This document shows positions 1 through 64,000 of a DNA stretch of 64,000 nucleotides, one piece after another. How positions within the stretch are numbered: the first letter of the stretch is position 1; each line of letters opens with the position of its first letter. The position numbers were made by a program, and so were the translations under genes. Under the pieces are notes generated by a model. That model had not been told where the DNA came from, did not search any database, and saw only the letters and a program-made list of their open reading frames with translations. The stretch lies in assembly GCF_003841465.1 (NCBI RefSeq), contig NZ_REFZ01000001.1, positions 124,001-188,000 on the forward strand, read 5' to 3'. This DNA comes from Natrarchaeobius oligotrophus (GTDB lineage Archaea; Halobacteriota; Halobacteria; Halobacteriales; Natrialbaceae).

Positions 1-275
1 TCCTCGAGGGTGTCCGCCCGGAGAGCGGACTCGTGCTGGCGGACGTCCGCCAGATCGGCGTACTCGACGAACAGCGGCGTCGCCGTCGCGGCGGGAGTCC
101 ACACCTCGAGCGGCGAGGTGGAGGGCTCCGCCGGCGACCCGTCCGACCCGCCGCCGGACTCGTCGTCGGAGCCGCCGTCGGTCGGTTCGGCGCCGTCGCC
201 GAGACAGCCGGCGATCGACGCGCCGAGTGCCGCCCCCGCCCCGGCGAGGAGTCGTCGTCGTAAAAGACCAGTCAT
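1..275 (-). CDS. lipoprotein, N-terminal part (cut by window edge)
   Basis: Reading leftward from ATG at 273-275, the frame is open to the window edge (91 codons). It begins with a short basic stretch, a hydrophobic run and a lipobox (SIAGC), then a Gly/Asp/Ser/Glu-rich linker of about 35 residues before a folded part starts around 'SPLEVWTPAATATPLF'. This is the layout of a haloarchaeal exported lipoprotein, with the Cys as lipid anchor and an acidic tether. A TATA-like box on this strand (297-304) lies about 26 nt before the ATG, so the transcript is probably leaderless. It diverges from the YihY gene. The function cannot be told because the domain lies outside the window. Confidence 0.75.
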   Translation of the reverse strand, partial: MTGLLRRRLLAGAGAALGASIAGCLGDGAEPTDGGSDDESGGGSDGSPAEPSTSPLEVWTPAATATPLFVEYADLADVRQHESALRADTLE

Positions 276-296
276 GATTCCGATGATTCGCCGGTT

Positions 297-304
297 GTTA
301 TATA
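297..304 (-). promoter_or_regulatory. TATA-like box of the divergent lipoprotein gene
   Basis: The sequence read on the minus strand is ctatataac. Its centre is about 26 nt from the lipoprotein ATG, the spacing expected for a leaderless haloarchaeal transcript. It sits in the 100-nt divergent region shared with the YihY gene. Confidence 0.5.
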
Positions 305-375
305 GCGGTGTCGGTACGGACGGATCCTGGCGGCGAGCGTGCAAGCCCACCGTCTACGGTCCGTCGCCGCGTTCG

Positions 376-1506
376 ATGCGTATGACCCCCGACGTCGGAG
401 CCGCCGTCTCGTCAGGGAAGACGGTCGTGGCCGGCATTCAGGAGAAGAACGTCCCGTTCATGGCCGCGAGCATCGCGTACCAGGCGTTCATCTCGCTCAT
501 TCCCCTGCTGGTGCTCGTGTTCTTTTTCGTCACGATCGTAGGCGACGAACAGTTCGCCGCGGAGGTCACCGCCGCGACCGAGGGGTTCCTCCCCCAGAGC
601 GGACAGGTGATGGTCGAGAACGCGATCGAGGATTCGCCCGCGACGGCCGGCTCGACGCTCATCGGGCTCGTCGTCGTCGCGTGGGGTGCGCTGAAGCTGT
701 TCCGAGGGCTCGACACCGCGTTCTCGGAGATCTACGACTCGAGCGGTGAGAACTCGTTTCTCGAGCAGCTTCGCGACGCCGCGATCGTCCTCGGCGGGAT
801 CGCCTTCGCGCTGGCGGCCGCCGGACTCGCGAGCGTCGCGTTCGCCCTGTTTCCCGACGTCCCGCTGATCGGCCTGGTGAACCCGATCGTCCTCGTCGTC
901 GGCCTCACGCTCGCGTTCTACCCGATGTACTACTTCTTTCCCGACGTCGACGTCACCGCTCGGGAGGTCCTGCCGGGCGTCGTCGTCGCGGCGGTCGGCT
1001 GGACGGTCCTCCAGTCGCTCTTTCAGGTCTACGTCGCTGTCGCCGCCGGCTCGGAGGCGGCCGGTCCCGTCGGAGCGATCCTGCTGTTGTTGACGTGGCT
1101 GTACTTCGGCGGATTGATCCTGCTGGTGGGCGCGGTCGTCAACGCGACGAGGTCGGATCGACTCGCGGTCTCGGACGCGTCCCGACAATCGAAAGCCGGC
1201 GGCGACCGGTCGCCGTACGTCGACGGGGACCGCCTCGATCGAGAACGACTCGTGGATCGAATTTCGACCCTCGAGCGCGAGCGCGATCAGCTTCGAAACG
1301 ACCGCGAGGCCCAGCGCCAGCGGCGATACCGGCTCGAGGACCGCGTCGACGCGCTCGAGGAGACGGTTCGGGAACTCGAAGCGACCAACGAGGGGCTTCG
1401 ACGGACCGTGGAGGCTCGGCGGCGACCTCGCTGGAAGCGGACGGTCGACGCCACGCTGTCGCGCGTTCAGCGACTCCGAATCGGGCGGATCACGCGCGAG
1501 CAGTGA
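376..1506 (+). CDS. YihY/BrkB family membrane protein with C-terminal coiled coil
   Basis: This is a 376-residue integral membrane protein of the YihY/virulence factor BrkB family (PF03631). The family signature 'NVPFMAASIAYQAFISLIP' near residues 19-40 opens the first membrane segment, and about six hydrophobic segments follow to residue 260. The last 110 residues are a charged tail rich in Arg and Glu with heptad-like spacing, probably a coiled coil, which is longer than in bacterial members. The frame is open much further upstream, but ATG at 376 is chosen because the upstream translation is low-complexity and lies opposite the lipoprotein gene. ATG at 382 is an alternative. The family was once called ribonuclease BN, an assignment since withdrawn; its role is uncertain. 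Confidence 0.85.
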   Translation: MRMTPDVGAAVSSGKTVVAGIQEKNVPFMAASIAYQAFISLIPLLVLVFFFVTIVGDEQFAAEVTAATEGFLPQSGQVMVENAIEDSPATAGSTLIGLVVVAWGALKLFRGLDTAFSEIYDSSGENSFLEQLRDAAIVLGGIAFALAAAGLASVAFALFPDVPLIGLVNPIVLVVGLTLAFYPMYYFFPDVDVTAREVLPGVVVAAVGWTVLQSLFQVYVAVAAGSEAAGPVGAILLLLTWLYFGGLILLVGAVVNATRSDRLAVSDASRQSKAGGDRSPYVDGDRLDRERLVDRISTLERERDQLRNDREAQRQRRYRLEDRVDALEETVRELEATNEGLRRTVEARRRPRWKRTVDATLSRVQRLRIGRITREQ

Positions 1507-1579
1507 CGGAGTGTGATCGGACGGCGGGGGTCCAGCCGAGAGCGGGAGTTCTTTGTCGATCGCTCGTCCACCACCGCTC

Positions 1580-2002
1580 GTGTCCCACCCCGTCCGAGCG
1601 GTCCGACGACGAGTTCGCGACCGGCACGGAGCGGTCGTCGACGGAGTCGGCGCCTGTGCGGACCGCGTGGCTGCCACCTGGACCGGCGACCGAACCGCAG
1701 ACGGCGTCGCCGTCTCCGACCCGCTTCGCGAAAGCCTCGAGCGGGACGGACTGCTCGAGCGATTTCCGGACGTGCTCGCGGATCTCGTCGAGGCCGCCGG
1801 GTGTCGTCTTCGGGCGCGTCCCGTCCCCGCGCCGCCGTACGTCGTCGTGACCAGCCGCGGTCCGATGCTGCGAGCGACGATCGATCCCGGCCGGCTCGTG
1901 GTTCGATTCGATGTCTTCGAGGTCGCCCGCGGCGACGGGACGGTTCCGACTGCCACCTACCGACGGCGGAACGACGTTCGGGTCGTGGTCTCGCTCGAGT
2001 GA
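1580..2002 (+). CDS. conserved haloarchaeal protein of unknown function
   Basis: This gene encodes a soluble protein of 140 residues with no recognisable catalytic motif. It has an Arg-rich N terminus, then a helical stretch (DPLRESLERDGLLERFPDVL) and a beta-rich C-terminal half with alternating charged and hydrophobic residues ('PYVVVTSRGPMLRATIDPGRL'). It resembles small haloarchaeal hypothetical proteins (possibly DUF7988, from memory). The GTG at 1580 is preferred over a TTG at 1553 because the conserved-looking sequence starts there. It lies 73 nt after the YihY gene in the same direction and may be co-transcribed with it. No function is proposed. Confidence 0.65.
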   Translation: MSHPVRAVRRRVRDRHGAVVDGVGACADRVAATWTGDRTADGVAVSDPLRESLERDGLLERFPDVLADLVEAAGCRLRARPVPAPPYVVVTSRGPMLRATIDPGRLVVRFDVFEVARGDGTVPTATYRRRNDVRVVVSLE

Positions 2003-2045
2003 GCCCCGAACGTTCTTTCGTGTTCGGGTGAAAACGGTCGAATCG

Positions 2046-2516
2046 ATGCACGCTCGCGCGACGGCTTTCGCGAATCAGGCCCGTGAACGCTACGAATTCG
2101 AACCGCAGATCGAGGAGTTTCCCGAGGGGACGAAGACGGCGGCGGCCGCCGCCGAGGCGGTCGGTTGCGACGTCGGCCAGATCGCCAGTTCGCTCGTCTT
2201 CGACGTCGACGGCTCGCTCGTCGTCTCGGTGACCAGCGGCGCGAACCGGGTCGACGAGCGCGCACTCGCCGAGCGCTTCGACGCCGACGCCGTCGAGATG
2301 GCCGGTCCGGAGCGGATCAAGACCGAACTCGGCTGGTCGATCGGCGGCGTTCCGCCGTTCTGTCACGACCGATCCGTCCCCGTCCTCGTCGACGAGTCGC
2401 TGCTCGAGCACGACACCGTCTGGGCTGCGGCGGGAACGCCAGAGGCGGTGTTTCCGATCGATCCGGAAACGCTGGTGACGTTCGCGGACGGCGAGCCGGC
2501 GTCGATCGCCGACTGA
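2046..2516 (+). CDS. YbaK/EbsC family aminoacyl-tRNA deacylase
   Basis: This 156-residue protein has the YbaK/ProX-type fold (PF04073). The family landmarks are present: 'TAAAAAEAVGCDVGQIASSLVF' (helix and strand around the editing pocket), 'SGANRVD', then 'GWSIGGVPPFCH' and a C-terminal 'VWAAAGTPEAVFPIDPETL'. Proteins of this type hydrolyse mischarged aminoacyl-tRNA in trans, classically Cys-tRNA(Pro) or Ala-tRNA(Pro), in the cytosol. Its substrate here is not determined. ATG at 2046 gives the family's usual length; an upstream GTG near 2028 would add a few residues. It is transcribed in the same direction as its upstream neighbour. Confidence 0.85.
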   Translation: MHARATAFANQARERYEFEPQIEEFPEGTKTAAAAAEAVGCDVGQIASSLVFDVDGSLVVSVTSGANRVDERALAERFDADAVEMAGPERIKTELGWSIGGVPPFCHDRSVPVLVDESLLEHDTVWAAAGTPEAVFPIDPETLVTFADGEPASIAD

Positions 2517-2680
2517 TCCTCGGACCGACCGCTGTCCGTTCGTTTCGGACCGACCGGTTTCGACCAGCGGTTGCCCCGGGACACAGGAGACCGGACGGGA
2601 CGACGGCACGGGGCGTGTGACACTCGAGCGGCGCGACGCGCATCCAGATTTTACCATCGGCGGTGACGACGTTACCTCTC

Positions 2681-2711
2681 GTTATTAACATCGTCAGATT
2701 CATTACTAAAC
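2681..2711 (+). promoter_or_regulatory. promoter region with palindrome upstream of the His-rich lipoprotein gene
   Basis: A perfect 9-nt dyad GTTATTAAC (2681-2689) lies upstream of a TATA-like cattactaaac (2701-2711), which is about 34 nt from the ATG at 2740. The dyad resembles, in inverted orientation, GTTAATAAAC upstream of znuA. Binding of a metal regulator is an inference. Confidence 0.4.
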
Positions 2712-2739
2712 AATCGCAACGAGAGAACGGTGACTACTC

Positions 2740-3750
2740 ATGACTGACAGACAGGGACTGACGTCCCGCCGATCGCTGCTCGCGACGACCGGCTCGCTCA
2801 CTGCACTCGGTATCGCCGGCTGCGTCGGCGACGACAACGGTGACGGCGGTGACGACGACGATCACGATCACGGAGACGATCACGACGACGACCACGACCA
2901 CGACGACGATCACGATCACGACGACGATCACGATCACGACGACGATCACGATCACGACGACGACCACGACCACGATCACGGCGACGTTCACGACGAGATT
3001 GGAATCGCCGAATTCGAGGTACTCGACCGCGATCACGACGAGGAGGTGCTGGTCTACATCCACGGCGACCACTGGCACGGCGATCCGCTCGAGGTCCCCC
3101 ACGGCGACAACCTCTCGCTCGGCGCGTTCGTCGAGGACGAAGACGGCGACGAGGTCGAACTCGGCGACGACGGCTACGAGCTGTACGCCGAGGCGGCCGA
3201 CGGCGTGAGCGTCGACGGCCACGGCGACCACGTCCACGTCCACGGCGAAGAGGAGGGCTTCACCGAGATCACCTTCCAGCTGCTCGACGACGGCGACGTC
3301 GCCTACGAGTCGCCGGAGCTCGAGGTCGCGGTCGACGACCACGACGACCACGATCACGGCCACGATCACGGCGAGGTCGAGGAGCTGAAGATCCTGGACC
3401 GGGCCGAGGACCCCCACGAGCAGGTCGCGGAGTTCCACGACGACCACTGGGACGGCGAACTCCCGCACGTGCACGTCGACGACAACGTCTCGCTGGGCGC
3501 GGAGTTCTACGACGACCACGGCGACGAGATCCCCATCGGCTCGAGCGAGGAGTACGAACTCGGCGTCCGCGTCGCCGACGACGCCGAGGAGGGCGTCGTC
3601 GAGATCGACGAGAACGACGACTTCCACGGCGACCACGTCCACATCCACGGCGTCGAAGAAGGCGAGACGGAGGTCGTCTTCATGCTCTGGCACGACGACC
3701 ACGCAGACTGGGAGAGCGATCCGATCGCGATCGAGGTCGAAGACCACTAA
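2740..3750 (+). CDS. His/Asp-rich Tat lipoprotein with two zinc-locus-specific domains
   Basis: This 336-residue protein has a twin-arginine signal (SRRSLLATTG) and lipobox (GIAGC, Cys28), so it is predicted to be exported folded and anchored outside the membrane. Residues 41-84 are an almost pure His/Asp tract encoded by tandem codon repeats. Two copies of a roughly 110-residue domain follow (about 88-198 and 214-333), each with an early HGDHWHG/HDDHWDG motif and a late GDHVHVHG/GDHVHIHG motif. A second short His/Asp linker (199-211) separates them. The same domain is inserted in ZnuA encoded just downstream. His clusters and context suggest extracellular zinc capture or buffering for the ZnuABC importer; this is inferred, as no known enzyme motif is present. 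Confidence 0.8.
   Translation: MTDRQGLTSRRSLLATTGSLTALGIAGCVGDDNGDGGDDDDHDHGDDHDDDHDHDDDHDHDDDHDHDDDHDHDDDHDHDHGDVHDEIGIAEFEVLDRDHDEEVLVYIHGDHWHGDPLEVPHGDNLSLGAFVEDEDGDEVELGDDGYELYAEAADGVSVDGHGDHVHVHGEEEGFTEITFQLLDDGDVAYESPELEVAVDDHDDHDHGHDHGEVEELKILDRAEDPHEQVAEFHDDHWDGELPHVHVDDNVSLGAEFYDDHGDEIPIGSSEEYELGVRVADDAEEGVVEIDENDDFHGDHVHIHGVEEGETEVVFMLWHDDHADWESDPIAIEVEDH
2851..2981 (+). repeat. in-gene tandem repeat encoding a His/Asp tract
   Basis: Imperfect tandem copies of an 18-nt unit (GACGACGATCACGATCAC and variants) encode residues about 38-80 of the lipoprotein. Most variation between copies is at third positions (gat/gac, cac), so selection for the His/Asp composition rather than for the DNA itself is likely. 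Such tracts expand and contract by slippage. Confidence 0.8.
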
Positions 3751-3874
3751 CCCGCGCGAGCTCGCTGGCCGAGCGGCCGGCGGTTTGCAACAGCACGGAC
3801 GGAATCGCCATCTCGCCGTTACTTCTTCCACCAGAGCCTGCCGTTACTAGCGCCGCGAGGTGAAGCCACTATGA

Positions 3875-3913
3875 GTTAATAAACTATGGCCCCCACATAA
3901 TAATACTTTTATT
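3875..3913 (+). promoter_or_regulatory. znuA promoter and candidate metal-regulator operator
   Basis: GTTAATAAAC (3875-3884, inside AGTTaataAACT) precedes an AT-rich stretch and a TATA-like cttttatt (3906-3913), centred about 26 nt before the znuA ATG. The transcript is therefore probably leaderless. The semi-palindrome is close to the complement of the GTTATTAAC dyad upstream of the His-rich lipoprotein gene. Confidence 0.45.
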
Positions 3914-3934
3914 CGTCGACCCGTACTGTCTCGT

Positions 3935-5335
3935 ATGAACCTCTCACGCCGTTCGATGCTGAAAGTCGGTGGCGCGTCGCTCGTCGGAAGCGCGGCCGCC
4001 GGCTGTTTGAGCGAGCCCGGCGGAGACGCCGGGAACGGCGACGCGACGCCGGAAGGATACGCCGCATTTTTCACGCTCTGGGACTGGGCGGAACAGATCA
4101 CCGGCGACGCGATGTCGTTCGAAAACCCGATCGAGGCGGGCGAGATGGGCCACGGTTGGGAGCCGCCGGCCGACATCCAGCGTGACATCGCCGGAACGGA
4201 CGTCTTCGTCTACCTCGACACCGCCGAGTTCTCGTGGGCCCAGGACGTCGCCTCCGATCTCGAGAGCGACACGGACGTCGCGCTGATCGACGGGATGGCC
4301 GGCCTCGAGGGCGACCTGCTCCCCATCGACCGGGGGGTGGACGACGACCGCGAGCCCGACGACGACCACGAGTTCGACCTCGACGACCTCTCGATCGCGG
4401 CGTTCGACGTGTACGACCGCCAGCGCGGCACCGAGGTCGCGTACTGGCACGGCGACCACTGGCACGGCAGCCTCCCGGACGTTCCACTCGACGGCTCCGC
4501 CGCCGTCGAGGGCGTCTTCGAAGACGGCGAGGGACGCGTCCTCCCGCTCGGCGAGAACGAACAGTTTCAGCTCGACGCCACGTTTCCCGACCTGGCGGAG
4601 GGCGACGTCGTCGAGATCGAGTCCCGCGGCGACCACGTCGTCTTCCACGGTCTGCGGGTCGACACGGATCGAGTCGTCTTCGAACTCGTCTCGGACGGCG
4701 AGGTCGTCTGGGACACCGGCGAAGACAACATGACGATCGAAGTCGTCGAGGAGATCGACGAGGACGACGCTCCGGACTTCTACGATCCGCACGTCTGGGT
4801 CGATCCCGTTCTCGCACAGGAGGTCGTCGAAACGATCGCCGACGGTCTCGCACGGATCGATCCGGACAACGCCGAGACCTACGAGGAGAACGCAGCCGCC
4901 TACGCGGATCGTCTGGCGGCGGTCGACGACCAGCTCGAAGAACTCGCCGCCGAGGCCGACCGCGACGTGGCCGTCCTCGCGGGCCACGACTCGTTCCAGT
5001 ACATCGAACACCGGTACGGATTCGAGCTTCACACGCCGGTCGGTATCTCGCCGGACGCCGCCGAGACCGAGTCCGACATCGCCGAGACGATCGAGATCGT
5101 CGAGGAACACGACATCGAGACCATTCTCTACGACCCGTTCGAGACGCCGAACCCCGACGAGGTTCCGCAGATGGTCGAGCTACTGCTCGAGAACACGGAC
5201 GCCACCGATTACGCGCCGCTCAGTCCGGCCGAGGGAACGACCAGCGAGTGGAACGAGCGGGGCTGGGGCTGGATCGAACAGATGGAAGAGCTGAATATTC
5301 CGTCGCTGCGAAACGCCCTGGGAGCAGCGCAATGA
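3935..5335 (+). CDS. znuA: zinc ABC transporter substrate-binding lipoprotein with an inserted domain
   Basis: This 466-residue cluster A-I binding protein (ZnuA type) has a Tat motif (SRRSMLKVGG) and lipobox (AAGC, Cys24). Candidate ligands are His73 in GHGWEP, His286 in YDPHVWVDP, and the His in LAGHDSFQYIEH, with a late acidic site near ILYDPFETPNP. Typical ZnuA proteins carry a flexible His-rich loop just before DPHxW. Here that position (about 152-271) holds a whole domain with HGDHWHG and GDHVVFHG motifs, homologous to the two domains of the neighbouring lipoprotein, and the protein is correspondingly long. The protein should deliver Zn2+ (possibly Mn2+) to the ZnuB/ZnuC importer. Confidence 0.88.
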   Translation: MNLSRRSMLKVGGASLVGSAAAGCLSEPGGDAGNGDATPEGYAAFFTLWDWAEQITGDAMSFENPIEAGEMGHGWEPPADIQRDIAGTDVFVYLDTAEFSWAQDVASDLESDTDVALIDGMAGLEGDLLPIDRGVDDDREPDDDHEFDLDDLSIAAFDVYDRQRGTEVAYWHGDHWHGSLPDVPLDGSAAVEGVFEDGEGRVLPLGENEQFQLDATFPDLAEGDVVEIESRGDHVVFHGLRVDTDRVVFELVSDGEVVWDTGEDNMTIEVVEEIDEDDAPDFYDPHVWVDPVLAQEVVETIADGLARIDPDNAETYEENAAAYADRLAAVDDQLEELAAEADRDVAVLAGHDSFQYIEHRYGFELHTPVGISPDAAETESDIAETIEIVEEHDIETILYDPFETPNPDEVPQMVELLLENTDATDYAPLSPAEGTTSEWNERGWGWIEQMEELNIPSLRNALGAAQ

Positions 5336-5591
5336 TCCCGTCGAACCGGAAGCGGCTGCGAGATCGCCGACGTCCGTTCCTCCGCCATCGTGGCTCCGGC
5401 GAATCGCCGGCGATCGCCCCTCGAGTCGGCGAACGCCTTCGAAACGGATCGACGATCGGAGGCGGACCGCGAGTCGAGGCGACGCCTCGAGCCGACACAA
5501 CGCGATCGCCTCGAGCCTTCCCACGCCGAGCGCTTCGAACCGAAGTGGAAGAACTAAGCCCGCCGGGGTCCCAAACTGGAGTGAGTTCACA
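5336..5591 (+). other. znuA-znuC spacer with an uninformative open frame
   Basis: A frame starting at the ATG overlapping the znuA stop (5332) stays open to 5595, but its 87-residue product is Arg/Pro/Ser-rich with no motif, so it is not called as a gene. The spacer contains repeated cctcgag words and no clear terminator, so znuA and znuCB may still be one transcript. Confidence 0.4.
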
Positions 5592-6332
5592 GTGACCGCC
5601 GTCGTCGACGTCCGAAACGTATCGTTTTCCTACGGAGAGCAACCGGCACTCGAGGACGTCTCGCTGACCGTCGAGTCGGGGGACTTCCTCGGGCTGATCG
5701 GCCCGAACGGATCGGGGAAGACGACGCTGTTGCACGTCATGCTCGGACTGACTCGCCCGGACGCCGGCTCGGTCGAACTGTTCGGCCAGCCGGTCGACGC
5801 CTTCGACCAGGGTGAACGGATCGGCTACGTCTCCCAGAAGGCGACCAGTCAGGATAGCACGATGCCGGTCACCGTCCGCGAGTGCGTCAGGATGGGCCGG
5901 TTCGCTCACGTCGGTCACTCGCGGCTCGACGACGAGGACCGCGAAATCGCCGAGGACGCCCTCGAGACGGTGGGGATCTCGGACCTCGCCGATCGACGCA
6001 TCAACCAACTCTCGGGCGGCCAGCGTCAGCGGGCGTACATCGCACGCGCGCTCGCCTCCGAGGCCGACCTCCTTGCGCTCGACGAGCCGACCGTCGGCGT
6101 CGACGCCGAATCGCGGGACGCGTTCTACCGGCTGCTCGATTCGCTCAACGAGTCGGGCATCACCATCATCCTCATCGAACACGACATCGGCGTCGTCACC
6201 GACCGCGCCAACCGCATCGCCTGCATCAACACGAAGCTGTACCACCACGGCGACACCGACTCGTTCGTCGAGAGCGACGCCCTGAGCGAAGCCTACGGCA
6301 CGACCGGGACCGTCGTCCACCACCACCACTGA
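5592..6332 (+). CDS. znuC: zinc ABC transporter ATP-binding protein
   Basis: This 246-residue ABC ATPase shows Walker A (GPNGSGKTT), the signature LSGGQRQR, Walker B (LLALDEPT) and the H-loop (IIL-IEHD). It ends in four consecutive His residues, a common feature of ZnuC-type proteins. It energises import of the metal delivered by ZnuA through the ZnuB permease on the inner face of the membrane. The start is a GTG at 5592 (VTAVVDVRNVSFSYG). The stop codon overlaps the ATG of the permease gene by one base (TGATG), indicating tight translational coupling. Confidence 0.93.
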   Translation: MTAVVDVRNVSFSYGEQPALEDVSLTVESGDFLGLIGPNGSGKTTLLHVMLGLTRPDAGSVELFGQPVDAFDQGERIGYVSQKATSQDSTMPVTVRECVRMGRFAHVGHSRLDDEDREIAEDALETVGISDLADRRINQLSGGQRQRAYIARALASEADLLALDEPTVGVDAESRDAFYRLLDSLNESGITIILIEHDIGVVTDRANRIACINTKLYHHGDTDSFVESDALSEAYGTTGTVVHHHH

Positions 6333-7483
6333 TGAGTCGGTCAGACGAACGCGCCGCGGAGTCGACCGCCGTCGCCGAGAGTGCGCGGTATCGACGCGAA
6401 TCGGTCGACCTTCGGCGAACGCTCGAGGTGGTCGGCGTCTCGCTCGTCGGCGTCCTCGGCGCGCTGATGATCGGGTTCGTCGCCCTCGACTGGATCCGCC
6501 ACTATCCCTACGCGGGAACGGTTCCGGGCCTCGAGACGCTGTACGCCGTTACGCAAATCGATCCGGCGGCCGGCGTCCTCTTCGAGCAGGTGCTGATCGC
6601 CGGCATGTGGGTCGATCACTTCCTCGGGACGAACGTCTTCCAGCACGCGTTCATGTGGCGGTCGATCGCCACCGGCGTTCTCGTCGGCATCGTCGCGCCG
6701 CTGGTCGGAACGTACCTCGTCCACCGGCAGATGGCGCTGATCGGGGAGACGCTCGCACACACCGCGTTCGCCGGGGTCGCGATCGGCCTGCTCGTCACCG
6801 CCGTGATCGGGTTCGACGGCTCGCTGTTGTTCGTCGCCCTGGTCGTGAGCATCCTCGGCGCGCTCGCGGTACAGTGGCTATCCGAGCGGACGAGCACGTT
6901 CGGCGACGTGCCGATCGCGATCATGCTCGCCGGGAGTTTCGCGGTCGGCACGCTGCTGATCAGCTGGGGGCGCGGGTTCATGTCGGTCGCGATCGACATC
7001 GAAGGGTTCCTGTTCGGGAGCCTCGCCGTCGTCACCGCCGACGGCGCGCGGATGATGGCCGTTCTCAGCGTCGCGGTCGTCGCGATCGTCGCCTACACGT
7101 ACAAACAGCTGCTGTTCATCACGTTCGACGAGCAGGCGGCTCGCGTCGCACAGCTCAACGTCTCGGGGTACAACACCCTGCTCGTCGTCATGACAGCCGT
7201 CGTGGTCGTCGGCGCGATGCAGGTCCTTGGCGTGATCCTCGTCGCCGGCATGCTCGTGATCCCCGTCGCTGCCGCCTCGCAGGTCGCGAGGAGCTTTCGC
7301 GAGACGCTGTACCTCTCGATCCTGATCGGCCAGGCGTCGATCCTCGGCGGCTTCGCGTTCGCGATCGGGCTGAGCCTCCCCTCGGGCGGATCGATCATCG
7401 TCGTCGCCATCCTGTTCTACCTGCTCTCGATCGCCCTCTCGATCCTCTCCGATCGCTCGAGCGCCGCCATCTCGATGCACTGA
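6332..7483 (+). CDS. znuB: zinc ABC transporter permease
   Basis: This 383-residue ABC-3 family permease (PF00950) has eight or nine hydrophobic segments. Landmarks are 'QHAFMWRSIATGVLVGIVAPLVGTYLVHRQMALIGE' (the conserved start of the permease core), 'GETLAHTAFAGVA', and 'GAMQVLGVILVAGMLVIPVA'. An N-terminal extension of about 100 residues carries one extra hydrophobic segment before the core, longer than in bacterial ZnuB. The ATG overlaps the znuC stop by one base, so the two are coupled. It forms the membrane channel for metal taken from ZnuA. Confidence 0.92.
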   Translation: MSRSDERAAESTAVAESARYRRESVDLRRTLEVVGVSLVGVLGALMIGFVALDWIRHYPYAGTVPGLETLYAVTQIDPAAGVLFEQVLIAGMWVDHFLGTNVFQHAFMWRSIATGVLVGIVAPLVGTYLVHRQMALIGETLAHTAFAGVAIGLLVTAVIGFDGSLLFVALVVSILGALAVQWLSERTSTFGDVPIAIMLAGSFAVGTLLISWGRGFMSVAIDIEGFLFGSLAVVTADGARMMAVLSVAVVAIVAYTYKQLLFITFDEQAARVAQLNVSGYNTLLVVMTAVVVVGAMQVLGVILVAGMLVIPVAAASQVARSFRETLYLSILIGQASILGGFAFAIGLSLPSGGSIIVVAILFYLLSIALSILSDRSSAAISMH

Positions 7484-7544
7484 GCGCGGGATTCGAGGAC
7501 GAACGTCGCCGGTCAACGTCGTCCCCGACCGTCAGGAACGTGGG

Positions 7545-7559
7545 ACGGGTTTAACCCGT
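7545..7559 (+). promoter_or_regulatory. perfect dyad centred on the TATA box of the acyl-CoA synthetase gene
   Basis: ACGGGTT-T-AACCCGT is a 15-nt perfect dyad. Its TTTAA centre lies 29 nt before the ATG at 7581, the position of a TATA box for a leaderless transcript. A dimeric repressor bound here would block TBP. The regulator is not identifiable from this window. Confidence 0.5.
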
Positions 7560-7580
7560 TTCAGGGTGACGTGCGCAACG

Positions 7581-9677
7581 ATGGGACGGGTAACCGATCT
7601 CTTCGAACCCGAGACCGTCGGCGTGATCGGGGCGACCGACCGCGAGGGAGCGGTCGGTCGGGCTATCCTCGAGAACCTGCGCGAGGAGTTCGCCGGCGAA
7701 CTGGTCGCGATCAATCCCTCGCGCGACGAGGTGCTCGGGCTCGAGTGTCACACAGACGTGGCGAGCGCGCCGCCGGTCGACCTCGCGGTCGTCGTCGTTC
7801 CGCCGTCGGCCGTCCTCGAGACGGTCCGCGAACTCGGCGAAGCGGGGACGGAACACGTCGTCGTCGTGACGGCGGGCTTTTCCGAGACGGGGAGCGAAGG
7901 CGCGCGACGGGAGCGGGAGCTTCGCGACGTCGCCGCGGCGTACGACCTCAACGTCGTCGGCCCGAACAGCCTCGGCGTCATGTCGACGGACGCCGGCCTG
8001 AACGCCACGTTCGGACCCGAGAGCGCGCTCGAGGGATCGATCTCGTTTATGAGCCAGTCCGGGGCGTTCATCACCGCCGTCCTCGACTGGGCGAACGAAC
8101 AGGGGATCGGCTTCCAGGACGTCGTCTCCCTGGGGAACAAGACCGTCCTCGACGAGACCGACTTCGTCCGCGCCTGGGGCGACGATCCCGACACCGACGT
8201 CGTGATCGGCTACCTCGAGGACATCGAAAACGGCGACGAGTTCGTCGAGGTGGCCCGCGAGGTGACCGAGGAGACGCCGATCGTCCTCGTCAAGTCCGGC
8301 CGCACTGACGCGGGCGCGAAGGCGGCCTCCTCCCACACCGGCGCGATCGCCGGCAGCGAGCGCGCCTACGAGGCGGGCCTCGAGCAGGCCGGCGTCGTCC
8401 GAGCCACCTCGGTCCAGGAGCTGTTCGACTACGCCAGGGCGCTCTCGGGCGGCACCGAACCGGCGTCGGACGGCGTCGCCGTGGTGACCAACGCCGGCGG
8501 ACCCGGCGTTCTGACGACCGACGCCATCGGCGACTCGACGCTCCGGATGGCGCAGTTCGACGACGGGACGATCGAGGCGCTGACCGACGCGATGCCCGCG
8601 GAGGCCAACGTCTACAATCCGATCGACGCCATCGGTGACGCGGACGTCGACCGGTTCGGCCGGGCGCTCGAGATCGCCCTCGCCGACCCCGACGTCGGCA
8701 GCGCGGTCGTCGTCAGCGCGCCGACGGCGGTCCTCGAGTACGACACGCTGGCCGAAACCGTCATCGAGAAACGCGAGGAGTTCGAGAAACCCGTCGTCAC
8801 CTGCCTGATGGGTGGACGGCGGGCCCGCGCGGCCGAGGAGGTGCTACGGGAGTTCGCCATTCCCAACTACTTCGACCCCTCGCGAGCGGTCGCGGGACTC
8901 GACGCGCTCGCGCGCTATCGCGACGTTCGCGCCCGAACGGTCGACGATCCCGAGCGGTTCGACGTCGACCGCGACCGCGCTCGGGCGATCCTCTCGCGAG
9001 CGGACCGCCGGGACGACAACCGCCTGGGGGTCGAATCGATGGACCTGCTCGAGGCGTACGGCATTCCGACTCCAGCCGGCGAGGTCGTCGGCGACCCCGA
9101 CCGGGCCCGCGAGGTCGCCCGCTCGATCGACGGCGACGTCGTCGTAAAGATCGTCAGCCCGGATATCTCGCACAAATCCGACATCGGCGGGGTTCGGGTC
9201 GGCGTCGGCGACGCCGACGTCTACGACGCCTACGAGGACGTCGTTTCCCGAGCGCGCAACTACCAGCCCGACGCGACCATCCTGGGCGTTCAGATCCAGG
9301 AGATGGTGAACCTCGAGGCGGCGACCGAGACGATCGTCGGAATGAACCGCGACCCGCAGTTCGGACCGCTGTTGCTGTTCGGTCTGGGCGGCATTTTCGT
9401 CGAGATCCTCGAGGATACTGCCGTTCGCGTCGCGCCGATCGGCGAGGGCGACGCCCGCGAGATGACCGACGAGATTCGGGCTGCACCGCTGTTGCGCGGC
9501 GCTCGCGGCCGTGAGCCCGCCGACGTCGATGCGGTCGTCGAGACGATCCAGCGACTCTCCCAGCTGGTGATCGACTTCCCCGCGATCCTCGAACTCGACG
9601 TCAACCCGCTCGTAGCCGGCCCCGAGGGCGTACAGGCGATCGACCTCAGACTCACCGTCGACACCGACGAGCTATGA
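7581..9677 (+). CDS. acd: ADP-forming acetate/acyl-CoA ligase, fused alpha and beta subunits
   Basis: This 698-residue NDP-forming acyl-CoA synthetase interconverts acyl-CoA + ADP + Pi and acid + CoA + ATP. It begins with a CoA-binding Rossmann domain ('VGVIGATDREGAVGRAIL'), followed by succinyl-CoA-ligase-like domains with the phosphorylated-His motif SSHTGAIAG, and ends with an ATP-grasp beta part ('VVKIVSPDISHKSDIGGV', 'LGGIFVEILEDTAVRVAP', 'LDVNPLV'). Haloarchaea use such fused enzymes to make acetate with ATP synthesis. ATG at 7581 is preferred over a GTG at 7566 because of its spacing from the TATA/dyad. Its stop overlaps the next ATG by 4 nt (ATGA). Confidence 0.92.
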   Translation: MGRVTDLFEPETVGVIGATDREGAVGRAILENLREEFAGELVAINPSRDEVLGLECHTDVASAPPVDLAVVVVPPSAVLETVRELGEAGTEHVVVVTAGFSETGSEGARRERELRDVAAAYDLNVVGPNSLGVMSTDAGLNATFGPESALEGSISFMSQSGAFITAVLDWANEQGIGFQDVVSLGNKTVLDETDFVRAWGDDPDTDVVIGYLEDIENGDEFVEVAREVTEETPIVLVKSGRTDAGAKAASSHTGAIAGSERAYEAGLEQAGVVRATSVQELFDYARALSGGTEPASDGVAVVTNAGGPGVLTTDAIGDSTLRMAQFDDGTIEALTDAMPAEANVYNPIDAIGDADVDRFGRALEIALADPDVGSAVVVSAPTAVLEYDTLAETVIEKREEFEKPVVTCLMGGRRARAAEEVLREFAIPNYFDPSRAVAGLDALARYRDVRARTVDDPERFDVDRDRARAILSRADRRDDNRLGVESMDLLEAYGIPTPAGEVVGDPDRAREVARSIDGDVVVKIVSPDISHKSDIGGVRVGVGDADVYDAYEDVVSRARNYQPDATILGVQIQEMVNLEAATETIVGMNRDPQFGPLLLFGLGGIFVEILEDTAVRVAPIGEGDAREMTDEIRAAPLLRGARGREPADVDAVVETIQRLSQLVIDFPAILELDVNPLVAGPEGVQAIDLRLTVDTDEL

Positions 9678-10831
9678 CAGACACTCACCCAGACACCGAC
9701 ACGGCGGAGACGAACGCAACCGACGATCGCACCCGGATCGAGACGGACGCCACCGCAACCGACGGCGGCGAGACGAGCCCGATACTCGTCGCGTCGCTCG
9801 AGGAGAGCACCGGCAAGACGGCGATCACCCTCGCACTGGCCGAACTCACCCGGGACGACGGCGACGACGTCGGCTACATGAAGCCGAAGGGAACGCGCCT
9901 CGAGAGTAACGTCGGCAAGACGCTCGACGAGGATCCGCTGCTGGCGCGCGAACTGCTCGACATCGAGGCCGAGTTACACGACCTCGAGCCCGTCGTTTAC
10001 TCGCCGACGTTCATCGAACAGGCGATCCGCGGCCGGGAAGACCCCGCGGAACTCCGCGAGCGAGTGACGGAGGCGTACGGGACGCTAGCGAGCGATCGCG
10101 ACCGCATGTTCGTCGAGGGTGGCGGCCGCTACGACGTCGGGGCAGTCGTCGAACTGACGGACCCTGACGTCGCGGCCGCGCTCGAGGCCAGGGTGATCCT
10201 CGTCGCGCCGTTCGCGATCCCCGCGGACGTCGACGACGTGCTCGTGGCCGCCGACGCCTTCGGCGATCGGCTCGCCGGCGTCGTCTTCAACGACGTTCCC
10301 GACGCCGCCTACGACCAGCTCGAAACCGACGTCGTCCCCTTCCTCGAGGGACGCGGCGTGGACGTCTACGGCGTGATCCCTCGCGAGCGAACGCTCTCGG
10401 GCGTGACCGTCGCCCAACTCGCGGCCGAACTGGGCGCGTCCCTGCTCGTCGAGGAGGGAACCGACGCCTACGTCGAACGGTTCTCGGTCGGCGCGATGGG
10501 GGCGGACAGCGCCCTGCGTCACTTCCGACGGACGAAAGACGCCGCGGTCATCACCGGCGGCGATCGAGCCGAGATCCACACCGCGGCGCTCGAGGCACCC
10601 GGCGTCCGCTGTCTCATCCTCACCGGCGGCCACCGGCCGTCGGGAGCGATCCTCGGTCAGGCTGCCGACGCCGGCGTCCCCATCCTCTCGGTTCGAACGG
10701 ACACCTACGCCACCGTCGAACGCGCGGAGGACGTCGTTCGAAGCGGTCGCACGCGGGACGAGGAAACCGTCGATCGGATGCGTGAACTGCTGTCCGATCA
10801 CGCCGACGTCGAATCGATACTCGAACCGTAG
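9674..10831 (+). CDS. phosphotransacetylase-like protein with AAA_26 and DRTGG domains
   Basis: This 385-residue protein starts with a BioD-like P-loop domain (SLEESTGKTAITLAL, with TGKT as the phosphate loop), then a linker and a DRTGG domain near residues 225-340 ('VGAMGADSALRHF', 'VITGGDRAEIHTAAL', 'LTGGHRPS'). This is the N-terminal regulatory portion of long bacterial Pta proteins. The C-terminal catalytic PTA domain is absent, so 'phosphotransacetylase' in databases is probably only a family name. The 4-nt overlap with the Acd gene indicates coupling, and a role in controlling or supporting acyl-CoA/acetate metabolism is inferred. Confidence 0.82.
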   Translation: MTDTHPDTDTAETNATDDRTRIETDATATDGGETSPILVASLEESTGKTAITLALAELTRDDGDDVGYMKPKGTRLESNVGKTLDEDPLLARELLDIEAELHDLEPVVYSPTFIEQAIRGREDPAELRERVTEAYGTLASDRDRMFVEGGGRYDVGAVVELTDPDVAAALEARVILVAPFAIPADVDDVLVAADAFGDRLAGVVFNDVPDAAYDQLETDVVPFLEGRGVDVYGVIPRERTLSGVTVAQLAAELGASLLVEEGTDAYVERFSVGAMGADSALRHFRRTKDAAVITGGDRAEIHTAALEAPGVRCLILTGGHRPSGAILGQAADAGVPILSVRTDTYATVERAEDVVRSGRTRDEETVDRMRELLSDHADVESILEP

Positions 10832-10968
10832 GGCGACCGTCGCTCGCCTGCCCCGACAGCGGTTCGCGATTCCGATCGAGCGTCGCGTCGGCCGGTCCGT
10901 TCGACCGCGGCCAGGACGGGACTTTCTCCCTGAAAACAATTAAGAGCCAGCCACACATGGGCCCTGAC

Positions 10969-11262
10969 ATGGACGACACTCCACAGGAGATCACCTCACT
11001 CGTCGGCCGCGAGGTCTACTCGAACAACGGCGTCTTCGTCGGCGAAGTCGAAGATCTGCAGCTGAATCTCAACGGGGAGGCAGTCACCGGACTGGCACTC
11101 GGTAACCTCAACGGCGAACTGTTCGCGGAGGAAGCTCGCACCGAACAGGGCGTCATCGTCCCCTACCGCTGGGTTCGCGCCGTCGGCGACGTCGTCCTGG
11201 TCAACGACGTCGTCGAACGGGTGCGTGATCCCGACGAAGAACACGACGAAGTGCTCGCGTGA
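10969..11262 (+). CDS. PRC-barrel domain protein
   Basis: This 97-residue cytosolic protein consists of one PRC-barrel (PF05239): 'SLVGREVYSNNGVFVGEVEDLQLNLNGEAVTGLALG' and 'VIVPYRWVRAVGDVVLVND'. PRC barrels act as small protein-interaction modules in RNA processing (RimM) and photosynthetic centres, and some haloarchaeal ones (CdpB) help assemble the division ring; which role applies here is not visible. A TATA-like caattaag near 10942 is about 27 nt before ATG 10969, so that start is chosen over ATG 10957. It converges with the DHH gene, with only 4 nt between stops. Confidence 0.85.
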   Translation: MDDTPQEITSLVGREVYSNNGVFVGEVEDLQLNLNGEAVTGLALGNLNGELFAEEARTEQGVIVPYRWVRAVGDVVLVNDVVERVRDPDEEHDEVLA

Positions 11263-11266
11263 GCCG

Positions 11267-12715
11267 TTAGCTCCCGTTCGATCCTTCCGAACCGTCGACG
11301 CCCATCGCGTCGAACAGCGTCCGCTTGACCGCTTCTTCGGTCAGTTCGAGGAGCGTATCCCGCGTATCCTCCGAGATCTCGATCCCGGTGAAGATCCCGA
11401 GCGGAATCTCGGCGCTGGCCTGCGTCGAGTGGCCCGCCGTCTCACCCATCTCGCCGTAGGCATCGTCTAACACCTTGCCGATGTTGATCCGGATGTCCTT
11501 CGAGCGGCCGGCGAGAAAGATCGTCTCCTCGGCGATGCCGAACACCGCGGTCGTGGTGACCCCCTCGAGGTTCAGCAGGTGGCTCGCGGCCTGGGTCAGC
11601 GCCTCGCGGTCGCGGACCAGTCCGGCGTTCGAGACGAGGTGGCTCCCCTGGACGTCCCGGTTGGTGATCGCCTCCGCGAGGACGTCGAGGGTTTCGGGGG
11701 ACATCGACGGCGATTCGACCTGCTCGAGGGTGTCGTGGTTCGCGAACGGATAGAGGTAGGCGGCGGCGGTGAGGTCGGCGGGGGTGGTGTCGCGTTTGAA
11801 ATCGAGCGTCTCCGCGCGGATGCCGTACAGCAACGCGGTGGCGACCTCCTCGGAGACGTTCATGTCGAACTCCTGGATGTACTTCGTCATGATCGTCGAC
11901 GTCGAGGACATGTTCGGCCTGATGTCGACGAACTCGGGTTCGTAGTCGGCGTCGGGTTCGTGGTGGTCGATCACCGCGTCGACGGGCATGTCCATCTCGG
12001 TCGACGTCGCGTGATCGACGAGCGCGACGGTGTCGTAGACGGCGTGATCGTCGATCTCGTCCCACTGGATCAGGTCGATGCCGAGCAGGTTGACGAACGC
12101 GCGATTCTCCTGGTGACCGACGTCGCCGAGATAGATGATGTCCGACTCGACGCCGAGGTGGTCCGCGATCGCCTGCAGCGCGGCCGCGCTGGCGATCGAG
12201 TCCGGATCCGGGCTGTCCTGAGTGACGATCGCCAGCCGCGACGAGGTCTCCTCGAGCAGCTGGGCGAGCTTGCCGGCGTTGTACTCGAGTTCGCCGGACT
12301 CGAGCGCGCGCAGCGCGGACTCGGCGATCACCGACGACGGGTTGATGACGATGTCGGCGCCGAACTCCTCGAGTTCGTCCCCGGAGACCGGATCGCTCGC
12401 CCGCGCGACGACGAACTGATCGTCGTTTCGTTCCCGGATGTGCTCGACGGCGCGCTTGTTCGATTCGACGTCGGACGCGAGGATCAACACGACGTCGCGG
12501 TCGGCCACCAGTTCGGCGGCGTTCGGCTCGCGGATGTCGGCGGTCCGCGCGTCGAGATCCTGATCGCGAAGCGATTCGACGCGGCTCTCGTCCCGGTCGA
12601 CGATCAGGACGTCCTTTCCTTGCTCGACGAGTTCCTCCGCGACCGCGTACCCCACGCTTCCGCACCCGAGAATCGCGTAGTTGGATATCGACGAGATCGT
12701 AACCCCCGTACTCAT
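11267..12715 (-). CDS. RCK-DHH phosphoesterase
   Basis: This 482-residue fusion begins with an RCK/TrkA-N Rossmann domain (ILGCGSVGYAVAEEL, residues 15-29), followed by a DHH phosphoesterase domain (DPDSIASAAALQAI at 170-183, VDHATSTEMD at 233, VIDHHEPD at 248-255) and a DHHA1-type C terminus. DHH enzymes are Mn-dependent and cleave cyclic dinucleotides, nanoRNA or similar phosphodiesters; the RCK part would bind NAD or a nucleotide. The substrate is not known from sequence. A TATA-like cgttaagtg sits about 28 nt before the ATG, so the transcript looks leaderless. Confidence 0.88.
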   Translation of the reverse strand: MSTGVTISSISNYAILGCGSVGYAVAEELVEQGKDVLIVDRDESRVESLRDQDLDARTADIREPNAAELVADRDVVLILASDVESNKRAVEHIRERNDDQFVVARASDPVSGDELEEFGADIVINPSSVIAESALRALESGELEYNAGKLAQLLEETSSRLAIVTQDSPDPDSIASAAALQAIADHLGVESDIIYLGDVGHQENRAFVNLLGIDLIQWDEIDDHAVYDTVALVDHATSTEMDMPVDAVIDHHEPDADYEPEFVDIRPNMSSTSTIMTKYIQEFDMNVSEEVATALLYGIRAETLDFKRDTTPADLTAAAYLYPFANHDTLEQVESPSMSPETLDVLAEAITNRDVQGSHLVSNAGLVRDREALTQAASHLLNLEGVTTTAVFGIAEETIFLAGRSKDIRINIGKVLDDAYGEMGETAGHSTQASAEIPLGIFTGIEISEDTRDTLLELTEEAVKRTLFDAMGVDGSEGSNGS

Positions 12716-12866
12716 TAATCGTGTTCTCGGACCGGCCACACTTAACGCTCCCGAAGATTGGTACGTTCCGAAAATGTCGGTCGAAACCAGCGAACGACTC
12801 GAGATCTCGAGCGCGCGTGGCGCTGTCTCACACGCCGGCACCCAAGGGAAACGTATTTCACCGCCC

Positions 12867-12881
12867 GTCGAAAATTTCGAC
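12867..12881 (+). promoter_or_regulatory. perfect dyad just before tRNA-Lys
   Basis: GTCGAAA-A-TTTCGAC is a 15-nt perfect dyad ending 4 nt before the first base of tRNA-Lys. It could be an operator or a structure at the transcript start; an AT-rich TATA-like cgtattt lies 20 nt further upstream. Confidence 0.35.
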
Positions 12882-12885
12882 GTGA

Positions 12886-12959
12886 GGGCCGGTAGCTCAG
12901 TTAGGCAGAGCGTCTGACTCTTAATCAGACGGTCGCGTGTTCAAATCGCGCCCGGCCCG
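12886..12959 (+). tRNA. tRNA-Lys (anticodon CTT)
   Basis: A 74-nt cloverleaf: acceptor GGGCCGG pairs with CCGGCCC, followed by discriminator G. The D-arm holds TAGCTCAGTTAGGCAGAG, the anticodon stem is TCTGA/TCAGA with loop CTCTTAA (anticodon CTT, reading AAG), and the T-arm GCGTG-TTCAAAT-CGCGC matches the archaeal consensus. CCA is not encoded. Its 3' 23 nt are repeated twice just downstream. Confidence 0.97.
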
Positions 12960-13198
12960 TGCAACGAACCGCCGAGTGGCAACGAGGCGGTGAGTGAACC
13001 GGCAGGCACGATTTGAACGCAGGGAGGTCGCGCGCAACGGAGTGAGCACGTCCGACCGTGTGTTCAAATCGCGCCCGGCCCGCTTTTGCGACGAACACTT
13101 TCGTGAGGAGCAAAGCGGCCAGAGCGATTTGAAGTAGACCAGAAAGGCGCAGCGAAGCGAGCATTTCTGTGCGTAGTTCACAATCGCGCCCGGCCCGT
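12960..13198 (+). repeat. two decayed copies of the tRNA-Lys 3' end behind the tRNA
   Basis: The last 23 nt of tRNA-Lys recur exactly at 13060-13082 and with one inserted base at 13176-13198. Each copy is preceded by an inverted T-arm copy (GATTTGAAC at 13010-13018, GATTTGAA at 13126-13133) and a small GC hairpin with the word AGTGAGC or GCGAGC. No gene lies in the region. Copies of a tRNA 3' end are the usual trace of tyrosine-recombinase integration, although the intervals of about 100 nt are too short for intact elements. Confidence 0.75.
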
Positions 13199-13334
13199 TT
13201 CGTACGGACTGTTGGAAGCCGTTAGCGGTGCACCTCCGGCCGACCTGCGGTTGCACCGGAAACCGTTACGACAGACCGCATCAGTTCGTCGTGGAACGCG
13301 GTGGTACTATTGAAATCGTCGTGGACCGTCTCCT

Positions 13335-14075
13335 ATGACCCTCGAGGACGACCGTCGAGATCGCTCACACGCAGCGGGCGGCCATCGCGATAGTCCGCTC
13401 GACGAGGGCGACCAGGAGATCGGAGCCGAAGTCGCGGACGATCCCGAGACGCTCCTCACCGCCCTTCCGCACTACTACCGGGGCGAAGTAGCCCAGGTGA
13501 ACAGCGCCCAGGACCGGATCGATCGAACGACGAACTGGGCGATCACCGTGATGGCTGCGCTTCTTTCCGTCGTGTTCTCGAGTCCGGAGATGCCCGCCTA
13601 CTTGCTTCTGGTCGGCGTGTTCGTCCTCGGCATCTTCCTGTGGTACGAGGTCAGGCGGTACCGGTTTTACGATCTGTACCGGGCGCGCGTTCGGTTTTTC
13701 CAGGAGAACGTTTTCGCGAACGCGCTGGAGCCGGTGGGCGTCGAACATCCGCGGTGGCGCGAGGAGCTGAGCGACGACCTCCGGTTTCCGACGTTCAAGG
13801 TGAGTTCGTGGGAGGCGTTATCCCGACGAATTCGACGAATTTACGCGCTCCTGTTTGCAGTGCTGGGAATCGCCTGGATCGCCAAGGTGACGCTGTTCAC
13901 TCCCGAGACGCAGTGGACGGAGGCGGCGGAACTGCCGGGCGTCCACGGTCTAGTTATCGCGACCGCGCTCGGTGCGTTCTATCTCGGTCTGTTCGCCGTC
14001 GCCGTCTGGCCTCACGATCGACGGGCGAAAGGGGAAATATACGGCGAGGAACCGGGTGACTGGAAAGAGGAGTAA
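13335..14075 (+). CDS. DUF2270 membrane protein
   Basis: This 246-residue protein has the DUF2270 pattern: an acidic N-terminal region, 'HYYRGEVAQVNSAQDRIDRTTNWAITVMAALLS' leading into the first pair of membrane helices (about residues 68-115), the conserved 'WYEVRRYRFYDLYRARVRFFQENVFANALEP', then two more membrane helices in the C-terminal half. The function of the family is unknown. A paralogue lies at 21266-21961, and the core motifs match closely (RTTNWA versus DTTTNWA, FQENVFANAL versus LQENLFANAL). It is a single-gene unit with ATG at 13335. Confidence 0.85.
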   Translation: MTLEDDRRDRSHAAGGHRDSPLDEGDQEIGAEVADDPETLLTALPHYYRGEVAQVNSAQDRIDRTTNWAITVMAALLSVVFSSPEMPAYLLLVGVFVLGIFLWYEVRRYRFYDLYRARVRFFQENVFANALEPVGVEHPRWREELSDDLRFPTFKVSSWEALSRRIRRIYALLFAVLGIAWIAKVTLFTPETQWTEAAELPGVHGLVIATALGAFYLGLFAVAVWPHDRRAKGEIYGEEPGDWKEE

Positions 14076-14193
14076 CGCGACTGATTCGCGCACACCGGCT
14101 CGATGGTGAGCCGCGGCCACCGTCGGATCACGACTCGTCGAGTTCCAACGCTCGAGTACGGTGTCGGTCCGATCGCGGGCCGAACGGCTCCGC

Positions 14194-14763
14194 TCACGAC
14201 GGATCCGTTCGATCGGAGAGACGCCAGAGCGCACGATACAGCGCGTAGAGTTCGCAGTCGAACCGGTCGGCGAGCGAGCGACAGCGCTCGAGGTAGGTCT
14301 CGTAGTCGGCCGGCGTCGGCGGGTCGGGGTAGGGGTCGGCGAGTTCGCCGGCGTCCCGAAGCGCCGCCCACTCGCGCGGACCGACCGCGAGGTAGACGTC
14401 GGGATCCGCGAAGGTGAGAAACGCGGAGGCGACGGGAACGTCGACGGCCTCGAGCCGGGTCAGCGCATCCAGCGCCGCTCGAGCGTCGGTCGCCTCGAGT
14501 GCGTCGCCGATCGCGTCTCTGACGTCGTCGAAGTCGTTGGTCCGGAACGCTTCTTCGGCCTCCCGGCGCTTTTCGTCGGGGTAGTCGCCGAGAAAGCGGC
14601 GGTAGTACCACCTGACGATCCAGGCCGCGTCCCGCCGGCCGAACTCGCCCGACTCGAGGGCGGCGGGCAGCGTTTCGATCCCTTCCTGTTCGACGAGGAA
14701 CAGCGGTTCTCGCTCCCGGTACTCTCGAGCGGTTGATTCGACGAGCGAACGCGAAAGTTCCAT
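14194..14763 (-). CDS. conserved haloarchaeal protein of unknown function
   Basis: This gene encodes a soluble, largely helical protein of 189 residues. It contains 'WIVRWYYRRFLGDYPDEKRREAEEAF', 'LDALTRLEAVDVPVASAFLTFADPDVYLAVGPREWAAL' and 'YETYLERCRSLADRFDCELYALYRALW'. The last pattern is typical of a family found widely in haloarchaea without an assigned role. The frame continues upstream to 15012, but ATG 14763 (MELSRSLVEST) is chosen because the upstream part is low-complexity and would cross the formate dehydrogenase promoter. The gene is divergent from that enzyme's gene. Confidence 0.7.
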   Translation of the reverse strand: MELSRSLVESTAREYREREPLFLVEQEGIETLPAALESGEFGRRDAAWIVRWYYRRFLGDYPDEKRREAEEAFRTNDFDDVRDAIGDALEATDARAALDALTRLEAVDVPVASAFLTFADPDVYLAVGPREWAALRDAGELADPYPDPPTPADYETYLERCRSLADRFDCELYALYRALWRLSDRTDPS

Positions 14764-14983
14764 CGACGGCAATTCCACGCGACCGACCGTCAACCTTCCC
14801 ACGGGACCGACGTCCGTCGCGTCGTCGACCCCCGCCGTCGAGATGCGACGGTCCTCGTCGTACCCGGCCGCTTCGTTCACCGCCGACTGACCGTCCCGTC
14901 GTCGAGGGAGTGTGTCAGTAAGACTCATGCACACGGGCGTCGTGGGTACGTCCGACGCGGTTCGACCGCCGAGGGTCACGAGT

Positions 14984-17122
14984 ATGTCAGGAGAGCAACG
15001 CGAGCCGGTCAAGACGATCTGTCCGTACTGTGGCGTCGGGTGTGGAATCCAGGTCCAACAGGGCGAGGAGCCGGGCGACGTTCAGTTCAGACCGTGGGGA
15101 GACGCTCCGGTCAACGAGGGACGGATCTGTATCAAAGGTGGCGCGGCGACGGAGGTCGTCGATCACGAAGATCGGCTGACCGACCCCCTCATCAGGGAGG
15201 GCGGCGAGTTCCGCGAGGCGAGCTGGGAGGAGTGTTACGAGTACGTCGTCGACGAACTCGAGCGCATCCGCGAGGAGTACGGTCCGGACGCGATGGGCTT
15301 TTTCGGGTCGTCGAAGACGATGAACGAGGAGAACTACCTGCTGCAGAAGATCGCCCGGCGCTACGGAACGAACAACGTCGACAACTGCACGCGGATGTGT
15401 CACGCCTCGACGGTCTGGGCGCTGCGGACCAGCCTCGGTGCGGGTGCGATGACCAACAGCATGCGCGACCTCCGCGAGGAGGCGGACGTGTTCTGGATCC
15501 AGGGGGCGAACCCGGGCGAGCAACACCCGATCGCCAACAGCCAGTACTTCCGACAGGCGGTACTCGAGGGCGCGACGGTCGTCCAGGTCGATCCCCACGC
15601 GAACAAGACGACCCGATCGTTCGAGATCGACGACACCGACCGCCACCAGCACCTCCAGTTGAATCCCGGAACCGACATCCCGGTTTTGAACGCCGTCATC
15701 AAGACGATCCTCGAGAAACACGAAGACGAAGCGGGATGGATCGACGAGGCGTTCGTCGAGGAGCGAACCGAGGGCTTCGAACACCTGAAAGAGACGCTCG
15801 AGGACTTCGACAAGGAAGCGGCTGCCGAGGAGTGTGGCCTCTCGCTCGAGGAGATCGAACGCGCCGCCGAGACCTACGCGTCGGCGGACAACGCGGCGAT
15901 TTTCACCGGCATGGGGATGAGCCAGCACCGCTGTGGCGTCGACAACGTCCAGAACGAGATCAACCTGGCGCTGATTACGGGCAACGTCGGTCGGCCGGGC
16001 ACGGGCGTCAACCCGCTTCGCGGTCAGAACAACGTTCAGGGCACCTGTGACGTCGGCGCGATGCCGAACGTGTTACCTGGCTACCAGCCGGTCGACGACG
16101 ACGAGGCCCGCGAGTCGGTCGAGGAGGTCTGGGGTTTCGATGTCCCGTCCGAGCCGGGACTGACCAACGTCGAGATCTCACACGAGTTCGGCAACTCCGT
16201 CCGGGGGCTGTACGTCGTGGGCGAGAATCCGGTCATGTCCGAACCCGACGCGAACCGCGTGGCAGAGCGGATTGGTGAACTCGAGTTTCTGGTGGTCCAG
16301 GACATCTTCATGACCGAAACGGCGGAGTACGCCGACGTGATCCTTCCGGCGACGACCTGGGCCGAACGCGGCGGCACCGTGACCAACACCGACCGGCGCG
16401 TCCAGCGGATGCGCGGCGTCGAGACGGTCCACGAGAACACGAAACACGACCTCGAGATCCTCTCGGCGGTCGGCAGCCGACTGTTCGACGACGACGGGTT
16501 CGCCTTCGACGATCCCGAGGAGGCCTTCGAGGAACTGCGGGAGGTGTGTCCGATCTACCACGGGATGACCTACGACGCGCTGGGCGAAGAGGGTCTGCAC
16601 TGGCCGTGTTACGAACCCGGCGACGAGGGCGATCCCTACCTCTACGCCGAGACGTTCGACACCGACAGCGGACTCGCCCACATCGAGGGCGTCACGCACA
16701 CGCCGCCGGCGGAGACGCCCGACGACGAGTACCCGCTGATCCTGACGACCGCCCGCCTCGAGGAACACTACAACACGGGGACGATGAGCAGGCGGTCGCC
16801 GACGCTCAACCGGCAGACGCCCGAGAACTTCGTCGACGTCCACCCCGCCGACGCGGAGCGGTACGGAATCGAAGACGGCGACGGGGTCACACTCACCTCT
16901 CGACGCGGCGAGATCGACGTCGTCGCGCAGGTAACCGACGCGACCAAAGAGGGCGTGGTCTGGACGACGCCGCACTTCGCCGCCGCGTCCGCGAACCGAC
17001 TCACCAACGACGTCCTCGACGACCGGGCGAAGATTCCCGAGTACAAGGCCGCAGCGGCTGAAATCGAGGTCGCGCTCGAGACCGACGGAACGAAAGCGAA
17101 GTCGGCGACGGACGACGACTGA
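14984..17122 (+). CDS. fdhA: molybdopterin-dependent formate dehydrogenase, alpha subunit
   Basis: This 712-residue oxidoreductase of the FdhF type oxidises formate to CO2 (or the reverse) at a bis-pyranopterin Mo/W centre. A [4Fe-4S] site is formed by Cys13, Cys16, Cys20 and Cys49 (CPYCGVGCG then GRICIKG). The metal-ligand residue is Cys139 in NCTRMCHAS, where some enzymes have selenocysteine. Further landmarks are 'MSQHRCGVDNVQNEINLALITGNVGRPGTG', 'GQNNVQGTCDVGAMPN' and the C-terminal dinucleotide-binding domain ('HYNTGTMSRRSPTLN'). No beta/gamma subunit or FdhD lies beside it, so its electron acceptor is unknown. ATG 14984 is chosen over ATG 14912, which lacks family similarity. Confidence 0.9.
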   Translation: MSGEQREPVKTICPYCGVGCGIQVQQGEEPGDVQFRPWGDAPVNEGRICIKGGAATEVVDHEDRLTDPLIREGGEFREASWEECYEYVVDELERIREEYGPDAMGFFGSSKTMNEENYLLQKIARRYGTNNVDNCTRMCHASTVWALRTSLGAGAMTNSMRDLREEADVFWIQGANPGEQHPIANSQYFRQAVLEGATVVQVDPHANKTTRSFEIDDTDRHQHLQLNPGTDIPVLNAVIKTILEKHEDEAGWIDEAFVEERTEGFEHLKETLEDFDKEAAAEECGLSLEEIERAAETYASADNAAIFTGMGMSQHRCGVDNVQNEINLALITGNVGRPGTGVNPLRGQNNVQGTCDVGAMPNVLPGYQPVDDDEARESVEEVWGFDVPSEPGLTNVEISHEFGNSVRGLYVVGENPVMSEPDANRVAERIGELEFLVVQDIFMTETAEYADVILPATTWAERGGTVTNTDRRVQRMRGVETVHENTKHDLEILSAVGSRLFDDDGFAFDDPEEAFEELREVCPIYHGMTYDALGEEGLHWPCYEPGDEGDPYLYAETFDTDSGLAHIEGVTHTPPAETPDDEYPLILTTARLEEHYNTGTMSRRSPTLNRQTPENFVDVHPADAERYGIEDGDGVTLTSRRGEIDVVAQVTDATKEGVVWTTPHFAAASANRLTNDVLDDRAKIPEYKAAAAEIEVALETDGTKAKSATDDD

Positions 17123-17220
17123 TCCGGCGTCGCGAGCTCGGGGCCGGGATCGGTTCCGGGTTTTCTCGCGTCGTCTAGTCGAGAACAAGAGCTATCGACT
17201 TCGAATCCGAACGCTCGAAC

Positions 17221-18039
17221 GTGAGTCGTCCCTCCTGGACGTCGATCTCGATCGGATCGGTCGTCGGCTTCGTCAACGTCGCCGTCGTGATCGCGCTCTA
17301 CGCCAGCGGCGGCTATCCTGCACTCGAGTCCCCGACGGCCGTCGCCGCGCTCGTCGCGACGGGGTTCGTCCTCGGCTTCGTCGCGGCGTTCGTCTCCGCG
17401 TTCACGCGGCTGGTGACGCCGCTCGTCGGTCTGCTCGCCGTTCTCGTCGGGACCGCGTACGCGGAGGTGACGACGCCTCGTCCCGAGTGGAGCCAACTCG
17501 AGGGGTACGTGATTGTCGACGGACCGACGTACGTCTCGAGTTACGCGAACGCGTGGTACGTCTGGTTCTCGGTGCTTTTGATCGTCGGCGTCTTCGAGTT
17601 CGCGATCCGACGAGGGTACGGCGTCGGTGATCGGCGACTGCGGAACCTCCCGCAGTTACCGCTTTCCGGCCCGGCGCTCGTCGCGATCGTTCTCGGCGTC
17701 GCGTCGATCGTCGCCGCAGGGACCACCCTGTTGGTACTCCGTGCGGGAATCCGTCCGCCGGTCGCGTCCGTCGGCGTCTTCGTCGTCACCATCGCGGTCG
17801 CCGCCGTTCCGCTCGCGGCGGTGCTCACCAGAGGAATCGTCTCGCCGGTCGTCCTGTTCGCGCTCGTCCCGTACTTTCTGGTCGTCGAGGTGTTCGCCGC
17901 TACCGACAGCCCCGTCCACATTCTCCTGTTCGGTCCGTACGCGATCGTCCTCGCGATCGCCTGGGTGCTCGAGGGGGCGGCGCGGTCGAGGGTTCGGGGC
18001 TGGGACGGCGGTCGGTTCGCCGTCGGCGACGGAACGTAA
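17221..18039 (+). CDS. multispanning membrane protein of unknown function
   Basis: This 272-residue protein has seven or eight hydrophobic segments: about 12-28, 40-62, 68-82, 117-134, 154-176, 184-202, 208-225 and 233-248. It has short polar loops and a positively charged C-terminal tail. No transporter or enzyme motif is recognised. It starts with GTG at 17221 (VSRPSWTSISIGSVV) and lies 64 nt upstream of the folate gene in the same direction, so it may share its transcript. Function is not assigned. Confidence 0.75.
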   Translation: MSRPSWTSISIGSVVGFVNVAVVIALYASGGYPALESPTAVAALVATGFVLGFVAAFVSAFTRLVTPLVGLLAVLVGTAYAEVTTPRPEWSQLEGYVIVDGPTYVSSYANAWYVWFSVLLIVGVFEFAIRRGYGVGDRRLRNLPQLPLSGPALVAIVLGVASIVAAGTTLLVLRAGIRPPVASVGVFVVTIAVAAVPLAAVLTRGIVSPVVLFALVPYFLVVEVFAATDSPVHILLFGPYAIVLAIAWVLEGAARSRVRGWDGGRFAVGDGT

Positions 18040-18103
18040 CGACGTGAGCACCTCATCCGGCAGAGTCCGACACCCTAAAGCGATCGGACTCTGTGGTTCG
18101 AGT

Positions 18104-20560
18104 ATGGAGTACCACGAGGCGGCGGACTTCCTCTTCAATCTTCGGCGGTTCCGTCCAAAACCGGGGACGGAGTCGACCGCGCGGCTGCTCGCCCACCTCG
18201 AGGACCCCCACGACTCGATCGACTGCGTCCAGATCGCCGGCTCCAACGGGAAGGGGAGCACGGCCAGGATGGTCGAGCGGGCCCTCCGCGAGGACGGACT
18301 GTCGGTCGGACTCTACACTTCTCCACACCTGGAGGATCTGCGCGAACGCGTCCGCGTCGACGGCCGGAAGATTCCCCGGTCGGCCGTCCGCGAGTACGTC
18401 GAGGCCGTCCGCGAGTACGTGATCGAACGAGGTGCGGGCAGCGAGTCGCCCACCTTCTTCGAGACGATGACGGCGCTGGCGCTGTGGCACTTCGGCCGCG
18501 AGGACGTCGACGTCGCCGTCCTCGAGGTCGGGATCGGCGGCCGGTACGACGCGACGAGCGTCGTCGATCCGATCGCGAGCGCGGTCACGAGCGTCACCCT
18601 CGAGCACACGGGAATCATCGGCGACACGGAGGAGGCGATCGCCCGCGACAAAGCCCACGTCGCTCCCTCGGACGCGCCGCTGGTCACCGGCGTGACGGGA
18701 TCGGCCCTCGAGGCGGTGTGCGAGGTCGCGGGCGAGGTCGTCACCGTCGGCACCGACGACGAGTCCGACGTCCGGGTCGACTACCGGGGTCGGACGAACC
18801 ACACGGAGGCGGGGGTCTCGATTCGCGCCGACGGGTGGACTGTCGAGACGAACGTTCCGCTTCCCGGCAGACACCAGGCCGAAAACGCGGGGATCGCGGC
18901 CGTCCTCGCCCGACAGGTCGCCGACGTCTCCGAGCCGGCGCTCGAGCGCGGGCTCCGAAGCGCCCACTGGCCGGGCCGGTTCGAGGTCGTCGACACCGAT
19001 CCGTTGATCGTCCTCGACGGAGCGCACAACCCCGGTGCCTGCGAGACGCTCGCTGAAACGCTCGAAACGTACGCCTACGACGACCTGCACGTCGTCTTCG
19101 GCGCGATGCACGACAAAGATCACCGCGAGATGGCCGCGGCGTTGCCGACGCCGGAGACGGTGATCGCGGCCGAACCGCCGCTCGACCGCGCCGAAGACCG
19201 GGACGTGCTCGCGCGGGTGTTCGAGGAGGCCGGCGCGACGGACGTTCGCACGAACGCCGACGTCTGCGACGCCCTCGAGATCGCGCTCACGGGGGCCGAC
19301 GGCGACGACTGCGTGCTCGTCACCGGCTCGCTGTTTGCCGTCGCGGAGGCGCGCTCGCGCTGGACGAGCGCGGGGATTCCCAAGCGAATCCGCGACCTCG
19401 AGGACGCCCGCAACGCGCTCGCGGGTGCGGACGTCGACGAACGGGAAATTCGTCGGACCGACGCCGACGCGGTCCACCGGGTCGTGAAGACGAATCTGCG
19501 GGCTCGACAGGCCCGTCGGCTGCAGCGCGAACTGTTGCGTCTGGGTGGCGAGTGCTCGCTTTCGACGCGTACGCGGGACGACGAACGAATCGACGCCGTT
19601 CTCATGGGAACGCTCGCGCAGTTGCGTCGACTGACCGAGGCGCTCGAGGATCCGTCGTCCGACCGCGGGGACGGACTCCACGACGTCGCACGGGAGCTTC
19701 GCGCCGCGATCGAGATCGACGACGGGGGCCACTCGACGCGGTTCCCGTGGCGCGATCGAACGGCGGTGATGGGTATTCTCAACGTCACGCCCGACAGCTT
19801 CCACGACGGCGGCGCGTACGACGCCGTACCGGACGCCGTCGCCCGGGCCGAGGAGATGATCGAGGCGGGCGCGGACGTGATCGACGTCGGCGGCGAGTCG
19901 ACCCGGCCCGGCGCCGATCCCGTCCCGATCGCCGAAGAGATCGACCGCGTCGTCCCTGTGATCGAACGACTCGAGGGGGCAGACGCCCTGCTCTCGGTCG
20001 ACACCCGCAAAGCCGCGGTCGCCGACGCCGCCCTCGAGGCCGGCGCGGACGTCGTCAACGACGTCTCGGGGCTCGAGGATCCCGAGATGCGATTCGTCGT
20101 CGCGGACCACGACGCGGGGCTGATCCTGATGCACAGCATCGACGCGCCGGTCGTGCCGGATCGCGAGGTGAGCTACGACGACGTCGTCGAGGACGTCATC
20201 GATCAGCTCACGGAGCGGGTGTTGCTGGCCGAGAAGGCGGGTCTCGATCGGGAGCAGATCGTCGTCGATCCCGGCATCGGCTTCGGAAAGTCCGCTCGCG
20301 AGAACTTCGAACTGCTCGGTCGCGTCGACGAGTTTCGCGCGCTCGGTTGTCCGGTTCTCGTCGGCCACTCGCACAAGTCGATGTTCGGCCACGTGGGCTG
20401 TCGTGCGGACGAGCGCCTCGAGGCGACGGTCGCCGCCAGCGCGATCGCCGCCGACCGCGGGGCGGATATCGTCCGCGTCCACGACGTCCCCGAAAACGTC
20501 GCCGCCGTCCGGACGGCGCTCGCGGCTCGCGATCCGGACCGGTACGGCTGGGAGTCCTGA
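18104..20560 (+). CDS. folCP: bifunctional folylpolyglutamate synthase / dihydropteroate synthase
   Basis: This 818-residue fusion makes dihydropteroate and adds glutamate to folates. The N-terminal Mur-ligase-like FolC part has the P-loop AGSNGKGST (45-53), 'GLYTSPHLEDLRERVRV', 'EVGIGGRYDATSV' and 'VLDGAHNPGA'. A linker of about 120 residues follows (about 430-550), rich in Arg/Asp. The C-terminal DHPS part starts near residue 555 (MGILNVTPDSFHDGG) and continues with 'VIDVGGESTRPGA', 'LSVDTRKA', 'VNDVSG' and 'DPGIGFGK'. FolCP fusions are known in Haloferax. ATG 18104 is selected because the folate domain starts there; the longer upstream frame overlaps the membrane-protein gene. Confidence 0.93.
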   Translation: MEYHEAADFLFNLRRFRPKPGTESTARLLAHLEDPHDSIDCVQIAGSNGKGSTARMVERALREDGLSVGLYTSPHLEDLRERVRVDGRKIPRSAVREYVEAVREYVIERGAGSESPTFFETMTALALWHFGREDVDVAVLEVGIGGRYDATSVVDPIASAVTSVTLEHTGIIGDTEEAIARDKAHVAPSDAPLVTGVTGSALEAVCEVAGEVVTVGTDDESDVRVDYRGRTNHTEAGVSIRADGWTVETNVPLPGRHQAENAGIAAVLARQVADVSEPALERGLRSAHWPGRFEVVDTDPLIVLDGAHNPGACETLAETLETYAYDDLHVVFGAMHDKDHREMAAALPTPETVIAAEPPLDRAEDRDVLARVFEEAGATDVRTNADVCDALEIALTGADGDDCVLVTGSLFAVAEARSRWTSAGIPKRIRDLEDARNALAGADVDEREIRRTDADAVHRVVKTNLRARQARRLQRELLRLGGECSLSTRTRDDERIDAVLMGTLAQLRRLTEALEDPSSDRGDGLHDVARELRAAIEIDDGGHSTRFPWRDRTAVMGILNVTPDSFHDGGAYDAVPDAVARAEEMIEAGADVIDVGGESTRPGADPVPIAEEIDRVVPVIERLEGADALLSVDTRKAAVADAALEAGADVVNDVSGLEDPEMRFVVADHDAGLILMHSIDAPVVPDREVSYDDVVEDVIDQLTERVLLAEKAGLDREQIVVDPGIGFGKSARENFELLGRVDEFRALGCPVLVGHSHKSMFGHVGCRADERLEATVAASAIAADRGADIVRVHDVPENVAAVRTALAARDPDRYGWES

Positions 20561-20740
20561 CAGTTCTCGCGCGGTCACCTCGAATCGGTCGTCGTCGATT
20601 CGTACTGACTGCTGTCCGGTGGTTCCGGCGCGGCAGCGAGCCATCCGGCGGTCGCTCCGGTACATCGCGACAGCAGACCGCATCAGGCGGTGAACGGCGC
20701 AGTCGCTCGAGTACGAAATCGTTCGGTACGAAGTATGAGT

Positions 20741-21045
20741 GTGGAGGGCCACGGTTGCCCGGCGTTCCGACCGGGGGAATCCCGGTTGCCTTCTCCACCC
20801 CGCGACCCGTCGAGCGACAGGTGTCCGGCGGTCCACTGCTCGCTTCCGCGCCTGATGGGCTGTCGCCGGTTAACCACGATGGGTCGTCCCTGCGGACGGC
20901 CACCGTGGACCGCTGCCCCCGACGGACGAGGCTTCCACGTTGGCTCCCGGGGCCCCGGTCGGTCTGACCGGACGCCCGCGGCGTTCGGTCCCCGCTGATG
21001 ACCATAGCGCGGGTTGTGAGCAGGGCCAAACTGCCCGACCTATCC
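20741..21045 (-). ncRNA. ffs: archaeal SRP (7S) RNA
   Basis: On the minus strand the conserved helix-8 motif is clear: CAGG (20851-20854), tetraloop GGAA (20844-20847) and AGCAG (20836-20840), the SRP54 binding site. A long helix-5 pairing joins 20953-20962 (CCGACCGGGG) with 20767-20776 (CCCCGGTCGG). The Alu-like 5' part (ggcagtttggccctg) is typical of haloarchaeal 7S RNA. The 5' end is placed about 26 nt after cttaag (21068-21073), and the 3' end is set by the usual length of about 305 nt; both ends are approximate. Confidence 0.85.
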
Positions 21046-21265
21046 GATCTATCGTAGACGGTTGGAACTTAAGGACCTTTCGTCTCCGCAAGACGCTTTC
21101 GGGTGAGAATCGGACGACGACTCGAGGGTCCGTCACCGATTCGCGTTCACCGGGCCCTTGAAGCGCCTGCCGTTCGCCCCGTCACCCTTGCACGGGCGAT
21201 CGTCCGACAATTCCGGCCGCCGGGGCGGGTCGCGGACGTACCGGGAGGGAAAGCGACGATCCGTC

Positions 21266-21961
21266 TCACTCGAGGTCGCCGTGTTCTGCCTCGCCCGATT
21301 CGCCGCGCTCTTTCGCCGACAGCGGCACGGCGAGGACGACGAGCGTAACGTAGAAGACTGCGACTGCGGTGACGACGACGATTCCGCTCACGCCGGGTAA
21401 TCCGGCGCTCTCGAGGAACGGTTCGTCGGGATTGAACGCCCAGACGTGAAACACCCAGCCGACCAGGACGCCGGTCATCAGCGGCAGATAGACCCGCCTG
21501 AGACGATGGCTGAACGCGCCGCGATAGCCGATCTTCGGCGACGGATCGCGGTAATCCTCGCTGAGGTCCGCCCGCCAAGTGTCGTGCTCGATACCCTCGG
21601 AGGGATCGAGCGCGTTCGCAAAGAGATTTTCCTGAAGGACCCGAACGCGCGATCGCCAGATGTCGTAATCGCGAAATCGGCGCGCTTCGATGAACAGGAA
21701 GACGGTCCCCATGATCGCGCCGGCGAGGATAACGGCGTGTGAGACTTCCCCCGAAAACGCGTAGGCGACGATCGCCGCCATCACCGTGACGGCCCAGTTG
21801 GTCGTCGTATCGAGACGGCTGCGCCACTCGACCGTTCGTTCCATCTCGCCTCTGTAGAGGTGTGCCGCGACGGAGCCGAGGCCGGTGCTCTGATCGACCA
21901 TCTCCCGGCCGATCTCGCGTTCTTCGGGGGCCTCCGGATCGAACTCCGATTCCTCGCCCAT
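21266..21961 (-). CDS. DUF2270 membrane protein (second copy)
   Basis: This 231-residue protein is a paralogue of the protein at 13335-14075. It has 'HLYRGEMERTVEWRSRLDTTTNWAVTVMAAIVA', 'FIEARRFRDYDIWRSRVRVLQENLFANALDP', a pair of membrane helices around residues 50-95 and another pair near 140-215, and a charged Glu/Gly-rich C-terminal tail. The function is unknown. ATG 21961 (MGEESEFDPEAPEE) is selected because the upstream frame loses similarity. It is transcribed leftward toward the SRP RNA gene. Two DUF2270 genes within 8 kb suggest an old duplication. Confidence 0.83.
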   Translation of the reverse strand: MGEESEFDPEAPEEREIGREMVDQSTGLGSVAAHLYRGEMERTVEWRSRLDTTTNWAVTVMAAIVAYAFSGEVSHAVILAGAIMGTVFLFIEARRFRDYDIWRSRVRVLQENLFANALDPSEGIEHDTWRADLSEDYRDPSPKIGYRGAFSHRLRRVYLPLMTGVLVGWVFHVWAFNPDEPFLESAGLPGVSGIVVVTAVAVFYVTLVVLAVPLSAKERGESGEAEHGDLE

Positions 21962-22127
21962 ACTCGTTCGTAGGGCGAGTACACGTATTTTCCTTGGCAC
22001 CGTCAGAAAAACGCGACTGTCTACCCATCGAACCAGCGGCGGCGGGCGACGATCGTCACCGATCGTCAACACACATCAGTCCACACCCGATCACTCCGTT
22101 CGTCACTCGTGATCGTCGATACACGCA

Positions 22128-23774
22128 TCACTCCGTTTGCCCCTCGTCTCCGAACCGTTCTCGGAACCGATCGAGCTGGTGATCGGTCCCCGCGACGAGC
22201 AACCGATCGTCCCCTCGAAAGGCCGTTCCGTCGACGTCGGTTTCCAGTTCCCCTCGGCGCTCGAGTGCGACGACGGTACAGCCCGATTCTCGACGGATCT
22301 CGGCCGCCGACAGTTCCTCACCGACGAGTTCGGGTGCGTCGACTTCGACGAGGTGCAATCGATCCTCGAGCGTCATGACCTCGTGTTCGAAGATCCGCAT
22401 CGTGAGCATGCGTCCAGCCACGTTGGGCAAGGCGAGAACGTAATCCGCACCAGCGGTTCGGATCGCGTTCACGCTCGCTCCGGTGACCGCCCCGGCAATG
22501 ATCTCGACGTCCGGGGCGATGGCTCGAGCGGCAAGCGTCGCGAGAATCGCGTCGTCGTCGGCTTCGAGCGCAACGATCACCGTCTCGGCCTCGTCGATCC
22601 CGGCCTCGAGTAGCGTCTTTTCGTCGGTCGAATCACCGACGACGTCGATTCCCTCTCCCGAGTCGGGGGCGACCGAAACGGTGTCGACGCCGTCTCGCTC
22701 GAGCGTTCCGCGTGCCGTCGTACCGACCAGCCCCCCACCGAGGACCACGACGGGGCCACTCGACATCCTGTATCGGACCCCCGGCGTTCCGATTCGTTCC
22801 GCGACCGCCTCGAGTTCCGCGTCGGTTCCGGCGACGAGCACCGACGTGTTCTCGTCGACCGTGACGCCCTCGGAAAGCGTCGTGACGAAGTCCCCTCGGA
22901 CCCACGCACCGAGAACCGTCGCTCCGGTCCGCTCGAGCCGTCGGGAGGCGGCGATCGGTTCGCCGAAGAGATCCAAACCCGGTTCGACGGGAAACTCGTG
23001 GATGTCGAGGTCCGCGCCCAGTTCGACCGTCTCGAGATCGGGGCTGATGACGTCTCGAAGCCGATCGCCAAGCGCCTTGCCGAGTCTGTGTCTCGGCGAG
23101 AGCACCTCGTCGACGCCGGCGTACCGAAAGTATCTCGCGTCTTCGGGATCCGCGACGAGTGCGAGCACCGTCGCCTCGGGGTCGCGGGCTTCGATCGTGA
23201 GCGTCGTCCTGACGGTATCGCGTTCAGTCGCGTCGATGACGACGGCCAGCGCGTCGGCGAGACCGACTGCCTCGAGCGCGCTCTCGGAATCGGAATCGCC
23301 GTAGAGCACCCTGAACCCTTCCTCGTGGAGCGTCCGAGCGCGATCTTCGTCCCCTTCGAGGATCACGTACGGGGTCCCGCTGGCCTCGAGTTCGTCGACG
23401 AGGGTATCACAGAGGTTCGTGTAGCCGACGACGATCACGTGGTCCTCGAGGTGATCGATCTCCGTCGGCGGTGCAGGCTCGACGAGCGTCTCGAGCCACG
23501 GGACGACGAACTGCGGGATAGCGACGACGATGTAGGCGATCCCCGTCACCTGTATCAGCACTACCAGCGCGGTCATCCGGAGCGTCTCCCACGGAGCGTC
23601 CTGGCCGTATCCCGTGGTCGTCATCGACTGGACGACGATCTCGAGCGACTGATACCAGGTTCGAGACTCCCCCTCGTAGGTCGCCATACCCCACCGATAC
23701 GCGAGCGTGTAGATGCCGATCAACAGGAACAGCGAACCCACGTACACCGCGAGACGCCGCGTCAGTTTCACCAC
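22128..23774 (-). CDS. potassium channel protein with two RCK domains
   Basis: This 548-residue protein has two membrane helices around a pore loop with selectivity filter TTTGYGQ (about residues 51-58). Two tandem RCK units follow, each a TrkA-N Rossmann domain plus a TrkA-C domain: 'DHVIVVGYTNLCDTLVDEL' begins the first and 'GPVVVLGGGLVGTTARGTL' begins the second. MthK-type channels gate K+ flow in response to Ca2+, nucleotides or voltage. In a salt-in haloarchaeon K+ control is central. ATG at 23774 gives an N terminus that starts directly in the first helix. It is encoded alone. Confidence 0.9.
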   Translation of the reverse strand: MVKLTRRLAVYVGSLFLLIGIYTLAYRWGMATYEGESRTWYQSLEIVVQSMTTTGYGQDAPWETLRMTALVVLIQVTGIAYIVVAIPQFVVPWLETLVEPAPPTEIDHLEDHVIVVGYTNLCDTLVDELEASGTPYVILEGDEDRARTLHEEGFRVLYGDSDSESALEAVGLADALAVVIDATERDTVRTTLTIEARDPEATVLALVADPEDARYFRYAGVDEVLSPRHRLGKALGDRLRDVISPDLETVELGADLDIHEFPVEPGLDLFGEPIAASRRLERTGATVLGAWVRGDFVTTLSEGVTVDENTSVLVAGTDAELEAVAERIGTPGVRYRMSSGPVVVLGGGLVGTTARGTLERDGVDTVSVAPDSGEGIDVVGDSTDEKTLLEAGIDEAETVIVALEADDDAILATLAARAIAPDVEIIAGAVTGASVNAIRTAGADYVLALPNVAGRMLTMRIFEHEVMTLEDRLHLVEVDAPELVGEELSAAEIRRESGCTVVALERRGELETDVDGTAFRGDDRLLVAGTDHQLDRFRERFGDEGQTE

Positions 23775-24599
23775 GGCTGCTCACCCGCGATCCACCGGTG
23801 CTGTAGCCCGGTCGACCGTCGCGTCCCGGACATACGGACCCCGTCATCGTCCCGAACTATCGTTCTTGGCGGTTGGCCTGCCGTCCGGCGGTCGGTTTTC
23901 GTGTCTGGCGGATCGACGATCGCCCTTCGTGGTCGTTCGACCACGTTCGTCTTTGCACGTCTCTGCTGGACGACCAGCACAGATCGACCTGGACGAACCT
24001 GGTTCGTACTGGCTCGATCTACCGAGACAACCGCAGACTCCATCGTGCCGGAACCGACGGACGACAGCCCGTATCAGACACCTTTCTCGAGACCGCCGAG
24101 TTCGCCAGCAGTCGGGAAACGACCCGTTCTCCGACGCTCGAGTCGCCGACGCCGCTCCCGTGCTCGCTCGCGATCGCGTCGACCTCGTCGTCGACGGATC
24201 TGGGAAGTCGGAACCGGCGGTGGTACGTTTCTTCCGTCCGCGGCTCTCGCCGAAGTCCGCTCCGCCGAACTGTCCGAACAGGCGGGACGGCATTTCGAGG
24301 CCTCGTCTCCACGTGCTGGGCGTCGTCGGTCGAAGCACCATGTACCGTTCCAAGCGTCGACTGATGAGTGAAATCGGTCGACCGCCATCGATTTCATCCA
24401 TCAGTTCAGGCTTGGACCGCCACACGGCTCTCACCTCGGTCCGTCTGGCGTTTGTTTGCGGTTCGTCGTACCCGCTTTCCACACGGTATACGATCCCCTC
24501 TGTCACGCCCGTACCGTCCGCGACCGATCGAGGAATCCGTACACCGGAAACCACCGTGGAAGGAAAAGGCCCATTAGTCGGACGCCCCATTCGGTTCGT
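23775..24599 (+). other. long gene-poor stretch with a possible relic reading frame
   Basis: No convincing gene was found. Several frames are open on both strands, but most give Ser/Arg/Pro-rich products. One minus-strand patch (about 24100-24260) reads 'YHRRFRLPRSVDDEVDAIAS', which looks like a real protein fragment (possibly ribbon-helix-helix-like) without a clear start or end. A 27-nt inverted repeat lies at 24350-24415. Confidence 0.5.
24350..24415. repeat. inverted repeat with 27-nt arms and 12-nt spacer
   Basis: The left arm 24350-24376 pairs with the right arm 24389-24415 at 22 of 27 positions without gaps. The outer ends are CCAAGC/GCTTGG and the inner ends GAAATCG/CGATTTC. The spacer includes GTCGAC. 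It may be a relic of a small mobile element or a structured site; no T-tract follows, so a terminator is less likely. Confidence 0.6.
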
Positions 24600-24929
24600 A
24601 TGGGACTAGGCAGCACGGCAAAGAAAATTCAGGGCCTCTCCGACCGCGCCGAGGCCATGTACAAGCAAGTCCAGCAACTCCAACAGCGCATCGTCGGGCT
24701 CGAAGAGGAGATGGACGACACCCACGACACGGTCAAGCGACTCGACCACCAGCTCTCCGAACAGCGCGCGCTGTTGCTCGCGATCGCCGAGAAACACGAC
24801 ATCGACGGCGAGGAGATCCTGGCCGAGGCGGCAATCGACGAGGCCGAACTCGACGGCGACGACGAAGCCGCCGACGAGTCGCCGATCGAGGACGCCGAAC
24901 GCGACGCGGGTGAGTCGGCCGCGGAGTAG
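24600..24929 (+). CDS. small coiled-coil protein (haloarchaeal DUF5798 type)
   Basis: This 109-residue protein begins MGLGSTAKKIQGLSDRAEAMYKQV and continues as a long amphipathic helix with heptad Leu/Val residues ('LQQRIVGLEEEMDDTHDTVKRLDHQLSEQRALLLAI'). It ends in a strongly acidic tail from residue 75. The layout matches short haloarchaeal coiled-coil proteins annotated as DUF5798 (family number from memory). Dimerisation through the coiled coil is likely, but no function is known. ATG 24600 is chosen because the upstream frame is low-complexity. Confidence 0.75.
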   Translation: MGLGSTAKKIQGLSDRAEAMYKQVQQLQQRIVGLEEEMDDTHDTVKRLDHQLSEQRALLLAIAEKHDIDGEEILAEAAIDEAELDGDDEAADESPIEDAERDAGESAAE

Positions 24930-25024
24930 GCTCTGTCGGCGCTCGCTCGCCCGAGAGGCGGCGTTCGCGTCGACTCGTTTTCGACGGACGGCCGCGTCGC
25001 CCCAACAGCAAGACCTAACAGTAG

Positions 25025-25039
25025 TGGCAACATTTGCCA
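25025..25039 (+). promoter_or_regulatory. dyad operator candidate before the cysteine synthase gene
   Basis: TGGCAA-cat-TTGCCA is a perfect inverted repeat ending 5 nt before the ATG at 25045. In a leaderless or short-leader gene this position covers the transcription start, so a repressor bound here could block initiation. Confidence 0.5.
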
Positions 25040-25044
25040 ACACG

Positions 25045-26025
25045 ATGACGACCCACGAGCGACCGTTAGACTCGGTGCTCGAGACGATCGGTCGAACGCC
25101 GCTGGTTCGCATCCAGAACGCGCCCGACGGCGTCAGGATCTACGCGAAACTCGAGTCGTTCAACCCGGGTGCGAGCGTGAAGGATCGGATCGGCCGGTAC
25201 ATGCTCGAGCGGATGCTCGAGCGGGGGGAGCTGTCCGCCGGCGGAACCGTGATCGAGCCGACCGCGGGCAACACGGGTATCGGTCTCGCCATCGCCGCCC
25301 AGCAGCTCGGACTCGATGCGATCTTCGTGGTTCCCGAACGGTTCAGCGTGGAAAAACAACAGCTGATGGCCGCACTCGACGCCGAGATCGTCAACACGCC
25401 CACCGACGCCGGAATGGGCGGTGCGATCGACCGCGCCCACGAACTCGCCGAGGAACTCGACGACGCTGTCGTCCCCCAGCAGTTTTCGAACCCGCTCAAC
25501 ACCGAAGCGCACTACGCGACCACCGCCCCCGAGATCTACGACGCCCTCGACGGCGAAGTCGGTGCGATCGTCGCCGGCTGTGGCACCGCGGGAACGCTCA
25601 TGGGAGTCGCCCGCTACGCGCTCGAGCAGGAGGCGTCGACGCACGTCGGCGCGGTCGAACCCGAAGGATCGCTGTACGGCGAGTTCGTGGGTGAAAGCCG
25701 AACGGAAGGTGAGTACAAGATTGAGGGGATCGGAACGCACGATCCGAATACGAACGAACTGTTCGATCCCGACCTCGTCGACGCGGTCTACTCGATCTCC
25801 GATCGGGACGCACACGCCGAACTGACGCGTCTCGCCCGCGAGGAGGGACACCTCGTCGCCTCGAGCGCCGGCGCAGCGAGCGTCGCCGCCAACCGCGTCG
25901 CCGAACGGATCGCGAACGGCGACCTCGATGTACCCGCCGCGACGGTCGTCACGATCTTTCCCGACTCGAGCGAGCGCTACCTCTCGAAGGGTGTCTACCG
26001 ATCGTTCGAGGAGTGGACGGGATAG
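25045..26025 (+). CDS. cysK: PLP-dependent cysteine synthase family protein
   Basis: This 326-residue beta-replacement enzyme of the OASS/CBS family makes cysteine from O-acetylserine (or a related activated serine) and sulfide. The PLP lysine is in NPGASVKDRIG (about residue 45), the Asn pocket is PTAGNTGIGLAIA (the TAGNTG loop), and the phosphate loop is GCGTAGTLMG. The C-terminal half has 'IEGIG' followed by an acidic Asn/Asp segment. No heme or CBS regulatory domain is present. The sequence alone does not separate cysteine synthase from cystathionine beta-synthase activity. ATG 25045 is chosen, with the dyad operator immediately upstream. Confidence 0.87.
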   Translation: MTTHERPLDSVLETIGRTPLVRIQNAPDGVRIYAKLESFNPGASVKDRIGRYMLERMLERGELSAGGTVIEPTAGNTGIGLAIAAQQLGLDAIFVVPERFSVEKQQLMAALDAEIVNTPTDAGMGGAIDRAHELAEELDDAVVPQQFSNPLNTEAHYATTAPEIYDALDGEVGAIVAGCGTAGTLMGVARYALEQEASTHVGAVEPEGSLYGEFVGESRTEGEYKIEGIGTHDPNTNELFDPDLVDAVYSISDRDAHAELTRLAREEGHLVASSAGAASVAANRVAERIANGDLDVPAATVVTIFPDSSERYLSKGVYRSFEEWTG

Positions 26026-26070
26026 AAAGCGAGCGACGACCGTCGCGTCCGGTCGTGGTCGGGTATCGCG

Positions 26071-26328
26071 TTACTCGTCCGGCGTGAGCGGCTCGATTGG
26101 CGACTCGGCGTTCTGTCGCGTCGACTCGAACGCGTCCGACGGCGAAGACGACCGCCCGAGCGTTCTGGCGTCGACGACTTCGAGGACGTCGTCGCGTTCG
26201 GCCTCCCAGACGCGAAGGACGAGATGGGCCTTGCAATGATACTCGACGAGCTCCATCCCAGTATTCCGGTTCCTGAGAACGAGTTGGCAGGTCCCGTCGT
26301 TCGAACAGCTCCCGAACCGGTCACACAT
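26071..26328 (-). CDS. small cysteine-containing haloarchaeal protein
   Basis: This 85-residue protein begins MCDRFGSCSNDGTCQLVLRNRNTG and has one more Cys-His pair near 'EYHCKAHLVL', so Cys and His residues could form a metal site (Cys2, Cys8, Cys14, with Cys/His near 30-33). The second half is polar and probably disordered. ATG 26328 places the Cys-rich motif at the N terminus; ATG 26349 would add seven residues. It converges with the cysteine synthase gene. No family function is known to me. Confidence 0.6.
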   Translation of the reverse strand: MCDRFGSCSNDGTCQLVLRNRNTGMELVEYHCKAHLVLRVWEAERDDVLEVVDARTLGRSSSPSDAFESTRQNAESPIEPLTPDE

Positions 26329-26415
26329 GGGTACTGATACCACGTACATCTCTTGCGGGTAAGTCTCTGTCGGTGACCTGACCGAGCGGTGCTACACCCC
26401 CGCTCGCGCCCCCAA

Positions 26416-26826
26416 CTACGCGACGAGTCGCCGATGATCGACTTTCATACACCGGTTCTGAACGACGATTCGACCGTCGCGCTCGGCCCGCGCCGCCGCG
26501 TCGTCGTCGCGAATCCCTTGCTGAGTCCAGATCACCCGAACGTCGTCACGCTCGAGAGCCTCGTCGACGACGTCGCCAACCTCTTCGCTCGGACGAAAGA
26601 TACAGACGACGTCGACCTCCGCGTCGACTTCGGAGAGCGAGTCCGGCACAGATCGACCGAAAATCTCGTCGGCGAACGGGTTGACCGGGATCACGTCGTA
26701 TCCCCGATCGTGAAGATAGGCCGGAACGTCGTGTGCCGCCTTGCCCGGCGTGCTCGAGCACCCGACGACGGCGACCGTCTCGAGCGAGAGGACGTCTCGA
26801 ATCTCGGAGTCTGATTCGACTGCCAT
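26416..26826 (-). CDS. CoA-binding domain protein (YccU type)
   Basis: This 136-residue single-domain Rossmann protein of the CoA_binding_2 family (PF13380) has 'LETVAVVGCSSTPGKAAHDVPAYLHDRGYDVIPVNP', then 'VDVVCIFRPSEEVGDVVDEAL' and 'VIWTQQGIRDDDAAARAERDG', ending with the conserved 'NRCMKVDH'. Such proteins bind CoA or a nucleotide; the physiological role is not settled. ATG 26826 is chosen because homology starts there (MAVESDSEIRDVL). It probably stands alone, as the next gene upstream on this strand starts about 100 nt away. Confidence 0.88.
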   Translation of the reverse strand: MAVESDSEIRDVLSLETVAVVGCSSTPGKAAHDVPAYLHDRGYDVIPVNPFADEIFGRSVPDSLSEVDAEVDVVCIFRPSEEVGDVVDEALERDDVRVIWTQQGIRDDDAAARAERDGRIVVQNRCMKVDHRRLVA

Positions 26827-26924
26827 GGGCCGACGTACACACGCCGGCGTGAAATCTCCGGCGGTTACCAACAGTTGGTTTCGCCGACAGGTGCCGAACT
26901 CTCGATTCCGCGTTATCTTCACGA

Positions 26925-27551
26925 TCAGGACGGGATTCCCGCCGTCGTGATCTCCGGTTCGTCTCCGTCGCCGTCGGTTACGTCGATGACCCCGTCGAAC
27001 AGCTGTTTGAGCGTGTTCATCGTCTGGTCGTCGTGAGCGGTCGAGTCGATGATGTAGATCCCGAGTGCGTCCGCACTCTGGATCCGCCCCGTGAACACGT
27101 GTAAAAAGCGAAAGACCGTCTGCAGATCGGAGTACATGAGCAGCGTCGACACGGAGTGGAGAAGCACCCGGTTTTCGGTCACCCCGCGTGTCTCGTAAAA
27201 CTCCTGGAGAAACTCCGAGAGCTTGATTCCGATTCCCGTCATGTCGATCGGCGAGGACGCGTACTTTACGCGAGGGTCGTCGTCGACGGTTCCGATCCCG
27301 CGCTGTTTCGTGACGCAGTCGACGACGCCGACGTCAGGCTCTCCCGTTTCGACAGCCCCTGAAAACTCCTCGAGTACCTTCTCCGCGCTGTCTTTGGTAG
27401 TCACGACGATCGAGCCGTCCCCCCTGCTCGCACCGCTGACGAGGATGTCGAACGCAATTTGTCGCTTTCCCGTCATCGGTGGACCCGCGATGAGGACGTT
27501 CGTTCCGGGATCGATCTCGGCGTCCGGAACGACATCTACGAGATCATACAT
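26925..27551 (-). CDS. RecA-superfamily ATPase-like protein (RAD55/HTR-like)
   Basis: This 208-residue protein has a KaiC/RAD55-like layout: a P-loop GPPMTGKRQIAFDIL (about residues 24-38), 'DGSIVVTTKDSAEKVLEEF' for the second strand, 'NRVLLHSVSTLLMYSDLQTVFRFLHVF' near the Walker B position, and a C-terminal 'IDSTAHDDQTMNTLKQLFDGVIDV'. Haloarchaea have many such proteins beside signalling genes (HTR-like). The usual Walker B acid is replaced by His-Ser in LLHSVS, so ATP hydrolysis may be weak. ATG 27551 is used; a GTG at 27560 is possible. Confidence 0.78.
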   Translation of the reverse strand: MYDLVDVVPDAEIDPGTNVLIAGPPMTGKRQIAFDILVSGASRGDGSIVVTTKDSAEKVLEEFSGAVETGEPDVGVVDCVTKQRGIGTVDDDPRVKYASSPIDMTGIGIKLSEFLQEFYETRGVTENRVLLHSVSTLLMYSDLQTVFRFLHVFTGRIQSADALGIYIIDSTAHDDQTMNTLKQLFDGVIDVTDGDGDEPEITTAGIPS

Positions 27552-27816
27552 GCGAAACACTCACTTCCGTCGACAGCGTGTTGCCAGCCACCGGTGGTAC
27601 CGCTGTCTACGCTGCTGTCTGCTAAGAAAGTAGCGTATCCCGCATATAGTACTTTTGATTAGCTACCTGGTCAGTCGATTACGTCGTCGCCTGCGAACGA
27701 CCAGCACGTGGAGACGAGACCTCGAGCGGCGTCTTCGAAACGCATCACGACCCCGGGCAGCATCTTCGAAACGATCGCGTTCTCCGGCGGCGCGTTCGTC
27801 GCCGCCGGTTCGCCGT

Positions 27817-28665
27817 TCAGCCGCCGACCCATACGGCGGCTCGGCCGACGATGAACGCGAGCGCCGCCAGAAACATGCCGTATTTGAGCAGAGACTGTCC
27901 AGCGGACGGGTCCTCGAAGCTCTCGTAGGCCGCATAGAGCATGATCACATCGGCTGGAATCACGACGAGCAGGTACGCGACGCCGAAGTACCCGAGTAGA
28001 TACGGGATCGGGCTCGCGATCACCCCGACGACGAGCAAGCCCGCGGCGACCTCGAGCGCTCGCCGTTCGCCGATCGCGATCGGCAGCGTGTTCAGTCCCT
28101 CCTCGCGATCGCCGTCGATATCCTCGACGTCCTTGACGATCTCCCTCGTCACCGTCGCGATCGCGGCGAGCACGAAAAGAACGACCGCCGGGCCGACCTC
28201 GCCGACTGCGGCGGCACCGAAGAGGAACGTACTCCCGACGAGATACGCGACCAGCGCGTTGCCCAGCCCCGGCAGTCCCTTGAAAAACTCGGTGTACGCA
28301 ACCAGCGCGATCAGGTTGACGACCGCGATCGCGACCGCAAGCGCCGGAAGCAAAAGCGCTAACCCGACCGCCGCGGCGAACAGAACGACGCTAAAGATCA
28401 GCGCCCCGCGCGGACTCACGGCCCCGCGCGGAATCGCCCTGTCGGGCCGGTTGATCCGATCGATCTCCCGGTCGAAGTAGTCGTTGATCGCGTTTCCGGC
28501 ACCGACCGCCAGCCCCGTCGCCCCGACCGCCGCCGCGACCTCGAGCGGGAACGCGCCGACGCCCCCGGCGACGAACGCGCCGATGAACGTCAACACGCTC
28601 GCCGCGATCACGTTTACCGGCCGCGTCAACTCGAGCAATCCCCGGATCGTCTCCGACGCAGACAT
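27817..28665 (-). CDS. ubiA: geranylgeranylglycerol-phosphate geranylgeranyltransferase (UbiA family)
   Basis: This 282-residue membrane prenyltransferase has about nine hydrophobic helices. The first Asp-rich motif is NAINDYFDREIDRINRPDR (about residues 58-76), the second is 'REIVKDVEDIDGDREEGLNTLP' (about 164-185). This pattern fits archaeal digeranylgeranylglyceryl phosphate synthase, which adds the second isoprenoid chain of archaeal membrane lipids. A menaquinone-type UbiA is possible, but 'KGLPGLGNALVAYLVG' and the spacing support the lipid enzyme. ATG 28665 is chosen where homology begins (MSASETIRGLLELTRPVN). Confidence 0.88.
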   Translation of the reverse strand: MSASETIRGLLELTRPVNVIAASVLTFIGAFVAGGVGAFPLEVAAAVGATGLAVGAGNAINDYFDREIDRINRPDRAIPRGAVSPRGALIFSVVLFAAAVGLALLLPALAVAIAVVNLIALVAYTEFFKGLPGLGNALVAYLVGSTFLFGAAAVGEVGPAVVLFVLAAIATVTREIVKDVEDIDGDREEGLNTLPIAIGERRALEVAAGLLVVGVIASPIPYLLGYFGVAYLLVVIPADVIMLYAAYESFEDPSAGQSLLKYGMFLAALAFIVGRAAVWVGG

Positions 28666-28851
28666 CGGACGGACCTGCTCAGCGCGGGCGGTTAAACCGT
28701 CCGATCCGTCACGCGACCGGTATCCGCCGTCCGGGCGCCGCTCCGGACTGAAATCCATCGTCCTTCGACGATCGAAGCCGTCGGTTCGAGAAACCGGTCG
28801 GAATCGACCGATCACGGCGCTTCGGTTACGACGGTCGCGCTTTCGAGACCG

Positions 28852-29034
28852 CTATCGCCACTCTTCGAGATCGCGGAGGGAGTCTCCGTCGATCGAGAGC
28901 CACTTACTCACCCGTTCGTCGCCGGATGCGTCGACGGGAACCGCCGTCCACACCTCCTCGTCGTCGGTGAGCAACTCGAGCTGTGCACCTCCAGCCTGGC
29001 CGTCTTCCGGAACGGGGGCCTCGTTCACCGTCAT
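28852..29034 (-). CDS. small conserved haloarchaeal protein
   Basis: This 60-residue acidic protein reads 'MTVNEAPVPEDGQAGGAQLE', then 'LLTDDEEVWTAVPVDASGDERVSKWLSIDGDSLRDLEEWR'. The pattern 'LLTDDEEVWTAVPVDA...WLSIDGDSL.DL' is familiar from short haloarchaeal proteins (DUF7511 type, from memory). It probably forms a small beta-rich domain. The ATG at 29034 is chosen because residues before it look non-coding. No function is known. It lies just before tRNA-Arg on the other strand. Confidence 0.65.
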   Translation of the reverse strand: MTVNEAPVPEDGQAGGAQLELLTDDEEVWTAVPVDASGDERVSKWLSIDGDSLRDLEEWR

Positions 29035-29203
29035 GATATACCCATCCTTCGCACCGCGCTCCAAAGACCCTTGCCCGTCATTTTCAGCCGGTGGGAACTG
29101 CCAGCGGTCGCTCGAGGAGAGCGGGCCGAATAGTGTGTTCACTGGTGGCTATATGGCTGAAAATCGAGTGACTTATACGGAGCCGACGGAAACGGAGAGG
29201 TGA

Positions 29204-29278
29204 GGGCGCTTAGCTCAGTCTGGACAGAGTGCTTGGCTTCGGACCAAGTTGTCGCGGGTTCAAATCCTGCAGCGCCCA
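29204..29278 (+). tRNA. tRNA-Arg (anticodon TCG)
   Basis: A 75-nt cloverleaf: acceptor GGGCGCT pairs with AGCGCCC, then discriminator A. The D-arm holds TAGCTCAGTCTGGACAGAG, the anticodon stem is CTTGG/CCAAG with loop CTTCGGA (anticodon TCG, reading CGA), and the T-arm holds GGTTCAAATCC. A TATA-like cttatac lies about 30 nt upstream. The accessory island starts immediately downstream, consistent with use as an integration site; no second copy of its 3' end was found. Confidence 0.97.
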
Positions 29279-29536
29279 TCCTGCCGCGTGACGCTCAGGA
29301 GTCACACGACGGCGTCGACTTCCTTATAAAGAAGCCGTCCGCTTCGCGCGCGAGTCCATCACGTCGCGTGATGGGGGTCGCCTCCGTCATGGGATTCGTC
29401 GGAGCAAACCACTCCGTGCAGCAACATAATGCTGGCGCAACGTTCTACCGGAGAAGACGATATCGGACGACGATCACACGGATACCTGACGCGACGAGAA
29501 AGCGTTTACAGAGGTTCGCCAACCAGAGGGCAGAGT

Positions 29537-29644
29537 ATGGACTGTTCCAACTGCGGGTACGAACTCACGATTTCGGAAGTTCGCGAAGCGGGCAACGAGT
29601 GCCCAAATTGCGGAGCGAATCCCGGTCGGGATGACCGACCCTAA
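29537..29644 (+). CDS. 35-residue zinc-ribbon miniprotein
   Basis: The product is 35 residues and starts MDCSNCGYELTISEVREAG. It contains two CxxC knuckles, Cys3/Cys6 and a second pair in NECPNCGANPG. This is a complete rubredoxin-like zinc ribbon with almost nothing else. Such miniproteins are frequent in haloarchaea; their partners are mostly unknown. The longer upstream frame is not protein-like. It lies 258 nt behind tRNA-Arg. Confidence 0.65.
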   Translation: MDCSNCGYELTISEVREAGNECPNCGANPGRDDRP

Positions 29645-29850
29645 CTACTCCTGCCTCGATCAAACATCCAAGTTGGCGGTATCTCAACCCAAAGATCGAG
29701 TCTGTGACGAATCCTGGATGTTGAGATCGGTGCTTTACACTCTGCAGCTCTCGGTCACGTGGTGAACTAAGTCCCTTGTAGGCTCTGACGCGATAGAAAT
29801 TGGCGATCTGAAATAGGTGGTTCTGGGCTCTGATTCGCACTCACAGTGCC

Positions 29851-29920
29851 GTGAGTCTCGAACCGATCGAACCGGAAACCGCGCTGGAATTGTACCTGGC
29901 CGACAGGGTGAACAACGTTG
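29851..29920 (+). pseudogene. 5' remnant of a tyrosine-recombinase integrase gene
   Basis: From GTG 29851 the frame reads MSLEPIEPETALELYLADR and then NNVAEA, which is the characteristic beginning of haloarchaeal XerC/D-like integrases (N-terminal SAM-like domain). Similarity stops after about 25 residues and the frame ends at 30012; the catalytic domain is missing. This is a truncated copy left by an element that inserted at tRNA-Arg. The match is from family recognition, not a search. Confidence 0.6.
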
Positions 29921-29930
29921 CCGAAGCCCT

Positions 29931-29949
29931 TATTGCATCTTGTGTGCAA
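29931..29949 (+). promoter_or_regulatory. operator-like dyad upstream of the wHTH/PIN pair
   Basis: ATTGCA-tcttgtg-TGCAAT is a perfect 6-nt inverted repeat with a 7-nt spacer, ending 13 nt before the ATG of the wHTH gene. The location fits autorepression by the wHTH protein, as in many toxin-antitoxin operons. Confidence 0.5.
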
Positions 29950-29962
29950 TTCGCTACTAAGG

Positions 29963-30478
29963 ATGGCAACGAGAGAATCGAACTGGGATACCCCGCTCGA
30001 TACTGGCGGTGAGGCGTTTGTACTCCTCGGAAACGCTCGCAAAGCATGGATATATACCTATATCCGTCACCATCCGGCGACGACAATTCAGGAGATTGTC
30101 GAGACGCTCGATCTCCCGCAGCGGACAGTCTACGAATACGTCGACGACCTTGAAGCCGCAGGCTTCATCGACCAGTCAAACGAGGGCCGACCGGCGGAGT
30201 ATACGGCTCAGGAGATCGACCTCCAACTGGTAGAAGACGATACCAAACGGCGAATCACGCCGGAGTTGGTCGAGGCGATTGCCCGTCGAACGCGGGACGA
30301 GGACATCGATACGTACATCGATCGCCACGGATTGGACGGGCTCGCCGTTGCGATCGAATACGCGCAGGAATACGTCGACGGATCGGTTACACATCACATC
30401 ATGGCTCGCGAGCAGGAGATCTCGCCCCTGGAGGCGGGTGTCATTCTGGATGCACTACGGCCGGTCGTTGAGGACTGA
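29963..30478 (+). CDS. winged-helix DNA-binding protein, probable antitoxin
   Basis: This 171-residue protein has a winged helix-turn-helix near residues 25-80: 'LGNARKAWIYTYIRHHPATTIQEIVETLDLPQRTVYEYVDDLEAAGFIDQS'. A helical C-terminal domain follows ('LVEAIARRTRDEDIDTYIDRHGLDGLAVAIEYAQEYVDG'). It is 5 nt upstream of a PIN-domain gene, an arrangement seen in haloarchaeal toxin-antitoxin modules where the wHTH protein represses the operon and the C-terminal domain may hold the toxin. ATG 29963 follows the dyad operator. Confidence 0.78.
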   Translation: MATRESNWDTPLDTGGEAFVLLGNARKAWIYTYIRHHPATTIQEIVETLDLPQRTVYEYVDDLEAAGFIDQSNEGRPAEYTAQEIDLQLVEDDTKRRITPELVEAIARRTRDEDIDTYIDRHGLDGLAVAIEYAQEYVDGSVTHHIMAREQEISPLEAGVILDALRPVVED

Positions 30479-30483
30479 TCGGT

Positions 30484-31029
30484 ATGGAAAGCGACAGAGA
30501 CGTCGTTTTCATCGATTCGTCGGTCCTCATTAGTTGTGGACGGCGGGAGAGCACACGCTTCCAAGCGCTGGCCCGTGAAGCCCGTCAGCGCGATACCGTC
30601 TTCCGCATCTCGCCACAGGTGTATGCCGAAGTGACCGGCGATCCAGCTTTCGAGGAGTATACCGCCGATGATGCAGCCGTCGACGAAGCACTCCAGGAGG
30701 GATGGATGAAGGTCACCGAAAGTCCATCCTATTCGATCTCGGAGGTTTCGAACGTGATGGATCAGGCGCGGAGCTTCATCGCGAGTGCCAGCGATCGAAC
30801 AGAAGATGCCGTCGAAAAAGCGGATACGGAAATTGTGGGTCTGGCGCTCGAAATGCTTCTCAACGACACCGCTGATCGGATCACGATCGTAACGAACGAT
30901 ATTCCACTTGGCGAAGCGGCAGAATCGCTACTTCCACAATACGGGTTCGACACCGATCAGATCACCTGGCTTACCGGTGGGGAACTCGCTGGCGAACTCG
31001 CCGAAGACTTCGTTTCCGAATTCGATTGA
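30484..31029 (+). CDS. PIN-domain protein, probable toxin nuclease
   Basis: This 181-residue protein has PIN-like features: 'VVFIDSSVLISCGRR' with the first acidic residue Asp11, a middle acidic stretch, 'DTEIVGLALEMLL' (third acid) and 'ITIVTNDIPLGEAAESLL' (the conserved TND near the end). PIN domains are Mg2+-dependent RNases. With the wHTH gene 5 nt upstream it looks like a toxin-antitoxin pair that stabilises the island. ATG 30484 gives the complete domain. The RNA target is unknown. Confidence 0.78.
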   Translation: MESDRDVVFIDSSVLISCGRRESTRFQALAREARQRDTVFRISPQVYAEVTGDPAFEEYTADDAAVDEALQEGWMKVTESPSYSISEVSNVMDQARSFIASASDRTEDAVEKADTEIVGLALEMLLNDTADRITIVTNDIPLGEAAESLLPQYGFDTDQITWLTGGELAGELAEDFVSEFD

Positions 31030-31193
31030 GTTCTTCGATACTGTTGGTATCGATGACGATCCAGTCCTCGTCGAGAAACAGGGAGGGGCACGCCGCAGTA
31101 TCCCGGGCAGAATCGATGACGGTGTCACGCCATGTCGGTCCGTCGACGAGTGCGACGAGACACATTTCCACGAGCGGATACGATCCACGCATC

Positions 31194-33014
31194 ATGAGCA
31201 GGAGTGACGAGCGATGGCCACCCGTCACAGAAGCAACGATCAGCGACCTCGCCAGGTCTAGCTCCTACGATCGCGGCCAGTCCTACTACGAGCGCGGCGC
31301 AGTCGGTGAGATGGTTCGCCGCGGGAAGACGGTCCGTGCCGACGTCGAGGGGAGCCAGTACCAACCTTACACGGTCACGATCGAGTTCGACGATGCTGGC
31401 GTTGCGGGCACGGAGTGTACCTGTCCGTACGACCACGGTGGCATCTGCAAACACCGTGTGGCAGTCCTGCTGACGTGTCTTCGCGATCCCGAGCGTGTCG
31501 ACGACAGGCCACCTGTCTCGGAATTGATCGAGGGAACGAGTCGTGAAAGCCTCGAGGAGTTGCTCATCGAGCTCGCCGAAAACCGCCCGGGGATTGCCGA
31601 GTGGATCGACCTCCGTCTCACGTCTGTAGATGCGACCGCTTCCGACACCACCGTCTCGGTGGATATCGAGTCTGTCCGCAAACGGGCGAACCACGCGTTG
31701 CCAAAGCCTGGTCAGCGAGGACACAGTGACGCCTATGCGGAGGCGGAGCGAATGGCGTCGGAACTCGACGAACTGATCGAGCAGGCACGGCAGGCACTGG
31801 ACGCTGGCGACGGAGAGACGGCAGTGGAGATTCTCGAGGCAGTCACGGAAGTGCTCGCGACCAACCGCTGGCCCGGACTGCTCCCGCGCGACGTCACCAA
31901 ACTCTACGAAACGTTGGCAGCGCTTGGCAAGACGTTCGCAGAAGCGATACTACTGGTCGAGTTGAGTGAGAGCGAACGCGAACAGTTGGAACAGCGTCTC
32001 ACCGAGTGGGACGAGCAGATACGACACTTTACCGGTAGACCGACGCTTGCTGTCGGCGCTGACGCAGCACGGGATGGGTGGGACGACGACCGACTCCAGC
32101 AGGCCCTCGATGGCTCTCTCGCTGCGGGGGAGCTCGACATCGACGAACCGGAGTACGTCGATGGTCTCACCACGGTACGTCTCGCCGCTCTCGAACGGCA
32201 GGAACGCACTGACAAGTATCTCAATCTGGCCAAGGCAGCGGGCAAGACCCAACTATATACCGAGATGCTGGCGCGAAAGGGCGAGATACAGGCGGCTGTC
32301 GACTGCGCAATCGAGAACCTCTCGACTCCGCAGTCGCTGCTGGAAATTGCAAAGATACTGCGTGCCACTGGCAACTCGATGGCTGCACTGGACGTTGCCG
32401 AACACGGACTGGCTGTCGATGGCGTACGGAAAGACAGGCTTACAGAGTGGCTCCGGGATCGGGCTGCGAGTCTGGGCGAGGAGGATCTTGCGCTCCGGGC
32501 TGGGATCGTTGCCTTCGAAGAGAGCCCATCGCCGAGTACGTATGGGTCTGTGGAAGAACTCGCAGGCGACGAGTGGGAGTCCGTTCGAAGTGAACTCCTG
32601 GCGTCACTCCGCGAGCAGCATCCGACGTCGCAACAGGCAGCCGAAGTATTCCTCGAGGAAGACCTGTACGACGAAGCCATCGAAGTTGCTGACCGCTCCG
32701 GCAGATTCCGCGTGGTCGAGACTGTCGTCGAGAAGGTCACGGCACATCGTCCCCAGTGGGTGATCCGTACGTGCAAATCGAACGCCGAGCCGATCGTCGA
32801 GCAGGGGAAACACGACAGCTACGAGACGGCTGTCCGCTGGCTCAGATACGCGGGCGAAGCAGCCCAAGAAGCCGACGAACTCGACGAGTGGCACGAGTAC
32901 GTCGAGACGATGCGTGAGAAACACTACCGGAAGTACAAGCTGCGACCCATGCTGGACGACCTGCTTGGCGAGTTTCGCTCTCCGGTCGATGGCGAGGTGA
33001 GTTCGGATGGCTGA
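31194..33014 (+). CDS. SWIM zinc-finger protein with a helical repeat region
   Basis: This 606-residue protein has a SWIM finger near the N terminus: Cys75, Cys77, Cys85 and His87 in ECTCPYDHGGICKH. The rest is almost all helix, with repeat-like blocks such as 'DKYLNLAKAAGKTQLYTEML', 'QSLLEIAKILRATGNSMAAL' and 'AAEVFLEEDLYDEAIEVA', resembling TPR/HEAT-like solenoids. SWIM fingers bind DNA or proteins; in bacteria and archaea they often accompany ATPases or nucleases, but none is encoded adjacent. ATG 31194 (MSRSDERWPPVTEATISDL) is chosen because upstream residues are not conserved in style. The gene's G+C is lower than the core genes. Confidence 0.85.
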   Translation: MSRSDERWPPVTEATISDLARSSSYDRGQSYYERGAVGEMVRRGKTVRADVEGSQYQPYTVTIEFDDAGVAGTECTCPYDHGGICKHRVAVLLTCLRDPERVDDRPPVSELIEGTSRESLEELLIELAENRPGIAEWIDLRLTSVDATASDTTVSVDIESVRKRANHALPKPGQRGHSDAYAEAERMASELDELIEQARQALDAGDGETAVEILEAVTEVLATNRWPGLLPRDVTKLYETLAALGKTFAEAILLVELSESEREQLEQRLTEWDEQIRHFTGRPTLAVGADAARDGWDDDRLQQALDGSLAAGELDIDEPEYVDGLTTVRLAALERQERTDKYLNLAKAAGKTQLYTEMLARKGEIQAAVDCAIENLSTPQSLLEIAKILRATGNSMAALDVAEHGLAVDGVRKDRLTEWLRDRAASLGEEDLALRAGIVAFEESPSPSTYGSVEELAGDEWESVRSELLASLREQHPTSQQAAEVFLEEDLYDEAIEVADRSGRFRVVETVVEKVTAHRPQWVIRTCKSNAEPIVEQGKHDSYETAVRWLRYAGEAAQEADELDEWHEYVETMREKHYRKYKLRPMLDDLLGEFRSPVDGEVSSDG

Positions 33015-33037
33015 GATGGGGGCTTCTGTCCCCACGC

Positions 33038-33394
33038 TTATCGTTCGAGCCAGTAGTGCCAGTCTTCGATGGCCTGCTCGGTGTCCGGACTGGGATCAAC
33101 AGGTTCCAATTGCTCCAGTGGGACGCCGAGTTCTCGATCCATCCACTCGACCGTCACGAACAGCTGACTGAGAGTTGGTTCTGGTGATGACATTCCCACC
33201 ACGTGCACCGTTTCGCCTTCCGTTAGCGGGGATTCCTCTCGTTCTTCGACACAGCGAGCTTCGAAGGGAAACTCGAGGAAATCGTCTATGTACGCATACC
33301 AGCCCATCGCCGCCTCCTCAGCACTATATGTATCGACGGTAATCCTCGTCTGGATACGCTCTTCGCGTTCTTCGTCCCGGTCTGGGCGTGTCAT
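33038..33394 (-). CDS. CcbP-like calcium-binding protein
   Basis: This 118-residue protein matches the calcium-binding family first described as cyanobacterial CcbP (PF11535). Key blocks are 'EERIQTRITVDTYSAEEAAMGWYAYIDDFLEFPFEARC', 'GETVHVVGMSS', 'FVTVEWMDRELGVPLEQLEPV' and the C-terminal 'EQAIEDWHYWL'. In Anabaena CcbP buffers Ca2+ during heterocyst development; in an archaeon its role is unknown. Its ATG overlaps the stop of the upstream coiled-coil gene by 4 nt (ATGA), so the two are translationally coupled. Confidence 0.85.
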   Translation of the reverse strand: MTRPDRDEEREERIQTRITVDTYSAEEAAMGWYAYIDDFLEFPFEARCVEEREESPLTEGETVHVVGMSSPEPTLSQLFVTVEWMDRELGVPLEQLEPVDPSPDTEQAIEDWHYWLER

Positions 33395-34392
33395 GGCTCG
33401 CCTCCCGCTCGGGTGTGGTACGCTTGCCCGGACTTGAACTCGGTCAACTCATCGATACGAGCCTCCAGATCCTCGATCTCCTGTCGGAGTTCCTCGGCCT
33501 CTTCTCCGCCCGTGGCCGCGAGTTGATCTTTCAGGCCCTGAAGGCGACTCTCCTTTCGTTCTTCGTCGACCTCGGCCTTGCGGACGTACTCGCGCTCTTC
33601 GGTCTCGTACACATCGCTCTCGGAGAGTTCGGTTACCTCGAGTGCGTCGTCGACCTTCTCGCGATCAACACCCAGTACGCGCTCGCGGTCGATCCCGGCT
33701 TCTTCGAGCGTTTCCAGGACTTCTTTATCGCCTTTCAGCGTCCGATTGCGCCTCGTGGTCCGCTGGACGGATCCGAACGGCCCGCTCACCGGTCGGTCGT
33801 GATGGAGTCGATTCAGCAGCACGTCGGCAACGTCTTGACGGAGGTCGTTTGCATTCCGCTGGACATCGGACAGTAAGGTGTAGAGGTTCACCAGGGCATC
33901 CGTCTCTATCTCCTCCAACACGTCGACTTCGTGTCGTTCGAGTGCGTCAACCAGCAATAGTGCGTCCGCATACACCTCGAGGTCGGGTTCGGTTCGTTCG
34001 TGCTCGTCGGACTCGGATGTCTCTGCGGTGTCGAGAAGCTGGCTGGTCGTCGCTTCCTCTTTCTCCTCGATCACACCTCGGTCTTCGTCGATCTCGAATC
34101 GCGGATGGAGGCTCAACACTGCCGGGAACGGATCGGCGTCTGCCGGAAGTCTATCGAGTTCGAAGTCTCCCGCCTCTTCGGTGATCCGACGATAGAGCGT
34201 TTCGAACTGATCGCGTTGAAGCGGTCGTGTCTCGTCGATTTCACGGTCGAGGAACTCGATGACGACCCGCTGTTCCTGAACGTCAGTAACGCGAAATCGG
34301 TCGTGGGACAGCGGCGTAATCAACGTGGCCCCTTCCGGGAGAGCGTCGAGTTCCTCGAGAAGCGTGTGCCACGAGACGCTGAACGGTGCCAT
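33391..34392 (-). CDS. coiled-coil protein of unknown function coupled to CcbP
   Basis: This 333-residue acidic protein has an N-terminal beta-rich part ('WHTLLEELDALPEGATLITPLSHDRFRVTDVQEQRVVIEFLD'), a helical middle ('LLLVDALERHEVDVLEEIETDALVNLYTLLSDVQRNANDLRQDVADVLLNRLHHDRP') and a C-terminal coiled coil ('LQGLKDQLAATGGEEAEELRQEIEDLEARIDEL'). No enzymatic motif is visible. It precedes and overlaps the CcbP-like gene by 4 nt, suggesting a Ca2+-linked partner. ATG 34392 is used because upstream residues are not conserved in style. Confidence 0.7.
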   Translation of the reverse strand: MAPFSVSWHTLLEELDALPEGATLITPLSHDRFRVTDVQEQRVVIEFLDREIDETRPLQRDQFETLYRRITEEAGDFELDRLPADADPFPAVLSLHPRFEIDEDRGVIEEKEEATTSQLLDTAETSESDEHERTEPDLEVYADALLLVDALERHEVDVLEEIETDALVNLYTLLSDVQRNANDLRQDVADVLLNRLHHDRPVSGPFGSVQRTTRRNRTLKGDKEVLETLEEAGIDRERVLGVDREKVDDALEVTELSESDVYETEEREYVRKAEVDEERKESRLQGLKDQLAATGGEEAEELRQEIEDLEARIDELTEFKSGQAYHTRAGGEP

Positions 34393-34549
34393 ACGGTAAC
34401 GCTTGGAAGGAAGGCTACTAAACCGTGGGGAACAGATCGACTCCATCGATATCCCAGCTCTTGTGTTCGTCTTCGGTGTGAAACATTTCTCCAAACTGTA
34501 ACTGTGTCGACTGACGTGGATTCAAGAGGAACCTCCACGAACTCTCGGT

Positions 34550-34915
34550 ATGGTCGATGATTCGGATTCCGAAACGACGCCTTCGTTTCTCTCGTCGCTT
34601 CCAGATCAGCCGATCACGGATGACGTCGTAAAGCAGATCGGCGAAAGCGACCACCCGAAAATTCACGGTGCAATGGGTTTTCCCGGCTCGACACCGGGCT
34701 CGATCGAAGCATTCCTCCTGAATATGGAAGAGGCGACTCACGTGCTCGTGTTCGACTCGTCCGAGGGACGATGGCGGGTCTACGAGTCGTTCGATAACAC
34801 CGACATGGCTCATCAAGAAATGATCGACCATGCCACCGAGATTGCCAACGACTGGTTCGCAGAGAGTCTTGCCGGCCGTGTTGCGCGTGCAGAAGACGCC
34901 GATTCAGAGCTATGA
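34550..34915 (+). CDS. small protein of unknown function, pair member 1
   Basis: This 121-residue protein reads 'FLSSLPDQPITDDVVKQIGESDHPKIHGAMGFPGS', then 'LLNMEEATHVLVFDSSEGRWRVYESFD' and a C-terminal helix 'MIDHATEIANDWFAESL'. The middle part looks like a small alpha/beta sensor. The gene overlaps the next by 4 nt (ATGA), so the two products are probably made together. No family is recognised. It starts divergently from the coiled-coil gene on the other strand. The island's accessory nature makes a plasmid or virus origin plausible. Confidence 0.65.
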   Translation: MVDDSDSETTPSFLSSLPDQPITDDVVKQIGESDHPKIHGAMGFPGSTPGSIEAFLLNMEEATHVLVFDSSEGRWRVYESFDNTDMAHQEMIDHATEIANDWFAESLAGRVARAEDADSEL

Positions 34916-35406
34916 AGGTACGCTACTACGCAGACGCGGAGATACGAGAGATGCACAACCACGCGATACGTCTGTTAACGCAGCTTCATGACGAACACGG
35001 CATCACCGTCGAGATTGATCGGATCGACGAACAGCACGATCCGATCACTGACTTCCCCGATGAAGTGCGGCGTCTACCACCTGAAGAGGTCTACGAGCGC
35101 GATTTCAAGCGTAATCGTGCCCTGAATGCGGTCATCGAACAGACGCCGTCGGAAGCCTTCAAACACTACGGAACGCTCGACATCGCCGGGAACGTCGCCG
35201 TCGTCGATGAGGAGGGAACCGTTCAGTGGGCTTCGACACTTCCGGGATATGCGGACGGATATGGCCCGGGTGCCGAATCACAGACAGCAATGGACTTTCT
35301 CGAAGATATCGCTACGTCGCCAAGTACCCGTATCTGTATCGAGTGTCTACACCTGTTGGACGGCGATGAGAACTTCTGTCCGAACTGTGGTAACGGTCTT
35401 CCGTAG
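34912..35406 (+). CDS. zinc-ribbon protein of unknown function, pair member 2
   Basis: This 164-residue protein begins MKVRYYADAEIREMHNHAIRL, with a thioredoxin-like or alpha/beta N-terminal half. It contains 'ALNAVIEQTPSEAFKHYGTLDIAGNVAVVDEEGTVQWASTLPGYADGYGPGAESQTAMDFLEDIA', and ends with a zinc ribbon: CIEC, a spacer of 10 residues, then CPNCG near residues 143-161. The N-terminal domain has no CxxC. It overlaps the upstream gene by 4 nt and is probably its partner. No function can be assigned. Confidence 0.65.
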   Translation: MKVRYYADAEIREMHNHAIRLLTQLHDEHGITVEIDRIDEQHDPITDFPDEVRRLPPEEVYERDFKRNRALNAVIEQTPSEAFKHYGTLDIAGNVAVVDEEGTVQWASTLPGYADGYGPGAESQTAMDFLEDIATSPSTRICIECLHLLDGDENFCPNCGNGLP

Positions 35407-35988
35407 GTGGGGTGGCCGTCTCAGTACGCATGATTATTCTCGAAAGCAACAACACTGCGTTCTCGAGGCCATATTTCGTACCCTACGACTTCGCAGTCTT
35501 TCGGTTTTGTTTTTCAAAATCTGCGATGGGTGCTGCTGCGTATCGAGAAGCGTTGAAGCAAGGGTGGATCGGAGAGCCACGGTGAGTTTCGGTGGTGAAG
35601 CGCTCGCACGGTGCGACGCTGCGAGGGCAGCCGTGGTACCGTGAGTTCCGAGAAGGCGTCCTGATGTTTGTTATTTACAACGTCGAGCGCGCCTCTCCGC
35701 CACTACGATTCCGACGCCGCACCCCCTACTCGACGAGACACGCAGCATATCTCAGACTCTTCGAACTTCGTCGGAGAATCCGACGCAAACCCGGACGAGA
35801 AGCCCGGAAAGAAATCGATCGAACTGTTCTCCGACTCACCAACAATGTCCTTCACAAGATCGAATGTGGCAATCCTGTCTACATACTGAAAAGCTGGACA
35901 CAGCGAACGGCTTCTCGGATAGATGGTCGCTGGATCACGATACGATTATACTCGTTGGGTAAATACAGATCAGACTACGGTACTCGAT
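35407..35988 (+). other. gene-poor stretch with a transposase relic
   Basis: Apart from the transposase fragment at 35592-35694 nothing coding is convincing. The DNA is AT-richer than the core, with T- and A-runs such as gttttgtttttcaaaat (about 35505-35521), in keeping with decayed inserted DNA. Confidence 0.5.
35592..35694 (+). pseudogene. C-terminal fragment of an ISH-type transposase
   Basis: The frame reads VVKRSHGATLRGQPWYREFR followed by EGVLMFVIYNVERA. This is the end of the catalytic domain of haloarchaeal IS4/IS5-like transposases (pattern VKRxxGxxLRxxxWYxxFREIVLxxxVYNxERA, with the DDE glutamate in FRE). The upstream part is missing or disrupted by stops, and no terminal inverted repeats were found. 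The exact IS family is uncertain. Confidence 0.5.
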
Positions 35989-37143
35989 ATGGCCGATTTC
36001 CATTATCTTGCAAATACGCACGTTCCCGCACCATTCGATACGATCGGCATCGAAAACCCGTGGGTTATCGTCGGGGTTGTTCTCGTCGCATCGTACATCG
36101 TCGCCTCTCTCGTTGAATGGGGTGGTAAAGAACTTCTGCATCGATCGGACTCCTCATCGACAACTTCGTTCAACCGAATGTTTTTCGAGGTGATCCACAC
36201 GCCCCTCTATCTCTCGATCGGACTGCTGGGTGTGTATCTGAGTCTGGTCGTCCTCGATTTCGTCGAATCCAGTTTCTACTTCGTCGGAGCGCTTCTCACG
36301 GCATTCGTCGTTCTCTGGGCCTGGGCGGCACTTCGTCTCGGCAATCGGTGGATCGAGTATGCGCATTCGAGTGAGAACAACTACAAGTTTGCGCCGGTTT
36401 TCAAAAACGCCTGGAAGATCGTAACGGTCATCGGGAGCGGATTACTCTTGGTCTCGATCTGGGATCTCGAGATCACGCCGTTTCTCGCGTCCGCGGGCAT
36501 TCTCGGCATTGTAATCGGCCTCGCAGCACAGGAAACCATTTCGAACCTGATCGGCGGTGTTTCGCTCTACTTCGATGACACCTACGAGGTGGGCGATGTG
36601 ATTCTTCTTGATGACGACGGACTTCGTGGAGCGGTCGTCGATATCGGTATTCGAAGTACGACGGTGCTCACACGTGATAACGTGACGGTCACCGTTCCGA
36701 ACTCGGTATTGAACTCGTCACAGGTGATAAATCAGTCGACCCCGCAACGCCGGACGCGGATGCGGATTCCGATCACTGCCGAGTACGGAACTGACTACCG
36801 GAAAGTCGAACAGATCCTCCTCGATGTTTGTGACGACGTTTCACTGATCCACGATTCACCGCCACCGCAAGTGCTTTTCAGTGAATTTGGCGACTCGGCG
36901 CTGGTGTTCGAACTTCGGGCGTTCGTTGTTCATCCACTGAAGGAAAAAAGCGCTATCGATCGGGTCAATCGAAGGGTGTACGATGAATTTAGCGATGCAG
37001 GGATCGGCATCCCGTTCCCACAGCGTGAGTTGAGCTTTCACGAGTCGGAGATCGATCCGAATTCCTCCGAGAGTACCATCAACAAACCGAACATAGATTC
37101 TGCGAATTACGGCGGTCAGTCGCACAACGACGATGGTCACTGA
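35989..37143 (+). CDS. MscS family mechanosensitive channel
   Basis: This 384-residue protein has four or five membrane helices. The pore-lining TM3 and hinge are 'FLASAGILGIVIGLAAQETISNLIGGVSLYF', followed by the beta domain 'DTYEVGDVILLDDDGLRGAVVDIGIRSTTVLTRDNVTVTVPNS' and a C-terminal domain ending in 'GIGIPFPQREL'. These channels release ions or small solutes on hypo-osmotic shock. ATG 35989 is used because the first helix begins shortly after. The gene has a slightly lower G+C than the core and converges with a frameshifted gene. Confidence 0.9.
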   Translation: MADFHYLANTHVPAPFDTIGIENPWVIVGVVLVASYIVASLVEWGGKELLHRSDSSSTTSFNRMFFEVIHTPLYLSIGLLGVYLSLVVLDFVESSFYFVGALLTAFVVLWAWAALRLGNRWIEYAHSSENNYKFAPVFKNAWKIVTVIGSGLLLVSIWDLEITPFLASAGILGIVIGLAAQETISNLIGGVSLYFDDTYEVGDVILLDDDGLRGAVVDIGIRSTTVLTRDNVTVTVPNSVLNSSQVINQSTPQRRTRMRIPITAEYGTDYRKVEQILLDVCDDVSLIHDSPPPQVLFSEFGDSALVFELRAFVVHPLKEKSAIDRVNRRVYDEFSDAGIGIPFPQRELSFHESEIDPNSSESTINKPNIDSANYGGQSHNDDGH

Positions 37144-37388
37144 GTAGCGCATCGTGACGTAAACGGTCATCCGCTGTCCAGTGTGAAAGTCGTACCAGTT
37201 CGACGATCGGTTCGAACTCCTCGACCTCCCCGACGGCGAGGAGCGCGCTCAGGGAACATATCCGATTTCCTCGGGTATCACTGAGCTGAACGACCGGTGG
37301 CTCGTCCGAGTCGAACGCGTCGAGTTCGTCGCGGCGTCCACTCACACCGCGGTCTCGCGACCCGTCCGTTCGTTTCTCTCGTCGATCG

Positions 37389-37807
37389 TCACTCTCGTCC
37401 ACCGCCGTCTTCGCCGCCGGACCAATCATCCAGCGTCGCTTGCATCCCGTCGACGTCGCCAACGAGGGCTTCATCTGGCTACCGACGGCCTCGTATTTCT
37501 CGTGTGCCATCGTGAGCCACAGGTACGCTGATTCCTCTCCCGGTCCGGTGCCCACTTCTACGTGCGGTGATCCGTTCGTCTCGCCCCGGACGAACTGGTC
37601 GAACCAGGGGTACTCCCCGAGGGAATCCTCGATGCGTCCCAGAATATCGCGGGTCTTTCGTTCGATTTCCTCGCCAGAGTCGCCGACACAGCGTTCGTTA
37701 CGGAGCAGTTCGACGTCGCCGACGGTCAACGGTGTCGAGACTCGCTCGACGAGCGTCCTCTCGGTCCTGCTCCTGTGTTCCCGTGTGAGTATTCGATTGC
37801 GACTCAT
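37389..37807 (-). pseudogene. hypothetical gene interrupted by one frameshift
   Basis: From ATG 37807 the frame gives a credible acidic protein ('TERTLVERVSTPLTVGDVELLRNERC' to 'ESAYLWLTMAHEKYEAVGS'). Near 37475 that frame turns Arg/Ser-rich, while the neighbouring frame continues credibly as 'DEALVGDVDGMQATLDDWSGGEDGGGRE' with a stop at 37389-37391. Joined, the product is about 139 residues. Either one base was lost or gained in the genome, or the sequence has an indel. The family and function are not recognised. Left unrepaired, the first frame runs on to 37079, overlapping the mscS 3' end. Confidence 0.6.
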
Positions 37808-38188
37808 ATACTGGTGTTCGGGCCGCCACGTGGGTGATTTTGAAACAACGGTGAACCGTTACGTACCCCCAATGGTGCGGAGACGAGACCCGTTTCGTCG
37901 CCAAAAAGTGGACGAGCGTATCTCGTCTTCGTATTCGACATCGTTCTCGACGAAGTCCAACGCGCCCAGGCGTCGGTAGTTGATCAACCGCGATGACGAA
38001 CTCGAGCGCCTGGGGAACGGTACGAGAGCGAAAGTGCGAACGCGCTGTCGTCTGTGTGGGGAAGTCCTGGCCGATTTCGAAATCCATTCGAGGCCGCGAC
38101 GGCGTCGTTGGCGACCTGGCTACAGAGGCGGCCGCGAACCCTCAGTTCGAGCTTCCCCCGTGCTTTCGGGCGGACGTCGATCCACCAA
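37808..38188 (+). other. spacer without a convincing gene
   Basis: Overlapping frames exist on both strands but give Arg-rich products. Nothing structured was seen. It separates the frameshifted gene from the J-domain/HNH unit. Confidence 0.5.
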
Positions 38189-38818
38189 TCAATCAGTCGG
38201 GAGAATCCGCCTGTGGGTTTCCAGCAGCTGTTCTACCCCGATAACGACCGCAACGAGGACCACCCCGAGAACCACGAGGCCGAGCGAGCCGATTCCGGTG
38301 GTGGAAAGTATCCCGACCTGAACCCCTGGCGCCCAGCTCAACACGGTGAACGCGAGTTCCAGACCCAGGAGTCCGCCGACGATCGCGATCAGCCCGTGTC
38401 CGCCGACCACCGTCAGTCGAGAGCGATCGATCTCGGAAACTCGAGGTGGTTTCTCGCTCCGTCGATAGACGCCGTCCCACATCGATCCCGCACGTTCGGT
38501 CCCTCGGGTGTGTGCACGCCAGCCAACTCCGTCCGCATCAGCGTCCGTGGGTGACTGTGTCGTCTGCGTTCGAGAGCGGGTCGTCGACGGTCTAGTGGCG
38601 TCGGATTGTCCACCATCCACTCCCGCTTCGTCGTACCGTGCTCGCTGTTTCGGGTCGCTGAGGACGTCGTAGGCCTCCTTGACCCGCATAAACAGCTGTG
38701 CAGCGTTCGGATGATCCGATTGGTCAGGATGCGTTTGCTTGACTTTCGTTCGATACGCCGTTTCGATCTCGTCCTGTGAGGCGTCTTCGGTGACTCCGAG
38801 AATCTCGTAATAGTTCAT
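38189..38818 (-). CDS. membrane-anchored J-domain protein
   Basis: This 209-residue protein starts with a canonical J domain (MNYYEILGVTEDASQDEIET, HPD at residues 30-32, 'AYDVLSDPKQRARYDEAG'). A polar Ser/Thr/Asp-rich linker follows (about 70-130), then two membrane helices (about 140-160 and 166-190) and a short basic tail. J domains stimulate Hsp70 (DnaK), so this should recruit the chaperone to the membrane. Its ATG overlaps the stop of the upstream HEAT-HNH gene by 4 nt (ATGA), implying a shared function. It is distinct from the core DnaJ, as it lacks the Cys-rich zinc domain. Confidence 0.85.
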   Translation of the reverse strand: MNYYEILGVTEDASQDEIETAYRTKVKQTHPDQSDHPNAAQLFMRVKEAYDVLSDPKQRARYDEAGVDGGQSDATRPSTTRSRTQTTQSPTDADADGVGWRAHTRGTERAGSMWDGVYRRSEKPPRVSEIDRSRLTVVGGHGLIAIVGGLLGLELAFTVLSWAPGVQVGILSTTGIGSLGLVVLGVVLVAVVIGVEQLLETHRRILPTD

Positions 38819-39927
38819 GCGTCGAACACCCTGGCGTGGCGCGCTTCGTGGCACTCGCGACACAGCGTGCGCAGATTCTCGGGATCGTCGCTCCCGCCAA
38901 CGCTCCGTGGCGTCTGATGGTCGACGTGTAACTCGGCGTCACCGTTTGGACCGCCACCGACGCCGCAGTTCCGACAGTAGTACCCGTCACGTTGGCGCAC
39001 TACGCTCGCCCGAATCCCCCAGTCGTCGGGAAGCGGTGGGGTCTGCTGTCGAATATCCTCCGACACGGGCGCTCGACCGGGCAGAAACGGAAAGATTTGC
39101 GTCGCCGTCGGCCACATCGACGCGCGCAGATACAGCGCTCGCCGCGCTCGGTTTCCGAAAAATTTGAGCTTCCGAAGCTCGTGGAGCATCACCTTTCCGC
39201 GCCCCATCGGGCTCAAATGCTGAAACCGATACGCAAAGCGCAACGCGTTGAGAATCGCGATATAGAACAACAGCGGAATCGCCGCGCCCCAGACGATCGA
39301 TCTCAACCCGATCTGAGCGGGTTTGCTGAGTCCGGTGGTTCGAGGGGTCGGAGCCAGATCGGCTTCCAGTGGCCGACTCGCCATGTCGCCACCGTCGAGT
39401 ACGTCGATAGCCGTTTCGACCAACGCGCTGTCGACGTCACACGAGTCCAGCACCGCTTCCGCGTCGGGTCTCTCCAGGAAGTCGACGAGACTTTCCCTGA
39501 TCGCCTCTCTCGGGGTCACCAGATCGGGCCGTAACACCGCAATCCTCGAGACGGCTCCGGCCGCCATTCCCCGCTCTTTTTCGAGGTCGCTCTCCCGAAG
39601 CAGTTCGTGGAGCAGTTCGGTCGTGTGTCCGAACTCCTGTGGATACCAGCGAGCGAGATTGTACACGACTGCGAGTGCACCACCGCGAACGGCCTCCGAT
39701 TCGTCGTCCAGCCGCGAGACGATTCCCGGCGTTTGTTCCCGAAGTTGAAGCGGATAGGACGCCGACATCTTGATCATAACGTCCAACGCGCCGTAGCGAA
39801 CGCGAGAATCGTCGTGGACTACCCACTTGCGTAATCGGTCGCGGTGTTTGAGCCCGGACGAGGGGTCGCGTTCGACCTCCCGTTGAATTTGCTCGATCGT
39901 CGAACGGAGGTTTTTCGTCGAACTCAT
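38815..39927 (-). CDS. membrane-anchored HEAT-repeat HNH endonuclease
   Basis: This 370-residue protein has three parts. Residues about 1-180 are helical HEAT-like repeats ('DDSRVRYGALDVMIKMSASYP', 'SEAVRGGALAVVYNLARWYP'). One membrane helix lies at about 209-229. The C terminus is an HNH nuclease with Cys318/Cys321, the catalytic HVDH (334-337), Asn351 and Cys356/Cys359 plus His364. HNH domains nick or cut DNA. Anchoring of such a nuclease in a membrane and coupling (4-nt overlap) to a J-domain protein is unusual and recalls phage-defence modules; that role is inferred. Confidence 0.85.
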   Translation of the reverse strand: MSSTKNLRSTIEQIQREVERDPSSGLKHRDRLRKWVVHDDSRVRYGALDVMIKMSASYPLQLREQTPGIVSRLDDESEAVRGGALAVVYNLARWYPQEFGHTTELLHELLRESDLEKERGMAAGAVSRIAVLRPDLVTPREAIRESLVDFLERPDAEAVLDSCDVDSALVETAIDVLDGGDMASRPLEADLAPTPRTTGLSKPAQIGLRSIVWGAAIPLLFYIAILNALRFAYRFQHLSPMGRGKVMLHELRKLKFFGNRARRALYLRASMWPTATQIFPFLPGRAPVSEDIRQQTPPLPDDWGIRASVVRQRDGYYCRNCGVGGGPNGDAELHVDHQTPRSVGGSDDPENLRTLCRECHEARHARVFDA

Positions 39928-40450
39928 CTGTGTGTTCTGGGTGTTGCTAACTGTAAACGATTCTGGCCAAACCCCTCTTTCGTGTCGTATTTGAAATGGA
40001 TTTGTCAGATAACCGTCCCGCCCGATCTGTCTCGTTTACTCGCCGTGTGTCGCCGTCGAATTTGCCACTTCCGTCCGATCTATTCGATTGCTCGAGCGTC
40101 GAATCGGGCCGGTAATTCCCACACACTTCCAAAATCAGACACGAACTGCGAGCGCCACGGCGTTACATCATGGTTCGAACAGTTTACGAGCTCGGGGCGT
40201 ATGCTCCGCCACGGGCCAACGCTCGGTCACGCTGTTGACGCTCGCGTTCGGTGGATGGATAGCCGCTGGTATCGCACACACGGCGTCTCCGAGCGGATGA
40301 CGACGAACGCACGAGGCGGGTTTTCCGCGCATTTCTGTGAGATGAAGCCGACGCCCCGTTGTCCGTCACCGCGTGAAATACCGCGAGAGGTTTTATGTAA
40401 CTCAGCGGTGTAGGACCGTCGTCTGGAGTTCCGCTCGACAGGTGACGACG
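39928..40450 (+). other. divergent intergenic region, no gene seen
   Basis: About 520 nt separate the HEAT-HNH start from the ABC ATPase start. AT-rich patches (such as gaggttttatgtaactc, about 40385-40401) may hold promoters. No frame with protein-like composition or RNA-like structure was recognised. Confidence 0.5.
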
Positions 40451-41392
40451 ATGTGTGCACGTACCCAGGCGGCCGAAACCGGATCGGAGAAGCAGACAGC
40501 GACGATCAGGTTGGACGGCCTCACCAAACGGTACGGGGAAATCATTGCGAACGACGACGTATCGTTCGAGGTGCGTCCCGGCGAAATCTTCGGCTATCTC
40601 GGTCCGAACGGAGCCGGAAAGACGACGACGATCCGCCTGTTGCTCGGGCTCATCAAACCGACGTCAGGGAGTGCAGAGGTACTCGGCGCTGACGTCCGCG
40701 ACAGACGGGCGCTGACCGAAGCCAAAGCCGAGGTCGGATACCTCCCGGACGAACTCGGCTTCGAGGAGCGTCTCACCGGTCGACAGGTTCTGGACTACTT
40801 CGCCCGAATGCGCGGGGACGAACGGCGCGAGGAACTCCTGGATCTGTTTCGGCCGCCACTCGACCGGCCGGTCGAGACGTACTCGTCGGGCAACCGCCGG
40901 ATGCTCGGGATCGTCCAGGCGTTCATGCACGATCCGGAACTGGTCATCATGGACGAACCGACCTCGGGACTGGATCCGCTCAAACAGGACCGGATGCACG
41001 CGTTTGTAGCGGAGGAACGCGACGCCGGAAAGACGATCTTCTTCTCCTCGCACGTCCTCAGCGAGGTCCAGCACGTCTGCGACCGCGTCGGTATCGTCCG
41101 CGAGGGGAAACTGGTCGCCCTCGAGAACATCGACGACCTGCTCGAGCGGGGCGGCAAGCGCGTTCGGGTGCAGTTTCCCGAGCCGGTCGACGAGGACCGC
41201 TTCGGTACGAGCGAGATGATCGACGTCGAAACCGTCGACAGGACCGTTCGGTTCACCTACACCGGCGAGCCCGCCACGCTACTGGAACACCTCGTTCAGT
41301 TTCGAATCGAGGACGTCGACGTCGGCGATCCGAAACTCGATGACATCTTCAAACACTACTACGGAGACGACGGCGACGCGGAGGCGGGATGA
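40451..41392 (+). CDS. ABC transporter ATP-binding protein
   Basis: This 313-residue ABC-2-type ATPase has Walker A GPNGAGKTT (51-59), the Q-loop near 'VGYLPDELGFEERLTG', a signature SSGNRRM (variant of LSGGQ), Walker B LVIMDEPTSGLD and the H-loop 'FFSSHVLSEV'. A C-terminal domain of about 80 residues follows, as in NosF/CcmA-like exporters. Its stop overlaps the first permease ATG by 4 nt. Together with the two permeases it should form an exporter for an unknown substrate. ATG 40451 is chosen because upstream residues lack family features. Confidence 0.9.
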   Translation: MCARTQAAETGSEKQTATIRLDGLTKRYGEIIANDDVSFEVRPGEIFGYLGPNGAGKTTTIRLLLGLIKPTSGSAEVLGADVRDRRALTEAKAEVGYLPDELGFEERLTGRQVLDYFARMRGDERREELLDLFRPPLDRPVETYSSGNRRMLGIVQAFMHDPELVIMDEPTSGLDPLKQDRMHAFVAEERDAGKTIFFSSHVLSEVQHVCDRVGIVREGKLVALENIDDLLERGGKRVRVQFPEPVDEDRFGTSEMIDVETVDRTVRFTYTGEPATLLEHLVQFRIEDVDVGDPKLDDIFKHYYGDDGDAEAG

Positions 41393-42171
41393 CCGCCGTC
41401 CTGCGAAACGAGTCGGAGAGGCTCGTTCGAGGGTCGGTCGTACTGACCGGAGTGCTCGTCGTGCTCGTGGCGTTTCTCTTCGTCGTGTTCCCAAGCATTC
41501 AGCGAGAAGCGGAGTTGTTCGAGGAGGTGTATCCGACGTTCGTTCTCGATCTGCTGGGAATCGTCGAGCTACACACGATCGAGGGGTTCGTCGGTGGATA
41601 CATCTTCGCGTTCGTCTGGGTGCTCATCGCGGGGATCTACTTCGCTTACGTCAGCGGTGGCATGGTCTCGCGGGACGTTCGCACGCGCCGACTGGATCTC
41701 ACGCTCGCCAGTCCCGTCTCCAGGGAGTCGGTCGTATTCCAGAAGGTCGCTGCGCTGTGGGTTCCGCTGGTCGCGCTGAACGCCGGATTGCTGGCCACGG
41801 TGCTCGTCGGTGTGACGCTCCTCGGCGAATCGATCGATCCCGTCTCCCTCGCGATGGTGCACCTGCTCGGCGTTCCATATCTGCTCGTCTGTGCCGGAAT
41901 CGGGATCGTCCTGTCGGTTCGTATCGATCGTGACGAGACCGCTCAGGCCGCGGCGCTGGTCGTCACGTTCGTCCTCTGGCTGGTCGACGGCCTCTCCCAG
42001 ATGAGCCCGGACTTTGAGTGGATGGGCGGTTTCACGCCGAGTCGGTACTACGATCCCTCCGCGATCCTCGTCCACCGGGAGTACGCGCTGTTCGACGCCA
42101 CAATCCTCCTCGCGGCGTTTCTCGCTCTGCTCGGTATCGCCGTGGTCGTCTTCGTTCGGAGGGACATCTGA
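41389..42171 (+). CDS. ABC-2 permease, first copy
   Basis: This 260-residue permease has six hydrophobic segments, starting with the N-terminal 'RLVRGSVVLTGVLVVLVAFLFVVFP'. The loop 'LLGIVELHTIEGFVGGYIFAFVWVLIAGIYFAYVSGG' and 'RTRRLDLTLASPVSRESVVFQKVAALWVPLVALN' are shared with the second permease. This is an NosY-like arrangement. It overlaps the ATPase gene by 4 nt. The two permeases could form a heterodimeric channel. Confidence 0.87.
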   Translation: MTAVLRNESERLVRGSVVLTGVLVVLVAFLFVVFPSIQREAELFEEVYPTFVLDLLGIVELHTIEGFVGGYIFAFVWVLIAGIYFAYVSGGMVSRDVRTRRLDLTLASPVSRESVVFQKVAALWVPLVALNAGLLATVLVGVTLLGESIDPVSLAMVHLLGVPYLLVCAGIGIVLSVRIDRDETAQAAALVVTFVLWLVDGLSQMSPDFEWMGGFTPSRYYDPSAILVHREYALFDATILLAAFLALLGIAVVVFVRRDI

Positions 42172-42282
42172 GATGACGGCCGGATTTCGCGTGTTCCGGA
42201 CCGACATCGGCCGACTCGATAACGACAGCGTCCGCATCCGGTGCCATCGCGACGGGCGGCGAAACCGACTGGAGGGCGGGAC

Positions 42283-43065
42283 GTGACGGCCATTCTCCGG
42301 GTCGAATCCAGAAAACGCGTGCGTGGCTCGGTAGTGCTGGTCGTCGTGTTCGCCCTGCTGTCGGCGCTGTACTTCTCGATGTTTCCGGGCATACAGGAGG
42401 AGATGGAAGCGTTCGAGGAGGCGTTTCCGGCGTTCATGTTCGACCTGTTCGGGATCGAAGAGCTACACACGATCGAGGGCTTCATCGCCGCCGAGATCTA
42501 CTCGTTTTTCTGGGTCCTCCTTCTCGGAGTTTACTTTGCGTACGTCGGCGCCGGTTTGATCGCGAGCGACGTCGAGGACCGACGGATGGATCTCACCCTC
42601 TCCAACCCGGTCTCCCGCGAGTCGGTCGTGCTCCAGAAAGCCGCCGCCCTGTGGGTCCCGCTGGTCGCGTTGAACGTCGGGGTGGCGGTCATCGTCTACC
42701 TCGGCGCGCTCGCCATCGGCGAGTCGTTCGATCCGGTCGCGCTCGCGATGGTACACCTGCTCAGCGTCCCTTACCTGCTGGTCTGTGCTGGCATCGGGAT
42801 CGTTCTATCCGTCGTCATCGAGCGAGCGAGAACAGCTCGCGCAGTGGCGCTGAGCCTGGTAGTTCTCCTCTGGCTGATCGACGGCGTATCCAGGCTGGAC
42901 GACGACTACGAGTGGATCGGTGCGGCCACGCCGAGTCGGTACTACGAGGAGACGGACATTCTCGTTCACGAGGAGTACGCGTTTCTCGACGCCGGAATTT
43001 TGCTCGTCGCGTTTCTCGTCCTGCTGGCCGCCGCCGTCGTCGTCTTCACGCGTCGCGACGTGTGA
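42283..43065 (+). CDS. ABC-2 permease, second copy
   Basis: This 260-residue paralogue of the preceding permease matches through most of its length: 'LFGIEELHTIEGFIAAEIYSFFWVLLLGVYFAYVGAG', 'RRMDLTLSNPVSRESVVLQKAAALWVPLVALN' and 'VHLLSVPYLLVCAGIGIVLSV'. A GTG at 42283 starts it (VTAILRVESRKRVRGS), aligning exactly with the MTAVLRNESERLVRGS start of copy one. The 111-nt spacer between the copies contains a short frame beginning MTAGFRVFRTD, perhaps a decayed third start. Tandem duplication produced the pair. Confidence 0.87.
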   Translation: MTAILRVESRKRVRGSVVLVVVFALLSALYFSMFPGIQEEMEAFEEAFPAFMFDLFGIEELHTIEGFIAAEIYSFFWVLLLGVYFAYVGAGLIASDVEDRRMDLTLSNPVSRESVVLQKAAALWVPLVALNVGVAVIVYLGALAIGESFDPVALAMVHLLSVPYLLVCAGIGIVLSVVIERARTARAVALSLVVLLWLIDGVSRLDDDYEWIGAATPSRYYEETDILVHEEYAFLDAGILLVAFLVLLAAAVVVFTRRDV

Positions 43066-43123
43066 GACGCTCCTGGCGTCCCGGACGAGTGCTCGTGTTG
43101 GCGACGATGAACGAAGGGACGAT

Positions 43124-43130
43124 CTATATC
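43124..43130 (+). promoter_or_regulatory. TATA-like box of the gene at 43155
   Basis: ctatatc is centred 28 nt before ATG 43155, which supports that start and a leaderless transcript separate from the exporter genes. Confidence 0.45.
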
Positions 43131-43154
43131 CGACGAGACGGCGTACGCCTCTCG

Positions 43155-44126
43155 ATGACAGCGAGCCGACGAGCCGTCCTCGAGCGTGCGGGGATAACGA
43201 CCGTCGCCGTCGCCACCGCGGGCCGGCTCACGATCGACGCGGGAACGACCAGCGACGACGAACCGCCGGAGTTCAGCCGATGGCTTTCCCCCGAGGACGT
43301 GGTCGAGTTTACGTTCGTCGACTGGGCGAGCGTCGAAGAGGACGTACGGGGAGAACTCGAGCAGGCGCAGGCGGACGAGGAGATCGACGTTCCGCCGGAG
43401 TACGAGAACGACCCGATGGTCGCGCCCGCTTCCGACGGCGTGCTCTCGACGTACCTCTTCGTCGGGCTCGACCTCGTCGAGTTCGGGCTCGGTCGGCTTC
43501 TGGACGACGAGGCGTTCGAGTCGACCGTCGACGGACTGCTTCGTACCGGCCGGGCGTTCGTTGCGACCGGCGAAATCGACCCCGATGAAATCGACGAGCG
43601 ACTGACCGGCGAGCCGGAGTTCGAGTTCGTGGTGCAGATGGAACGGACGGACGAGATCGGGGAGTACGACGTCTACACGCCGATCGACGATCGGGAGGCG
43701 GCGATCGCCGTCGGCACCGACGCGCTCCTCGTCGTCGACGAAGGTGACGATCCGAGGGCGGTACTCGAGTCGATCGTCGACGTCGCCGAAGGCGATACCG
43801 AGCGGGCCACGGACGACTCCGAACCGTTCGCGTGGCTCCTCGAGACTGCCGGCCACGGCGACGTCGTCGTGGGCCAGTACGGCGGGCCGTTCGACGCCGA
43901 GGACCTCGTCCATCCGGCGCTCGACCCACTTGCGGGCGCAGCGGGGTTCGTCTCCTCGCTCACCCTCGAAGACGAGATGACGTCGTCCGGAACGTTCGCC
44001 TCGGTTCTCGACGACCCGGACGAGGCCGCACTCGAGGACCTCCTCGGTGTTTCCGCGGACGAACGGGCGATCGACGTGGACGGGGATCGCGTCACCGCGA
44101 CGGGAACCTGGCGGGAGGTGAACTGA
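43155..44126 (+). CDS. exported protein of unknown function
   Basis: This 323-residue acidic protein begins MTASRRAVLERAGITTVAVA, a Tat-like signal (Arg-Arg then a hydrophobic run) without a lipobox. The remainder has 'SRWLSPEDVVEFTFVDWASVEEDVRGEL', 'FVGLDLVEFGLGRLLDD', 'YDVYTPIDDREAAIAVGTDALLVVDE' and 'EPFAWLLETAGHGDVVVGQYGG', and looks like two related alpha/beta halves. No family is recognised. The ATG at 43107 is an alternative, but the TATA box would then lie inside the gene. It follows the ABC exporter and might be its client or partner. Confidence 0.72.
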   Translation: MTASRRAVLERAGITTVAVATAGRLTIDAGTTSDDEPPEFSRWLSPEDVVEFTFVDWASVEEDVRGELEQAQADEEIDVPPEYENDPMVAPASDGVLSTYLFVGLDLVEFGLGRLLDDEAFESTVDGLLRTGRAFVATGEIDPDEIDERLTGEPEFEFVVQMERTDEIGEYDVYTPIDDREAAIAVGTDALLVVDEGDDPRAVLESIVDVAEGDTERATDDSEPFAWLLETAGHGDVVVGQYGGPFDAEDLVHPALDPLAGAAGFVSSLTLEDEMTSSGTFASVLDDPDEAALEDLLGVSADERAIDVDGDRVTATGTWREVN

Positions 44127-44481
44127 TGGACGACCGTCGATTCGACCCCCAAACCCAACTCGAACGAATAGTATATCTGAAAAACACCTTTGGTTAGTAT
44201 TTAATATTATGTGAGTGTCATGAGCGTCGCCCGTTGCGCTAGCCGGGGACGTGGTGACGTCGCACCTTCGGCGGAAATCACCCAGGGTGACTCGACAATC
44301 ACCATTTTCATTTGAGATTTTTACCCCGTATATTTCGGCCGCCCCGGAGCTATCACCGCCATCTGTTGTCCAACTTCGCTAGAAAACGTTCTAGAACAAT
44401 CAGATAAACGGTAATACGACTGAAACAGATTTATAGGGCCTCGATAATCACCTGATAGGCAAGCTTCCGAGGATTCGATAC
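44127..44481 (+). other. regulatory region upstream of the pilin-like operon
   Basis: About 355 nt, AT-rich compared with genes. It contains the perfect dyad CTAGAA-aacg-TTCTAG (44379-44394) and a TATA-like atttatagg centred near 44433, placing a start near 44460 and a short leader before ATG 44482. No gene was found. Confidence 0.5.
44379..44394 (+). promoter_or_regulatory. perfect dyad upstream of the pilin-like operon
   Basis: CTAGAA-AACG-TTCTAG is a 16-nt site about 40-50 nt upstream of the TATA-like box, the usual place for an activator (or BRE-proximal regulator). Confidence 0.45.
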
Positions 44482-44937
44482 ATGACTGGAGACAATCACG
44501 ATCGTGGTCAAACTCATTTCGATTTTCTGATCGGATTCTCGGTATTTATCGTGGCGGTGATGTTCGTCTTCACCTCCGTTCCGGGCCTGATCACTCCCTT
44601 CGACGAGAGCGAAACCGCGAACCCGCTGCTCGCGGATCGGATCGCCGACGACCTCTCCGAATCGACGCTGGTCGACTCGTCCGGCTCGGCACAGCTCAAC
44701 GAGAGCGCGGCCGAGGCGTTTTTCGTCGACGCGAGTGAAGACGAGGTTCGTTCGATCCTCGGAATCGACGATCGACGGTCGTTCAACGTTTCGATCACGA
44801 ACTCGACGACCGGCACACAGCTCGACGAGTACGCCGTCGGCGACCCCGTACCCGACGAGACGGGCCAGGTGACGGTCACACAGCGGATACTGCTGGCCGA
44901 CGGCGAGTCGTACTGGCTGTCCGTCCGGGTGTGGTGA
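44482..44937 (+). CDS. pilin-like membrane-anchored protein 1
   Basis: This 151-residue protein begins with a short polar head (MTGDNHDRGQTHFDFLIGF) and a single hydrophobic helix, then an extracellular-type domain ('DDLSESTLVDSSGSAQLNESAAEAFFVDASEDEVRSIL', 'TNSTTGTQLDEYAVGDPVPDETGQVTVTQRI'). The RGQ before the helix and the layout resemble archaeal type IV pilin-like proteins (DUF7287 type, from memory). It is first in an operon of five genes with overlaps or gaps of a few bases. Its function is probably in a surface filament or pseudopilus; that is inferred from architecture only. Confidence 0.75.
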   Translation: MTGDNHDRGQTHFDFLIGFSVFIVAVMFVFTSVPGLITPFDESETANPLLADRIADDLSESTLVDSSGSAQLNESAAEAFFVDASEDEVRSILGIDDRRSFNVSITNSTTGTQLDEYAVGDPVPDETGQVTVTQRILLADGESYWLSVRVW

Positions 44938-44939
44938 CC

Positions 44940-45527
44940 ATGGAGCGAGGACAGATTCACGCGCTGGAAGGGATCCTGGCCGCGGTGTTGCTCGTGTTGA
45001 GTCTCGTTTTCGCGCTCCAGGTGTCCGCCGTGACGCCGATGACCGAGAGCACGTCCAGCCAGCACATCGAAAACCAGCAGCGAGCCGTCGGCACCGATCT
45101 GCTCCAGGCGGCGGCCGAGGACGGATCGCTGAAAGCGGCCGTGCTCTACTGGGACAACGACAGCGCGACGTACCACGGTTCGAATCCGGACGGAATCTAC
45201 ACGAACGATCTCCCCGACGAACTTCGGCTCGGAAGCGAACTCGAGCGGACGCTCACCGATCGAGGGATCGCGTACAACCTGGAGGTGAACTACGTCGACG
45301 ACGGCGAGGTCCGGTCGCGGACGATCGTCAAGCAGGGTGAACCGAGCGATCACGCGGTGACGGCGACGCAGGTGCTCACCCTCTACGAAGGCGATCCGCT
45401 CACGGACGAAAGCGGCGACCCCGACGGGACGGGGTTGGGAGAGGGGACGACGTTCTACGCCCCGAACGAATCGGACGAACCGCTGTACAACGTGGTCGAA
45501 ATCGAGTTGAGACTATGGCGGATGTGA
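44940..45527 (+). CDS. pilin-like membrane-anchored protein 2
   Basis: This 195-residue protein starts MERGQIHALEGILAAVLLVL, a charged head and one hydrophobic helix, followed by a soluble outer part ('DNDSATYHGSNPDGIYTNDLPDELRLGSELERTLTDRGIAYNLEVNYVDDGEVRSRTI'). The helix residue pattern (ALEG, where the Glu is at position 5 of the class III signal helix) recalls archaeal pilins processed by PibD. It lies 2 nt after the first gene and overlaps the third by 13 nt. DUF7288-like, from memory. Confidence 0.75.
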   Translation: MERGQIHALEGILAAVLLVLSLVFALQVSAVTPMTESTSSQHIENQQRAVGTDLLQAAAEDGSLKAAVLYWDNDSATYHGSNPDGIYTNDLPDELRLGSELERTLTDRGIAYNLEVNYVDDGEVRSRTIVKQGEPSDHAVTATQVLTLYEGDPLTDESGDPDGTGLGEGTTFYAPNESDEPLYNVVEIELRLWRM

Positions 45528-46456
45528 ACGCGAGCGAGACCCGAAACCGGGGCCGACGGCGCGGACAGCTCCTGTTGATCACCGGGTTGATGCTCGCGAT
45601 TACCCTCGTGTTTCTCGCGGTGCTTTTGAACGGCGTCATCTACGCCGAAAACCTGGGGACGCGCGGGAGCGATATCGGCGGTCACGAGACCGTTCGCTTC
45701 GAGACCGCCGCGGCCGACGCCGGCGAGCGGTTCGTGGTGGCGACCAATCGCGACGCCGACCCGCACGCGGACCACGCAGACCTCGTCGACCGGGTCGACG
45801 CGGCGGTCGCCGACTGGGACGACCAGTCGAGACAACACCTCGTCCGGGACGGCAGTTACAGCCGCGTCTCGCTCGCGGATGCGGAGGACGGCGCGCGGAT
45901 TCACCAATCGGACTCGGGTCCCTTCGAGAGCGCCAACGACGAGGGCAACTGGACCGTCGTCGAAAACGGCGACGTGCGAAACGCCTCGATGCGGGTCGAC
46001 GACGTCGACGGAACCTTCCGTCTGACCGTGACGACCGCCGCGTCGACGTGGAATCTGACCGTCGAAGACGCAGGCGACGTCGAGGTGGCCGCCGAGCTGG
46101 ACGGAGCCGACGTCGCGGAGTGTTCCGTGAGTCAGCCCCCGTTCGAGATCGATTTCGTCGACGGAACCGTCGACGGCGACCGCTGTGGCGGGGAGCCGAT
46201 GGTCTTCGCGGGCGGTCTCGAGGGGCCGTACGAGACGGTCGCGCTCGTCGGCGGTGACGAACTCGAAGGTGCCTACGATCTGACGACGAACGACACCGCA
46301 CCGCTGTCCTCGAGCGAGTTCGAGGACCCGGGCGGGGACTCGCCGATCGCGGAATCCGAACTGTACTCCGTCGACCTCTCGCTCACGCACGAAACCGACC
46401 GCATCGACTACCAGTCGACCGTCACCGTCACACCAAACACGCACTATGGACGATAA
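45515..46456 (+). CDS. pilin-like membrane-anchored protein 3
   Basis: This 313-residue protein has an Arg-rich N terminus (TRNRGRRRGQLLLITG), one hydrophobic helix (about 18-42) and a long beta-rich outer part with several N-glycosylation-type sequons (NWT, NAS, NLT). It resembles the DUF7261 type. It overlaps the gene before it by 13 nt and the one after it by 11 nt, so translation is coupled. It is probably the largest outer subunit of the operon's assembly. Confidence 0.75.
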   Translation: MADVNASETRNRGRRRGQLLLITGLMLAITLVFLAVLLNGVIYAENLGTRGSDIGGHETVRFETAAADAGERFVVATNRDADPHADHADLVDRVDAAVADWDDQSRQHLVRDGSYSRVSLADAEDGARIHQSDSGPFESANDEGNWTVVENGDVRNASMRVDDVDGTFRLTVTTAASTWNLTVEDAGDVEVAAELDGADVAECSVSQPPFEIDFVDGTVDGDRCGGEPMVFAGGLEGPYETVALVGGDELEGAYDLTTNDTAPLSSSEFEDPGGDSPIAESELYSVDLSLTHETDRIDYQSTVTVTPNTHYGR

Positions 46457-46892
46457 GGCCGTTTCGACCGCGTTGAACTACGTGCTCCTGCTCGGAATCA
46501 CCGTGTTACTCATGGGCGGGCTCTCCGTGGCGGCCGGCGACTTGCTCGAGACCCAACACGAGGGAGCAGTGAACGCGGAACTCGACGTGATCGGAGAGCG
46601 AATCGTCGCCGACCTCCAGACCGCGGATCGGTTGACTCGGGCCGATGGTACGGCCGAGACCGTCCTCGTTCGATCGTCGCCGCCGGAGACGATCAGCGGC
46701 GGCCACTACTCCGTGAGAATCGTCCACGTCGGCGGCGAAACGAGGCTGATCCTCGAGAGCGCGTCCGCCGACGTCACGACCGAAACGACCGTTCCGACGA
46801 CGACCCCGGTCGCCGAAACGGGACTGATCGGCGGCCCGCTCGAGATTCGGTACGACGACGAGAACGGCGAACTGGTGATCGCCGATGGATGA
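46446..46892 (+). CDS. pilin-like membrane-anchored protein 4
   Basis: This 148-residue protein begins MDDKAVSTALNYVLLLGITV, the typical archaeal pilin start (charged head, VSTALNYV before the helix). The outer part is beta-rich ('VRIVHVGGETRLILESASADVTTETTVPTTTPVAETG', 'GPLEIRYDDENGEL'). DUF7266-like, from memory. It overlaps the neighbours on both sides (11 and 8 nt). No function beyond pilus-like assembly can be inferred. Confidence 0.78.
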   Translation: MDDKAVSTALNYVLLLGITVLLMGGLSVAAGDLLETQHEGAVNAELDVIGERIVADLQTADRLTRADGTAETVLVRSSPPETISGGHYSVRIVHVGGETRLILESASADVTTETTVPTTTPVAETGLIGGPLEIRYDDENGELVIADG

Positions 46893-47673
46893 ACGCGGCG
46901 TCACCGAGTTGATCGGCTACACCGTCATCTTCGGGATCGTGCTCCTGTCGTTCAGCATGCTCTTTCTCGTCGGCACGACGAGCGTCACCGACTCCCGGGA
47001 GCGAACCCAGGTCGACAACGCGGAAGCGGCGTTCGAAATCCTCGCGGAGAACGTCGACGAGCACGCCTTCGACCGCGCGGTCGGGCGCGCGACGGAGATC
47101 AAAGTCGCCGACGCGAGCCTCTACTTCGGCCCCGAGGAGTCGGTCAACGTGACGATCATGCCCGACGGAGCAGGAAGCGGGGAGGAAAACGTCACCCTGT
47201 ACGACCGGTCGTCCGAACCGATCGTCTACGAATCGCGAGACGGAACGAGCGTAGTGTACGCGAACGGGGCGCTGTTCCGGGAGGAAACCGACGAGAGCCG
47301 GATGGTCAGAGAACCCTACGCCCGAATCGACGAGAACCGAACCGTCCTGCCCCAGATCCGGTTTTCGAACGCCGAGGGCAGACTCACGATCGGCGGATCG
47401 GAGACCGTTCTCGTCCGGACCGAGCGGCTGTCACCGAGATTCGAGCAGAACACGACGTACCAGGAGTACGACCTCGAGATCACGATCACCACGACCGACC
47501 GTCGCGCCGAGGCCTGGCAGTCCTACTACGACTCGTTCGAGATTCTCGAGTGTCCCGACAGCCGGATCGTCGACCTCCCCGACGAGGGAGCCGAACTGAC
47601 GTGTCAGACGGACGGTCACACGACGGCCGAAGTGTACGTTCCCGAGACGAGACTCGACGGCGAGTTCAGCTGA
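46885..47673 (+). CDS. pilin-like membrane-anchored protein 5
   Basis: This 262-residue protein starts MDERGVTELIGYTVIFGIVL, another archaellin/pilin-like head and helix, then an outer beta-rich domain ('SVNVTIMPDGAGSGEENVTLYDR', 'YARIDENRTVLPQIRFSNAEGRLTIGGSETVLVRTE', 'YYDSFEILECPDSRIVDLPDEGAELTCQ') with two Cys residues that may form a disulfide. It is the last gene of the operon and converges, with an 8-nt overlap, with the sixth pilin-like gene on the other strand. Confidence 0.78.
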   Translation: MDERGVTELIGYTVIFGIVLLSFSMLFLVGTTSVTDSRERTQVDNAEAAFEILAENVDEHAFDRAVGRATEIKVADASLYFGPEESVNVTIMPDGAGSGEENVTLYDRSSEPIVYESRDGTSVVYANGALFREETDESRMVREPYARIDENRTVLPQIRFSNAEGRLTIGGSETVLVRTERLSPRFEQNTTYQEYDLEITITTTDRRAEAWQSYYDSFEILECPDSRIVDLPDEGAELTCQTDGHTTAEVYVPETRLDGEFS

Positions 47674-48970
47674 ATCGGACCTCGACTTCGTTTTCCGTGA
47701 TCTGGAGGTAGGTCACGAACCCTTCGGCCTCGTAGTCGATGTACGCGCCGGACTCGTCGTGGTCGACGCGCTGTGCGCCGGTTTTGTCCTCGACCGTCAG
47801 ATCGACGTTCGGTCCGTACGCTTCGATGGTCTCGTTGAACAACTCGCCGAGTTCCCGCTGAGTACCGTCGTACTCGGCGGAGACGTTCGCCGTCAGGTCG
47901 ACCTCGACGGTGTCCGGGTCGGTGCTCTGGTTCACTTCGAAGGCGTCGTCGGCGACCCACTCGTTACCGTCCGAATCCGTGAGCGTCACGTCGACCCAGC
48001 CGTGGCCCTGGCCGTGGACGTTGACGAATTCGATTCCGTCGACCTCGAGGCTCCAGTCTAAATTGTTCAGCCCGGAAGCGCCGTCGCCGGCCAGGGTCAC
48101 GGTGAAGTTGTTCATCGGGTCCTCTTCCTCGGCGGCCCGGATACGGATCTTGCCGCCGTCGCTCAGCGGCGTCGCCCCGATGTCGCCGAGTGTCAGCAAC
48201 TCGACGGTCGCGGTTTCGTTTCCGTGATCGACCGACACGTTCCCCTGGGTTCGTTCCTCGAAGTACGTTTCCCAGCCGCGGTAGTAGTCGCTCTGGACGG
48301 TCACCTCGATCGTGCCGTTTTCGATGGGGTTTCTGTACTCCGCGCCGTCTTTCTGATACGTCCGCGAACTGGGGTAGATGCGATCCGTCCCGCTCCGTTG
48401 GTGGGCGACGATGTCGGATTTCCCCGATCGACGCTGATCGCCGGTGACGTTGATGACCGGGAGCGTGAGCGTTCCGTATCGGTAGTGAAACTCGGGCGGC
48501 GAGACCATGGTGGTGTGGTCGTCGTCTTGCTTCCAGACGCCGCCGCCCTGGTAGGCGACCGTCGTTCCGTCGTTCGCGTACGTGACGGTGCCGAGCGAGA
48601 ACGAGTCGTGACCGATCAGTTCGCGATCCCCGTCGCCGGTTCGGTTGAGGTGTGCGATCTCGATCGATCCCGCCGTCCCGTCGATCGCGTACGTTCCGTC
48701 GGTGTTGTCGACGGAGACGGTCTGTACCGAGGACTCCCCGAGCGACACTTCCGACACCTTCGATCCGAGGAGCGCGAGTTCGTTCTCCGCGGCACCCACT
48801 TCGGTCGTCTGCTGGTGTCCGTCGAGAACGGCCATTCCCGCGATAAAAAGCCCAGTGGCTGATATTATAGTAAATCCAAGTAGAAGGACGAGTCCGAGAA
48901 TCTCCGATTGCGACCGATCGTCCGAAAGCACGTCGGGCTCGCTCTCGTTCACCGATCTCCGAGATATCAC
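47666..48970 (-). CDS. pilin-like membrane-anchored protein 6, opposite strand
   Basis: This 434-residue protein carries the pilin-like head 'SDDRSQSEILGLVLLLGFTIISATGLFIAG' and a long outer domain. 'QSEILGLVLLLGFTI' matches DUF7289-type proteins (family name from memory) and the type I pilin signal. The outer part has sequons (NVT, NFT, NVS) and a repeated glycine/aspartate pattern. GTG 48970 fits a TATA-like element centred near 49000 (leaderless); GTG 48952 is an alternative. It converges with the five-gene operon and is likely a partner regulated separately. Confidence 0.75.
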   Translation of the reverse strand: MISRRSVNESEPDVLSDDRSQSEILGLVLLLGFTIISATGLFIAGMAVLDGHQQTTEVGAAENELALLGSKVSEVSLGESSVQTVSVDNTDGTYAIDGTAGSIEIAHLNRTGDGDRELIGHDSFSLGTVTYANDGTTVAYQGGGVWKQDDDHTTMVSPPEFHYRYGTLTLPVINVTGDQRRSGKSDIVAHQRSGTDRIYPSSRTYQKDGAEYRNPIENGTIEVTVQSDYYRGWETYFEERTQGNVSVDHGNETATVELLTLGDIGATPLSDGGKIRIRAAEEEDPMNNFTVTLAGDGASGLNNLDWSLEVDGIEFVNVHGQGHGWVDVTLTDSDGNEWVADDAFEVNQSTDPDTVEVDLTANVSAEYDGTQRELGELFNETIEAYGPNVDLTVEDKTGAQRVDHDESGAYIDYEAEGFVTYLQITENEVEVRFS

Positions 48971-49053
48971 TGTTCGTGAGTCACACTACAGTCACAAAAT
49001 AGTATTGGTAATTGCTCTATCATCTTCGTCCTCACGACTCGGCCCAGACGTCG

Positions 49054-49437
49054 TCACTCCGTCGACGTCGGAACGACGACTGCTGGTCGGTTCGCGCGCT
49101 CGAGGATCGTCTCGACGGTGGCTCCGACCGGTTGCGACTCGTCCGAGTGCCAGCCGTGGCTGCCGACGACGATTTCGTCGGGGTCGGTTTCGGCAGCCGC
49201 TTCGAGTAACACCGCCGCCGGATCGCCGTTGCAAAGCCGCGTATCGACGCTGGCCGTGGCAGTGAGTCGAACGGACGCGGCGTTCAGGGCGTCCTGGCAG
49301 TCCCGTCGCGCCGTCGGATCGGTCGTTGATGCGACCGCGACGACGGTGACGGTGTCGCCCGGACTCAAACGGTCGTCGAGGTAGTCACAGATCGCTGCCG
49401 TCGTGTGTACCGAATCGCTGCCGACGAGAGAGTGCAT
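49054..49437 (-). CDS. universal stress protein (UspA family)
   Basis: This 127-residue UspA domain (PF00582) starts MHSLVGSDSVHTTAAICDYLDD and has the ATP-loop region 'IVVGSHGWHSDESQPVGATVETILERANRPAVVVP', a variant of the G2xG9xG(S/T) motif. Many family members bind ATP and respond to stress, but which stress is unclear here. ATG 49437 gives the usual domain length of about 130; the longer upstream frame is low-complexity. Encoded alone. Confidence 0.85.
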   Translation of the reverse strand: MHSLVGSDSVHTTAAICDYLDDRLSPGDTVTVVAVASTTDPTARRDCQDALNAASVRLTATASVDTRLCNGDPAAVLLEAAAETDPDEIVVGSHGWHSDESQPVGATVETILERANRPAVVVPTSTE

Positions 49438-49937
49438 ACCGTCACTTCGAGGCCGACCCGATAATCGTATGGGTTCGCGTCCAGCGTCGCCGGACTGTCG
49501 ATCGATCCAGTTCGAACCGCTGATCGCTCGAGCACACTGTGTCCGGAGGCGGGGCGGATTCGAGACCGACGGCGGATTTTCCGACCCAGAAAAAACCCTC
49601 GTCACACTAATACCGAGCGGATAAAAGGAGGGTCCGGGGGACGTCCCAGGAATCCGCCCGAACATCGTCAGTCCCCCGTCAGATAGGCGGACCGGACGCC
49701 GATCAACCTCGTGGACGCGATGCCCGTCGCAGTCGGATCAACCCCGAATCGTCCGGTCCGTTCACCCACGTCCGCCGGTAGCCCGACGCCCGATCACCGG
49801 CTTCGTGGTCTGCTGTCCGTCAGTCCCGCCGCACTCGCGGACGGTCCGCGGTTGTACCGGGACGTCGGTGCATCAGACGGTCTCAGTGGGACTCTTCCAC
49901 CGTGCTTCGGCCCTCCTCGATCGGAAGACGATTTCGC
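49438..49937 (+). other. gene-poor region, nothing recognised
   Basis: About 500 nt between the UspA gene and the DUF7521-like gene. No protein-like frame was seen. A GACCCAGAAAA word here (49583-49593) recurs upstream of the ArsR-like gene (50642-50652), which may be chance. Confidence 0.45.
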
Positions 49938-50249
49938 TCAGTGTCGTCCGTACAGCGAGTAGGTGATCGCGACGAGTCCGAGCAGTCGGCTCACGTTCTC
50001 GAAGAAAACCGTCACGATCTGATCGGTGTCGAAGAGCGTGTTGATGGCGACGTTGATCAGGAACGGAGAGACGGTCAACAACAGCAAGCCGATCGCGAGA
50101 TAGAGCATCGACGGCGCGTCGTTGCGACGGTAGCCGCGGTAGGCCTGGTAGGCGATGATCGCGCCGATCAGCGCGACGAGAAAGAGGCTAGCGACGGTCA
50201 ACAGCTCGAACAGCGTCGCCTCGTCGATCCGAACGACGTCCTCGCTCAT
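49938..50249 (-). CDS. small membrane protein (DUF7521 type)
   Basis: This 103-residue protein has three hydrophobic segments ('TLFELLTVASLFLVALIGAIIAYQAY', 'MLYLAIGLLLLTVSPFLINVAI', 'SRLLGLVAITYSLYG'). Its architecture matches a haloarchaeal family (DUF7521, from memory) that usually sits beside an ArsR-like regulator, as here. The ATG overlaps the stop of that regulator gene by 4 nt. The role is unknown; the pairing suggests a membrane sensor or effector controlled by the regulator. Confidence 0.75.
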   Translation of the reverse strand: MSEDVVRIDEATLFELLTVASLFLVALIGAIIAYQAYRGYRRNDAPSMLYLAIGLLLLTVSPFLINVAINTLFDTDQIVTVFFENVSRLLGLVAITYSLYGRH

Positions 50250-50593
50250 CGCATCCCCTCCCACATTTTCGTGAACTTGTCCGCGACGTCTTCCTCGCGA
50301 TAGGTCAACTCGAGATCGAACGCACCGTCTTCCAGCGAGAGCTCGAGACGATCGAGGTTCGCACTGTAGACGCTGTAGTGATTACCGTCCGGTGCGAGTT
50401 CCGTCTCTTCGGTGACGAGTCGACATTCCTCGAGACGATCGAGTCGCCGGTAGATCGTGGGTAGGGACGCGTCACACCGTTCACTCAGGGTACTGGCAGA
50501 CATGGGTTCGACGCTCGTATGGGTGAGGATATCACGTGCGTACTCGTCGTCGAGAACCGCGAGCACCGTCGACAGGTCGACCTCCTCACTCAC
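50246..50593 (-). CDS. ArsR-like winged-helix regulator
   Basis: This 115-residue protein has a winged helix near residues 8-75 ('VLAVLDDEYARDILTHTSVEPMSASTLSERCDASLPTIYRRLDRLEECRLVTEETEL'). A beta-hairpin and a C-terminal helix follow ('YSVYSANLDRLELSLEDGAFDLELTYREEDVADKF'). This is the typical haloarchaeal ArsR/MarR-like regulator with no Cys sensor. GTG 50593 (VSEEVDLSTVLAV) is selected over a TTG at 50623. The gene overlaps the small membrane protein gene, so they are co-translated. Confidence 0.82.
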   Translation of the reverse strand: MSEEVDLSTVLAVLDDEYARDILTHTSVEPMSASTLSERCDASLPTIYRRLDRLEECRLVTEETELAPDGNHYSVYSANLDRLELSLEDGAFDLELTYREEDVADKFTKMWEGMR

Positions 50594-50892
50594 TGTAGCT
50601 GTTCGTTCCGGCAACGGTATCAAAAGCGACGCGGTTTCTCTGACCCAGAAAACGCCCCCGTGAATGGTCGTAATTCCTCCTCGTAGTGGGCGGTGGTTCG
50701 ACTCCGAACGGCGAGTGGACGATCCGGCCTCGTGACGAGACGGCCGAACATTGATCTCGAGTCTGTCGCCCCCTCACGTTCGACCGGCGCGGTCGTTCCT
50801 GCGATTCGAGCCCTCGCCAGTTCGACGTAGCCGTTTGATAGCGGAACTTAGTACGACCATAACTAATTCCGCGAGACGGCGATCCTCCGGTA

Positions 50893-51522
50893 ATGTGGCC
50901 GTGGGAACACGCGATCGTCGGGTATCTCGCGTACTCGGCGTTCAGTCACCTCTACTACCGACGCTCGCCCTCCGGACTCGAGGCGTTCGCGGTCGTCTTC
51001 GCGTCGGTGTTGCCGGACCTGATCGACAAACCGCTCGCCTGGGAGTTCGGCGTCTTCGAGACGGGCTACGCGCTCGGACACTCGATCCTCTTTGCCGTTC
51101 CGCTGTCGGTGGCCGTCGGGTTGCTCGCCCGCCGACTCGATCGAACGGAAGCGGGGATCGCGTTCGCACTGGGCTATCTCCTTCACCTGCCGTCGGACGT
51201 CCTCGACGGCTACCTCCGCGGCGGACGCGTGCGGACCGAGTTGATGCTGTGGCCCGTCCAGACGGTCGGCTCCGCGGAGGAGCGGATCGGGTTCGCCGAC
51301 GAGTTCTGGCGGCTGTTCGAGGGGTATCAGCGGGCGCTGCTCGCCGGCGAGCTCTCGACGTACGTGCGGGTACAGCTCGCGCTCGCCGCCCTCGTGGTCG
51401 TCGTGTGGCTGTACGACGGAGCGCCCGTTCTCCGGGAGTCTCTCGGCTACTGTCGCCGCCTGGTCTCGAGCGTCGTATCCCGGCCGAAACGACCGCTCGA
51501 AGCCAACGAGGACCGCGAATGA
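50893..51522 (+). CDS. YdjM/PF04307-type metal-dependent hydrolase, membrane bound
   Basis: This 209-residue membrane protein starts MWPWEHAIVGYLAYSAFSHL, with the conserved 'EHA/GH' His near the start. 'LPDLIDKPLAWEFGVFETGYALGHSILFAVPL' (Asp43, Asp46 and His64 as metal ligands) and 'GYLLHLPSDVLDG' complete the motif of the LexA-binding/inner-membrane hydrolase family (PF04307). Activity in archaea is unproven. A paralogue lies at 60201-60764 with the same motif (LIDKPLAWTFDVLPGGRTLGHS). A TATA-like cataacta sits 35 nt before ATG 50893. Confidence 0.85.
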   Translation: MWPWEHAIVGYLAYSAFSHLYYRRSPSGLEAFAVVFASVLPDLIDKPLAWEFGVFETGYALGHSILFAVPLSVAVGLLARRLDRTEAGIAFALGYLLHLPSDVLDGYLRGGRVRTELMLWPVQTVGSAEERIGFADEFWRLFEGYQRALLAGELSTYVRVQLALAALVVVVWLYDGAPVLRESLGYCRRLVSSVVSRPKRPLEANEDRE

Positions 51523-51850
51523 GCCTAAATTCCGGGACGTCGCCGTTGGATTTCGGGTCGGCGGATCGCGGTCGATACCGAAAAGAAACACGTAATTGAT
51601 TCGGAACTGTCGGATGTTCCGTTCTTTCGAATTCAGTGGCAGTCGGGTACGCTGTCATTTACTATCGTATCTGTCTGGGTGAGAGTAACGACGTGATGAG
51701 CGAAATGAATCAAACGCACGAACGCGAGCGAATCCTCCGCGGAGAACGGTCGCTCTCCGCGAAACCGCGGTCGCTCCGATCGCACGGGCGAGTCGTCGCG
51801 CCGCCCCTCGCGGCGTGGGTCGACGCCGATCGACCGAAGCGAGGGTGTGC
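51523..51850 (+). other. spacer with a possible short leader frame
   Basis: A short frame, ATG 51696 to the stop at 51854, gives a 52-residue Arg-rich product whose stop overlaps ATG 51851 by 4 nt. Its composition is not protein-like, but the overlap could mean translational coupling. It is recorded as unproven. Confidence 0.3.
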
Positions 51851-52954
51851 ATGAAGGCGGATCCTCCCCGTCGGGATGGCGCGAAGGGGTCGGACGACGT
51901 CGCCGGCCGCCGCGTTGACGGCCGCGGACCGGACGACCTCGCCCGATCGAGGCGGTCTCGCGTCTCGTCGCTTCCCGTCGACGGCGAGTTCGCGCTCTGT
52001 CTGACCCACGACGTCGACCGACCGTACAAAGGGTTCCGCTCGCTGTACTACGCGACCCGCGAGCGACCGACGTATCACCTTCGGACCGCCCTCTCGTCGG
52101 CGAACCCGTACTGGCAGTTCGAGGAGATCATGGCCCTCGAGGACGAACTGGGCGTTCGATCGGCGTTTTACTTCCTGAACGAACAACACCTGCTCGCGGA
52201 CCGGCCGGTCCGCGAGTGGACGTCGCCGTCGAACTGGATCCAGCACCTGGGACGGTACGACGTCACCCGCGACGACGTCGTCGAGGTGATCCGCTCGCTC
52301 GAGGACGGCGACTGGGAGGTCGGACTCCACGGATCGTATCACACCGCCGACGACCCCCAGCGACTGCGCGAGGAAAAGGAGATCCTCGAGTCGATCCTCG
52401 ACGGATCCGTGGTCGGCGGCCGCCAGCACCACCTTCGGCTCCAGGAACCCGAAACCTGGAACCACCACCGAGCGATCGGCCTTCGGTACGACGCGAGTCT
52501 CGGTTCGGGCACCGACTGTGGCTTCCACGAGGGATACCGCCCGATTCGTCCGTTCGACGACCAGTTCGTGGTCTTCCCGACGACGGTCATGGACCAGGCG
52601 CTACCGGATCCCGGATCGGAGCCGGAAGCGGCCCGCCGCGTCTGCGAACGACTCCTGCTCGATGCGGCGAGAAACGACGCCACGATGACCGTTCTCTGGC
52701 ACCCCCGCTTTTTCCACGAGCGGGAGTTTCCGGGCTACCGCTCGCTGTACCGCTGGCTGATCGAACGCGCACGGGAACTCGAGGCGTGGATCGGCCCGCC
52801 CGGAGAACTGTACGGAGCGATCGAACGCGATCGGCGGTGCCGATCGGCGACGGAAACCGACCGACCGACGGGCTCGTCCGGAGCGATCGGCGTCTGTCCG
52901 CTCGAACCCGACGAACCGTCACCACAGCACTCGCACCTGCGGGGTGACTCATGA
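51851..52954 (+). CDS. polysaccharide deacetylase-like protein
   Basis: This 367-residue protein has the NodB-like fold in a haloarchaeal variant: 'FALCLTHDVDRPYKGFRSLYYATRERP' with the Asp-Asp/His catalytic strand (THDVD), 'MALEDELGVRSAFYFLNEQHLL', 'DWEVGLHGSYHTADDPQRLREEKEIL' (HxxxH metal pair) and 'TMTVLWHPRFF' near the end. It probably removes acetyl groups from a cell-surface or exopolysaccharide glycan. No signal peptide is visible, so it may act inside or need an export partner. It overlaps the following PGF-CTERM gene by 4 nt (ATGA). Confidence 0.8.
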   Translation: MKADPPRRDGAKGSDDVAGRRVDGRGPDDLARSRRSRVSSLPVDGEFALCLTHDVDRPYKGFRSLYYATRERPTYHLRTALSSANPYWQFEEIMALEDELGVRSAFYFLNEQHLLADRPVREWTSPSNWIQHLGRYDVTRDDVVEVIRSLEDGDWEVGLHGSYHTADDPQRLREEKEILESILDGSVVGGRQHHLRLQEPETWNHHRAIGLRYDASLGSGTDCGFHEGYRPIRPFDDQFVVFPTTVMDQALPDPGSEPEAARRVCERLLLDAARNDATMTVLWHPRFFHEREFPGYRSLYRWLIERARELEAWIGPPGELYGAIERDRRCRSATETDRPTGSSGAIGVCPLEPDEPSPQHSHLRGDS

Positions 52955-54270
52955 GCGAACGTCCCGCGACCGTCGTCGCCGTCGTCGCCCTGATGATCGT
53001 CTCGGGAACGCTCGGGTTCGCCGGAGTCGGCGCGGTGAGCGCCTCGAGCGCGACGCAGGCGGCCGACTCGTACGTCGTCGAGCAGGGCGACGCGTGCCAG
53101 CCGATCGAGCCGATCTCGACCAGCCGGACGGTCGAATCGTTCTACGACTACCGAAACCACGAAACTCATCCGGACAGCGAGCCCGAAGAGCGTCAGTACA
53201 GCTCGTACGGCACCGCTCACCTCCAGGAGGACGACACGAGCCACCTCATGCTCCACGAGGGAACGGACGGAGTGAGTCTCGTAATCGTCCACGATCGACT
53301 CGACAGCGAAACCGACGGCGGCGTCGCCACGTTCGACATCGTCGGACTCCCCGGCGAGAGCGAGTGGGTCGTCCAGGACGACCTGTACGACGGCGAGTCG
53401 AACATGGTCGAGTGGTACGAGGACGACAACCACTTCGGCGCCTCGTGGATCTGGGCCGAGGGCCGAACCGACGGCGGCGCGATCAGAGGGGGACTCAACG
53501 ACGAGTTCTCCCTCACGATCCACCCGGCGTTCAACGAGGACGCCGAACTCTACGGAGCCGAGGACATCTACGACCCCGACTACGCGGGTGACGGCGAGAT
53601 CACCGACTGGCACGTCCTCTCTGGATCGTTCGAGGACCCGGATCGGATCGAACTCTCGTCGCTCGACGAACCCGTCACGATCCGAACGGGAACGTGTGAC
53701 GATCCGACGGTCACCTACGATCGAACGAACGGCGAGACGGTCGCTCACGTCACCGACGCGGCCGCGGACGATCCGATCCTGCTCCAGCCCTCGATGGAGA
53801 CGGACGACGGCGTTCGGTTCGAGAAGATCGAACTGACCGGACTCGACGGCGAAGCGTCGTTCGGATTCGAGAGCGACCGACCCGACGGACTCCCAGACTC
53901 GCCCGACGACGCCGACGCACTCGGCGCGCTGACGGTCACCGGCGACTCGACCGACTATCCGGCGACGGTGACGATCAGCGTCGACGCGGACCTCCTCGAG
54001 GAACGCGACGCCGCCGCCGAGGAGATCGCCCTCTACGAGGTGAACGGAACCGAGTGGAACGAGACGGAGACGACGATCCGAAACGACGCCGGCGACGCCC
54101 ACCTGTTCACGGCCGAGGTCTCGTCACTCGACGGATTCGTCGTCGGTCACCAGGAGCCCGAGCCGGACGAACGCAGCTACACGTCGCCGACGCCCGGCTT
54201 CACCGCCGGCGCAGCCGTCGCCGCCGCGTTCGTTCTCGCGCTCCTGTGGGCGGTTCGACGGCGCGGCTGA
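52951..54270 (+). CDS. exported PGF-CTERM surface protein
   Basis: This 439-residue protein has a signal peptide (about 1-35: 'ATVVAVVALMIVSGTLGFAGVGAVSASSA') and an outer, Asp/Glu-rich beta domain with sequons. The C terminus is a Pro-rich linker, then PTPGFTAGAAVAAAFVLALL and a basic tail WAVRRRG: the PGF-CTERM sorting signal cut by archaeosortase A (ArtA) with lipid attachment. It is therefore predicted to be anchored at the S-layer surface. It overlaps the deacetylase gene by 4 nt, so both may concern the same surface glycan. Function otherwise unknown. Confidence 0.85.
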   Translation: MSERPATVVAVVALMIVSGTLGFAGVGAVSASSATQAADSYVVEQGDACQPIEPISTSRTVESFYDYRNHETHPDSEPEERQYSSYGTAHLQEDDTSHLMLHEGTDGVSLVIVHDRLDSETDGGVATFDIVGLPGESEWVVQDDLYDGESNMVEWYEDDNHFGASWIWAEGRTDGGAIRGGLNDEFSLTIHPAFNEDAELYGAEDIYDPDYAGDGEITDWHVLSGSFEDPDRIELSSLDEPVTIRTGTCDDPTVTYDRTNGETVAHVTDAAADDPILLQPSMETDDGVRFEKIELTGLDGEASFGFESDRPDGLPDSPDDADALGALTVTGDSTDYPATVTISVDADLLEERDAAAEEIALYEVNGTEWNETETTIRNDAGDAHLFTAEVSSLDGFVVGHQEPEPDERSYTSPTPGFTAGAAVAAAFVLALLWAVRRRG

Positions 54271-54329
54271 GTCGGCTCGAGCCGGTCGTCGATCCGAGTT
54301 CCGGTGGTACCGATCGAAACGCAAAACAC

Positions 54330-54700
54330 CGCTCGCTCGGTCGGTTCGACCGTCACGTTCGTCGGCGTCGAGTGTTCGATGTTGTCGCCGACGGGACAGC
54401 GTTCCTCGACCACCGTCGCCAGCGCATCGAGAGCTTCCCGGTCAGCGTCGTCGTCGTCGATCCTCACCTCGAGTTCCTGGTAGCCCGCCCGGACGTCTTC
54501 GCCAGCACCGAGAAACGTCCGCGGGTCGAGGTCTCCCTGGATCTCGATTTCGACGCCGTCGAGATCGATTCCCCGTTCTTCGGCGACGGTGTGACGACGA
54601 CGTCGAGACAGCCTGCCCACGCGCCGGTGAGACGCTCCATCACGACGCTCTCCATACTGCCCGACGGACCGTCGGTTGGGTGTCGGAGAGCGTGGCGCGT
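54330..54700 (-). pseudogene. decayed OsmC-family gene
   Basis: Read on the minus strand, one frame gives 'DGPSGSMESVVMERLTGAWAGCLDVV' (the OsmC active-site Cys in AGCLD), with the only ATG at 54655 and a stop upstream. After about 54598 the neighbouring frame continues as 'RRHTVAEERGIDLDGVEIEIQGDLDPRTFLGAGEDVRAGYQELEVRI...CPVGDNI', the rest of an OsmC fold. So the gene has a frameshift and no intact N terminus or original stop. OsmC proteins reduce organic hydroperoxides; this copy is unlikely to work. The coordinates cover the recognisable part. Confidence 0.6.
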
Positions 54701-55112
54701 GACCGCGTATTACTGCTGCAGCGGCTTTCCGAGCGGCCGAGACTCGAGGACGTGTCGAATCTGACTGATACGGACTGTCGTACGTCGTTCCCGTCCAACC
54801 GGAGAACGTCACAGTTGCACCGGCAAGCCGTTTCACCCGTCCGTACGACGGTCTCTCGTGACGCGTTCGGTGTCGAACCAAAGGTGCGGTCGGCTCCGTT
54901 ACGGGACGTTCGGTCGTGAACGACTCCGGCGATCCCCTCCGTTCGGTGCTGTCTGTGGGGGTTTATTCCTGCGACGAGGATCCGTTCACGTAGCGATACG
55001 GAGTGATTCACAACTGACGTCGATACGCGTGAGGGACCTGCAGACGGAAGGCGAGGGGATGAGTGAGCGAGACGAACGACCGGCCAGAACAAGGACACGT
55101 CCGACAGAGAGT
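54701..55112 (+). other. gene-poor stretch between the OsmC relic and the Tat proteins
   Basis: About 410 nt. On the minus strand, a patch reading 'VRISQIRHVLESRPLGKPLQQ' lies just upstream of the OsmC remnant and ends in a stop; it may be part of the decayed gene or a neighbouring one. Otherwise nothing is recognised. An alternative start of the first Tat protein lies at 55059. Confidence 0.4.
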
Positions 55113-55559
55113 ATGACAGACGGCATCCGGAAACCAGCAGGCGACTCGAGGCGAACGGTTATCAAGAAAGGGGCACTTGCGGCCACCGCTTTTACCGTCG
55201 GTGCCGGAGCGACCGCCACCGCCGTTGCAGCGGTCAACGGTGAAGTGGCCGTCCTCCACGGAAGCGATTACTCTCCCGGTGCCGATTTCGATATTCTGAC
55301 TCAGTTCGGGACGAGGACGCGAGACGACTTCTTCGAACGGTACGACGAGGACGAAGACGTGTTCACCGATCCGAGCGACTGGGAAGTGTACGTGATCCGG
55401 ATCGATATCGGCGAGAGCGAAGGCGAGTTGGGGCATCTGCTGATCGACGACGACGATGACGATCTGGACGTCGAACCCGGGGACTCGGGTTCGATGGACG
55501 AGATCGCCTCGTTTCGCAATCCCGAATGGAACCTGGTCGAAACGGAGGTCGACATCTAG
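55113..55559 (+). CDS. Tat-exported protein, tandem copy 1
   Basis: This 148-residue protein begins MTDGIRKPAGDSRRTVIKKG, a twin-arginine signal with hydrophobic run and cleavage-like AVAA. The mature part has 'VAVLHGSDYSPGADFDILTQFGTRTRDDFFERYDEDEDVFTDPSDWEVYVIRI' and 'EGELGHLLIDDDDDDLDVEPGDSGSMDEIASFRNPEWNLVETEVD', strongly acidic. The following gene encodes a clear paralogue with the same blocks. No family is known to me. An upstream ATG at 55059 would add 18 residues; 55113 is preferred as the Tat motif starts just after it. Confidence 0.75.
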   Translation: MTDGIRKPAGDSRRTVIKKGALAATAFTVGAGATATAVAAVNGEVAVLHGSDYSPGADFDILTQFGTRTRDDFFERYDEDEDVFTDPSDWEVYVIRIDIGESEGELGHLLIDDDDDDLDVEPGDSGSMDEIASFRNPEWNLVETEVDI

Positions 55560-55561
55560 CC

Positions 55562-56062
55562 ATGACACCAGACGACGGGGACAGAACGGACGAATCGACG
55601 GACTTCGGGAAACGAAGGACGGCCGCGGCTTCCGCGCTCGCGGCCGGTGCAGGTATCTCGGCCACTGCGGGCAGTGCCGGGGCCCAGGAGACTCAGGAAG
55701 TCGTCCTCAAAGCGAACGATTACTACCCGAACGAAACGTTCGTCATCTTGACGAATTTCGAGGAACGAAACCGACGGGAGTTTCTCGAAGAGTACGACGA
55801 AGACGAGGACGTGTTCGACGACCACGGGGACTGGGAAGTCTACTCGGCGCTGGTCGAGGTCGGCGAACCAGGGGGCGAGCCGGTACTCCTGCTGATCGAT
55901 GACGACGCGGATCCGGATCCCGGTGATCGGGGAACGATGGGTGATTCACCCTCGTTCAAGGACGCCGAATGGGACCTGCTCGAGATCGACGTCACGTTCG
56001 ACGACGACGCCGAGACTGACGACGACGGAGAGACTGGCGACGACGCCGAGGCCGAGGGCTGA
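55562..56062 (+). CDS. Tat-exported protein, tandem copy 2
   Basis: This 166-residue paralogue of the preceding protein begins MTPDDGDRTDESTDFGKRRTAAASALAAGAGISATAG, a Tat-like head. It shares 'NYYPNETFVILTNFEERNRREFLEEYDEDEDVF...DWEVY' and 'LLLIDDDADPDPGDRGTMGDSPSFKDAEWDLLEIDV' with copy 1. A repeated acidic tail (about 140-166) is added. The ATG follows the first stop by 2 nt, so they are one operon. Two divergent copies of one small exported domain suggest a two-part surface complex. Confidence 0.78.
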   Translation: MTPDDGDRTDESTDFGKRRTAAASALAAGAGISATAGSAGAQETQEVVLKANDYYPNETFVILTNFEERNRREFLEEYDEDEDVFDDHGDWEVYSALVEVGEPGGEPVLLLIDDDADPDPGDRGTMGDSPSFKDAEWDLLEIDVTFDDDAETDDDGETGDDAEAEG

Positions 56063-56347
56063 CGATACTGTTTTCGGCGGAATCTCGTGCTGGCAGCGCG
56101 CTTCGGTTCGACTACGGCCGGAAACCGGTCTCGAACGGCTACGCTGTTCTCGGTCTCGAACGCCCCTTTCGACTCCCTCGAGACGCCGATGGCCCTCGTT
56201 CCCAGGCGGATCGTCGCTCGGTTCGTCGATGAGGGTATGGTTTTACGTGAATAGTTGGTGCTGTTCCTCCTGGGTCTTCCAGGGAGGTGTGGAGAAAATG
56301 AGAACGACGCTGAGATACCGAGTTCCGGATCGGATTCGTGTGATGGT

Positions 56348-57046
56348 ATGACTGTGATCGCTGAAATCACCGTGCCAGCGGATACGTTCGTCCTTGGTAA
56401 ACTATTCCACACTATTCCCGACGCGGTGGTCGAGTTCGAACCGATCGTACCGCTTCAAAGCGGCTACAAAACGAGTTTGCCCCTGGTGTCGGTTTCTCGT
56501 GCCGAACCGGACGAGGTCCGAACGGCGTTGCGCGACGAAGAGTGCGTCGAGGCCGTCGATGTGATCGCGTCTACCGAGAAGAAGACGGTATTCGAAATCG
56601 AGTGGAACGATGGCGACGGTGATGGGATCGTTCAACCACTGATCGATATCGGGGGCCGAGTTCTCAAAGCAACGGGTAGAGAAACGGAGTGGGAATTTCA
56701 CCTCCTTTTCGACTCGCATCTGTCACTGTCCGAATTCAATATGGCTGCGACCAGCAACGAAGTTCCGGTGACGTTGAATAAGGTATATAATTCGAACTTT
56801 CAAAACGAGAACACCGCTCCAGCAGTACGAAAAACCGTGCTCAAGCCCAGTTATAGAGAGACGCTTCTGTTGGCGTATCGAAGCGGGTACTACGACGCTC
56901 CGAGGAGTATACAGCTCGCCGAACTTGCGCAAAAAGAGAACGTTAGCGACAGCGCGCTCTCGAAACGGCTCCGCCGAGCCACTGCGGCTCTCATCGAACT
57001 CACGTTGCTCTCCGACGGAAGCGTGGCTGACACGACACGCAGGTAA
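56348..57046 (+). CDS. HTH-10 type transcription regulator (Bat-like)
   Basis: This 232-residue protein has an N-terminal GAF/Bat-like sensory half ('MTVIAEITVPADTFVLGKLFHTIPDAVVEFEPIVPL', 'VSRAEPDEVRTALRDEECVEAVDVIAS') and a C-terminal HTH-10 DNA-binding domain (PF04967): 'LKPSYRETLLLAYRSGYYDAPRSIQLAELAQKENVSDSALSKRLRRATAALIELTLL'. Such regulators are abundant in haloarchaea and act as activators, for example bacterio-opsin activator. It lies 285 nt after the Tat protein pair and might regulate it, though no operator is identified. ATG 56348 is chosen because the sensor strand starts there. Confidence 0.87.
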   Translation: MTVIAEITVPADTFVLGKLFHTIPDAVVEFEPIVPLQSGYKTSLPLVSVSRAEPDEVRTALRDEECVEAVDVIASTEKKTVFEIEWNDGDGDGIVQPLIDIGGRVLKATGRETEWEFHLLFDSHLSLSEFNMAATSNEVPVTLNKVYNSNFQNENTAPAVRKTVLKPSYRETLLLAYRSGYYDAPRSIQLAELAQKENVSDSALSKRLRRATAALIELTLLSDGSVADTTRR

Positions 57047-57564
57047 GGCGGGCCGTTCCCAGGAGTTCGATGACCTCCCGGGGTGGGTCCGTGAGAAAGA
57101 AGCCGCCCCCATCGTCGACGAATCCGGTTCATACTCCGTTTATCATACGCATTAGCGTAGCTCTTCATACCATCCATAGTGACAGTAAGATGGTATTTTG
57201 ACGTCGACTTACGAGGCGTAGAGAATTAGTGCAGCACGACGACTTCCTTTGTTGCCTCCGAAAGCGGCAATCGATCCGCTCACTATGACTGCGAATGGAA
57301 CGGGCAAACTCGCTCTCGCATTCGCGAACAGAGTGAGCGATTCACCGCCGGAGCGGGGTGAAACCCCGCGACGGCGGCCTTTTGGCATCAACGGGTTTTG
57401 CCGGGGGTTGAGGCTGGCGGCGCAGACGCCAGCCGATGCCCCCGGTAAAAGAGGTTGCTGTACTTACCGCCAGGTCAGTAGTCCGCGAATCGGGGAAAGT
57501 GCACCTACTCACCGGAAGCTCAACAGCGAGAACGCGAAAAAGTCGCCTGGTTAGGATAACCCGA
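57047..57564 (+). other. gene-free region with a structured element
   Basis: Nothing protein-like was found. The region contains the GCGAACA/GAGTGAGC word near 57323-57340, the strongly folded stretch 57345-57446, and a TG/CA-rich tail. Confidence 0.55.
57345..57446. repeat. highly folded two-hairpin element
   Basis: Hairpin 1 (57345-57377) is CCGCCG, ga, GCGGGGT, loop gaa, ACCCCGC, ga, CGGCGG: two perfect stems separated by a symmetric GA/GA pair. Hairpin 2 (57401-57445) pairs CCGGGGG with CCCCCGG outside and GGCTGGCG with CGCCAGCC inside around a 7-nt loop. Between them lies a short U-rich linker (ccttttggc and ggttttg). The strand of expression is unknown because both strands fold. It may be a noncoding RNA or the end of a decayed transposon. 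Confidence 0.6.
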
Positions 57565-57708
57565 TCAGTCCTCTCCGCCGTCGGCGATCGGCTTCTCGGC
57601 ACGGTAATCGTCGGGTTCCCCGCCGAAGTCCTCCGCGAGATCCTCCCGAACGTCTTCGCGAAGCTCTTCGATGTTCTCCCGCAGCTCGTCGATCTCGTCG
57701 TCGGTCAT
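57565..57708 (-). CDS. small acidic protein of the provirus-like block
   Basis: This 47-residue protein reads MTDDEIDELRENIEELREDV and continues REDLAEDFGGEPDD, with a heptad-like acidic/leucine helix (probably a coiled coil). Its ATG overlaps the stop of the next gene upstream (57705) by 4 nt, the hallmark of a compact viral or plasmid operon. No family is recognised. It is the last gene of the leftward series. Confidence 0.65.
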   Translation of the reverse strand: MTDDEIDELRENIEELREDVREDLAEDFGGEPDDYRAEKPIADGGED

Positions 57709-58082
57709 CGGTCGGGTCTGATCTCGTGCCATTCTTCGAATCTCCGTATGAAGTTTACGAGGTTGTTCGCTAAATGGTCTTCGGCGCGATCCAGTGCGTG
57801 CCTCGCGGGCATGGGCGGAGCGACGTACTCGGTTCGGTACTTCTCCCCGTCACGGTAGATATCGATGTGGACGCCTTCCTCGCTGACGTCGTGACCGAAC
57901 TCGCTTTTCACGTCGTGATCGTACCGAACGACCGTCGTCCAACCGCTCTCGAGTTCGTACTCCAACTGAACGACGAATCGGGTGATCTCGTCCTCGGTTC
58001 GGTTGTATCCCAATCGCTTCCGAGCACAGTGTGAGATCGGCGTCTCGTACTCCCGATCGTACTCTCGCAGTCCATCCGACAT
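57705..58082 (-). CDS. small haloviral/plasmid-like protein
   Basis: This 125-residue protein reads 'YETPISHCARKRLGYNRTEDEITRFVVQLEYELESGWTTVVRYDHD' and 'HIDIYRDGEKYRTEYVAPPMPARHALDRAEDHLANNLVNFIRRFEEWHEI'. The pattern (beta-rich core then a C-terminal helix) is typical of a protein family found on haloarchaeal proviruses and plasmids (DUF7718-like, from memory). ATG 58082 is the start; it is preceded by a short gap of 44 nt from the frameshifted gene. Its role is unknown. Confidence 0.7.
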   Translation of the reverse strand: MSDGLREYDREYETPISHCARKRLGYNRTEDEITRFVVQLEYELESGWTTVVRYDHDVKSEFGHDVSEEGVHIDIYRDGEKYRTEYVAPPMPARHALDRAEDHLANNLVNFIRRFEEWHEIRPDR

Positions 58083-58126
58083 TTCGGATCTGATACTCTT
58101 TATCCAAACAGCTTAAACTGTAATGA

Positions 58127-58598
58127 TTACGTCTCGATCTCTTCGACGCGCTCGAGGCTCCATTCGCCGTCGCCGACGTGACGGATATGGATATGCTGGT
58201 CGTCCCTAAGTTCCCCGTTCTCGTCGAGTAGCCCCTCAACGCGGAGGTCGTCTTTCGACGTAACCGACTTCGGTCCCGCCGCCAGGAGTCCGCCAGGTCA
58301 GCTGCGCTCGTCGCAGTAGCGACGGATCGTTCCCCGACTTCGACCACTTCTCGAGAGCTTCAGCGGCGATCGTGTGCACGTTCTCGAAGCTACTCGCTTT
58401 CAGCTCGGAGAGAATCGTATCGATTCGGACGCATCTGGGCTCGCCGTTCTCGTCGTACTCGATTTCGGCGCCGTTCTCGGCCAGCCACTTCTGGAACGGT
58501 GACGACTCGGCGATGTGATCGGCCAGTCCCATCACGTGCTGAATCCGGTCGACGAAGCTGTCGAGGGCGTACTCGGCGGATTCGACGAGACGACTCAT
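58127..58598 (-). pseudogene. provirus-like gene with a frameshift
   Basis: Starting at ATG 58598, the frame reads MSRLVESAEYALDSFVDRIQ through 'EYDENGEPRCVRIDTILSELKASSFENVHTIAAEALEKWSKSGNDPSLL' and turns Arg-rich near 58250. The next frame continues credibly as 'KDDLRVEGLLDENGELRDDQHIHIRHVGDGEWSLERVEEIET', stop at 58127-58129. So a single indel separates two halves of one protein of about 155 residues. The start codon overlaps the stop of the preceding gene by 4 nt. The product is of unknown function (a haloviral/plasmid family, DUF7341-like, from memory). Confidence 0.6.
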
Positions 58599-58873
58599 CG
58601 GCTCACCTCCCCGTTCGGACGGTACTCCTCGCGGAGTTCGGCGTCGGCGAGACGTCGTCGAAACTCGTCTTCGACGAGTTCGGTCGGAACGAACTTCACG
58701 CGCCCGCACTCTCGAGGCGGGAGCAGTCCTTTCGCGCCGGTCCACTCGGTGAACTCGAGCCAGCCGGAGTCACGAAGCGTCGCGTCCGCGACGCACACCA
58801 GGGTATCCCGAAGTTCGATGAACGCCGGAGAGAAGCCGCTGGGGAGGTCCCGCGGATCGATCCGGTCAGACAT
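58595..58873 (-). CDS. small provirus-like protein
   Basis: This 92-residue protein reads MSDRIDPRDLPSGFSPAFIE and ends with 'ECGRVKFVPTELVEDEFRRRLADAELREEYRPNGEVSR'. A middle strand 'DTLVCVADATLRDSGWLEFTEW' is beta-like. The stop overlaps the next ATG by 4 nt and its start overlaps the previous stop by 8 nt. No family is recognised; the tight packing suggests a viral or plasmid operon. GTG at 58885 could add four residues. Confidence 0.68.
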   Translation of the reverse strand: MSDRIDPRDLPSGFSPAFIELRDTLVCVADATLRDSGWLEFTEWTGAKGLLPPRECGRVKFVPTELVEDEFRRRLADAELREEYRPNGEVSR

Positions 58874-59096
58874 CGGGCTCACCACCGTGACGCCCCTCCG
58901 ACGTCTCTGGATCGGGAACGTCGACCTCGAGCCCGGCCGCGGACCCCCGACTCAGACGAGCGTAACTGTCGCACTCGCCACAGCGGTGGGCGCGGTCGCG
59001 ATCGTCACCGAAGACACGACCGAACTCGTTGGTAACGTGGGCACCACAGTGAAGACATTTCGAGTTCCCGACAACGAACTGCGGCGTGGTGCTCAC
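58866..59096 (-). CDS. small zinc-finger protein (DUF7563 type)
   Basis: This 76-residue protein has 'CLHCGAHVTNEFGRVFGDDRDRAHRCGECDSYARLSRGSAAG', with two CxxC pairs (HCG and GEC) as a zinc ribbon, common in haloarchaeal mobile DNA (DUF7563, from memory). It is the first gene of the leftward block. GTG 59096 is preferred, GTG 59105 possible. The tail after residue 55 is acidic and probably disordered. It overlaps the next gene by 8 nt. Confidence 0.7.
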   Translation of the reverse strand: MSTTPQFVVGNSKCLHCGAHVTNEFGRVFGDDRDRAHRCGECDSYARLSRGSAAGLEVDVPDPETSEGRHGGEPDV

Positions 59097-59160
59097 GCAG
59101 ACCACCCCGAAAAGTAGCCGCTAATTGTCAGAGAATGCGGGAAAAGGTATATGTACCCAG

Positions 59161-59310
59161 TGGGCCGGCGCAGATGTCGAACAGATGCGAGACGGTCGCG
59201 CTCACTTCGTTCGCGCGCTGCGACTCGCGTGTTCGAATCTTTGCGGCTGCATTTCTGCCGCTCACGAACGCGACTCGCTTCGCTCGTCGGTTAGAATTCG
59301 CGGGCAGAAA
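59161..59310 (-). repeat. partial tRNA-Pro copy and inverted-repeat module
   Basis: Plus-strand 59161-59175 repeats the 3' end of tRNA-Pro (59311-59325) exactly, then carries a one-base insertion before the T-arm sequence continues (tcgaac). Between the two copies, the minus strand has GATTCGAAC (59231-59239), a hairpin with GAACGAAGTGAGC, and a CATTTCTGCC/GGCAGAAATG pair. The same modular order appears behind tRNA-Lys. Confidence 0.7.
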
Positions 59311-59383
59311 TGGGCCGGCGCAGATTCGAACTGCGGTTACGGCCACCCGAAGGCCGAAGGATACCAAGCTACCCCACCGGCCC
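59311..59383 (-). tRNA. tRNA-Pro (anticodon CGG)
   Basis: On the minus strand: acceptor GGGCCGG pairs with CCGGCCC, discriminator A. The D-arm holds GGGGTAGCTTGGTATCC, the anticodon stem is CGGCC/GGCCG with loop TTCGGGT (anticodon CGG, reading CCG), and the T-arm holds CGCAGTTCGAATCTGCG. No intron. CCA is not encoded. It is the attachment-type site for the DNA to its left. Confidence 0.95.
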
Positions 59384-59522
59384 GCATTCGAACGGTGTCC
59401 GTCCGAGCGTTTAACGGTTCCGAAAGCTCTCTTCTGGTGAAGACGAAACCGACCGAAAGCGCTCGAGAGCGCCCCATCGACACCGATCGAACGCGAGGGT
59501 GACGACACGATGACGCGTTCGT

Positions 59523-60119
59523 CTACACTCGATCGTACCCGTCGGTGTCGAGGTAGTGGTGTGCGATCGTGATCGCCTGATCGGCGTGCAACAGTTCGGG
59601 TCCGAGTCGCACCCGTCGAGCGGTCGCGTTCTCGAGAATCGTCGCCTCGTCGTCGGTGAAATTCCGGTGATCGGAGAGGACGAAAACGGGGTCGGTCAGG
59701 GCGGAGACGTCGGTTATCGGATCGCCGTTTTCGTGTAACTGAACGACCTGTCCCTCTGCGTCGACCTCCTCGAGCGTTTCCGCGAGTCCCCGGCGAAACA
59801 CCTCGATACCGGGGCTCGGTTCGGCGGGCAACGCTCCGATGGCTTCGTCGCGGTGCTCGAGCGCGTTTCGGACCAGCGCAGCAGTGCTTCGTTCGTCGGG
59901 GTTGAGTCGACGGAGATCGCGTCCGTCGAACGCGATCGTAAGCTGATCCTGGACGACGAGGTGGACGCGAACGTCTTCGCGGATGCCGTGGGAGGTGACG
60001 AAGGAGGCGGTGATCGAGCGACAGAGAGCGTCGAGCCGGCCGGCACCGCCCGCGAGATCGTCGAGCGAGAAGTCGGGCTCGATCGGCACGTCGTGACCGA
60101 CGAGTACGAACTGGCGCAT
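59523..60119 (-). CDS. trmY: tRNA (pseudouridine54-N1)-methyltransferase
   Basis: This 198-residue SPOUT methyltransferase starts MRQFVLVGHDVPIEPDFSLDDL and has the family landmarks 'GGAGRLDALCRSITASFVTSHGIREDVRVHLVVQ', 'LRRLNPDERSTAALVRNAL', 'GDPITDVSALTDPVFVLSDHRNFTDDEATIL' and 'VRLGPELLHADQAITIAHHYLD' (SAM-binding trefoil knot). TrmY methylates pseudouridine 54 in the T-loop of archaeal tRNAs. ATG 60119 gives the standard length. It lies close to tRNA-Pro, a functional coincidence. Confidence 0.93.
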   Translation of the reverse strand: MRQFVLVGHDVPIEPDFSLDDLAGGAGRLDALCRSITASFVTSHGIREDVRVHLVVQDQLTIAFDGRDLRRLNPDERSTAALVRNALEHRDEAIGALPAEPSPGIEVFRRGLAETLEEVDAEGQVVQLHENGDPITDVSALTDPVFVLSDHRNFTDDEATILENATARRVRLGPELLHADQAITIAHHYLDTDGYDRV

Positions 60120-60200
60120 ACCGAGATCAGGTCGTCCGGTGGGATAGCCACACCGATTCGGCGGCGCGACGGCGACCGATCGGTCGCCGCCGCGGTCGAA

Positions 60201-60764
60201 TCACTCGTCTCCAGCCGGCGACGCTCTCCGGTCCAACGCCGCAGAGACGTATCCGAGGCCGGGCGCACCGTCGCGGTACCAGACGAGCGCCGCGACGACG
60301 AACAGTCCGAGCTGGAACACCTCGTACGGCCCCATCGCGTAGTAGCTGAGAAACGCCTCGAGGATGCCGTCGACGGGTTCGTCGGCCGGCTGATCGACGA
60401 ACGGCCACAGCAGGAATTCGGTTCCGGAGAGGTCGCCGGTGAGAACCGTCGGGGGAACGTCCGCGAGCAGGTGCGAGACGTGACCGACGACGAACGCGAA
60501 TCCAACCCGTCGGTACTCGAAGCGGGTCGCGAAGACGTACACGACCAGCGTCAGCACCGCGGCGAACGCCAGCGAGTGGCCGAGCGTTCGGCCGCCGGGG
60601 AGGACGTCGAACGTCCACGCGAGGGGTTTGTCGATCAGGTCGGGAAACTGCGAGCCGATCGCGAGCGCGACGGCCGGAAGCGCGAGCGGCGGGCGGTCGA
60701 ACCGACGGTGCGTGTAGGCGGTGTACAGCAGGTAGGCGACGGCGAGGTGTCCCCATGGCCACAT
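60201..60764 (-). CDS. PF04307-type membrane hydrolase (second copy)
   Basis: This 187-residue membrane protein starts MWPWGHLAVAYLLYTAYTHR and contains 'FPDLIDKPLAWTFDVLPGGRTLGHSLAFA' (metal ligands Asp and His), 'GHVSHLLADVPPTVL' and several hydrophobic segments. It is a paralogue of the 50893-51522 protein, sharing the MWPW start and DLIDKPLAW. ATG 60764 is the homologue's start; the frame extends 14 residues further upstream without conservation. Substrate and role are unproven in archaea. Confidence 0.85.
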   Translation of the reverse strand: MWPWGHLAVAYLLYTAYTHRRFDRPPLALPAVALAIGSQFPDLIDKPLAWTFDVLPGGRTLGHSLAFAAVLTLVVYVFATRFEYRRVGFAFVVGHVSHLLADVPPTVLTGDLSGTEFLLWPFVDQPADEPVDGILEAFLSYYAMGPYEVFQLGLFVVAALVWYRDGAPGLGYVSAALDRRASPAGDE

Positions 60765-60854
60765 CGTCCGATGGTTCCACGAGGGGGCGGATAGGTACTT
60801 CGACACGGCACAACCAGGGCCAACGATTACCCCTCGTCCGGCACCTGGTACGGT

Positions 60855-61031
60855 ATGGCAAAATCACAGCAGTCCGGCGGACAGCACGGACAGCTGCTCG
60901 CGATACTCGAGGGGAGGTCCTGTCCGTCCTGTGACGACGGCGAACTCGAGCGAGGAACGTACAAGGACAACGAAGCGGTGATCTGCGACGACTGCGGGAC
61001 GCCCCGGGCGCAAGTGTGGCGAGTTCCCTGA
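60855..61031 (+). CDS. small zinc-finger protein (HVO_A0556 type)
   Basis: This 58-residue protein starts MAKSQQSGGQHGQLLAILEG and contains RSCPSCDDGELERGTYKDNEAVICDDCGTPRAQVW, with four Cys (CPSC, CDDC) as a zinc ribbon. The pattern matches a named family of haloarchaeal miniproteins (HVO_A0556, from memory). A TGA at 61029-61031 ends it. Its role is unknown; some haloarchaeal zinc miniproteins affect biofilm or stress traits. Confidence 0.75.
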   Translation: MAKSQQSGGQHGQLLAILEGRSCPSCDDGELERGTYKDNEAVICDDCGTPRAQVWRVP

Positions 61032-61178
61032 CAGCGTCCTCCCCGCGAGGGGCGCGGATTAGGGAGTTCGCGCTACACCGGCCGGTTCACGTCCGACCGG
61101 GTCGCGAAGCGGTGGGCCTGACGGGCCGGCCGCAACGTGATCCCACGGAGCGGGCGAAGCGCCGCTCGGTCGCGGTGC

Positions 61179-61904
61179 TCACGCCAGTTCGGCGTCCGTG
61201 ATCCGTATCGAGCCGCGCGTTCCCTCCCACTCGGGTTCGTACTCGAGAGCGATCCGTCGGGCCATGTGCGGTCCGTCCACGACCAGCGTTTCGAACTCGC
61301 CGCCCTCTCCGAGGACGTGGACGCCGTACTCCGCGTTGAGCGCGTCGAGTTCCTCGATGGCCTCGCGGTCGAGCGTTCTTCCCAGCCAGGACCTGTCGAG
61401 TCCGCCTGCAGCGACCTGCACGATCACGATCTCGAAGCCGACCTCGAGCATCGCGTCCGCGAGGTCGTGGGGATCGCGCTGCCACAGCGGCGCGAACAGC
61501 CGACAGCCGAGACGATCGCACATGCCCTCGATTCGGCTGGTCTGGTATTCGCTCTCGACGGCACCGGCGGTGACGCCCGCGAGTCCGCCCTCGAGTTCGC
61601 GGTCGAGGTCAGAGAGGGCGGCCTCGAGCGGCTCGAGTTCGTCGTCGCCCTGCTCGTTCGAGTCCGTGGCAGATTCGGCCCCGAGATCGCCCGGATCGAC
61701 GTCGACCAGTTCGATACCGATGCTCTCGGCGGCGAGAGAAGCGAGCTCCGTCGCGGGTACGTGGTACATGTAGGAGTCGTCCGATGGGTGAACCGTGAGG
61801 AGTCGGCGGACGTCGATCCCTTCCTCGAGCGCGCGATACAGCGCCCACGAGGAGTCCTTTCCCCCGGAAAAGAGACTCACCCAGGCGCCGTCTGTCTCGG
61901 ACAT
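61179..61904 (-). CDS. dph6: diphthine--ammonia ligase
   Basis: This 241-residue ATP-pyrophosphatase of the Dph6 family has the PP-loop SLFSGGKDSSWALYRALEEG (about residues 10-29), followed by 'MYHVPATELASLAAESIGIEL', 'VTAGAVESEYQTSRIEGMCDRLGCRLFAPLWQRDP', and 'GGEFETLVVDGPHM'. It catalyses the last step of diphthamide formation on aEF2. ATG 61904 is used; an ATG five codons upstream is also in frame. It is next to a DUF373 gene in the same direction. Confidence 0.92.
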   Translation of the reverse strand: MSETDGAWVSLFSGGKDSSWALYRALEEGIDVRRLLTVHPSDDSYMYHVPATELASLAAESIGIELVDVDPGDLGAESATDSNEQGDDELEPLEAALSDLDRELEGGLAGVTAGAVESEYQTSRIEGMCDRLGCRLFAPLWQRDPHDLADAMLEVGFEIVIVQVAAGGLDRSWLGRTLDREAIEELDALNAEYGVHVLGEGGEFETLVVDGPHMARRIALEYEPEWEGTRGSIRITDAELA

Positions 61905-61975
61905 AATCGACGGTTGCACCAGACGAATAAGTGGTTGACGAGTGTGGCCGGCTATCGACGTACATCGGGAAGCGG

Positions 61976-63244
61976 TCAGAACTCGGCGTCGGTGTCGGAC
62001 TCCCTGTCGCCGGAGTCGAGTTCGGGGGCGGCGTCAGTTCCTGGAGCCGTCGACGAGTCGACGCCGACCGGGCCGCCGTCGGTCACTTCCGACTCCGATC
62101 CTCGACGGTCGGTTGATTCCGCGTCCTCCCCGCGTCCGCTGACGTACATCGCGAGGCGTGCGCCGACGATACTCACGACGATGGCGGTGACGACGTACAG
62201 CGCGAGGCGCTCGCCGGCGGTCACGAGAAAACTATCGAGCGCTCGATCGCCCCACTGGATCGCCGGCACCACGACGGGATCGACGAATCCCTGTTGCTCG
62301 AGGAAGTACGAGGAGAAGCCGCGAACGACCAGGCCGACGGCGAGGACGACCGGCGGAAGGTTGAGAAACGAACTCCGGATCGGCTCTTCGCTGATCGCCT
62401 CGTCGAGCAGTCGACCGACGCTCGCGGTGAGCGCGGCGACGGTGAGCCAGGGTACGCTGTCGAATGCGAACTGCACGACTGGAACGACGATCCCGGGCGT
62501 GTCTTCGAGACTCGAGACGCCTAACGCGCCAGCGAAGAGGCCGACGAACGTCAATCCAGCGGCGACGACGTAGGTGACGACCGACACCTGCCCCGAGTAC
62601 AGCGACTCGCGAACCTGGTGAGCGACGCCGGTCATGATCTCGTCGATGTTGAACCCCTTATAGAGCAAAAAGAGCCCGATGACCGAGGTGATCGCGGCCG
62701 CACCCTCCGCGGCACCGATTCGCATCGCGAGCATCGGAAAGACGAGCAGCGTCAGGCCGAGCGGAACGAGGACGGTCTGTCGGAGCTCCTCGTCCGCGAG
62801 GAACTGCTTGAGCAGGTAGTACGTCGACTCGATGTCGCGAGCCTGCCGGACGACGACTCGATCGACCGAGTCGACCCGGACGCGGCTCTCGACGATCGGG
62901 ACTAGCCGCTCGTCTTCGGCGCTGTCGATGACGACGACCGCCGACTCCGGCTCGTGTTCCGCGATGAGTTCGTCGAGCTGGCGGGCCACGGCCCTGTCAG
63001 CCGAGACCATCGACTCCCGATCGCCCGAGACGACCGCGACGACCGCTTTCTCGTCGTCGTCGCGGAGATCCTGGGCGACGCGCAACGTTTCGAGCAGGGA
63101 GTTGACTCCCGAATCCTCCGGATCCGCGAGACCGATGTCCGTCACCAGCGCGCGAACCGCCTCCCAGCCGACGATGGGCGACCGAAGGCCGGTCTTTCGA
63201 CCCACGTCGTCGGTCCGGTCGAGGCAGACGACCAGCGTTGTCAC
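61976..63244 (-). CDS. DUF373 membrane protein
   Basis: This 422-residue protein starts with a Rossmann-like N-terminal domain ('VTTLVVCLDRTDDVGRKTGLRSPIVGWEAVRALVTDIGLADPEDSGVNSLLETLRVAQDL') and continues with 'VVVIDSAEDERLVPIVESRVRVDSVDRVVVRQARDIESTYYLLKQFLADEELRQTVLVPLGLTLLVFPMLAM'. About seven membrane helices and a Ser/Asp-rich C-terminal tail follow. This is the DUF373 family, widespread in archaea, of unknown function. GTG 63244 is chosen where the family starts. It is upstream of dph6 by about 70 nt, same strand. Confidence 0.88.
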   Translation of the reverse strand: MTTLVVCLDRTDDVGRKTGLRSPIVGWEAVRALVTDIGLADPEDSGVNSLLETLRVAQDLRDDDEKAVVAVVSGDRESMVSADRAVARQLDELIAEHEPESAVVVIDSAEDERLVPIVESRVRVDSVDRVVVRQARDIESTYYLLKQFLADEELRQTVLVPLGLTLLVFPMLAMRIGAAEGAAAITSVIGLFLLYKGFNIDEIMTGVAHQVRESLYSGQVSVVTYVVAAGLTFVGLFAGALGVSSLEDTPGIVVPVVQFAFDSVPWLTVAALTASVGRLLDEAISEEPIRSSFLNLPPVVLAVGLVVRGFSSYFLEQQGFVDPVVVPAIQWGDRALDSFLVTAGERLALYVVTAIVVSIVGARLAMYVSGRGEDAESTDRRGSESEVTDGGPVGVDSSTAPGTDAAPELDSGDRESDTDAEF

Positions 63245-63415
63245 GGTACCCGTTCCATTCTGTGCGACGATAAAACCACTTACTCGTTTCGCTCGAGTCG
63301 AGTCCGACCGCGACTCGCCGGGTGCCGTGCTCGAGCGAGCGTCGTGCGTCCCCGTGCCGGTCGAACGCCGTCGGTCCGGTCGTCGCACTCGGCTTCGAGT
63401 CGGGTTTGAGTCGAG

Positions 63416-64000
63416 TCAGGTCCGAAGTCGGAACTCGCGTTCGTCCGCGAGACCGGCGACGCCGGCTCCGAAGGCGTACGCACAGCTGCGAGCGCCGGCA
63501 CCGATGCGGCTCATCAACGGCCGTTCGGGCTCGAACTCCTCGACGGTCACCTCGTCCACCTCGAGACGGTCCGCGAGGTCGTCCTCGAGGTCGCGGCGAG
63601 TGCCGATGACGTCGACTAACCCCATCTCGTGGGCCGTCTCGCCGAGGTAGATGCGGGCTTCGGTCTCGCGGACGAACTCCGGGTCGAGATCGCGTCCGTC
63701 GCTGACCCGCTCGACGAACGTCTCGTAGTAGTCGTCGATCAGCCCCTGCAGGTACGCCCGTTCGTCCGCCTCGAGTTCTTTCAGCGGGGTACCCGCATCC
63801 TTGTACTCTCCGGCGGCGAGGCGCTCGTAGGAGAGGCCGACTTTCGCCGCCAGTTCGCTGGCGTTCACCCGAGAGCCGATGACGCCGATCGAGCCGACGA
63901 TCGAGCCGTCTCGCGCCCAGAGTTCGTCGCAGCCGCTCGCGATCCAGTAGCCGCCGCTCGCACAGACGTCTGTGGTGTAGGCGATCGTCGGCCCGTCGAA
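63416..64000 (-). CDS. sppA: signal peptide peptidase SppA, C-terminal part
   Basis: The window holds the last 194 residues, starting at 'FDGPTIAYTTDVCASGGYWIASGCDELWA'. 'CASGGY' carries the catalytic Ser and 'GSIVGSIGVIGSRVN' the strand that follows; the catalytic Lys lies in 'GEYKDAG' (S49 family). Then come 'EADERAYLQGLIDDYYETFVERVSDGRDLDPEFV' and 'ARIYLGETAHEMGLVDVIG', the C-terminal SppA fold. It degrades remnant signal peptides in the membrane. The N-terminal membrane anchor lies beyond the window. Confidence 0.9.
   Translation of the reverse strand, partial: FDGPTIAYTTDVCASGGYWIASGCDELWARDGSIVGSIGVIGSRVNASELAAKVGLSYERLAAGEYKDAGTPLKELEADERAYLQGLIDDYYETFVERVSDGRDLDPEFVRETEARIYLGETAHEMGLVDVIGTRRDLEDDLADRLEVDEVTVEEFEPERPLMSRIGAGARSCAYAFGAGVAGLADEREFRLRT

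Follow-up and report, generated by a model that had tools for sequence, protein, structure and literature searches.

The locus described here raises the question of why a ZnuA-type metal receptor and the histidine-rich lipoprotein encoded just before it should share a domain, and what that domain might contribute to metal uptake. The two genes lie in the stretch of 64,000 nucleotides that we analysed (the window), positions 124001-188000 of contig 1 of a 4.61 Mb haloarchaeal genome, at the places given for them in an earlier note on this DNA; except where stated, every feature below is on the plus strand. The first gene (2740..3750) encodes a TAT lipoprotein of 336 amino acids with 42 His and an RRS...GIAGC signal, which matched no Pfam or NCBIfam family. 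A His/Asp-rich linker apparent in the sequence, (HDDDHD)n (2851..2991), presumably disordered, leads from the lipid anchor to copy A of the domain (residues 85-200; 2992..3339; motifs HGDHWHG and GDHVHVHG), which is followed by copy B (residues 209-335; 3364..3744; HDDHWDG and GDHVHIHG). The second gene (3935..5335) encodes ZnuA, a zinc/metal substrate-binding TAT lipoprotein of 466 amino acids (PF01297) with a third copy inserted at the position of the His-loop (residues 150-269; 4382..4741). ZnuC, the importer ATPase (5592..6332; ABC_tran, E 2.6e-34; best NCBIfam matches AztA and MntA), and ZnuB, the permease (6332..7483; ABC-3, E 3.2e-54; best NCBIfam match AztB), follow, and znuA, znuC and znuB form one operon, 3935-7483. 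As for the substrate, the best NCBIfam matches fall in zinc (AztC, AdcA) and manganese (MntC) families, each below its cut-off.

The earlier note had claimed that two segments of the lipoprotein and one of ZnuA are copies of a single domain, and this observation is confirmed. A genome-wide search with ZnuA as the only query brought up the two lipoprotein copies as well (E 1e-10 and 3e-10), the three copies, of about 115 residues, aligned locally in pairs with scores of 182-219 where shuffled sequences averaged 41-54 (Z 17.6-18.3), and their predicted strands run in matching order. Sequences this rich in His and Asp might resemble each other by chance, and we ruled this source of similarity out: the copies still scored Z 12-22 against each other with all H, D and E masked, and the match is therefore no artefact of composition. 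The limits given above are profile-defined and differ from those first proposed by only a few residues.

Structure prediction of both proteins, one of the checks that the same note had called for, was carried out with AlphaFold2 on alignments of 33-34 natural relatives. The models reached a mean pLDDT of 92.9 in the lipoprotein domain pair and 88.9 in ZnuA, and have an identical strand order in all three copies. Foldseek and VIA-align placed the domain among Ig-like sandwiches of the Big_2/filamin type, with S-layer SbsC, Sap, invasin and filamin as neighbors. The model of the whole lipoprotein pair reached Z 8-9 against Ig-like structures with a high rmsd because two domains are joined in it, while single-domain matches gave Z 6-7.4 at an rmsd of ~2.7-3.8, in a range (under ~8-9) where Z can mean merely a common arrangement. 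The predicted Ig-like match is modest, and it says nothing on function.

The domain falls outside all Pfam and NCBIfam models, whether whole proteins or 21 members individually were searched, and PDB sequence searches gave no credible match; the one PDB profile match, to 8x33, an unrelated precorrin-isomerase construct (E 0.005), involved 30 residues around FWHHDHW and was taken as chance. Among the named families that might have accounted for it, ZinT gave no Pfam match at E up to 10 with whole proteins or up to 1 with the 21 members, Big_2 matched 0 of the 21 at E up to 1, Strep_his_triad matched only 2 of them, weakly (best E 0.009), and AztD had no NCBIfam match among the proteins of the window. 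The idea of a folded, His-bearing domain from outside the catalogued families thus holds, in that the models are of high confidence and a named family match is lacking, and the domain is a genuine uncatalogued family. We propose for it the pattern HxxHW(H/D), D..G, HGDHxH and GxxxGxT over ~115 residues. Copies A and B conform to this pattern along their full length; the ZnuA copy of the window retains HGDHWHG and GDH, has V in place of the last His of HGDHxH, and deviates at GxxxGxT (GLRVDTD).

The receptor itself is clearly recognizable. ZnuA matched PF01297 at E 4.7e-44 (151 bits, cut-off 29), and its two-lobed model aligned with Lmb, AztC, MntC and AdcA at Z 27-31 over 250-280 residues; given that this alignment extends across the insert, the domain interrupts an otherwise normal receptor. 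The three metal-ligand histidines (mature positions 50, 263 and 328) are invariant in 33 sequences. The insert ends just before YDPHVW, and at the same place AdcA carries a short segment, GDHDH, ahead of FDPHVW, which bears out the proposal that the domain occupies the His-rich loop position. A second ZnuA of the same genome has a short, nearly His-free loop and no domain. In the ZnuA of Haloarcula halophila and Halorubrum ezzemoulense (L107:2489-4075 and L108:2489-4057; also L133, L134 and L135) the same loop holds another insert, WEWxGLYHLEAGTYTY..., with His-rich flanks; this insert, too, occurs as a free His-rich lipoprotein, and a Pfam search with it matched no family. The ZnuA His-loop seems to be a hot spot for insertion. 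Because one genome has ZnuA proteins with and without the domain, and other haloarchaea have a different insert there, these receptors constitute a natural experiment on what the loop does.

In a profile search of 199 relatives the domain was present in 76, and the loci fetched from it were pairs of a His-rich lipoprotein with 1-3 copies and a ZnuA with one. The two genes are linked in nearly all haloarchaeal relatives. Natronococcus relatives have a third gene upstream, for a small lipoprotein with a His-poor copy of the domain (1-3 His; L041:4010-4489, also L042, L043, L047 and L056), possibly a degenerate or non-metal version. A scan of GTDB gave 71 loci with organism names and 107 domain proteins altogether. 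The archaeal hosts include Natrialbaceae, Halorubrum alkaliphilum and vacuolatum, Thermoplasmata and methanogens; the bacterial ones include Izimaplasma/Mollicutes, Syntrophomonadaceae, Natroniella, Tindallia, Myxococcales, Gemmatimonadetes, Nitriliruptoria and Lujinxingia. Spread on known plasmids was ruled out: the lipoprotein domains had no match in 72,556 plasmid records, and ZnuA matched 55 records, none over 80% of the query.

An importer accompanies the domain at 54 of the 71 GTDB loci, a Znu operon at 46 of them and CbiMQO at 8; the DNA examined at the other 17, where some contigs end, showed none. The domain thus follows metal importers and not zinc alone. Within ZnuA it is found in the loop, sometimes in tandem, or at the C-terminus, as in Thermoplasmata. 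In Bacillota a domain lipoprotein is encoded between CbiQ-CbiO and CbiM, in one case with CbiX and CbiD nearby, and in a methanogen (recognized by McrA) the domain lies between cobalamin-synthesis genes and CbiM. The interpretation in the earlier note survives in part: the placement of the domain in ZnuA and its duplication in the partner lipoprotein are supported, but the CbiMQO and cobalamin operons of Bacillota and the methanogen carry the domain as well, and a restriction to zinc is not supported. A gene of a Nitriliruptoria MAG (L099:5842-7482) joins the domain to an AztD-like chaperone for zinc (NCBIfam E 5e-28, under the curated cut-off); this gene adjoins those for a domain lipoprotein and, downstream, a domain-free ZnuA. 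Natroniella acetigena has the domain in a ZnuA loop, together with znuC, znuB and a Fur-family regulator, possibly Zur (L113:5522-9398), and a separate copy in a cobalt-transport region (L077). Large surface proteins of ~760-1050 amino acids carry two or three copies (L086:4795-7941, L114, L115, L116 and L117); several precede a second long secreted protein (with PKD and CARDB domains in L115), and they are often encoded near ZnuA or CbiMQ.

Our preferred reading, to which we give a probability of about 0.62, is that the domain captures metal outside the cells of haloalkaliphiles and passes Zn or Co on to importers; metal binding, hand-over and an advantage at high pH are what we infer in it. 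The domain would be a portable unit, an Ig-like beta-sandwich bearing the HxxHW(H/D) hairpin and the HGDHxH strand. Zn2+ outside the cell would be caught by the membrane-tethered lipoprotein with its two domains and His/Asp-rich arm, the copy in the ZnuA His-loop would receive or concentrate the metal next to the ZnuA cleft, and ZnuBC would then import it; beside CbiMQO the same unit would serve cobalt. Besides the loop copies, the copies at the ZnuA C-terminus, in the AztD-like fusion, in CbiMQO and cobalamin operons and, in Natroniella, near a Fur-family regulator likewise indicate metal uptake. Capture by the lipoprotein and receipt by the loop domain are proposed because AztD, Pht and ZinT partners serve cluster A-I receptors. 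Haloalkaliphiles would be the main group to retain and spread the module, since carbonate, hydroxide and sulfide are expected to make free transition metals scarce in their surroundings.

The conservation of the two motifs bears directly on this proposal. In an alignment of 152 copies, His fills the positions of HxxHW(H/D) in 91, 96 and 81% and W is present in 98%, while the GDH of the second motif has His in 84%. In the ZnuA-loop copies the HxxHW(H/D) positions are 100, 100 and 95% His and the second motif is partly gone, with His in 65% at GDH and in 28% at the HVH position. As far as residue conservation can tell, this pattern agrees with a single essential metal site, located in the hairpin, and a second site that carries more weight in the free lipoproteins. 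Given that the second motif is partly lost from the ZnuA-loop copies, those copies may bind weakly or may serve docking. It is accordingly reasonable to ask whether the homologous Ig-like domains mainly bring lipoprotein and ZnuA together as a docking pair, the metal being carried by the ZnuA cleft and the (HDDDHD)n arm. The Ig-like fold is a common docking fold, the ZnuA copies keep their folding residues while their second His motif is degraded, and the AztC loop at the same position docks into AztD (PMC7463823). On the other hand, the first His motif is the best-conserved part of the ZnuA copies, which docking alone does not demand, and beside CbiMQO the domain occurs alone, with no domain-bearing binding protein seen there, so that we consider docking as the main role unlikely.

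The DNA upstream of the two genes offers a further indication of their connection. A palindrome-like element lies ahead of each start codon, at a distance of 59 bases for the lipoprotein (GTTATTAAC, 2681..2689, no strand assigned) and of 60 bases for znuA (GTTAATAAA, 3875..3883). Its consensus GTTAWTAAM is found at these two positions only in the 64 kb window, where 0.06 matches are expected, and GTTAWTAAC occurs in three places in the 4.6 Mb genome, one of them GTTATTAAC. Most haloarchaeal relatives have a site of this GTTA(T/A)TAAC-like type at -60 of znuA, and 31 of 54 upstream regions carry one, against 0.026 expected per region. The region upstream of the second znuA of the genome has no such site, and we rejected a wider regulon, the remaining genome sites being inside or beside genes without an evident metal role. 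Judged by its letters and position, the element may be a metal-responsive operator, for which it is a candidate, or an unusual promoter element.

The shared element is also relevant to the proposal that the lipoprotein is a metal buffer or detoxification device, which would sequester surface excess of Zn, Co, Cu or Ni, with the ZnuA copy as an overload sink. The richness of the lipoprotein in His and Asp (42 His in 336 residues) suits such a role, and His-rich surface proteins can buffer metals. However, those neighbors of the domain that were identified encode importers and a zinc chaperone, none of the loci examined had a recognizable efflux pump or resistance gene beside it, and a candidate operator common to the lipoprotein and znuA suggests co-regulation with uptake; buffering therefore appears improbable. 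Least credible is an S-layer or cell-wall Ig (Big_2) spacer that projects a metal-binding protein, its histidines incidental to a His/Asp-rich haloarchaeal surface protein. The best structural neighbors, the S-layer SbsC/Sap and invasin-type Ig domains (Z 8-9), speak for it; against it, a Z under ~8-9 can reflect a common arrangement only, the His and HW motifs are conserved also in bacteria, Thermoplasmata and methanogens, and placement in the ZnuA metal loop and beside CbiM would go unexplained.

The link of the proposed capture module to alkaline brines comes from the hosts. Thirty-nine of 65 genomes are MAGs from the Kulunda (Siberian) soda lakes, at pH ~10, and the remaining named isolates (Natrialba, Natronococcus, Natronorubrum, Natroniella) we take to be mostly haloalkaliphiles. 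The domain is in only 5 of 52 Halorubrum genomes, and the two named carriers, alkaliphilum and vacuolatum, are alkaliphiles. Of 299 genomes spread across the phylum of the Syntrophomonadaceae MAG, 4 carry the domain. For some hosts (Lujinxingia, an Odiel salt-marsh MAG and Natronococcus jeotgali) a soda-lake habitat is not clear. The Kulunda lakes gave 871 + 1032 MAGs (PMC6146748, PMC6704655), whereas the search covered 84,980 genomes, so that these MAGs amount to less than 2.5% of it. With 2.5% assumed as background the excess has a binomial probability of 2e-45, a value that ignores relatedness, treats lake MAGs as independent when they are not, and comes from a scan whose motif was seeded from haloalkaliphile sequences and is biased toward alkaliphiles. 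Because the domain stands beside the Zn and Co importers of unrelated microbes, nearly all of them from salty, alkaline lakes, it is probably a shared tool for the capture of scarce metal.

How the domain entered ZnuA was examined in a domain tree, limited by its few columns (117). The 25 haloarchaeal ZnuA-loop copies form a single clade (support 100/100), the copies from Izimaplasma ZnuA fall within a group of bacterial lipoprotein copies, and the Thermoplasmata and two Haloarculaceae copies are placed elsewhere. A one-time insertion, with all loop copies in one clade, was rejected (AU p 6e-10, lnL 182 worse, on these 117 columns). Since the loop copies are not one clade, the simplest reading is that insertion at the same ZnuA loop probably happened repeatedly, although gene conversion between neighboring copies could also have broken up a single clade. 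A broader form of the capture reading, in which one module belongs to a shared soda-lake adaptive toolkit, exchanged between archaea and bacteria, inserted repeatedly into the ZnuA loop, adopted by cobalt importers too, and passing metal from a donor domain to a homologous acceptor domain, we put forward only tentatively, at somewhat less than even odds.

Importers served by an accessory domain for metal capture are already known; the domain family and its pattern are new, and the cross-domain soda-lake distribution and the cobalt link besides zinc were unexpected. One family spans ZnuA, lipoproteins, an AztD-like fusion and the cobalt-importer operons of unrelated soda-lake organisms. We found no paper combining haloarchaea, zinc uptake and His-rich proteins, and few molecular players have been named for the acquisition of Zn and Co by haloalkaliphiles in carbonate-rich brine at pH 10, for which the domain is a concrete candidate.

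Among known systems, AdcA of Streptococcus and free ZinT likewise combine a cluster A-I receptor bearing an extra metal-binding domain with a separate extracytoplasmic protein, and the C-terminal place of ZinT in AdcA is that of the present domain in Thermoplasmata ZnuA. The ZinT domain of AdcA is stabilised also by Co and Ni, and is dispensable for import (PMC7858048), a point against the capture reading. In contrast, the domain of the window is a predicted Ig-like sandwich, inserted in the His-loop and not at the C-terminus, and duplicated in a lipoprotein. In AztABCD of Paracoccus an operon-encoded extracytoplasmic partner passes Zn through the His-loop of the receptor (PMC7463823, PMC6689063): AztD is the donor of Zn to AztC, a transfer that requires the corresponding loop of AztC (PMC7463823). 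The Nitriliruptoria fusion to an AztD-like propeller recalls this arrangement, but AztD is a beta-propeller of unrelated fold, whereas the donor and acceptor domains of the window are homologous and hand-over between them is proposed. Pht and AdcAII of Streptococcus also pair a His-rich surface protein with a zinc receptor encoded beside it, and PhtD-AdcAII has been studied for Zn transfer (PMC3842936); Pht, however, carries HxxHxH triads. Big_2, filamin, S-layer SbsC-Sap and invasin domains resemble the present domain in its predicted overall fold and in the GxxxGxT...F pattern of its C-terminal half, to which it adds the HxxHWH hairpin, the HGDHxH strand and a metal-importer context. The closest counterpart in the receptor itself is ZnuA with a disordered His-rich loop, as in Haladaptatus halobius, where the same receptor has at the same insertion site a flexible His-rich loop in place of the folded domain of the window ZnuA.

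Follow-up and report, generated by a model that had tools for sequence, protein, structure and literature searches.

Zorya type II has a membrane complex to which it brings an HNH nickase (PMC11890865). Chaperone control of an immune effector is known in few systems, one of which is CmdTAC, where a chaperone senses a capsid protein and a toxin is then released (PMC11618068). For GAP1-N2 conflict systems, Kaur et al. (2020, PMC7159879) list Hsp70 and GrpE, a further Hsp70 NBD, and a fusion of DnaJ with FNIII repeats. We found no system in which a nuclease is controlled by Hsp70 and a membrane J protein. Likewise, the literature on HNH proteins with DnaJ in defence or in haloarchaea yielded no description of the HEAT-TM-HNH/J pair reported here, in agreement with the sequence-only reading, which knew of no described defence system of this composition.

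Here, we analysed a window of 64,000 nucleotides from Natrarchaeobius oligotrophus, in which the genes of a HEAT-TM-HNH protein and a J-domain membrane protein overlap on the minus strand. They make up a genuine module, whose members pair exclusively and co-evolve, and this pair is rare, patchy, and laterally transferred as a compact unit. Its features are as follows.

38815-39927, minus strand: gene of the HEAT-TM-HNH protein, 370 aa (intact ORF; HNH Pfam match 1.7e-12; AlphaFold2 [AF2] model).
39388-39927, minus strand: predicted HEAT/ARM solenoid, residues 1-180 (AP-3 delta profile, E 1e-9; AF2 pLDDT ~90; Foldseek, HEAT/ARM).
39349-39393, minus strand: juxtamembrane motif GGDMASRPLEADLAP, residues 179-193 (alignment; pLDDT ~32; motif scan).
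39241-39297, minus strand: predicted lone hydrophobic membrane helix, residues 211-229 (hydropathy and flanking charge).
38836-39021, minus strand: predicted HNH nuclease domain, residues 303-364 (Pfam; invariant residues in the alignment).
38189-38818, minus strand: gene of the J-domain membrane protein, 209 aa (ORF; Pfam DnaJ 4.6e-23; downstream of every homologue).
38618-38818, minus strand: J domain, residues 1-67, with HPD at residues 30-32 (Pfam, alignment).
38501-38527, minus strand: pair-specific linker motif VGWRAHTRG, residues 98-106 (8/8 paired versus 0/15 other J proteins).
38225-38395, minus strand: two predicted membrane helices, residues ~142-198 (hydropathy; AF2, low confidence).

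The nuclease had been read from the sequence as a HEAT part at residues 1-180, a membrane helix, and an HNH domain with Cys318/321, His334/337, and Cys356/359. All of these were placed correctly, with the core of the helix at residues 211-229, and the cysteines and histidines are invariant across the aligned homologues, as are Asp336, Asn351, and His360/364. The HNH domain bears the signature NLRTLCRxCHEARHxRxF, is akin to IscB- and McrA-type domains, and matches PF01844 above the cut-off at residues 318-366; with the His-Asn-His residues and zinc cysteines of this family, the protein is a predicted DNase. HEAT repeats are weak in the single sequence (HEAT_2 0.0045, below the Pfam cut-off). 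When seven homologues are combined into a profile, residues 27-113 match the AP-3 delta solenoid, and the AF2 model folds residues 1-177 into a helical solenoid whose best PDB matches in Foldseek are HEAT/armadillo folds. By profile and model, the HEAT part is thus a predicted alpha solenoid of paired helices of the HEAT/ARM type. Just before the membrane helix, GGDM.SR.LE.DL is kept in every HEAT-bearing homologue, and the stretch bearing it is predicted to be disordered despite this conservation.

The J gene runs from an ATG at 38818 to a stop codon ending at 38189; a longer ORF from a GTG at 38863 was rejected as an over-extension, the conserved start being the ATG. The proposed 4-nt overlap of the nuclease gene with that of a J-domain protein bearing two membrane helices was borne out, since both ORFs are intact and the overlap reads ATGA. 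The only convincing Pfam match in the J protein is the J domain (residues 2-63), whose HPD is invariant in an alignment of seven homologues, and the remainder consists of a linker and two hydrophobic helices. Hydropathy places their cores at residues 142-160 and 166-184, and AF2 predicts helices at residues 127-162 and 176-198 with low confidence. Judged by its sequence, the protein fits the class C type of J proteins, with HPD present and the DnaJ zinc-finger and C-terminal client domains absent.

Hydropathy and flanking charge assign a single hydrophobic core to the nuclease, with a strongly positive C-terminal side, so the HNH domain is predicted to be cytoplasmic. If the helix spans the membrane, HEAT and HNH would lie on opposite sides, and the 200-residue HEAT domain would end up outside with no signal peptide to take it there. 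Both domains would stay inside if the anchor were monotopic or re-entrant, and a proline within the helix of most members hints at this. The J domain and the positive C-terminus of the J protein are probably cytoplasmic. Hence, the nuclease is likely a membrane-tethered predicted DNase.

Two genome searches, both of which begin with a fast first look and may miss some relatives, located the full HEAT-TM-HNH protein at eight loci in 7/392 sampled Halobacteriales genomes and no full-length relative outside Halobacteria among 84,980 species genomes, where a lone HNH-only bacterial match was seen. In the Halobacteriales genomes, a sharp gap separates the full-length proteins from HNH-only matches. 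GTDB species genomes with the full protein include those of Natrarchaeobius chitinivorans, Halonotius roseus, Halolamina salifodinae, Natronorubrum thiooxidans, and SHR40, which carries it twice. No relative was found on viral contigs, and plasmids gave HNH-domain matches only, covering at most 31% of the query. HEAT-only and HNH-only matches (L062-L069) were set aside as other architectures, with no J neighbour in the gene lists.

Co-occurrence of homologues, proposed earlier as a check on the pair, was confirmed: the J gene lies directly downstream of the nuclease gene at 8/8 loci, with one pair split by contig ends. This same gene order at all full-length homologues implies that the pairing is more than chance. 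The junction is a 4-nt overlap in N. oligotrophus, Halonotius, and Halolamina, an 8-nt overlap in genome G292, and a gap of 1-4 nt in others. Pairwise identities of the two proteins correlate (r=0.95), a value matched by 3/5040 label permutations. The motif WxAxTRG, within a linker that is otherwise variable, occurs in all eight J proteins of the pairs and is absent from the 15 further haloarchaeal J proteins with HPD that we examined, a comparison set that includes some close relatives of one another. Together with GGDMxSRxLExDL of the nuclease, it might form contacts between the two proteins. In Halohasta litorea and Halorubrum sp. Atlit-26R, also GTDB species genomes, the helix and HNH domain occur without HEAT and without this J partner, so some versions can dispense with the J protein.

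Trees of the pair resolve two clades with 100/100 support that cut across three families (f1, f4, f5). In H. roseus, the pair is a ~2.83-kb insert (L034 8539-11372) with no other recognised gene. The insertion site is empty in 4/4 congeners, in which the flanks lie 4-47 bp apart, and sequence within the insert, on either side of the pair, recurs elsewhere in the genus; a look for terminal repeats around the insert gave nothing convincing. In N. oligotrophus, the stretch between tRNA-Arg (29204) and the ABC genes differs among members of the genus, with congeners carrying neighbouring blocks elsewhere, which upholds the island setting proposed from the sequence. Among these congeners, only N. 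chitinivorans has the pair, at a different locus. There, a transposase gene (L033 8106-9348) splits the HEAT part of the nuclease gene, and the SHR40 C21 copy is frameshifted; the module is thus dispensable. Part of what would have counted against the sequence-only reading was homologues always lying in core, non-mobile contexts; the pair proved patchy and laterally moved.

A block at 29933-35536 has a reversed, 91% identical counterpart next to the tRNA-Arg of a congener (G197:C6:220973-226569); its genes encode a SWIM zinc-finger protein, a CcbP-like calcium-binding protein, and two proteins of 333 and 164 aa. The last two have homologues on the SHR40 contig bearing the J gene of a pair (L051), and the SWIM gene has one close to another SHR40 pair (L035). 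A short sequence at 35745-35863, repeated on two other contigs of the same genome (81-88%), is probably mobile-element debris. Downstream of the ABC transporter genes, 44482-48952 encodes a series of small pilin-like membrane or secreted proteins.

Hsp70 genes at some loci fit the idea that the J protein brings DnaK to the nuclease. Most pair loci, including the N. oligotrophus window, have no local DnaK, so housekeeping DnaK would have to serve there. DnaK is adjacent to or near genes of the wider family at three loci (L048, L050, and L060). At L050, DnaK and a J-like gene lie just upstream on the same strand, and at L060, DnaK and a J-like protein are encoded divergently. At L048, in G292, DnaK adjoins a gene for an Hsp70 NBD fused to a GrpE-like C-terminus (6499-8403), and the locus also carries genes for a vWA protein, an Ig-repeat protein with an N-terminus that is J-domain-like by eye, and a putative P-loop protein. 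Candidates for GAP1-N2 and a TRAFAC GTPase were recognised at this locus only, and Pfam and NCBIfam give these GAP1-like and GTPase-like genes no supporting label. In Halohasta, the HEAT-less TM-HNH gene is followed by one for a Cdc48-like AAA+ ATPase.

Short DnaK paralogues (~520 aa) adjoining J-domain proteins recur across Halobacteria in core-looking contexts (L073-L082), and no recurring HNH partner was recognised at these loci. N. oligotrophus itself encodes a short DnaK and a J-like protein (L072 6798-11437) about 2 kb from an HNH gene of a different type. Since short DnaK-J pairs are common in haloarchaea outside the context of the pair, a DnaK neighbourhood alone is weak evidence.

A look for defence islands around homologues, as the sequence-only reading had proposed, showed no enrichment. 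Counted blindly at E 1e-15, PADLOC matches were no commoner in 99 neighbouring genes than in 98 genes from random regions of six of the seven genomes, a small and weak test in which the control genes were longer, which favours matches, and many control matches were housekeeping paralogues. Among the neighbours, inspection by eye picked out helicases of Mokosh-like (MkoA 2e-78) and UvrD type, a type IIG enzyme, and a QueC/TGT set.

Further gene groups were noted around these loci. L050 (8743-16035) and L059 (189-11227) share, near the TM-HNH gene, a UvrD-like helicase gene and a gene of ~325 aa that is Cas7-like by eye, perhaps part of an unusual CRISPR-type or helicase system. In SHR40, QueE-, FolE-, and QueC-like genes and a TGT-like gene near the pairs (L052 164-2062 and L050 18640-19998) are reminiscent of a 7-deazaguanine DNA modification cluster.

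Our analysis suggests that the pair is an undescribed switchable defence or conflict device. The leading explanation, to which we assign a probability of roughly 0.4, is a membrane DNase gated by Hsp70 and the J protein and acting against foreign DNA. Both gene products would form one membrane complex, in which the HNH domain would sit at the membrane next to a HEAT solenoid serving for recognition, and the dedicated J protein would bring Hsp70 (DnaK) to the nuclease. The resting complex would be kept silent. The trigger might be incoming DNA, a protein of a virus, or stress affecting the membrane or folding; the chaperone itself, the HEAT domain, or the conserved juxtamembrane motif would meet it. 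J-stimulated cycling of Hsp70 would then alter or free the nuclease, which would cut the DNA of the invader or, as abortive defence, that of its own cell. We infer complex formation, DNase activity, Hsp70 gating, defence purpose, and trigger. It is tempting, if doubtful, to see here a new principle of archaeal immunity, in which Hsp70 engaged by invader proteins or folding stress turns on cleavage by a membrane nuclease with a dedicated J gate. Being small and mobile, and found in Halobacteria alone, for which genetics (Haloferax, Haloarcula) and haloviruses are available, the module makes Hsp70 gating of an archaeal nuclease directly testable.

Part of this evidence would also suit a membrane nuclease for DNA surveillance or import that has no antiviral role and degrades DNA entering through the envelope by uptake, cell fusion, or plasmid transfer, with the J protein only folding or inserting the nuclease. 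The start of the J gene inside or directly after the nuclease gene and the membrane segments in both proteins agree with such a role, and haloarchaea do exchange DNA by cell fusion. Rarity and patchiness (7/392), the two broken copies, and mobility nevertheless speak against a steady housekeeping role, and we consider this explanation unlikely. The mobility of the pair might instead be that of a selfish nuclease, its HNH gene spreading in the manner of free-standing homing endonucleases and the J protein helping it or travelling along. The compact insert at a site empty in congeners, the recurrence in the genus of sequence on either side of the pair within the H. roseus insert, and the kinship of the HNH domain to IscB and McrA types would suit it, but insertion sites are unrelated between genomes, and to our knowledge, homing endonucleases have neither a membrane helix nor a HEAT solenoid nor an exclusive J partner; such an origin seems highly improbable.

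The pair might also be the effector of an Hsp70/GTPase-centric conflict system, acting in G292 downstream of the adjacent GAP1-like, vWA, and Hsp70 genes and working with scattered components elsewhere. The L048 gene set resembles the systems described in PMC7159879. Yet this set is present at only 1/8 loci, and the GTPase and GAP1 identities stand without Pfam or NCBIfam support, so that we hold the proposal to be improbable. Finally, a C-terminal nuclease behind a membrane segment, accompanied by a small dedicated partner gene, recalls a weapon against kin, with the HNH domain as the toxin of a membrane-delivered bacteriocin-like protein and the J protein either aiding delivery as a chaperone or conferring immunity. 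This is the least probable of the explanations considered, as no signal peptide or delivery domain was seen and conservation of the protein is highest at the HNH end, where a toxin end would be diversified.

Compared with known systems, the Hsp70/J-gated DNase that we favour has partial counterparts. Accessory haloarchaeal DnaK-J pairs (L073-L082) likewise have a J protein encoded next to a short DnaK, but they include no HEAT-HNH protein, and their J proteins lack WxAxTRG. With GAP1-N2 systems, as far as the accessible part of PMC7159879 describes them, the pair shares Hsp70/GrpE/DnaJ chaperone parts in mobile neighbourhoods, and L048 lies beside a similar gene set; the other pair loci lack those genes, GAP1 and GTPase at L048 are candidates only, and a HEAT-TM-HNH protein with a membrane J protein was not found in that part of the source. 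Zorya type II (ZorAB + ZorE) resembles the pair in combining a membrane assembly with an HNH nuclease, and the HNH domain of the pair matches the ZorE2 profile at 3e-8. This match is confined to the HNH domain and scores 20.9 against an NCBIfam cut-off of 600 bits, and the nuclease of the pair carries its own membrane helix. Neither ZorA nor ZorB was seen beside the pair in the gene lists, inspected by eye, or among PADLOC matches to its neighbours, and we do not assign the pair to Zorya type II, whose motor genes were not found adjacent. CmdTAC combines a SecB-like chaperone with an ADP-ribosyltransferase in place of the J protein and HNH nuclease, and no antitoxin gene was seen with the HEAT-HNH/J pair. 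What the two may have in common, for the pair as an idea only, is a chaperone that keeps an effector silent until a viral protein appears.

Follow-up and report, generated by a model that had tools for sequence, protein, structure and literature searches.

The window, i.e., the whole stretch of 64,000 nucleotides of the Natrarchaeobius oligotrophus genome that was analysed, contains a gap of approximately 520 nt between the ORFs 56255-57046 and 57565-57732 (ORF list). An earlier note had described a gene-free region of 500 nt here. The left ORF encodes a protein with HTH_10 and BAT domains (Pfam), while the right one is followed by a DUF7718 gene. Both hairpins that the note had placed in this gap, at 57345-57377 and 57401-57445, can be read in the sequence at these coordinates, the second one with its two nested stems. 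A 151 nt segment of the + strand folds with -87.3 kcal/mol, compared to -59.5 +/- 4.7 for shuffled sequences (z = -5.9), and none of the 200 shuffles reached so low a value.

All features are located on the + strand. The repeat unit (57291-57465, 170-175 bp) is delimited by its identity to further copies on contigs C11, C6, C5, and C34. Its weakest part is hairpin A (CTCGCTCT/AGAGTGAG, 57309-57337), which was read from the sequence; the minimum-energy fold pairs part of it elsewhere, and relatives exhibit a GC hairpin at the same place. Hairpin B (57345-57377) is seen in sequence and fold as CCGCCG-GA-GCGGGGT-gaa-ACCCCGC-GA-CGGCGG, with its tandem GA/GA at 57351-57352 and 57370-57371. It is followed by U-tract 1 (57380-57383), TTTT in this copy and T5-T7 in other families. 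Hairpin C, delineated by fold, alignment, and covariation, extends further than the note had seen and comprises 57386-57460: an outer helix CATCAAC/GTTGCTG (57386-57392/57454-57460), a TTTT/AAAA step in which U-tract 2 (57396-57399) pairs with an A-tract (57447-57450), a stem (57400-57407/57439-57446), a tandem GA (57410-57411/57435-57436), and an apical stem (57412-57419/57427-57434). The right inner end GCTGTACTTACCG (57458-57470) is common to many copies, and the stretch from 57458 onwards is repeated in a genome of the same genus with 95% identity over 37 nt. Beside the element, the 3' end of a gene remains at 57503-57554, cut at 57503; the gene is intact in L205-L208, L030, and L031 and, judged by eye, looks like a tyrosine recombinase.

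A covariance scan of the window with Rfam finds SRP RNA and tRNAs elsewhere and none at the element; over the element region, the best E-value is 0.21 and all matches lie under the gathering cut-off. The word GAACAGAGTGAGCG (57326-57339), likened in the note to the tRNA arrays, has two relatives with 2 mismatches in the window. These 3 matches compare to 0.59 expected, and the resemblance is thus rated as weak. ARAGORN predicts a minus-strand tRNA-Pro at 59311-59383 which is absent from the Rfam matches. One 15-bp word in this tRNA recurs 150 bp away (59161-59175), possibly a pseudogene or an attachment remnant.

Dispersed copies and their carriers

A 201-nt query against the own genome yielded seven matches, five of which are real copies: the one in the window (C1) and those on C11, C6, C5, and C34. 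They are located at unrelated sites with unrelated outer flanks and are 93-100% identical. The C11 copy is 100% identical over 57291-57465, the C6 copy, which begins at a contig end, 99% over 170 nt (57294-57463), the C5 copy 93% over 57294-57460, and the C34 copy, cut by a contig end, 100% over 127 nt. Such a pattern is characteristic of a repeat that has dispersed recently. The same genome also carries tandem gene-end elements, five at C24:3684-4244 (L341-L345) and two at C4:40392-40602 (L337, L338), with a spacing of about 124 bp and 151 bp, respectively.

Some copies are flanked by an inverted-repeat pair, CAGTAG...CTACTG, here called X ends. The retrieved loci hold 32 such pairs, and 20 of these have identical 4-nt flanks, mostly NTAN, where 2.2 are expected with shuffled partners. 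The cargo of the X cassettes is either the structured core, as read in L020, L027, L138, L141, L169, L177, and L251, or single genes. Passenger-gene domains are response regulator, GNAT, cupin, and phosphodiesterase, and three of seven tested genes are without a Pfam match; no autonomous transposase was found among the cassettes read. The window copy has the inner parts of the X ends, lacks the outer ends, and shows no visible 4-bp target duplication. Its flanks gave separate partial matches in three same-genus genomes and no clean empty site, nor does L138 provide one because it sits at a rearrangement. In the window's family, copies are scattered over unrelated sites, and some of them are carried in cassettes that have target duplications.

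Several observations were made alongside. The X cassettes form a haloarchaeal transposon-like family with asymmetric inverted ends, which occurs in L020, L138, L141, L169-L173, L177-L182, L185, L199, L200, L234-L241, and L248, and a 110-bp empty form of the CAGTAG...CTACTG cassette in genome G069. The right end of a cassette and the flank to its right are the same in two genomes at L229:13944-14490 and L230:8022-8568, but the cargo next to them differs. A joint sequence of 65-70 bp, CTGTACTTACCG...TCAGTAGTCCGC...ACACTACACGTGCGAA, lies beside cargo units in L041, L203, L204, and in the window (57458-57494); in L203, two direct copies of it are separated by 1.7 kb. A palindromic repeat of 86-87 bp (ACTATAGTAGCCACTGAAAGTCA...) is found at many sites per genome, sometimes in tandem, in a single genus that linked records indicate to be Natrinema (L138:2796-2882; L224, L225, L226).

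Covarying architecture and spread among haloarchaea

In the consensus of 18 copies (alignment A2), 17 of 39 base pairs change on both sides, with a score of 0.278 versus at most 0.074 in slid controls. In an alignment of 52 distant copies (A5), this holds for 37 of 39 pairs, 91.7% of the cells pair, and the score is 0.458 versus 0.045-0.068, but A5 was fitted to the covariance model and is biased towards it. The 18-copy fold starts with hairpin B and its tandem GA/GA, continues with CCTTTT, and ends in hairpin C, which comprises from the outside inwards the CATCAAC/GTTGCTG helix, an internal loop, the TTTT/AAAA step, a GC stem, a GA/GA loop, and the apical stem. The apical part is inverted or replaced in some copies.

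The wider architecture was derived from 52 copies, 47 of them outside the window's family (Natrialbaceae). These copies begin with a GC hairpin A and (G)GTTCACC. Hairpin B and CCTTTTTT come next, then an 8-nt linker, TTTTT(T), a stem, and AAAAA(A), and the tail at the end forms pairs with the linker. Linker and tail vary in step: CATCGACG goes with GGTCG, CATCAACG with GGTTG, CATCGAAG with GTTCG, and further covarying sets are CGCCCACG/GGTGG and AGTCCAGG/CCTGG. One outer pair occurs in all four Watson-Crick types and is paired in 68 of 70 cases. The architecture is conserved, strongly covarying, and widespread in the order. Two tertiary motifs were considered and dismissed: a kink-turn, as the GA/GA loops read as symmetric, and a U.A-U triple helix, suggested by two U-tracts and an A-tract, for which the covarying outer helix leaves no linker. 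In one or two families, strings like CGAGCCGTCCAACCCGGGGAAGGG precede several of the copies (L268, L276, L283, L288).

A slightly longer query than the one above matched in 32 of 100 genomes, the own genome included. At E-values up to 0.01, the covariance model R1, built from the alignment of 18 copies, matched at least 95 of 125 genomes in the family (at most 28 candidates scored per genome); across the order, with E-values up to 1e-4, it matched at least 168 of 293 (at most 11 candidates scored per genome). Covariation and copies elsewhere, whose absence the earlier note had named among the points that would speak against the element, are both abundant. A search for an exact pattern that ignores structure, CTTTTT-N7-9-TTTTT-N25-55-AAAAAG, succeeded in 231 of 293 genomes, with a maximum of 43 matches in one genome (G346), while the same pattern read backwards, our control, gave 11 matches in 9 genomes. 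The own genome has nine matches and none in the control; these include the tandem arrays of five and two. The window copy escapes this pattern because its tracts are T4, and it is the sole window match to a relaxed version. In retrieved loci, which were preselected for the element, a similar expression found 67 matches versus 4 in reversed and 0 in shuffled sequence. One pattern scan reported 15 stretches, located in Natrinema, Natronorubrum, Natrialba, Halolamina, and a further, unclassified genome of the Natrialbaceae; carriers known by name are Natrinema, Natronorubrum, Natrialba, Natrononativus, Halolamina, and Halobellus. Rfam gave no matches on seven distant loci. The element is undescribed in Rfam and in the available parts of the literature searched (including PMC3119063, PMC7237163, PMC8716108, and PMC12306157), and we limit the statement to these sources.

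Folding strand and position at gene ends

The counts of G-U and A-C pairs bear on which strand folds. In hairpin C of 117 copies, 191 G-U compare to 22 A-C under an alignment rule blind to this difference, and counts over unique arms are 81 versus 12 and 57 versus 7. A further count gave 102 versus 11 for hairpin C and no strand bias for hairpin B (7 versus 6). The pair-scoring model with which copies were found favours G-U to some degree. Copies chosen by a regular expression without any model show 56 G-U versus 1 A-C in hairpin C over many positions, although they are still drawn from loci fetched with the pair-scoring model. Among unique copies, the tandem 5'GA/5'GA is present in 91 of 106 hairpins C and 68 of 106 hairpins B; internal loops of 2x2 or more are GA/GA in 141 of 159 cases and AG/AG in 2. 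The G-U bias together with the tandem GA speaks for a folded + strand, either RNA or single-stranded DNA. A stable RNA, which the note had considered, is consistent with this bias and the tandem G.A pairs as far as a folded RNA is concerned; a promoter-like box upstream of the element, in contrast, was found in 0 of 33 copies of the wider set.

The bias falls on the strand antisense to the adjoining gene. The wider set comprises 56 copies. A right-hand gene on the opposite strand is present in 35 of them, and for 30 of the 35 the stop codon and the model end are offset by -7 to +1 nt. A count that needs no gene caller looked for stops preceded by 80 or more open codons and placed one inside the 28-nt end window in 43 of 56 copies versus 188 of 2120 random points; a few of the 43 are, by eye, long non-coding frames. 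Left-hand genes show neither such a register nor an enrichment for orientation towards the element (22 of 52). Pfam was applied to 20 proteins chosen from the 43, one of which was without match, and named, among others, the PolD large subunit, CDC48 (two), CetZ, DnaJ, a chaperonin, PhoU, DUF5789, an IF-2 type factor, an EF-G type factor, and an enoyl-CoA hydratase family protein with a MenB-like C-terminus. As seen from C-terminal sequences, DnaJ ends at the element in different families (L277, L280, L298), and so does DUF5789 (L258, L261, L265). In a set of 80 mostly Natrialbaceae copies (A3), by comparison, a stop is that near in only 3 of 43 cases: the copies of the window's family have lost the gene-end position.

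A probable mobile offshoot of a gene-end structure

The window hairpins are best read as a mobile derivative of a structure that is conserved at haloarchaeal gene ends, rather than as what is left of a TnpB element. From the structure, its position, and its spread, we infer that the element probably marks where transcription stops. With moderate confidence, we regard the window hairpins as a mobilised copy of a structured gene-end element that would bound transcription in both directions. Polymerases entering from outside on the + strand would meet the GC hairpins and then two U-tracts about 8 nt apart; the dimeric termination nuclease aCPSF1 could bind these tracts through its KH domains. Incoming transcription would then stop before running antisense into the gene, and the gene's own strand would present a U-tract after the stop codon. 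Read-through RNA of the + strand would fold into hairpin C, whose role, as a guess, may be protection or recognition of this RNA. The window element, with its gene partner lost and short U4 tracts, may be kept by its mobility or by insulating neighbours. U-tracts terminate transcription in haloarchaea (PMC7237163), and aCPSF1 is a dimer whose KH domains bind U-tracts (PMC8716108).

Several facts count against the boundary reading. A simple hairpin-then-U terminator needs no hairpin C, since it comes after the U-tracts on the + strand. The median 3' UTR of Haloferax volcanii, 97 nt (PMC7237163), exceeds the stop-to-U-tract distance of the element. The G-U bias is on the antisense strand, the promoter-like box is missing, hairpin B is unbiased, and left genes are not enriched; the window copy has U4 only, and a simple terminator scan on it returned no match. 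More tentatively, and with some doubt, we propose a haloarchaea-wide RNA family outside Rfam, with tandem GA, a U/A-step hairpin, and two U-tracts at a fixed 8-nt spacing for dimeric aCPSF1, which would form the 3' boundary of core genes and have been captured by transposable cassettes as a mobile boundary element. Archaeal termination has so far been described mainly in terms of U-tracts without hairpins. If the proposal is true, a large archaeal group would use an RNA-structure-based gene-end signal, a composite element whose structure is conserved in most genomes of the order searched and which is locked to the stops of DnaJ, thermosome, CDC48, PolD, and translation-factor genes. The mobile copies show how such a signal can be relocated within a genome.

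It is unlikely that the element is purely selfish, i.e., a small MITE- or PATE-like mobile element whose hairpins are transposition substrates or ballast without host function. Near-identical dispersed copies with unrelated flanks would fit such an element, as would the 32 inverted end pairs with their excess of identical flanks, some of which hold the core. Copies in other families, however, abut the stop codons of conserved genes, with the same gene in several families, and this positional conservation at orthologous genes goes along with covariation in the wider set. Moreover, the core is found within differing outer ends and without any, and the window copy has no matching 4-bp duplication. 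Extragenic palindromes in many copies, at gene ends and in tandem arrays (five on C24, two on C4), could also be double-stranded sites bound by a protein, such as a REP/BIME-like gyrase, nucleoid, or repair site with an incidental RNA fold. This is quite improbable given the excess of G-U over A-C in hairpin C and the strand-specific GA/GA, which speak for folding of a single strand.

An independent small RNA gene, in turn, would account for the conserved fold, the non-canonical pairs, and the + strand bias, and is nevertheless very improbable: the box count of 0 of 33 speaks against it, and the end of the element is fixed by the stop codon of its neighbour. As to the transposon end suggested in the note, its mobility is borne out by relatives in cassettes with inverted ends and 4-bp target duplications; the IS605/TnpB kind is not. 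Subterminal palindromes are typical of IS605/TnpB elements (PMC3119063), and the genome has 13 TnpB-like genes, but a Y1 transposase is absent from it, TnpB is beside no copy, and TnpB loci show no match to the element, so that an end or guide RNA of such an element is scarcely credible. No support was found for the replication or attachment structure that the note had also named. A phage origin was discarded with no match in the phage collection. Integron attC sites carry the boxes RYYYAAC/GTTRRRY; the stop-codon register suggested such a site, and these boxes are absent.

Among known systems, bacterial REP/BIME elements are short palindromes of 20-40 bp associated with a RAYT (Y1) transposase. 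Our element resembles them as an extragenic palindrome with many copies, some in tandem, that may be mobile. It differs in the lack of Y1 in its own genome, in a far larger conserved structure of about 125-175 bp, and in its stop-codon register, and membership was rejected. Haloquadratum PATEs and small mobile repeats are likewise short, palindromic, dispersed, and without transposase (PMC3119063). In the available description, however, PATEs carry palindromes near their termini, as IS605 does, and do not duplicate their target, whereas the core of the element is not linked to IS605 and 4-bp duplications are seen in some carriers; with neither a Y1 transposase nor a TnpB partner with matching ends, the element was not assigned to the PATE/IS605 type. 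Hairpin B followed by a U-tract recalls a bacterial intrinsic terminator, but the element has a second U-tract and a long hairpin thereafter. A tract of at least 4-5 downstream of a gene, as in archaeal U-tract terminators, is present, with T5-T7 in other families and only T4 in the window. A further likeness is to the termination sites of H. volcanii, where a T5C stretch terminates 95% and a hairpin 59%, and hairpins lie upstream of 503 sites (PMC7237163). Both share T5-6 stretches and GC hairpins at haloarchaeal gene ends. Compared by the available text description, the H. volcanii sites are single hairpins and T stretches, whereas the element is a composite with a covarying outer helix, tandem GA, and a U/A step.
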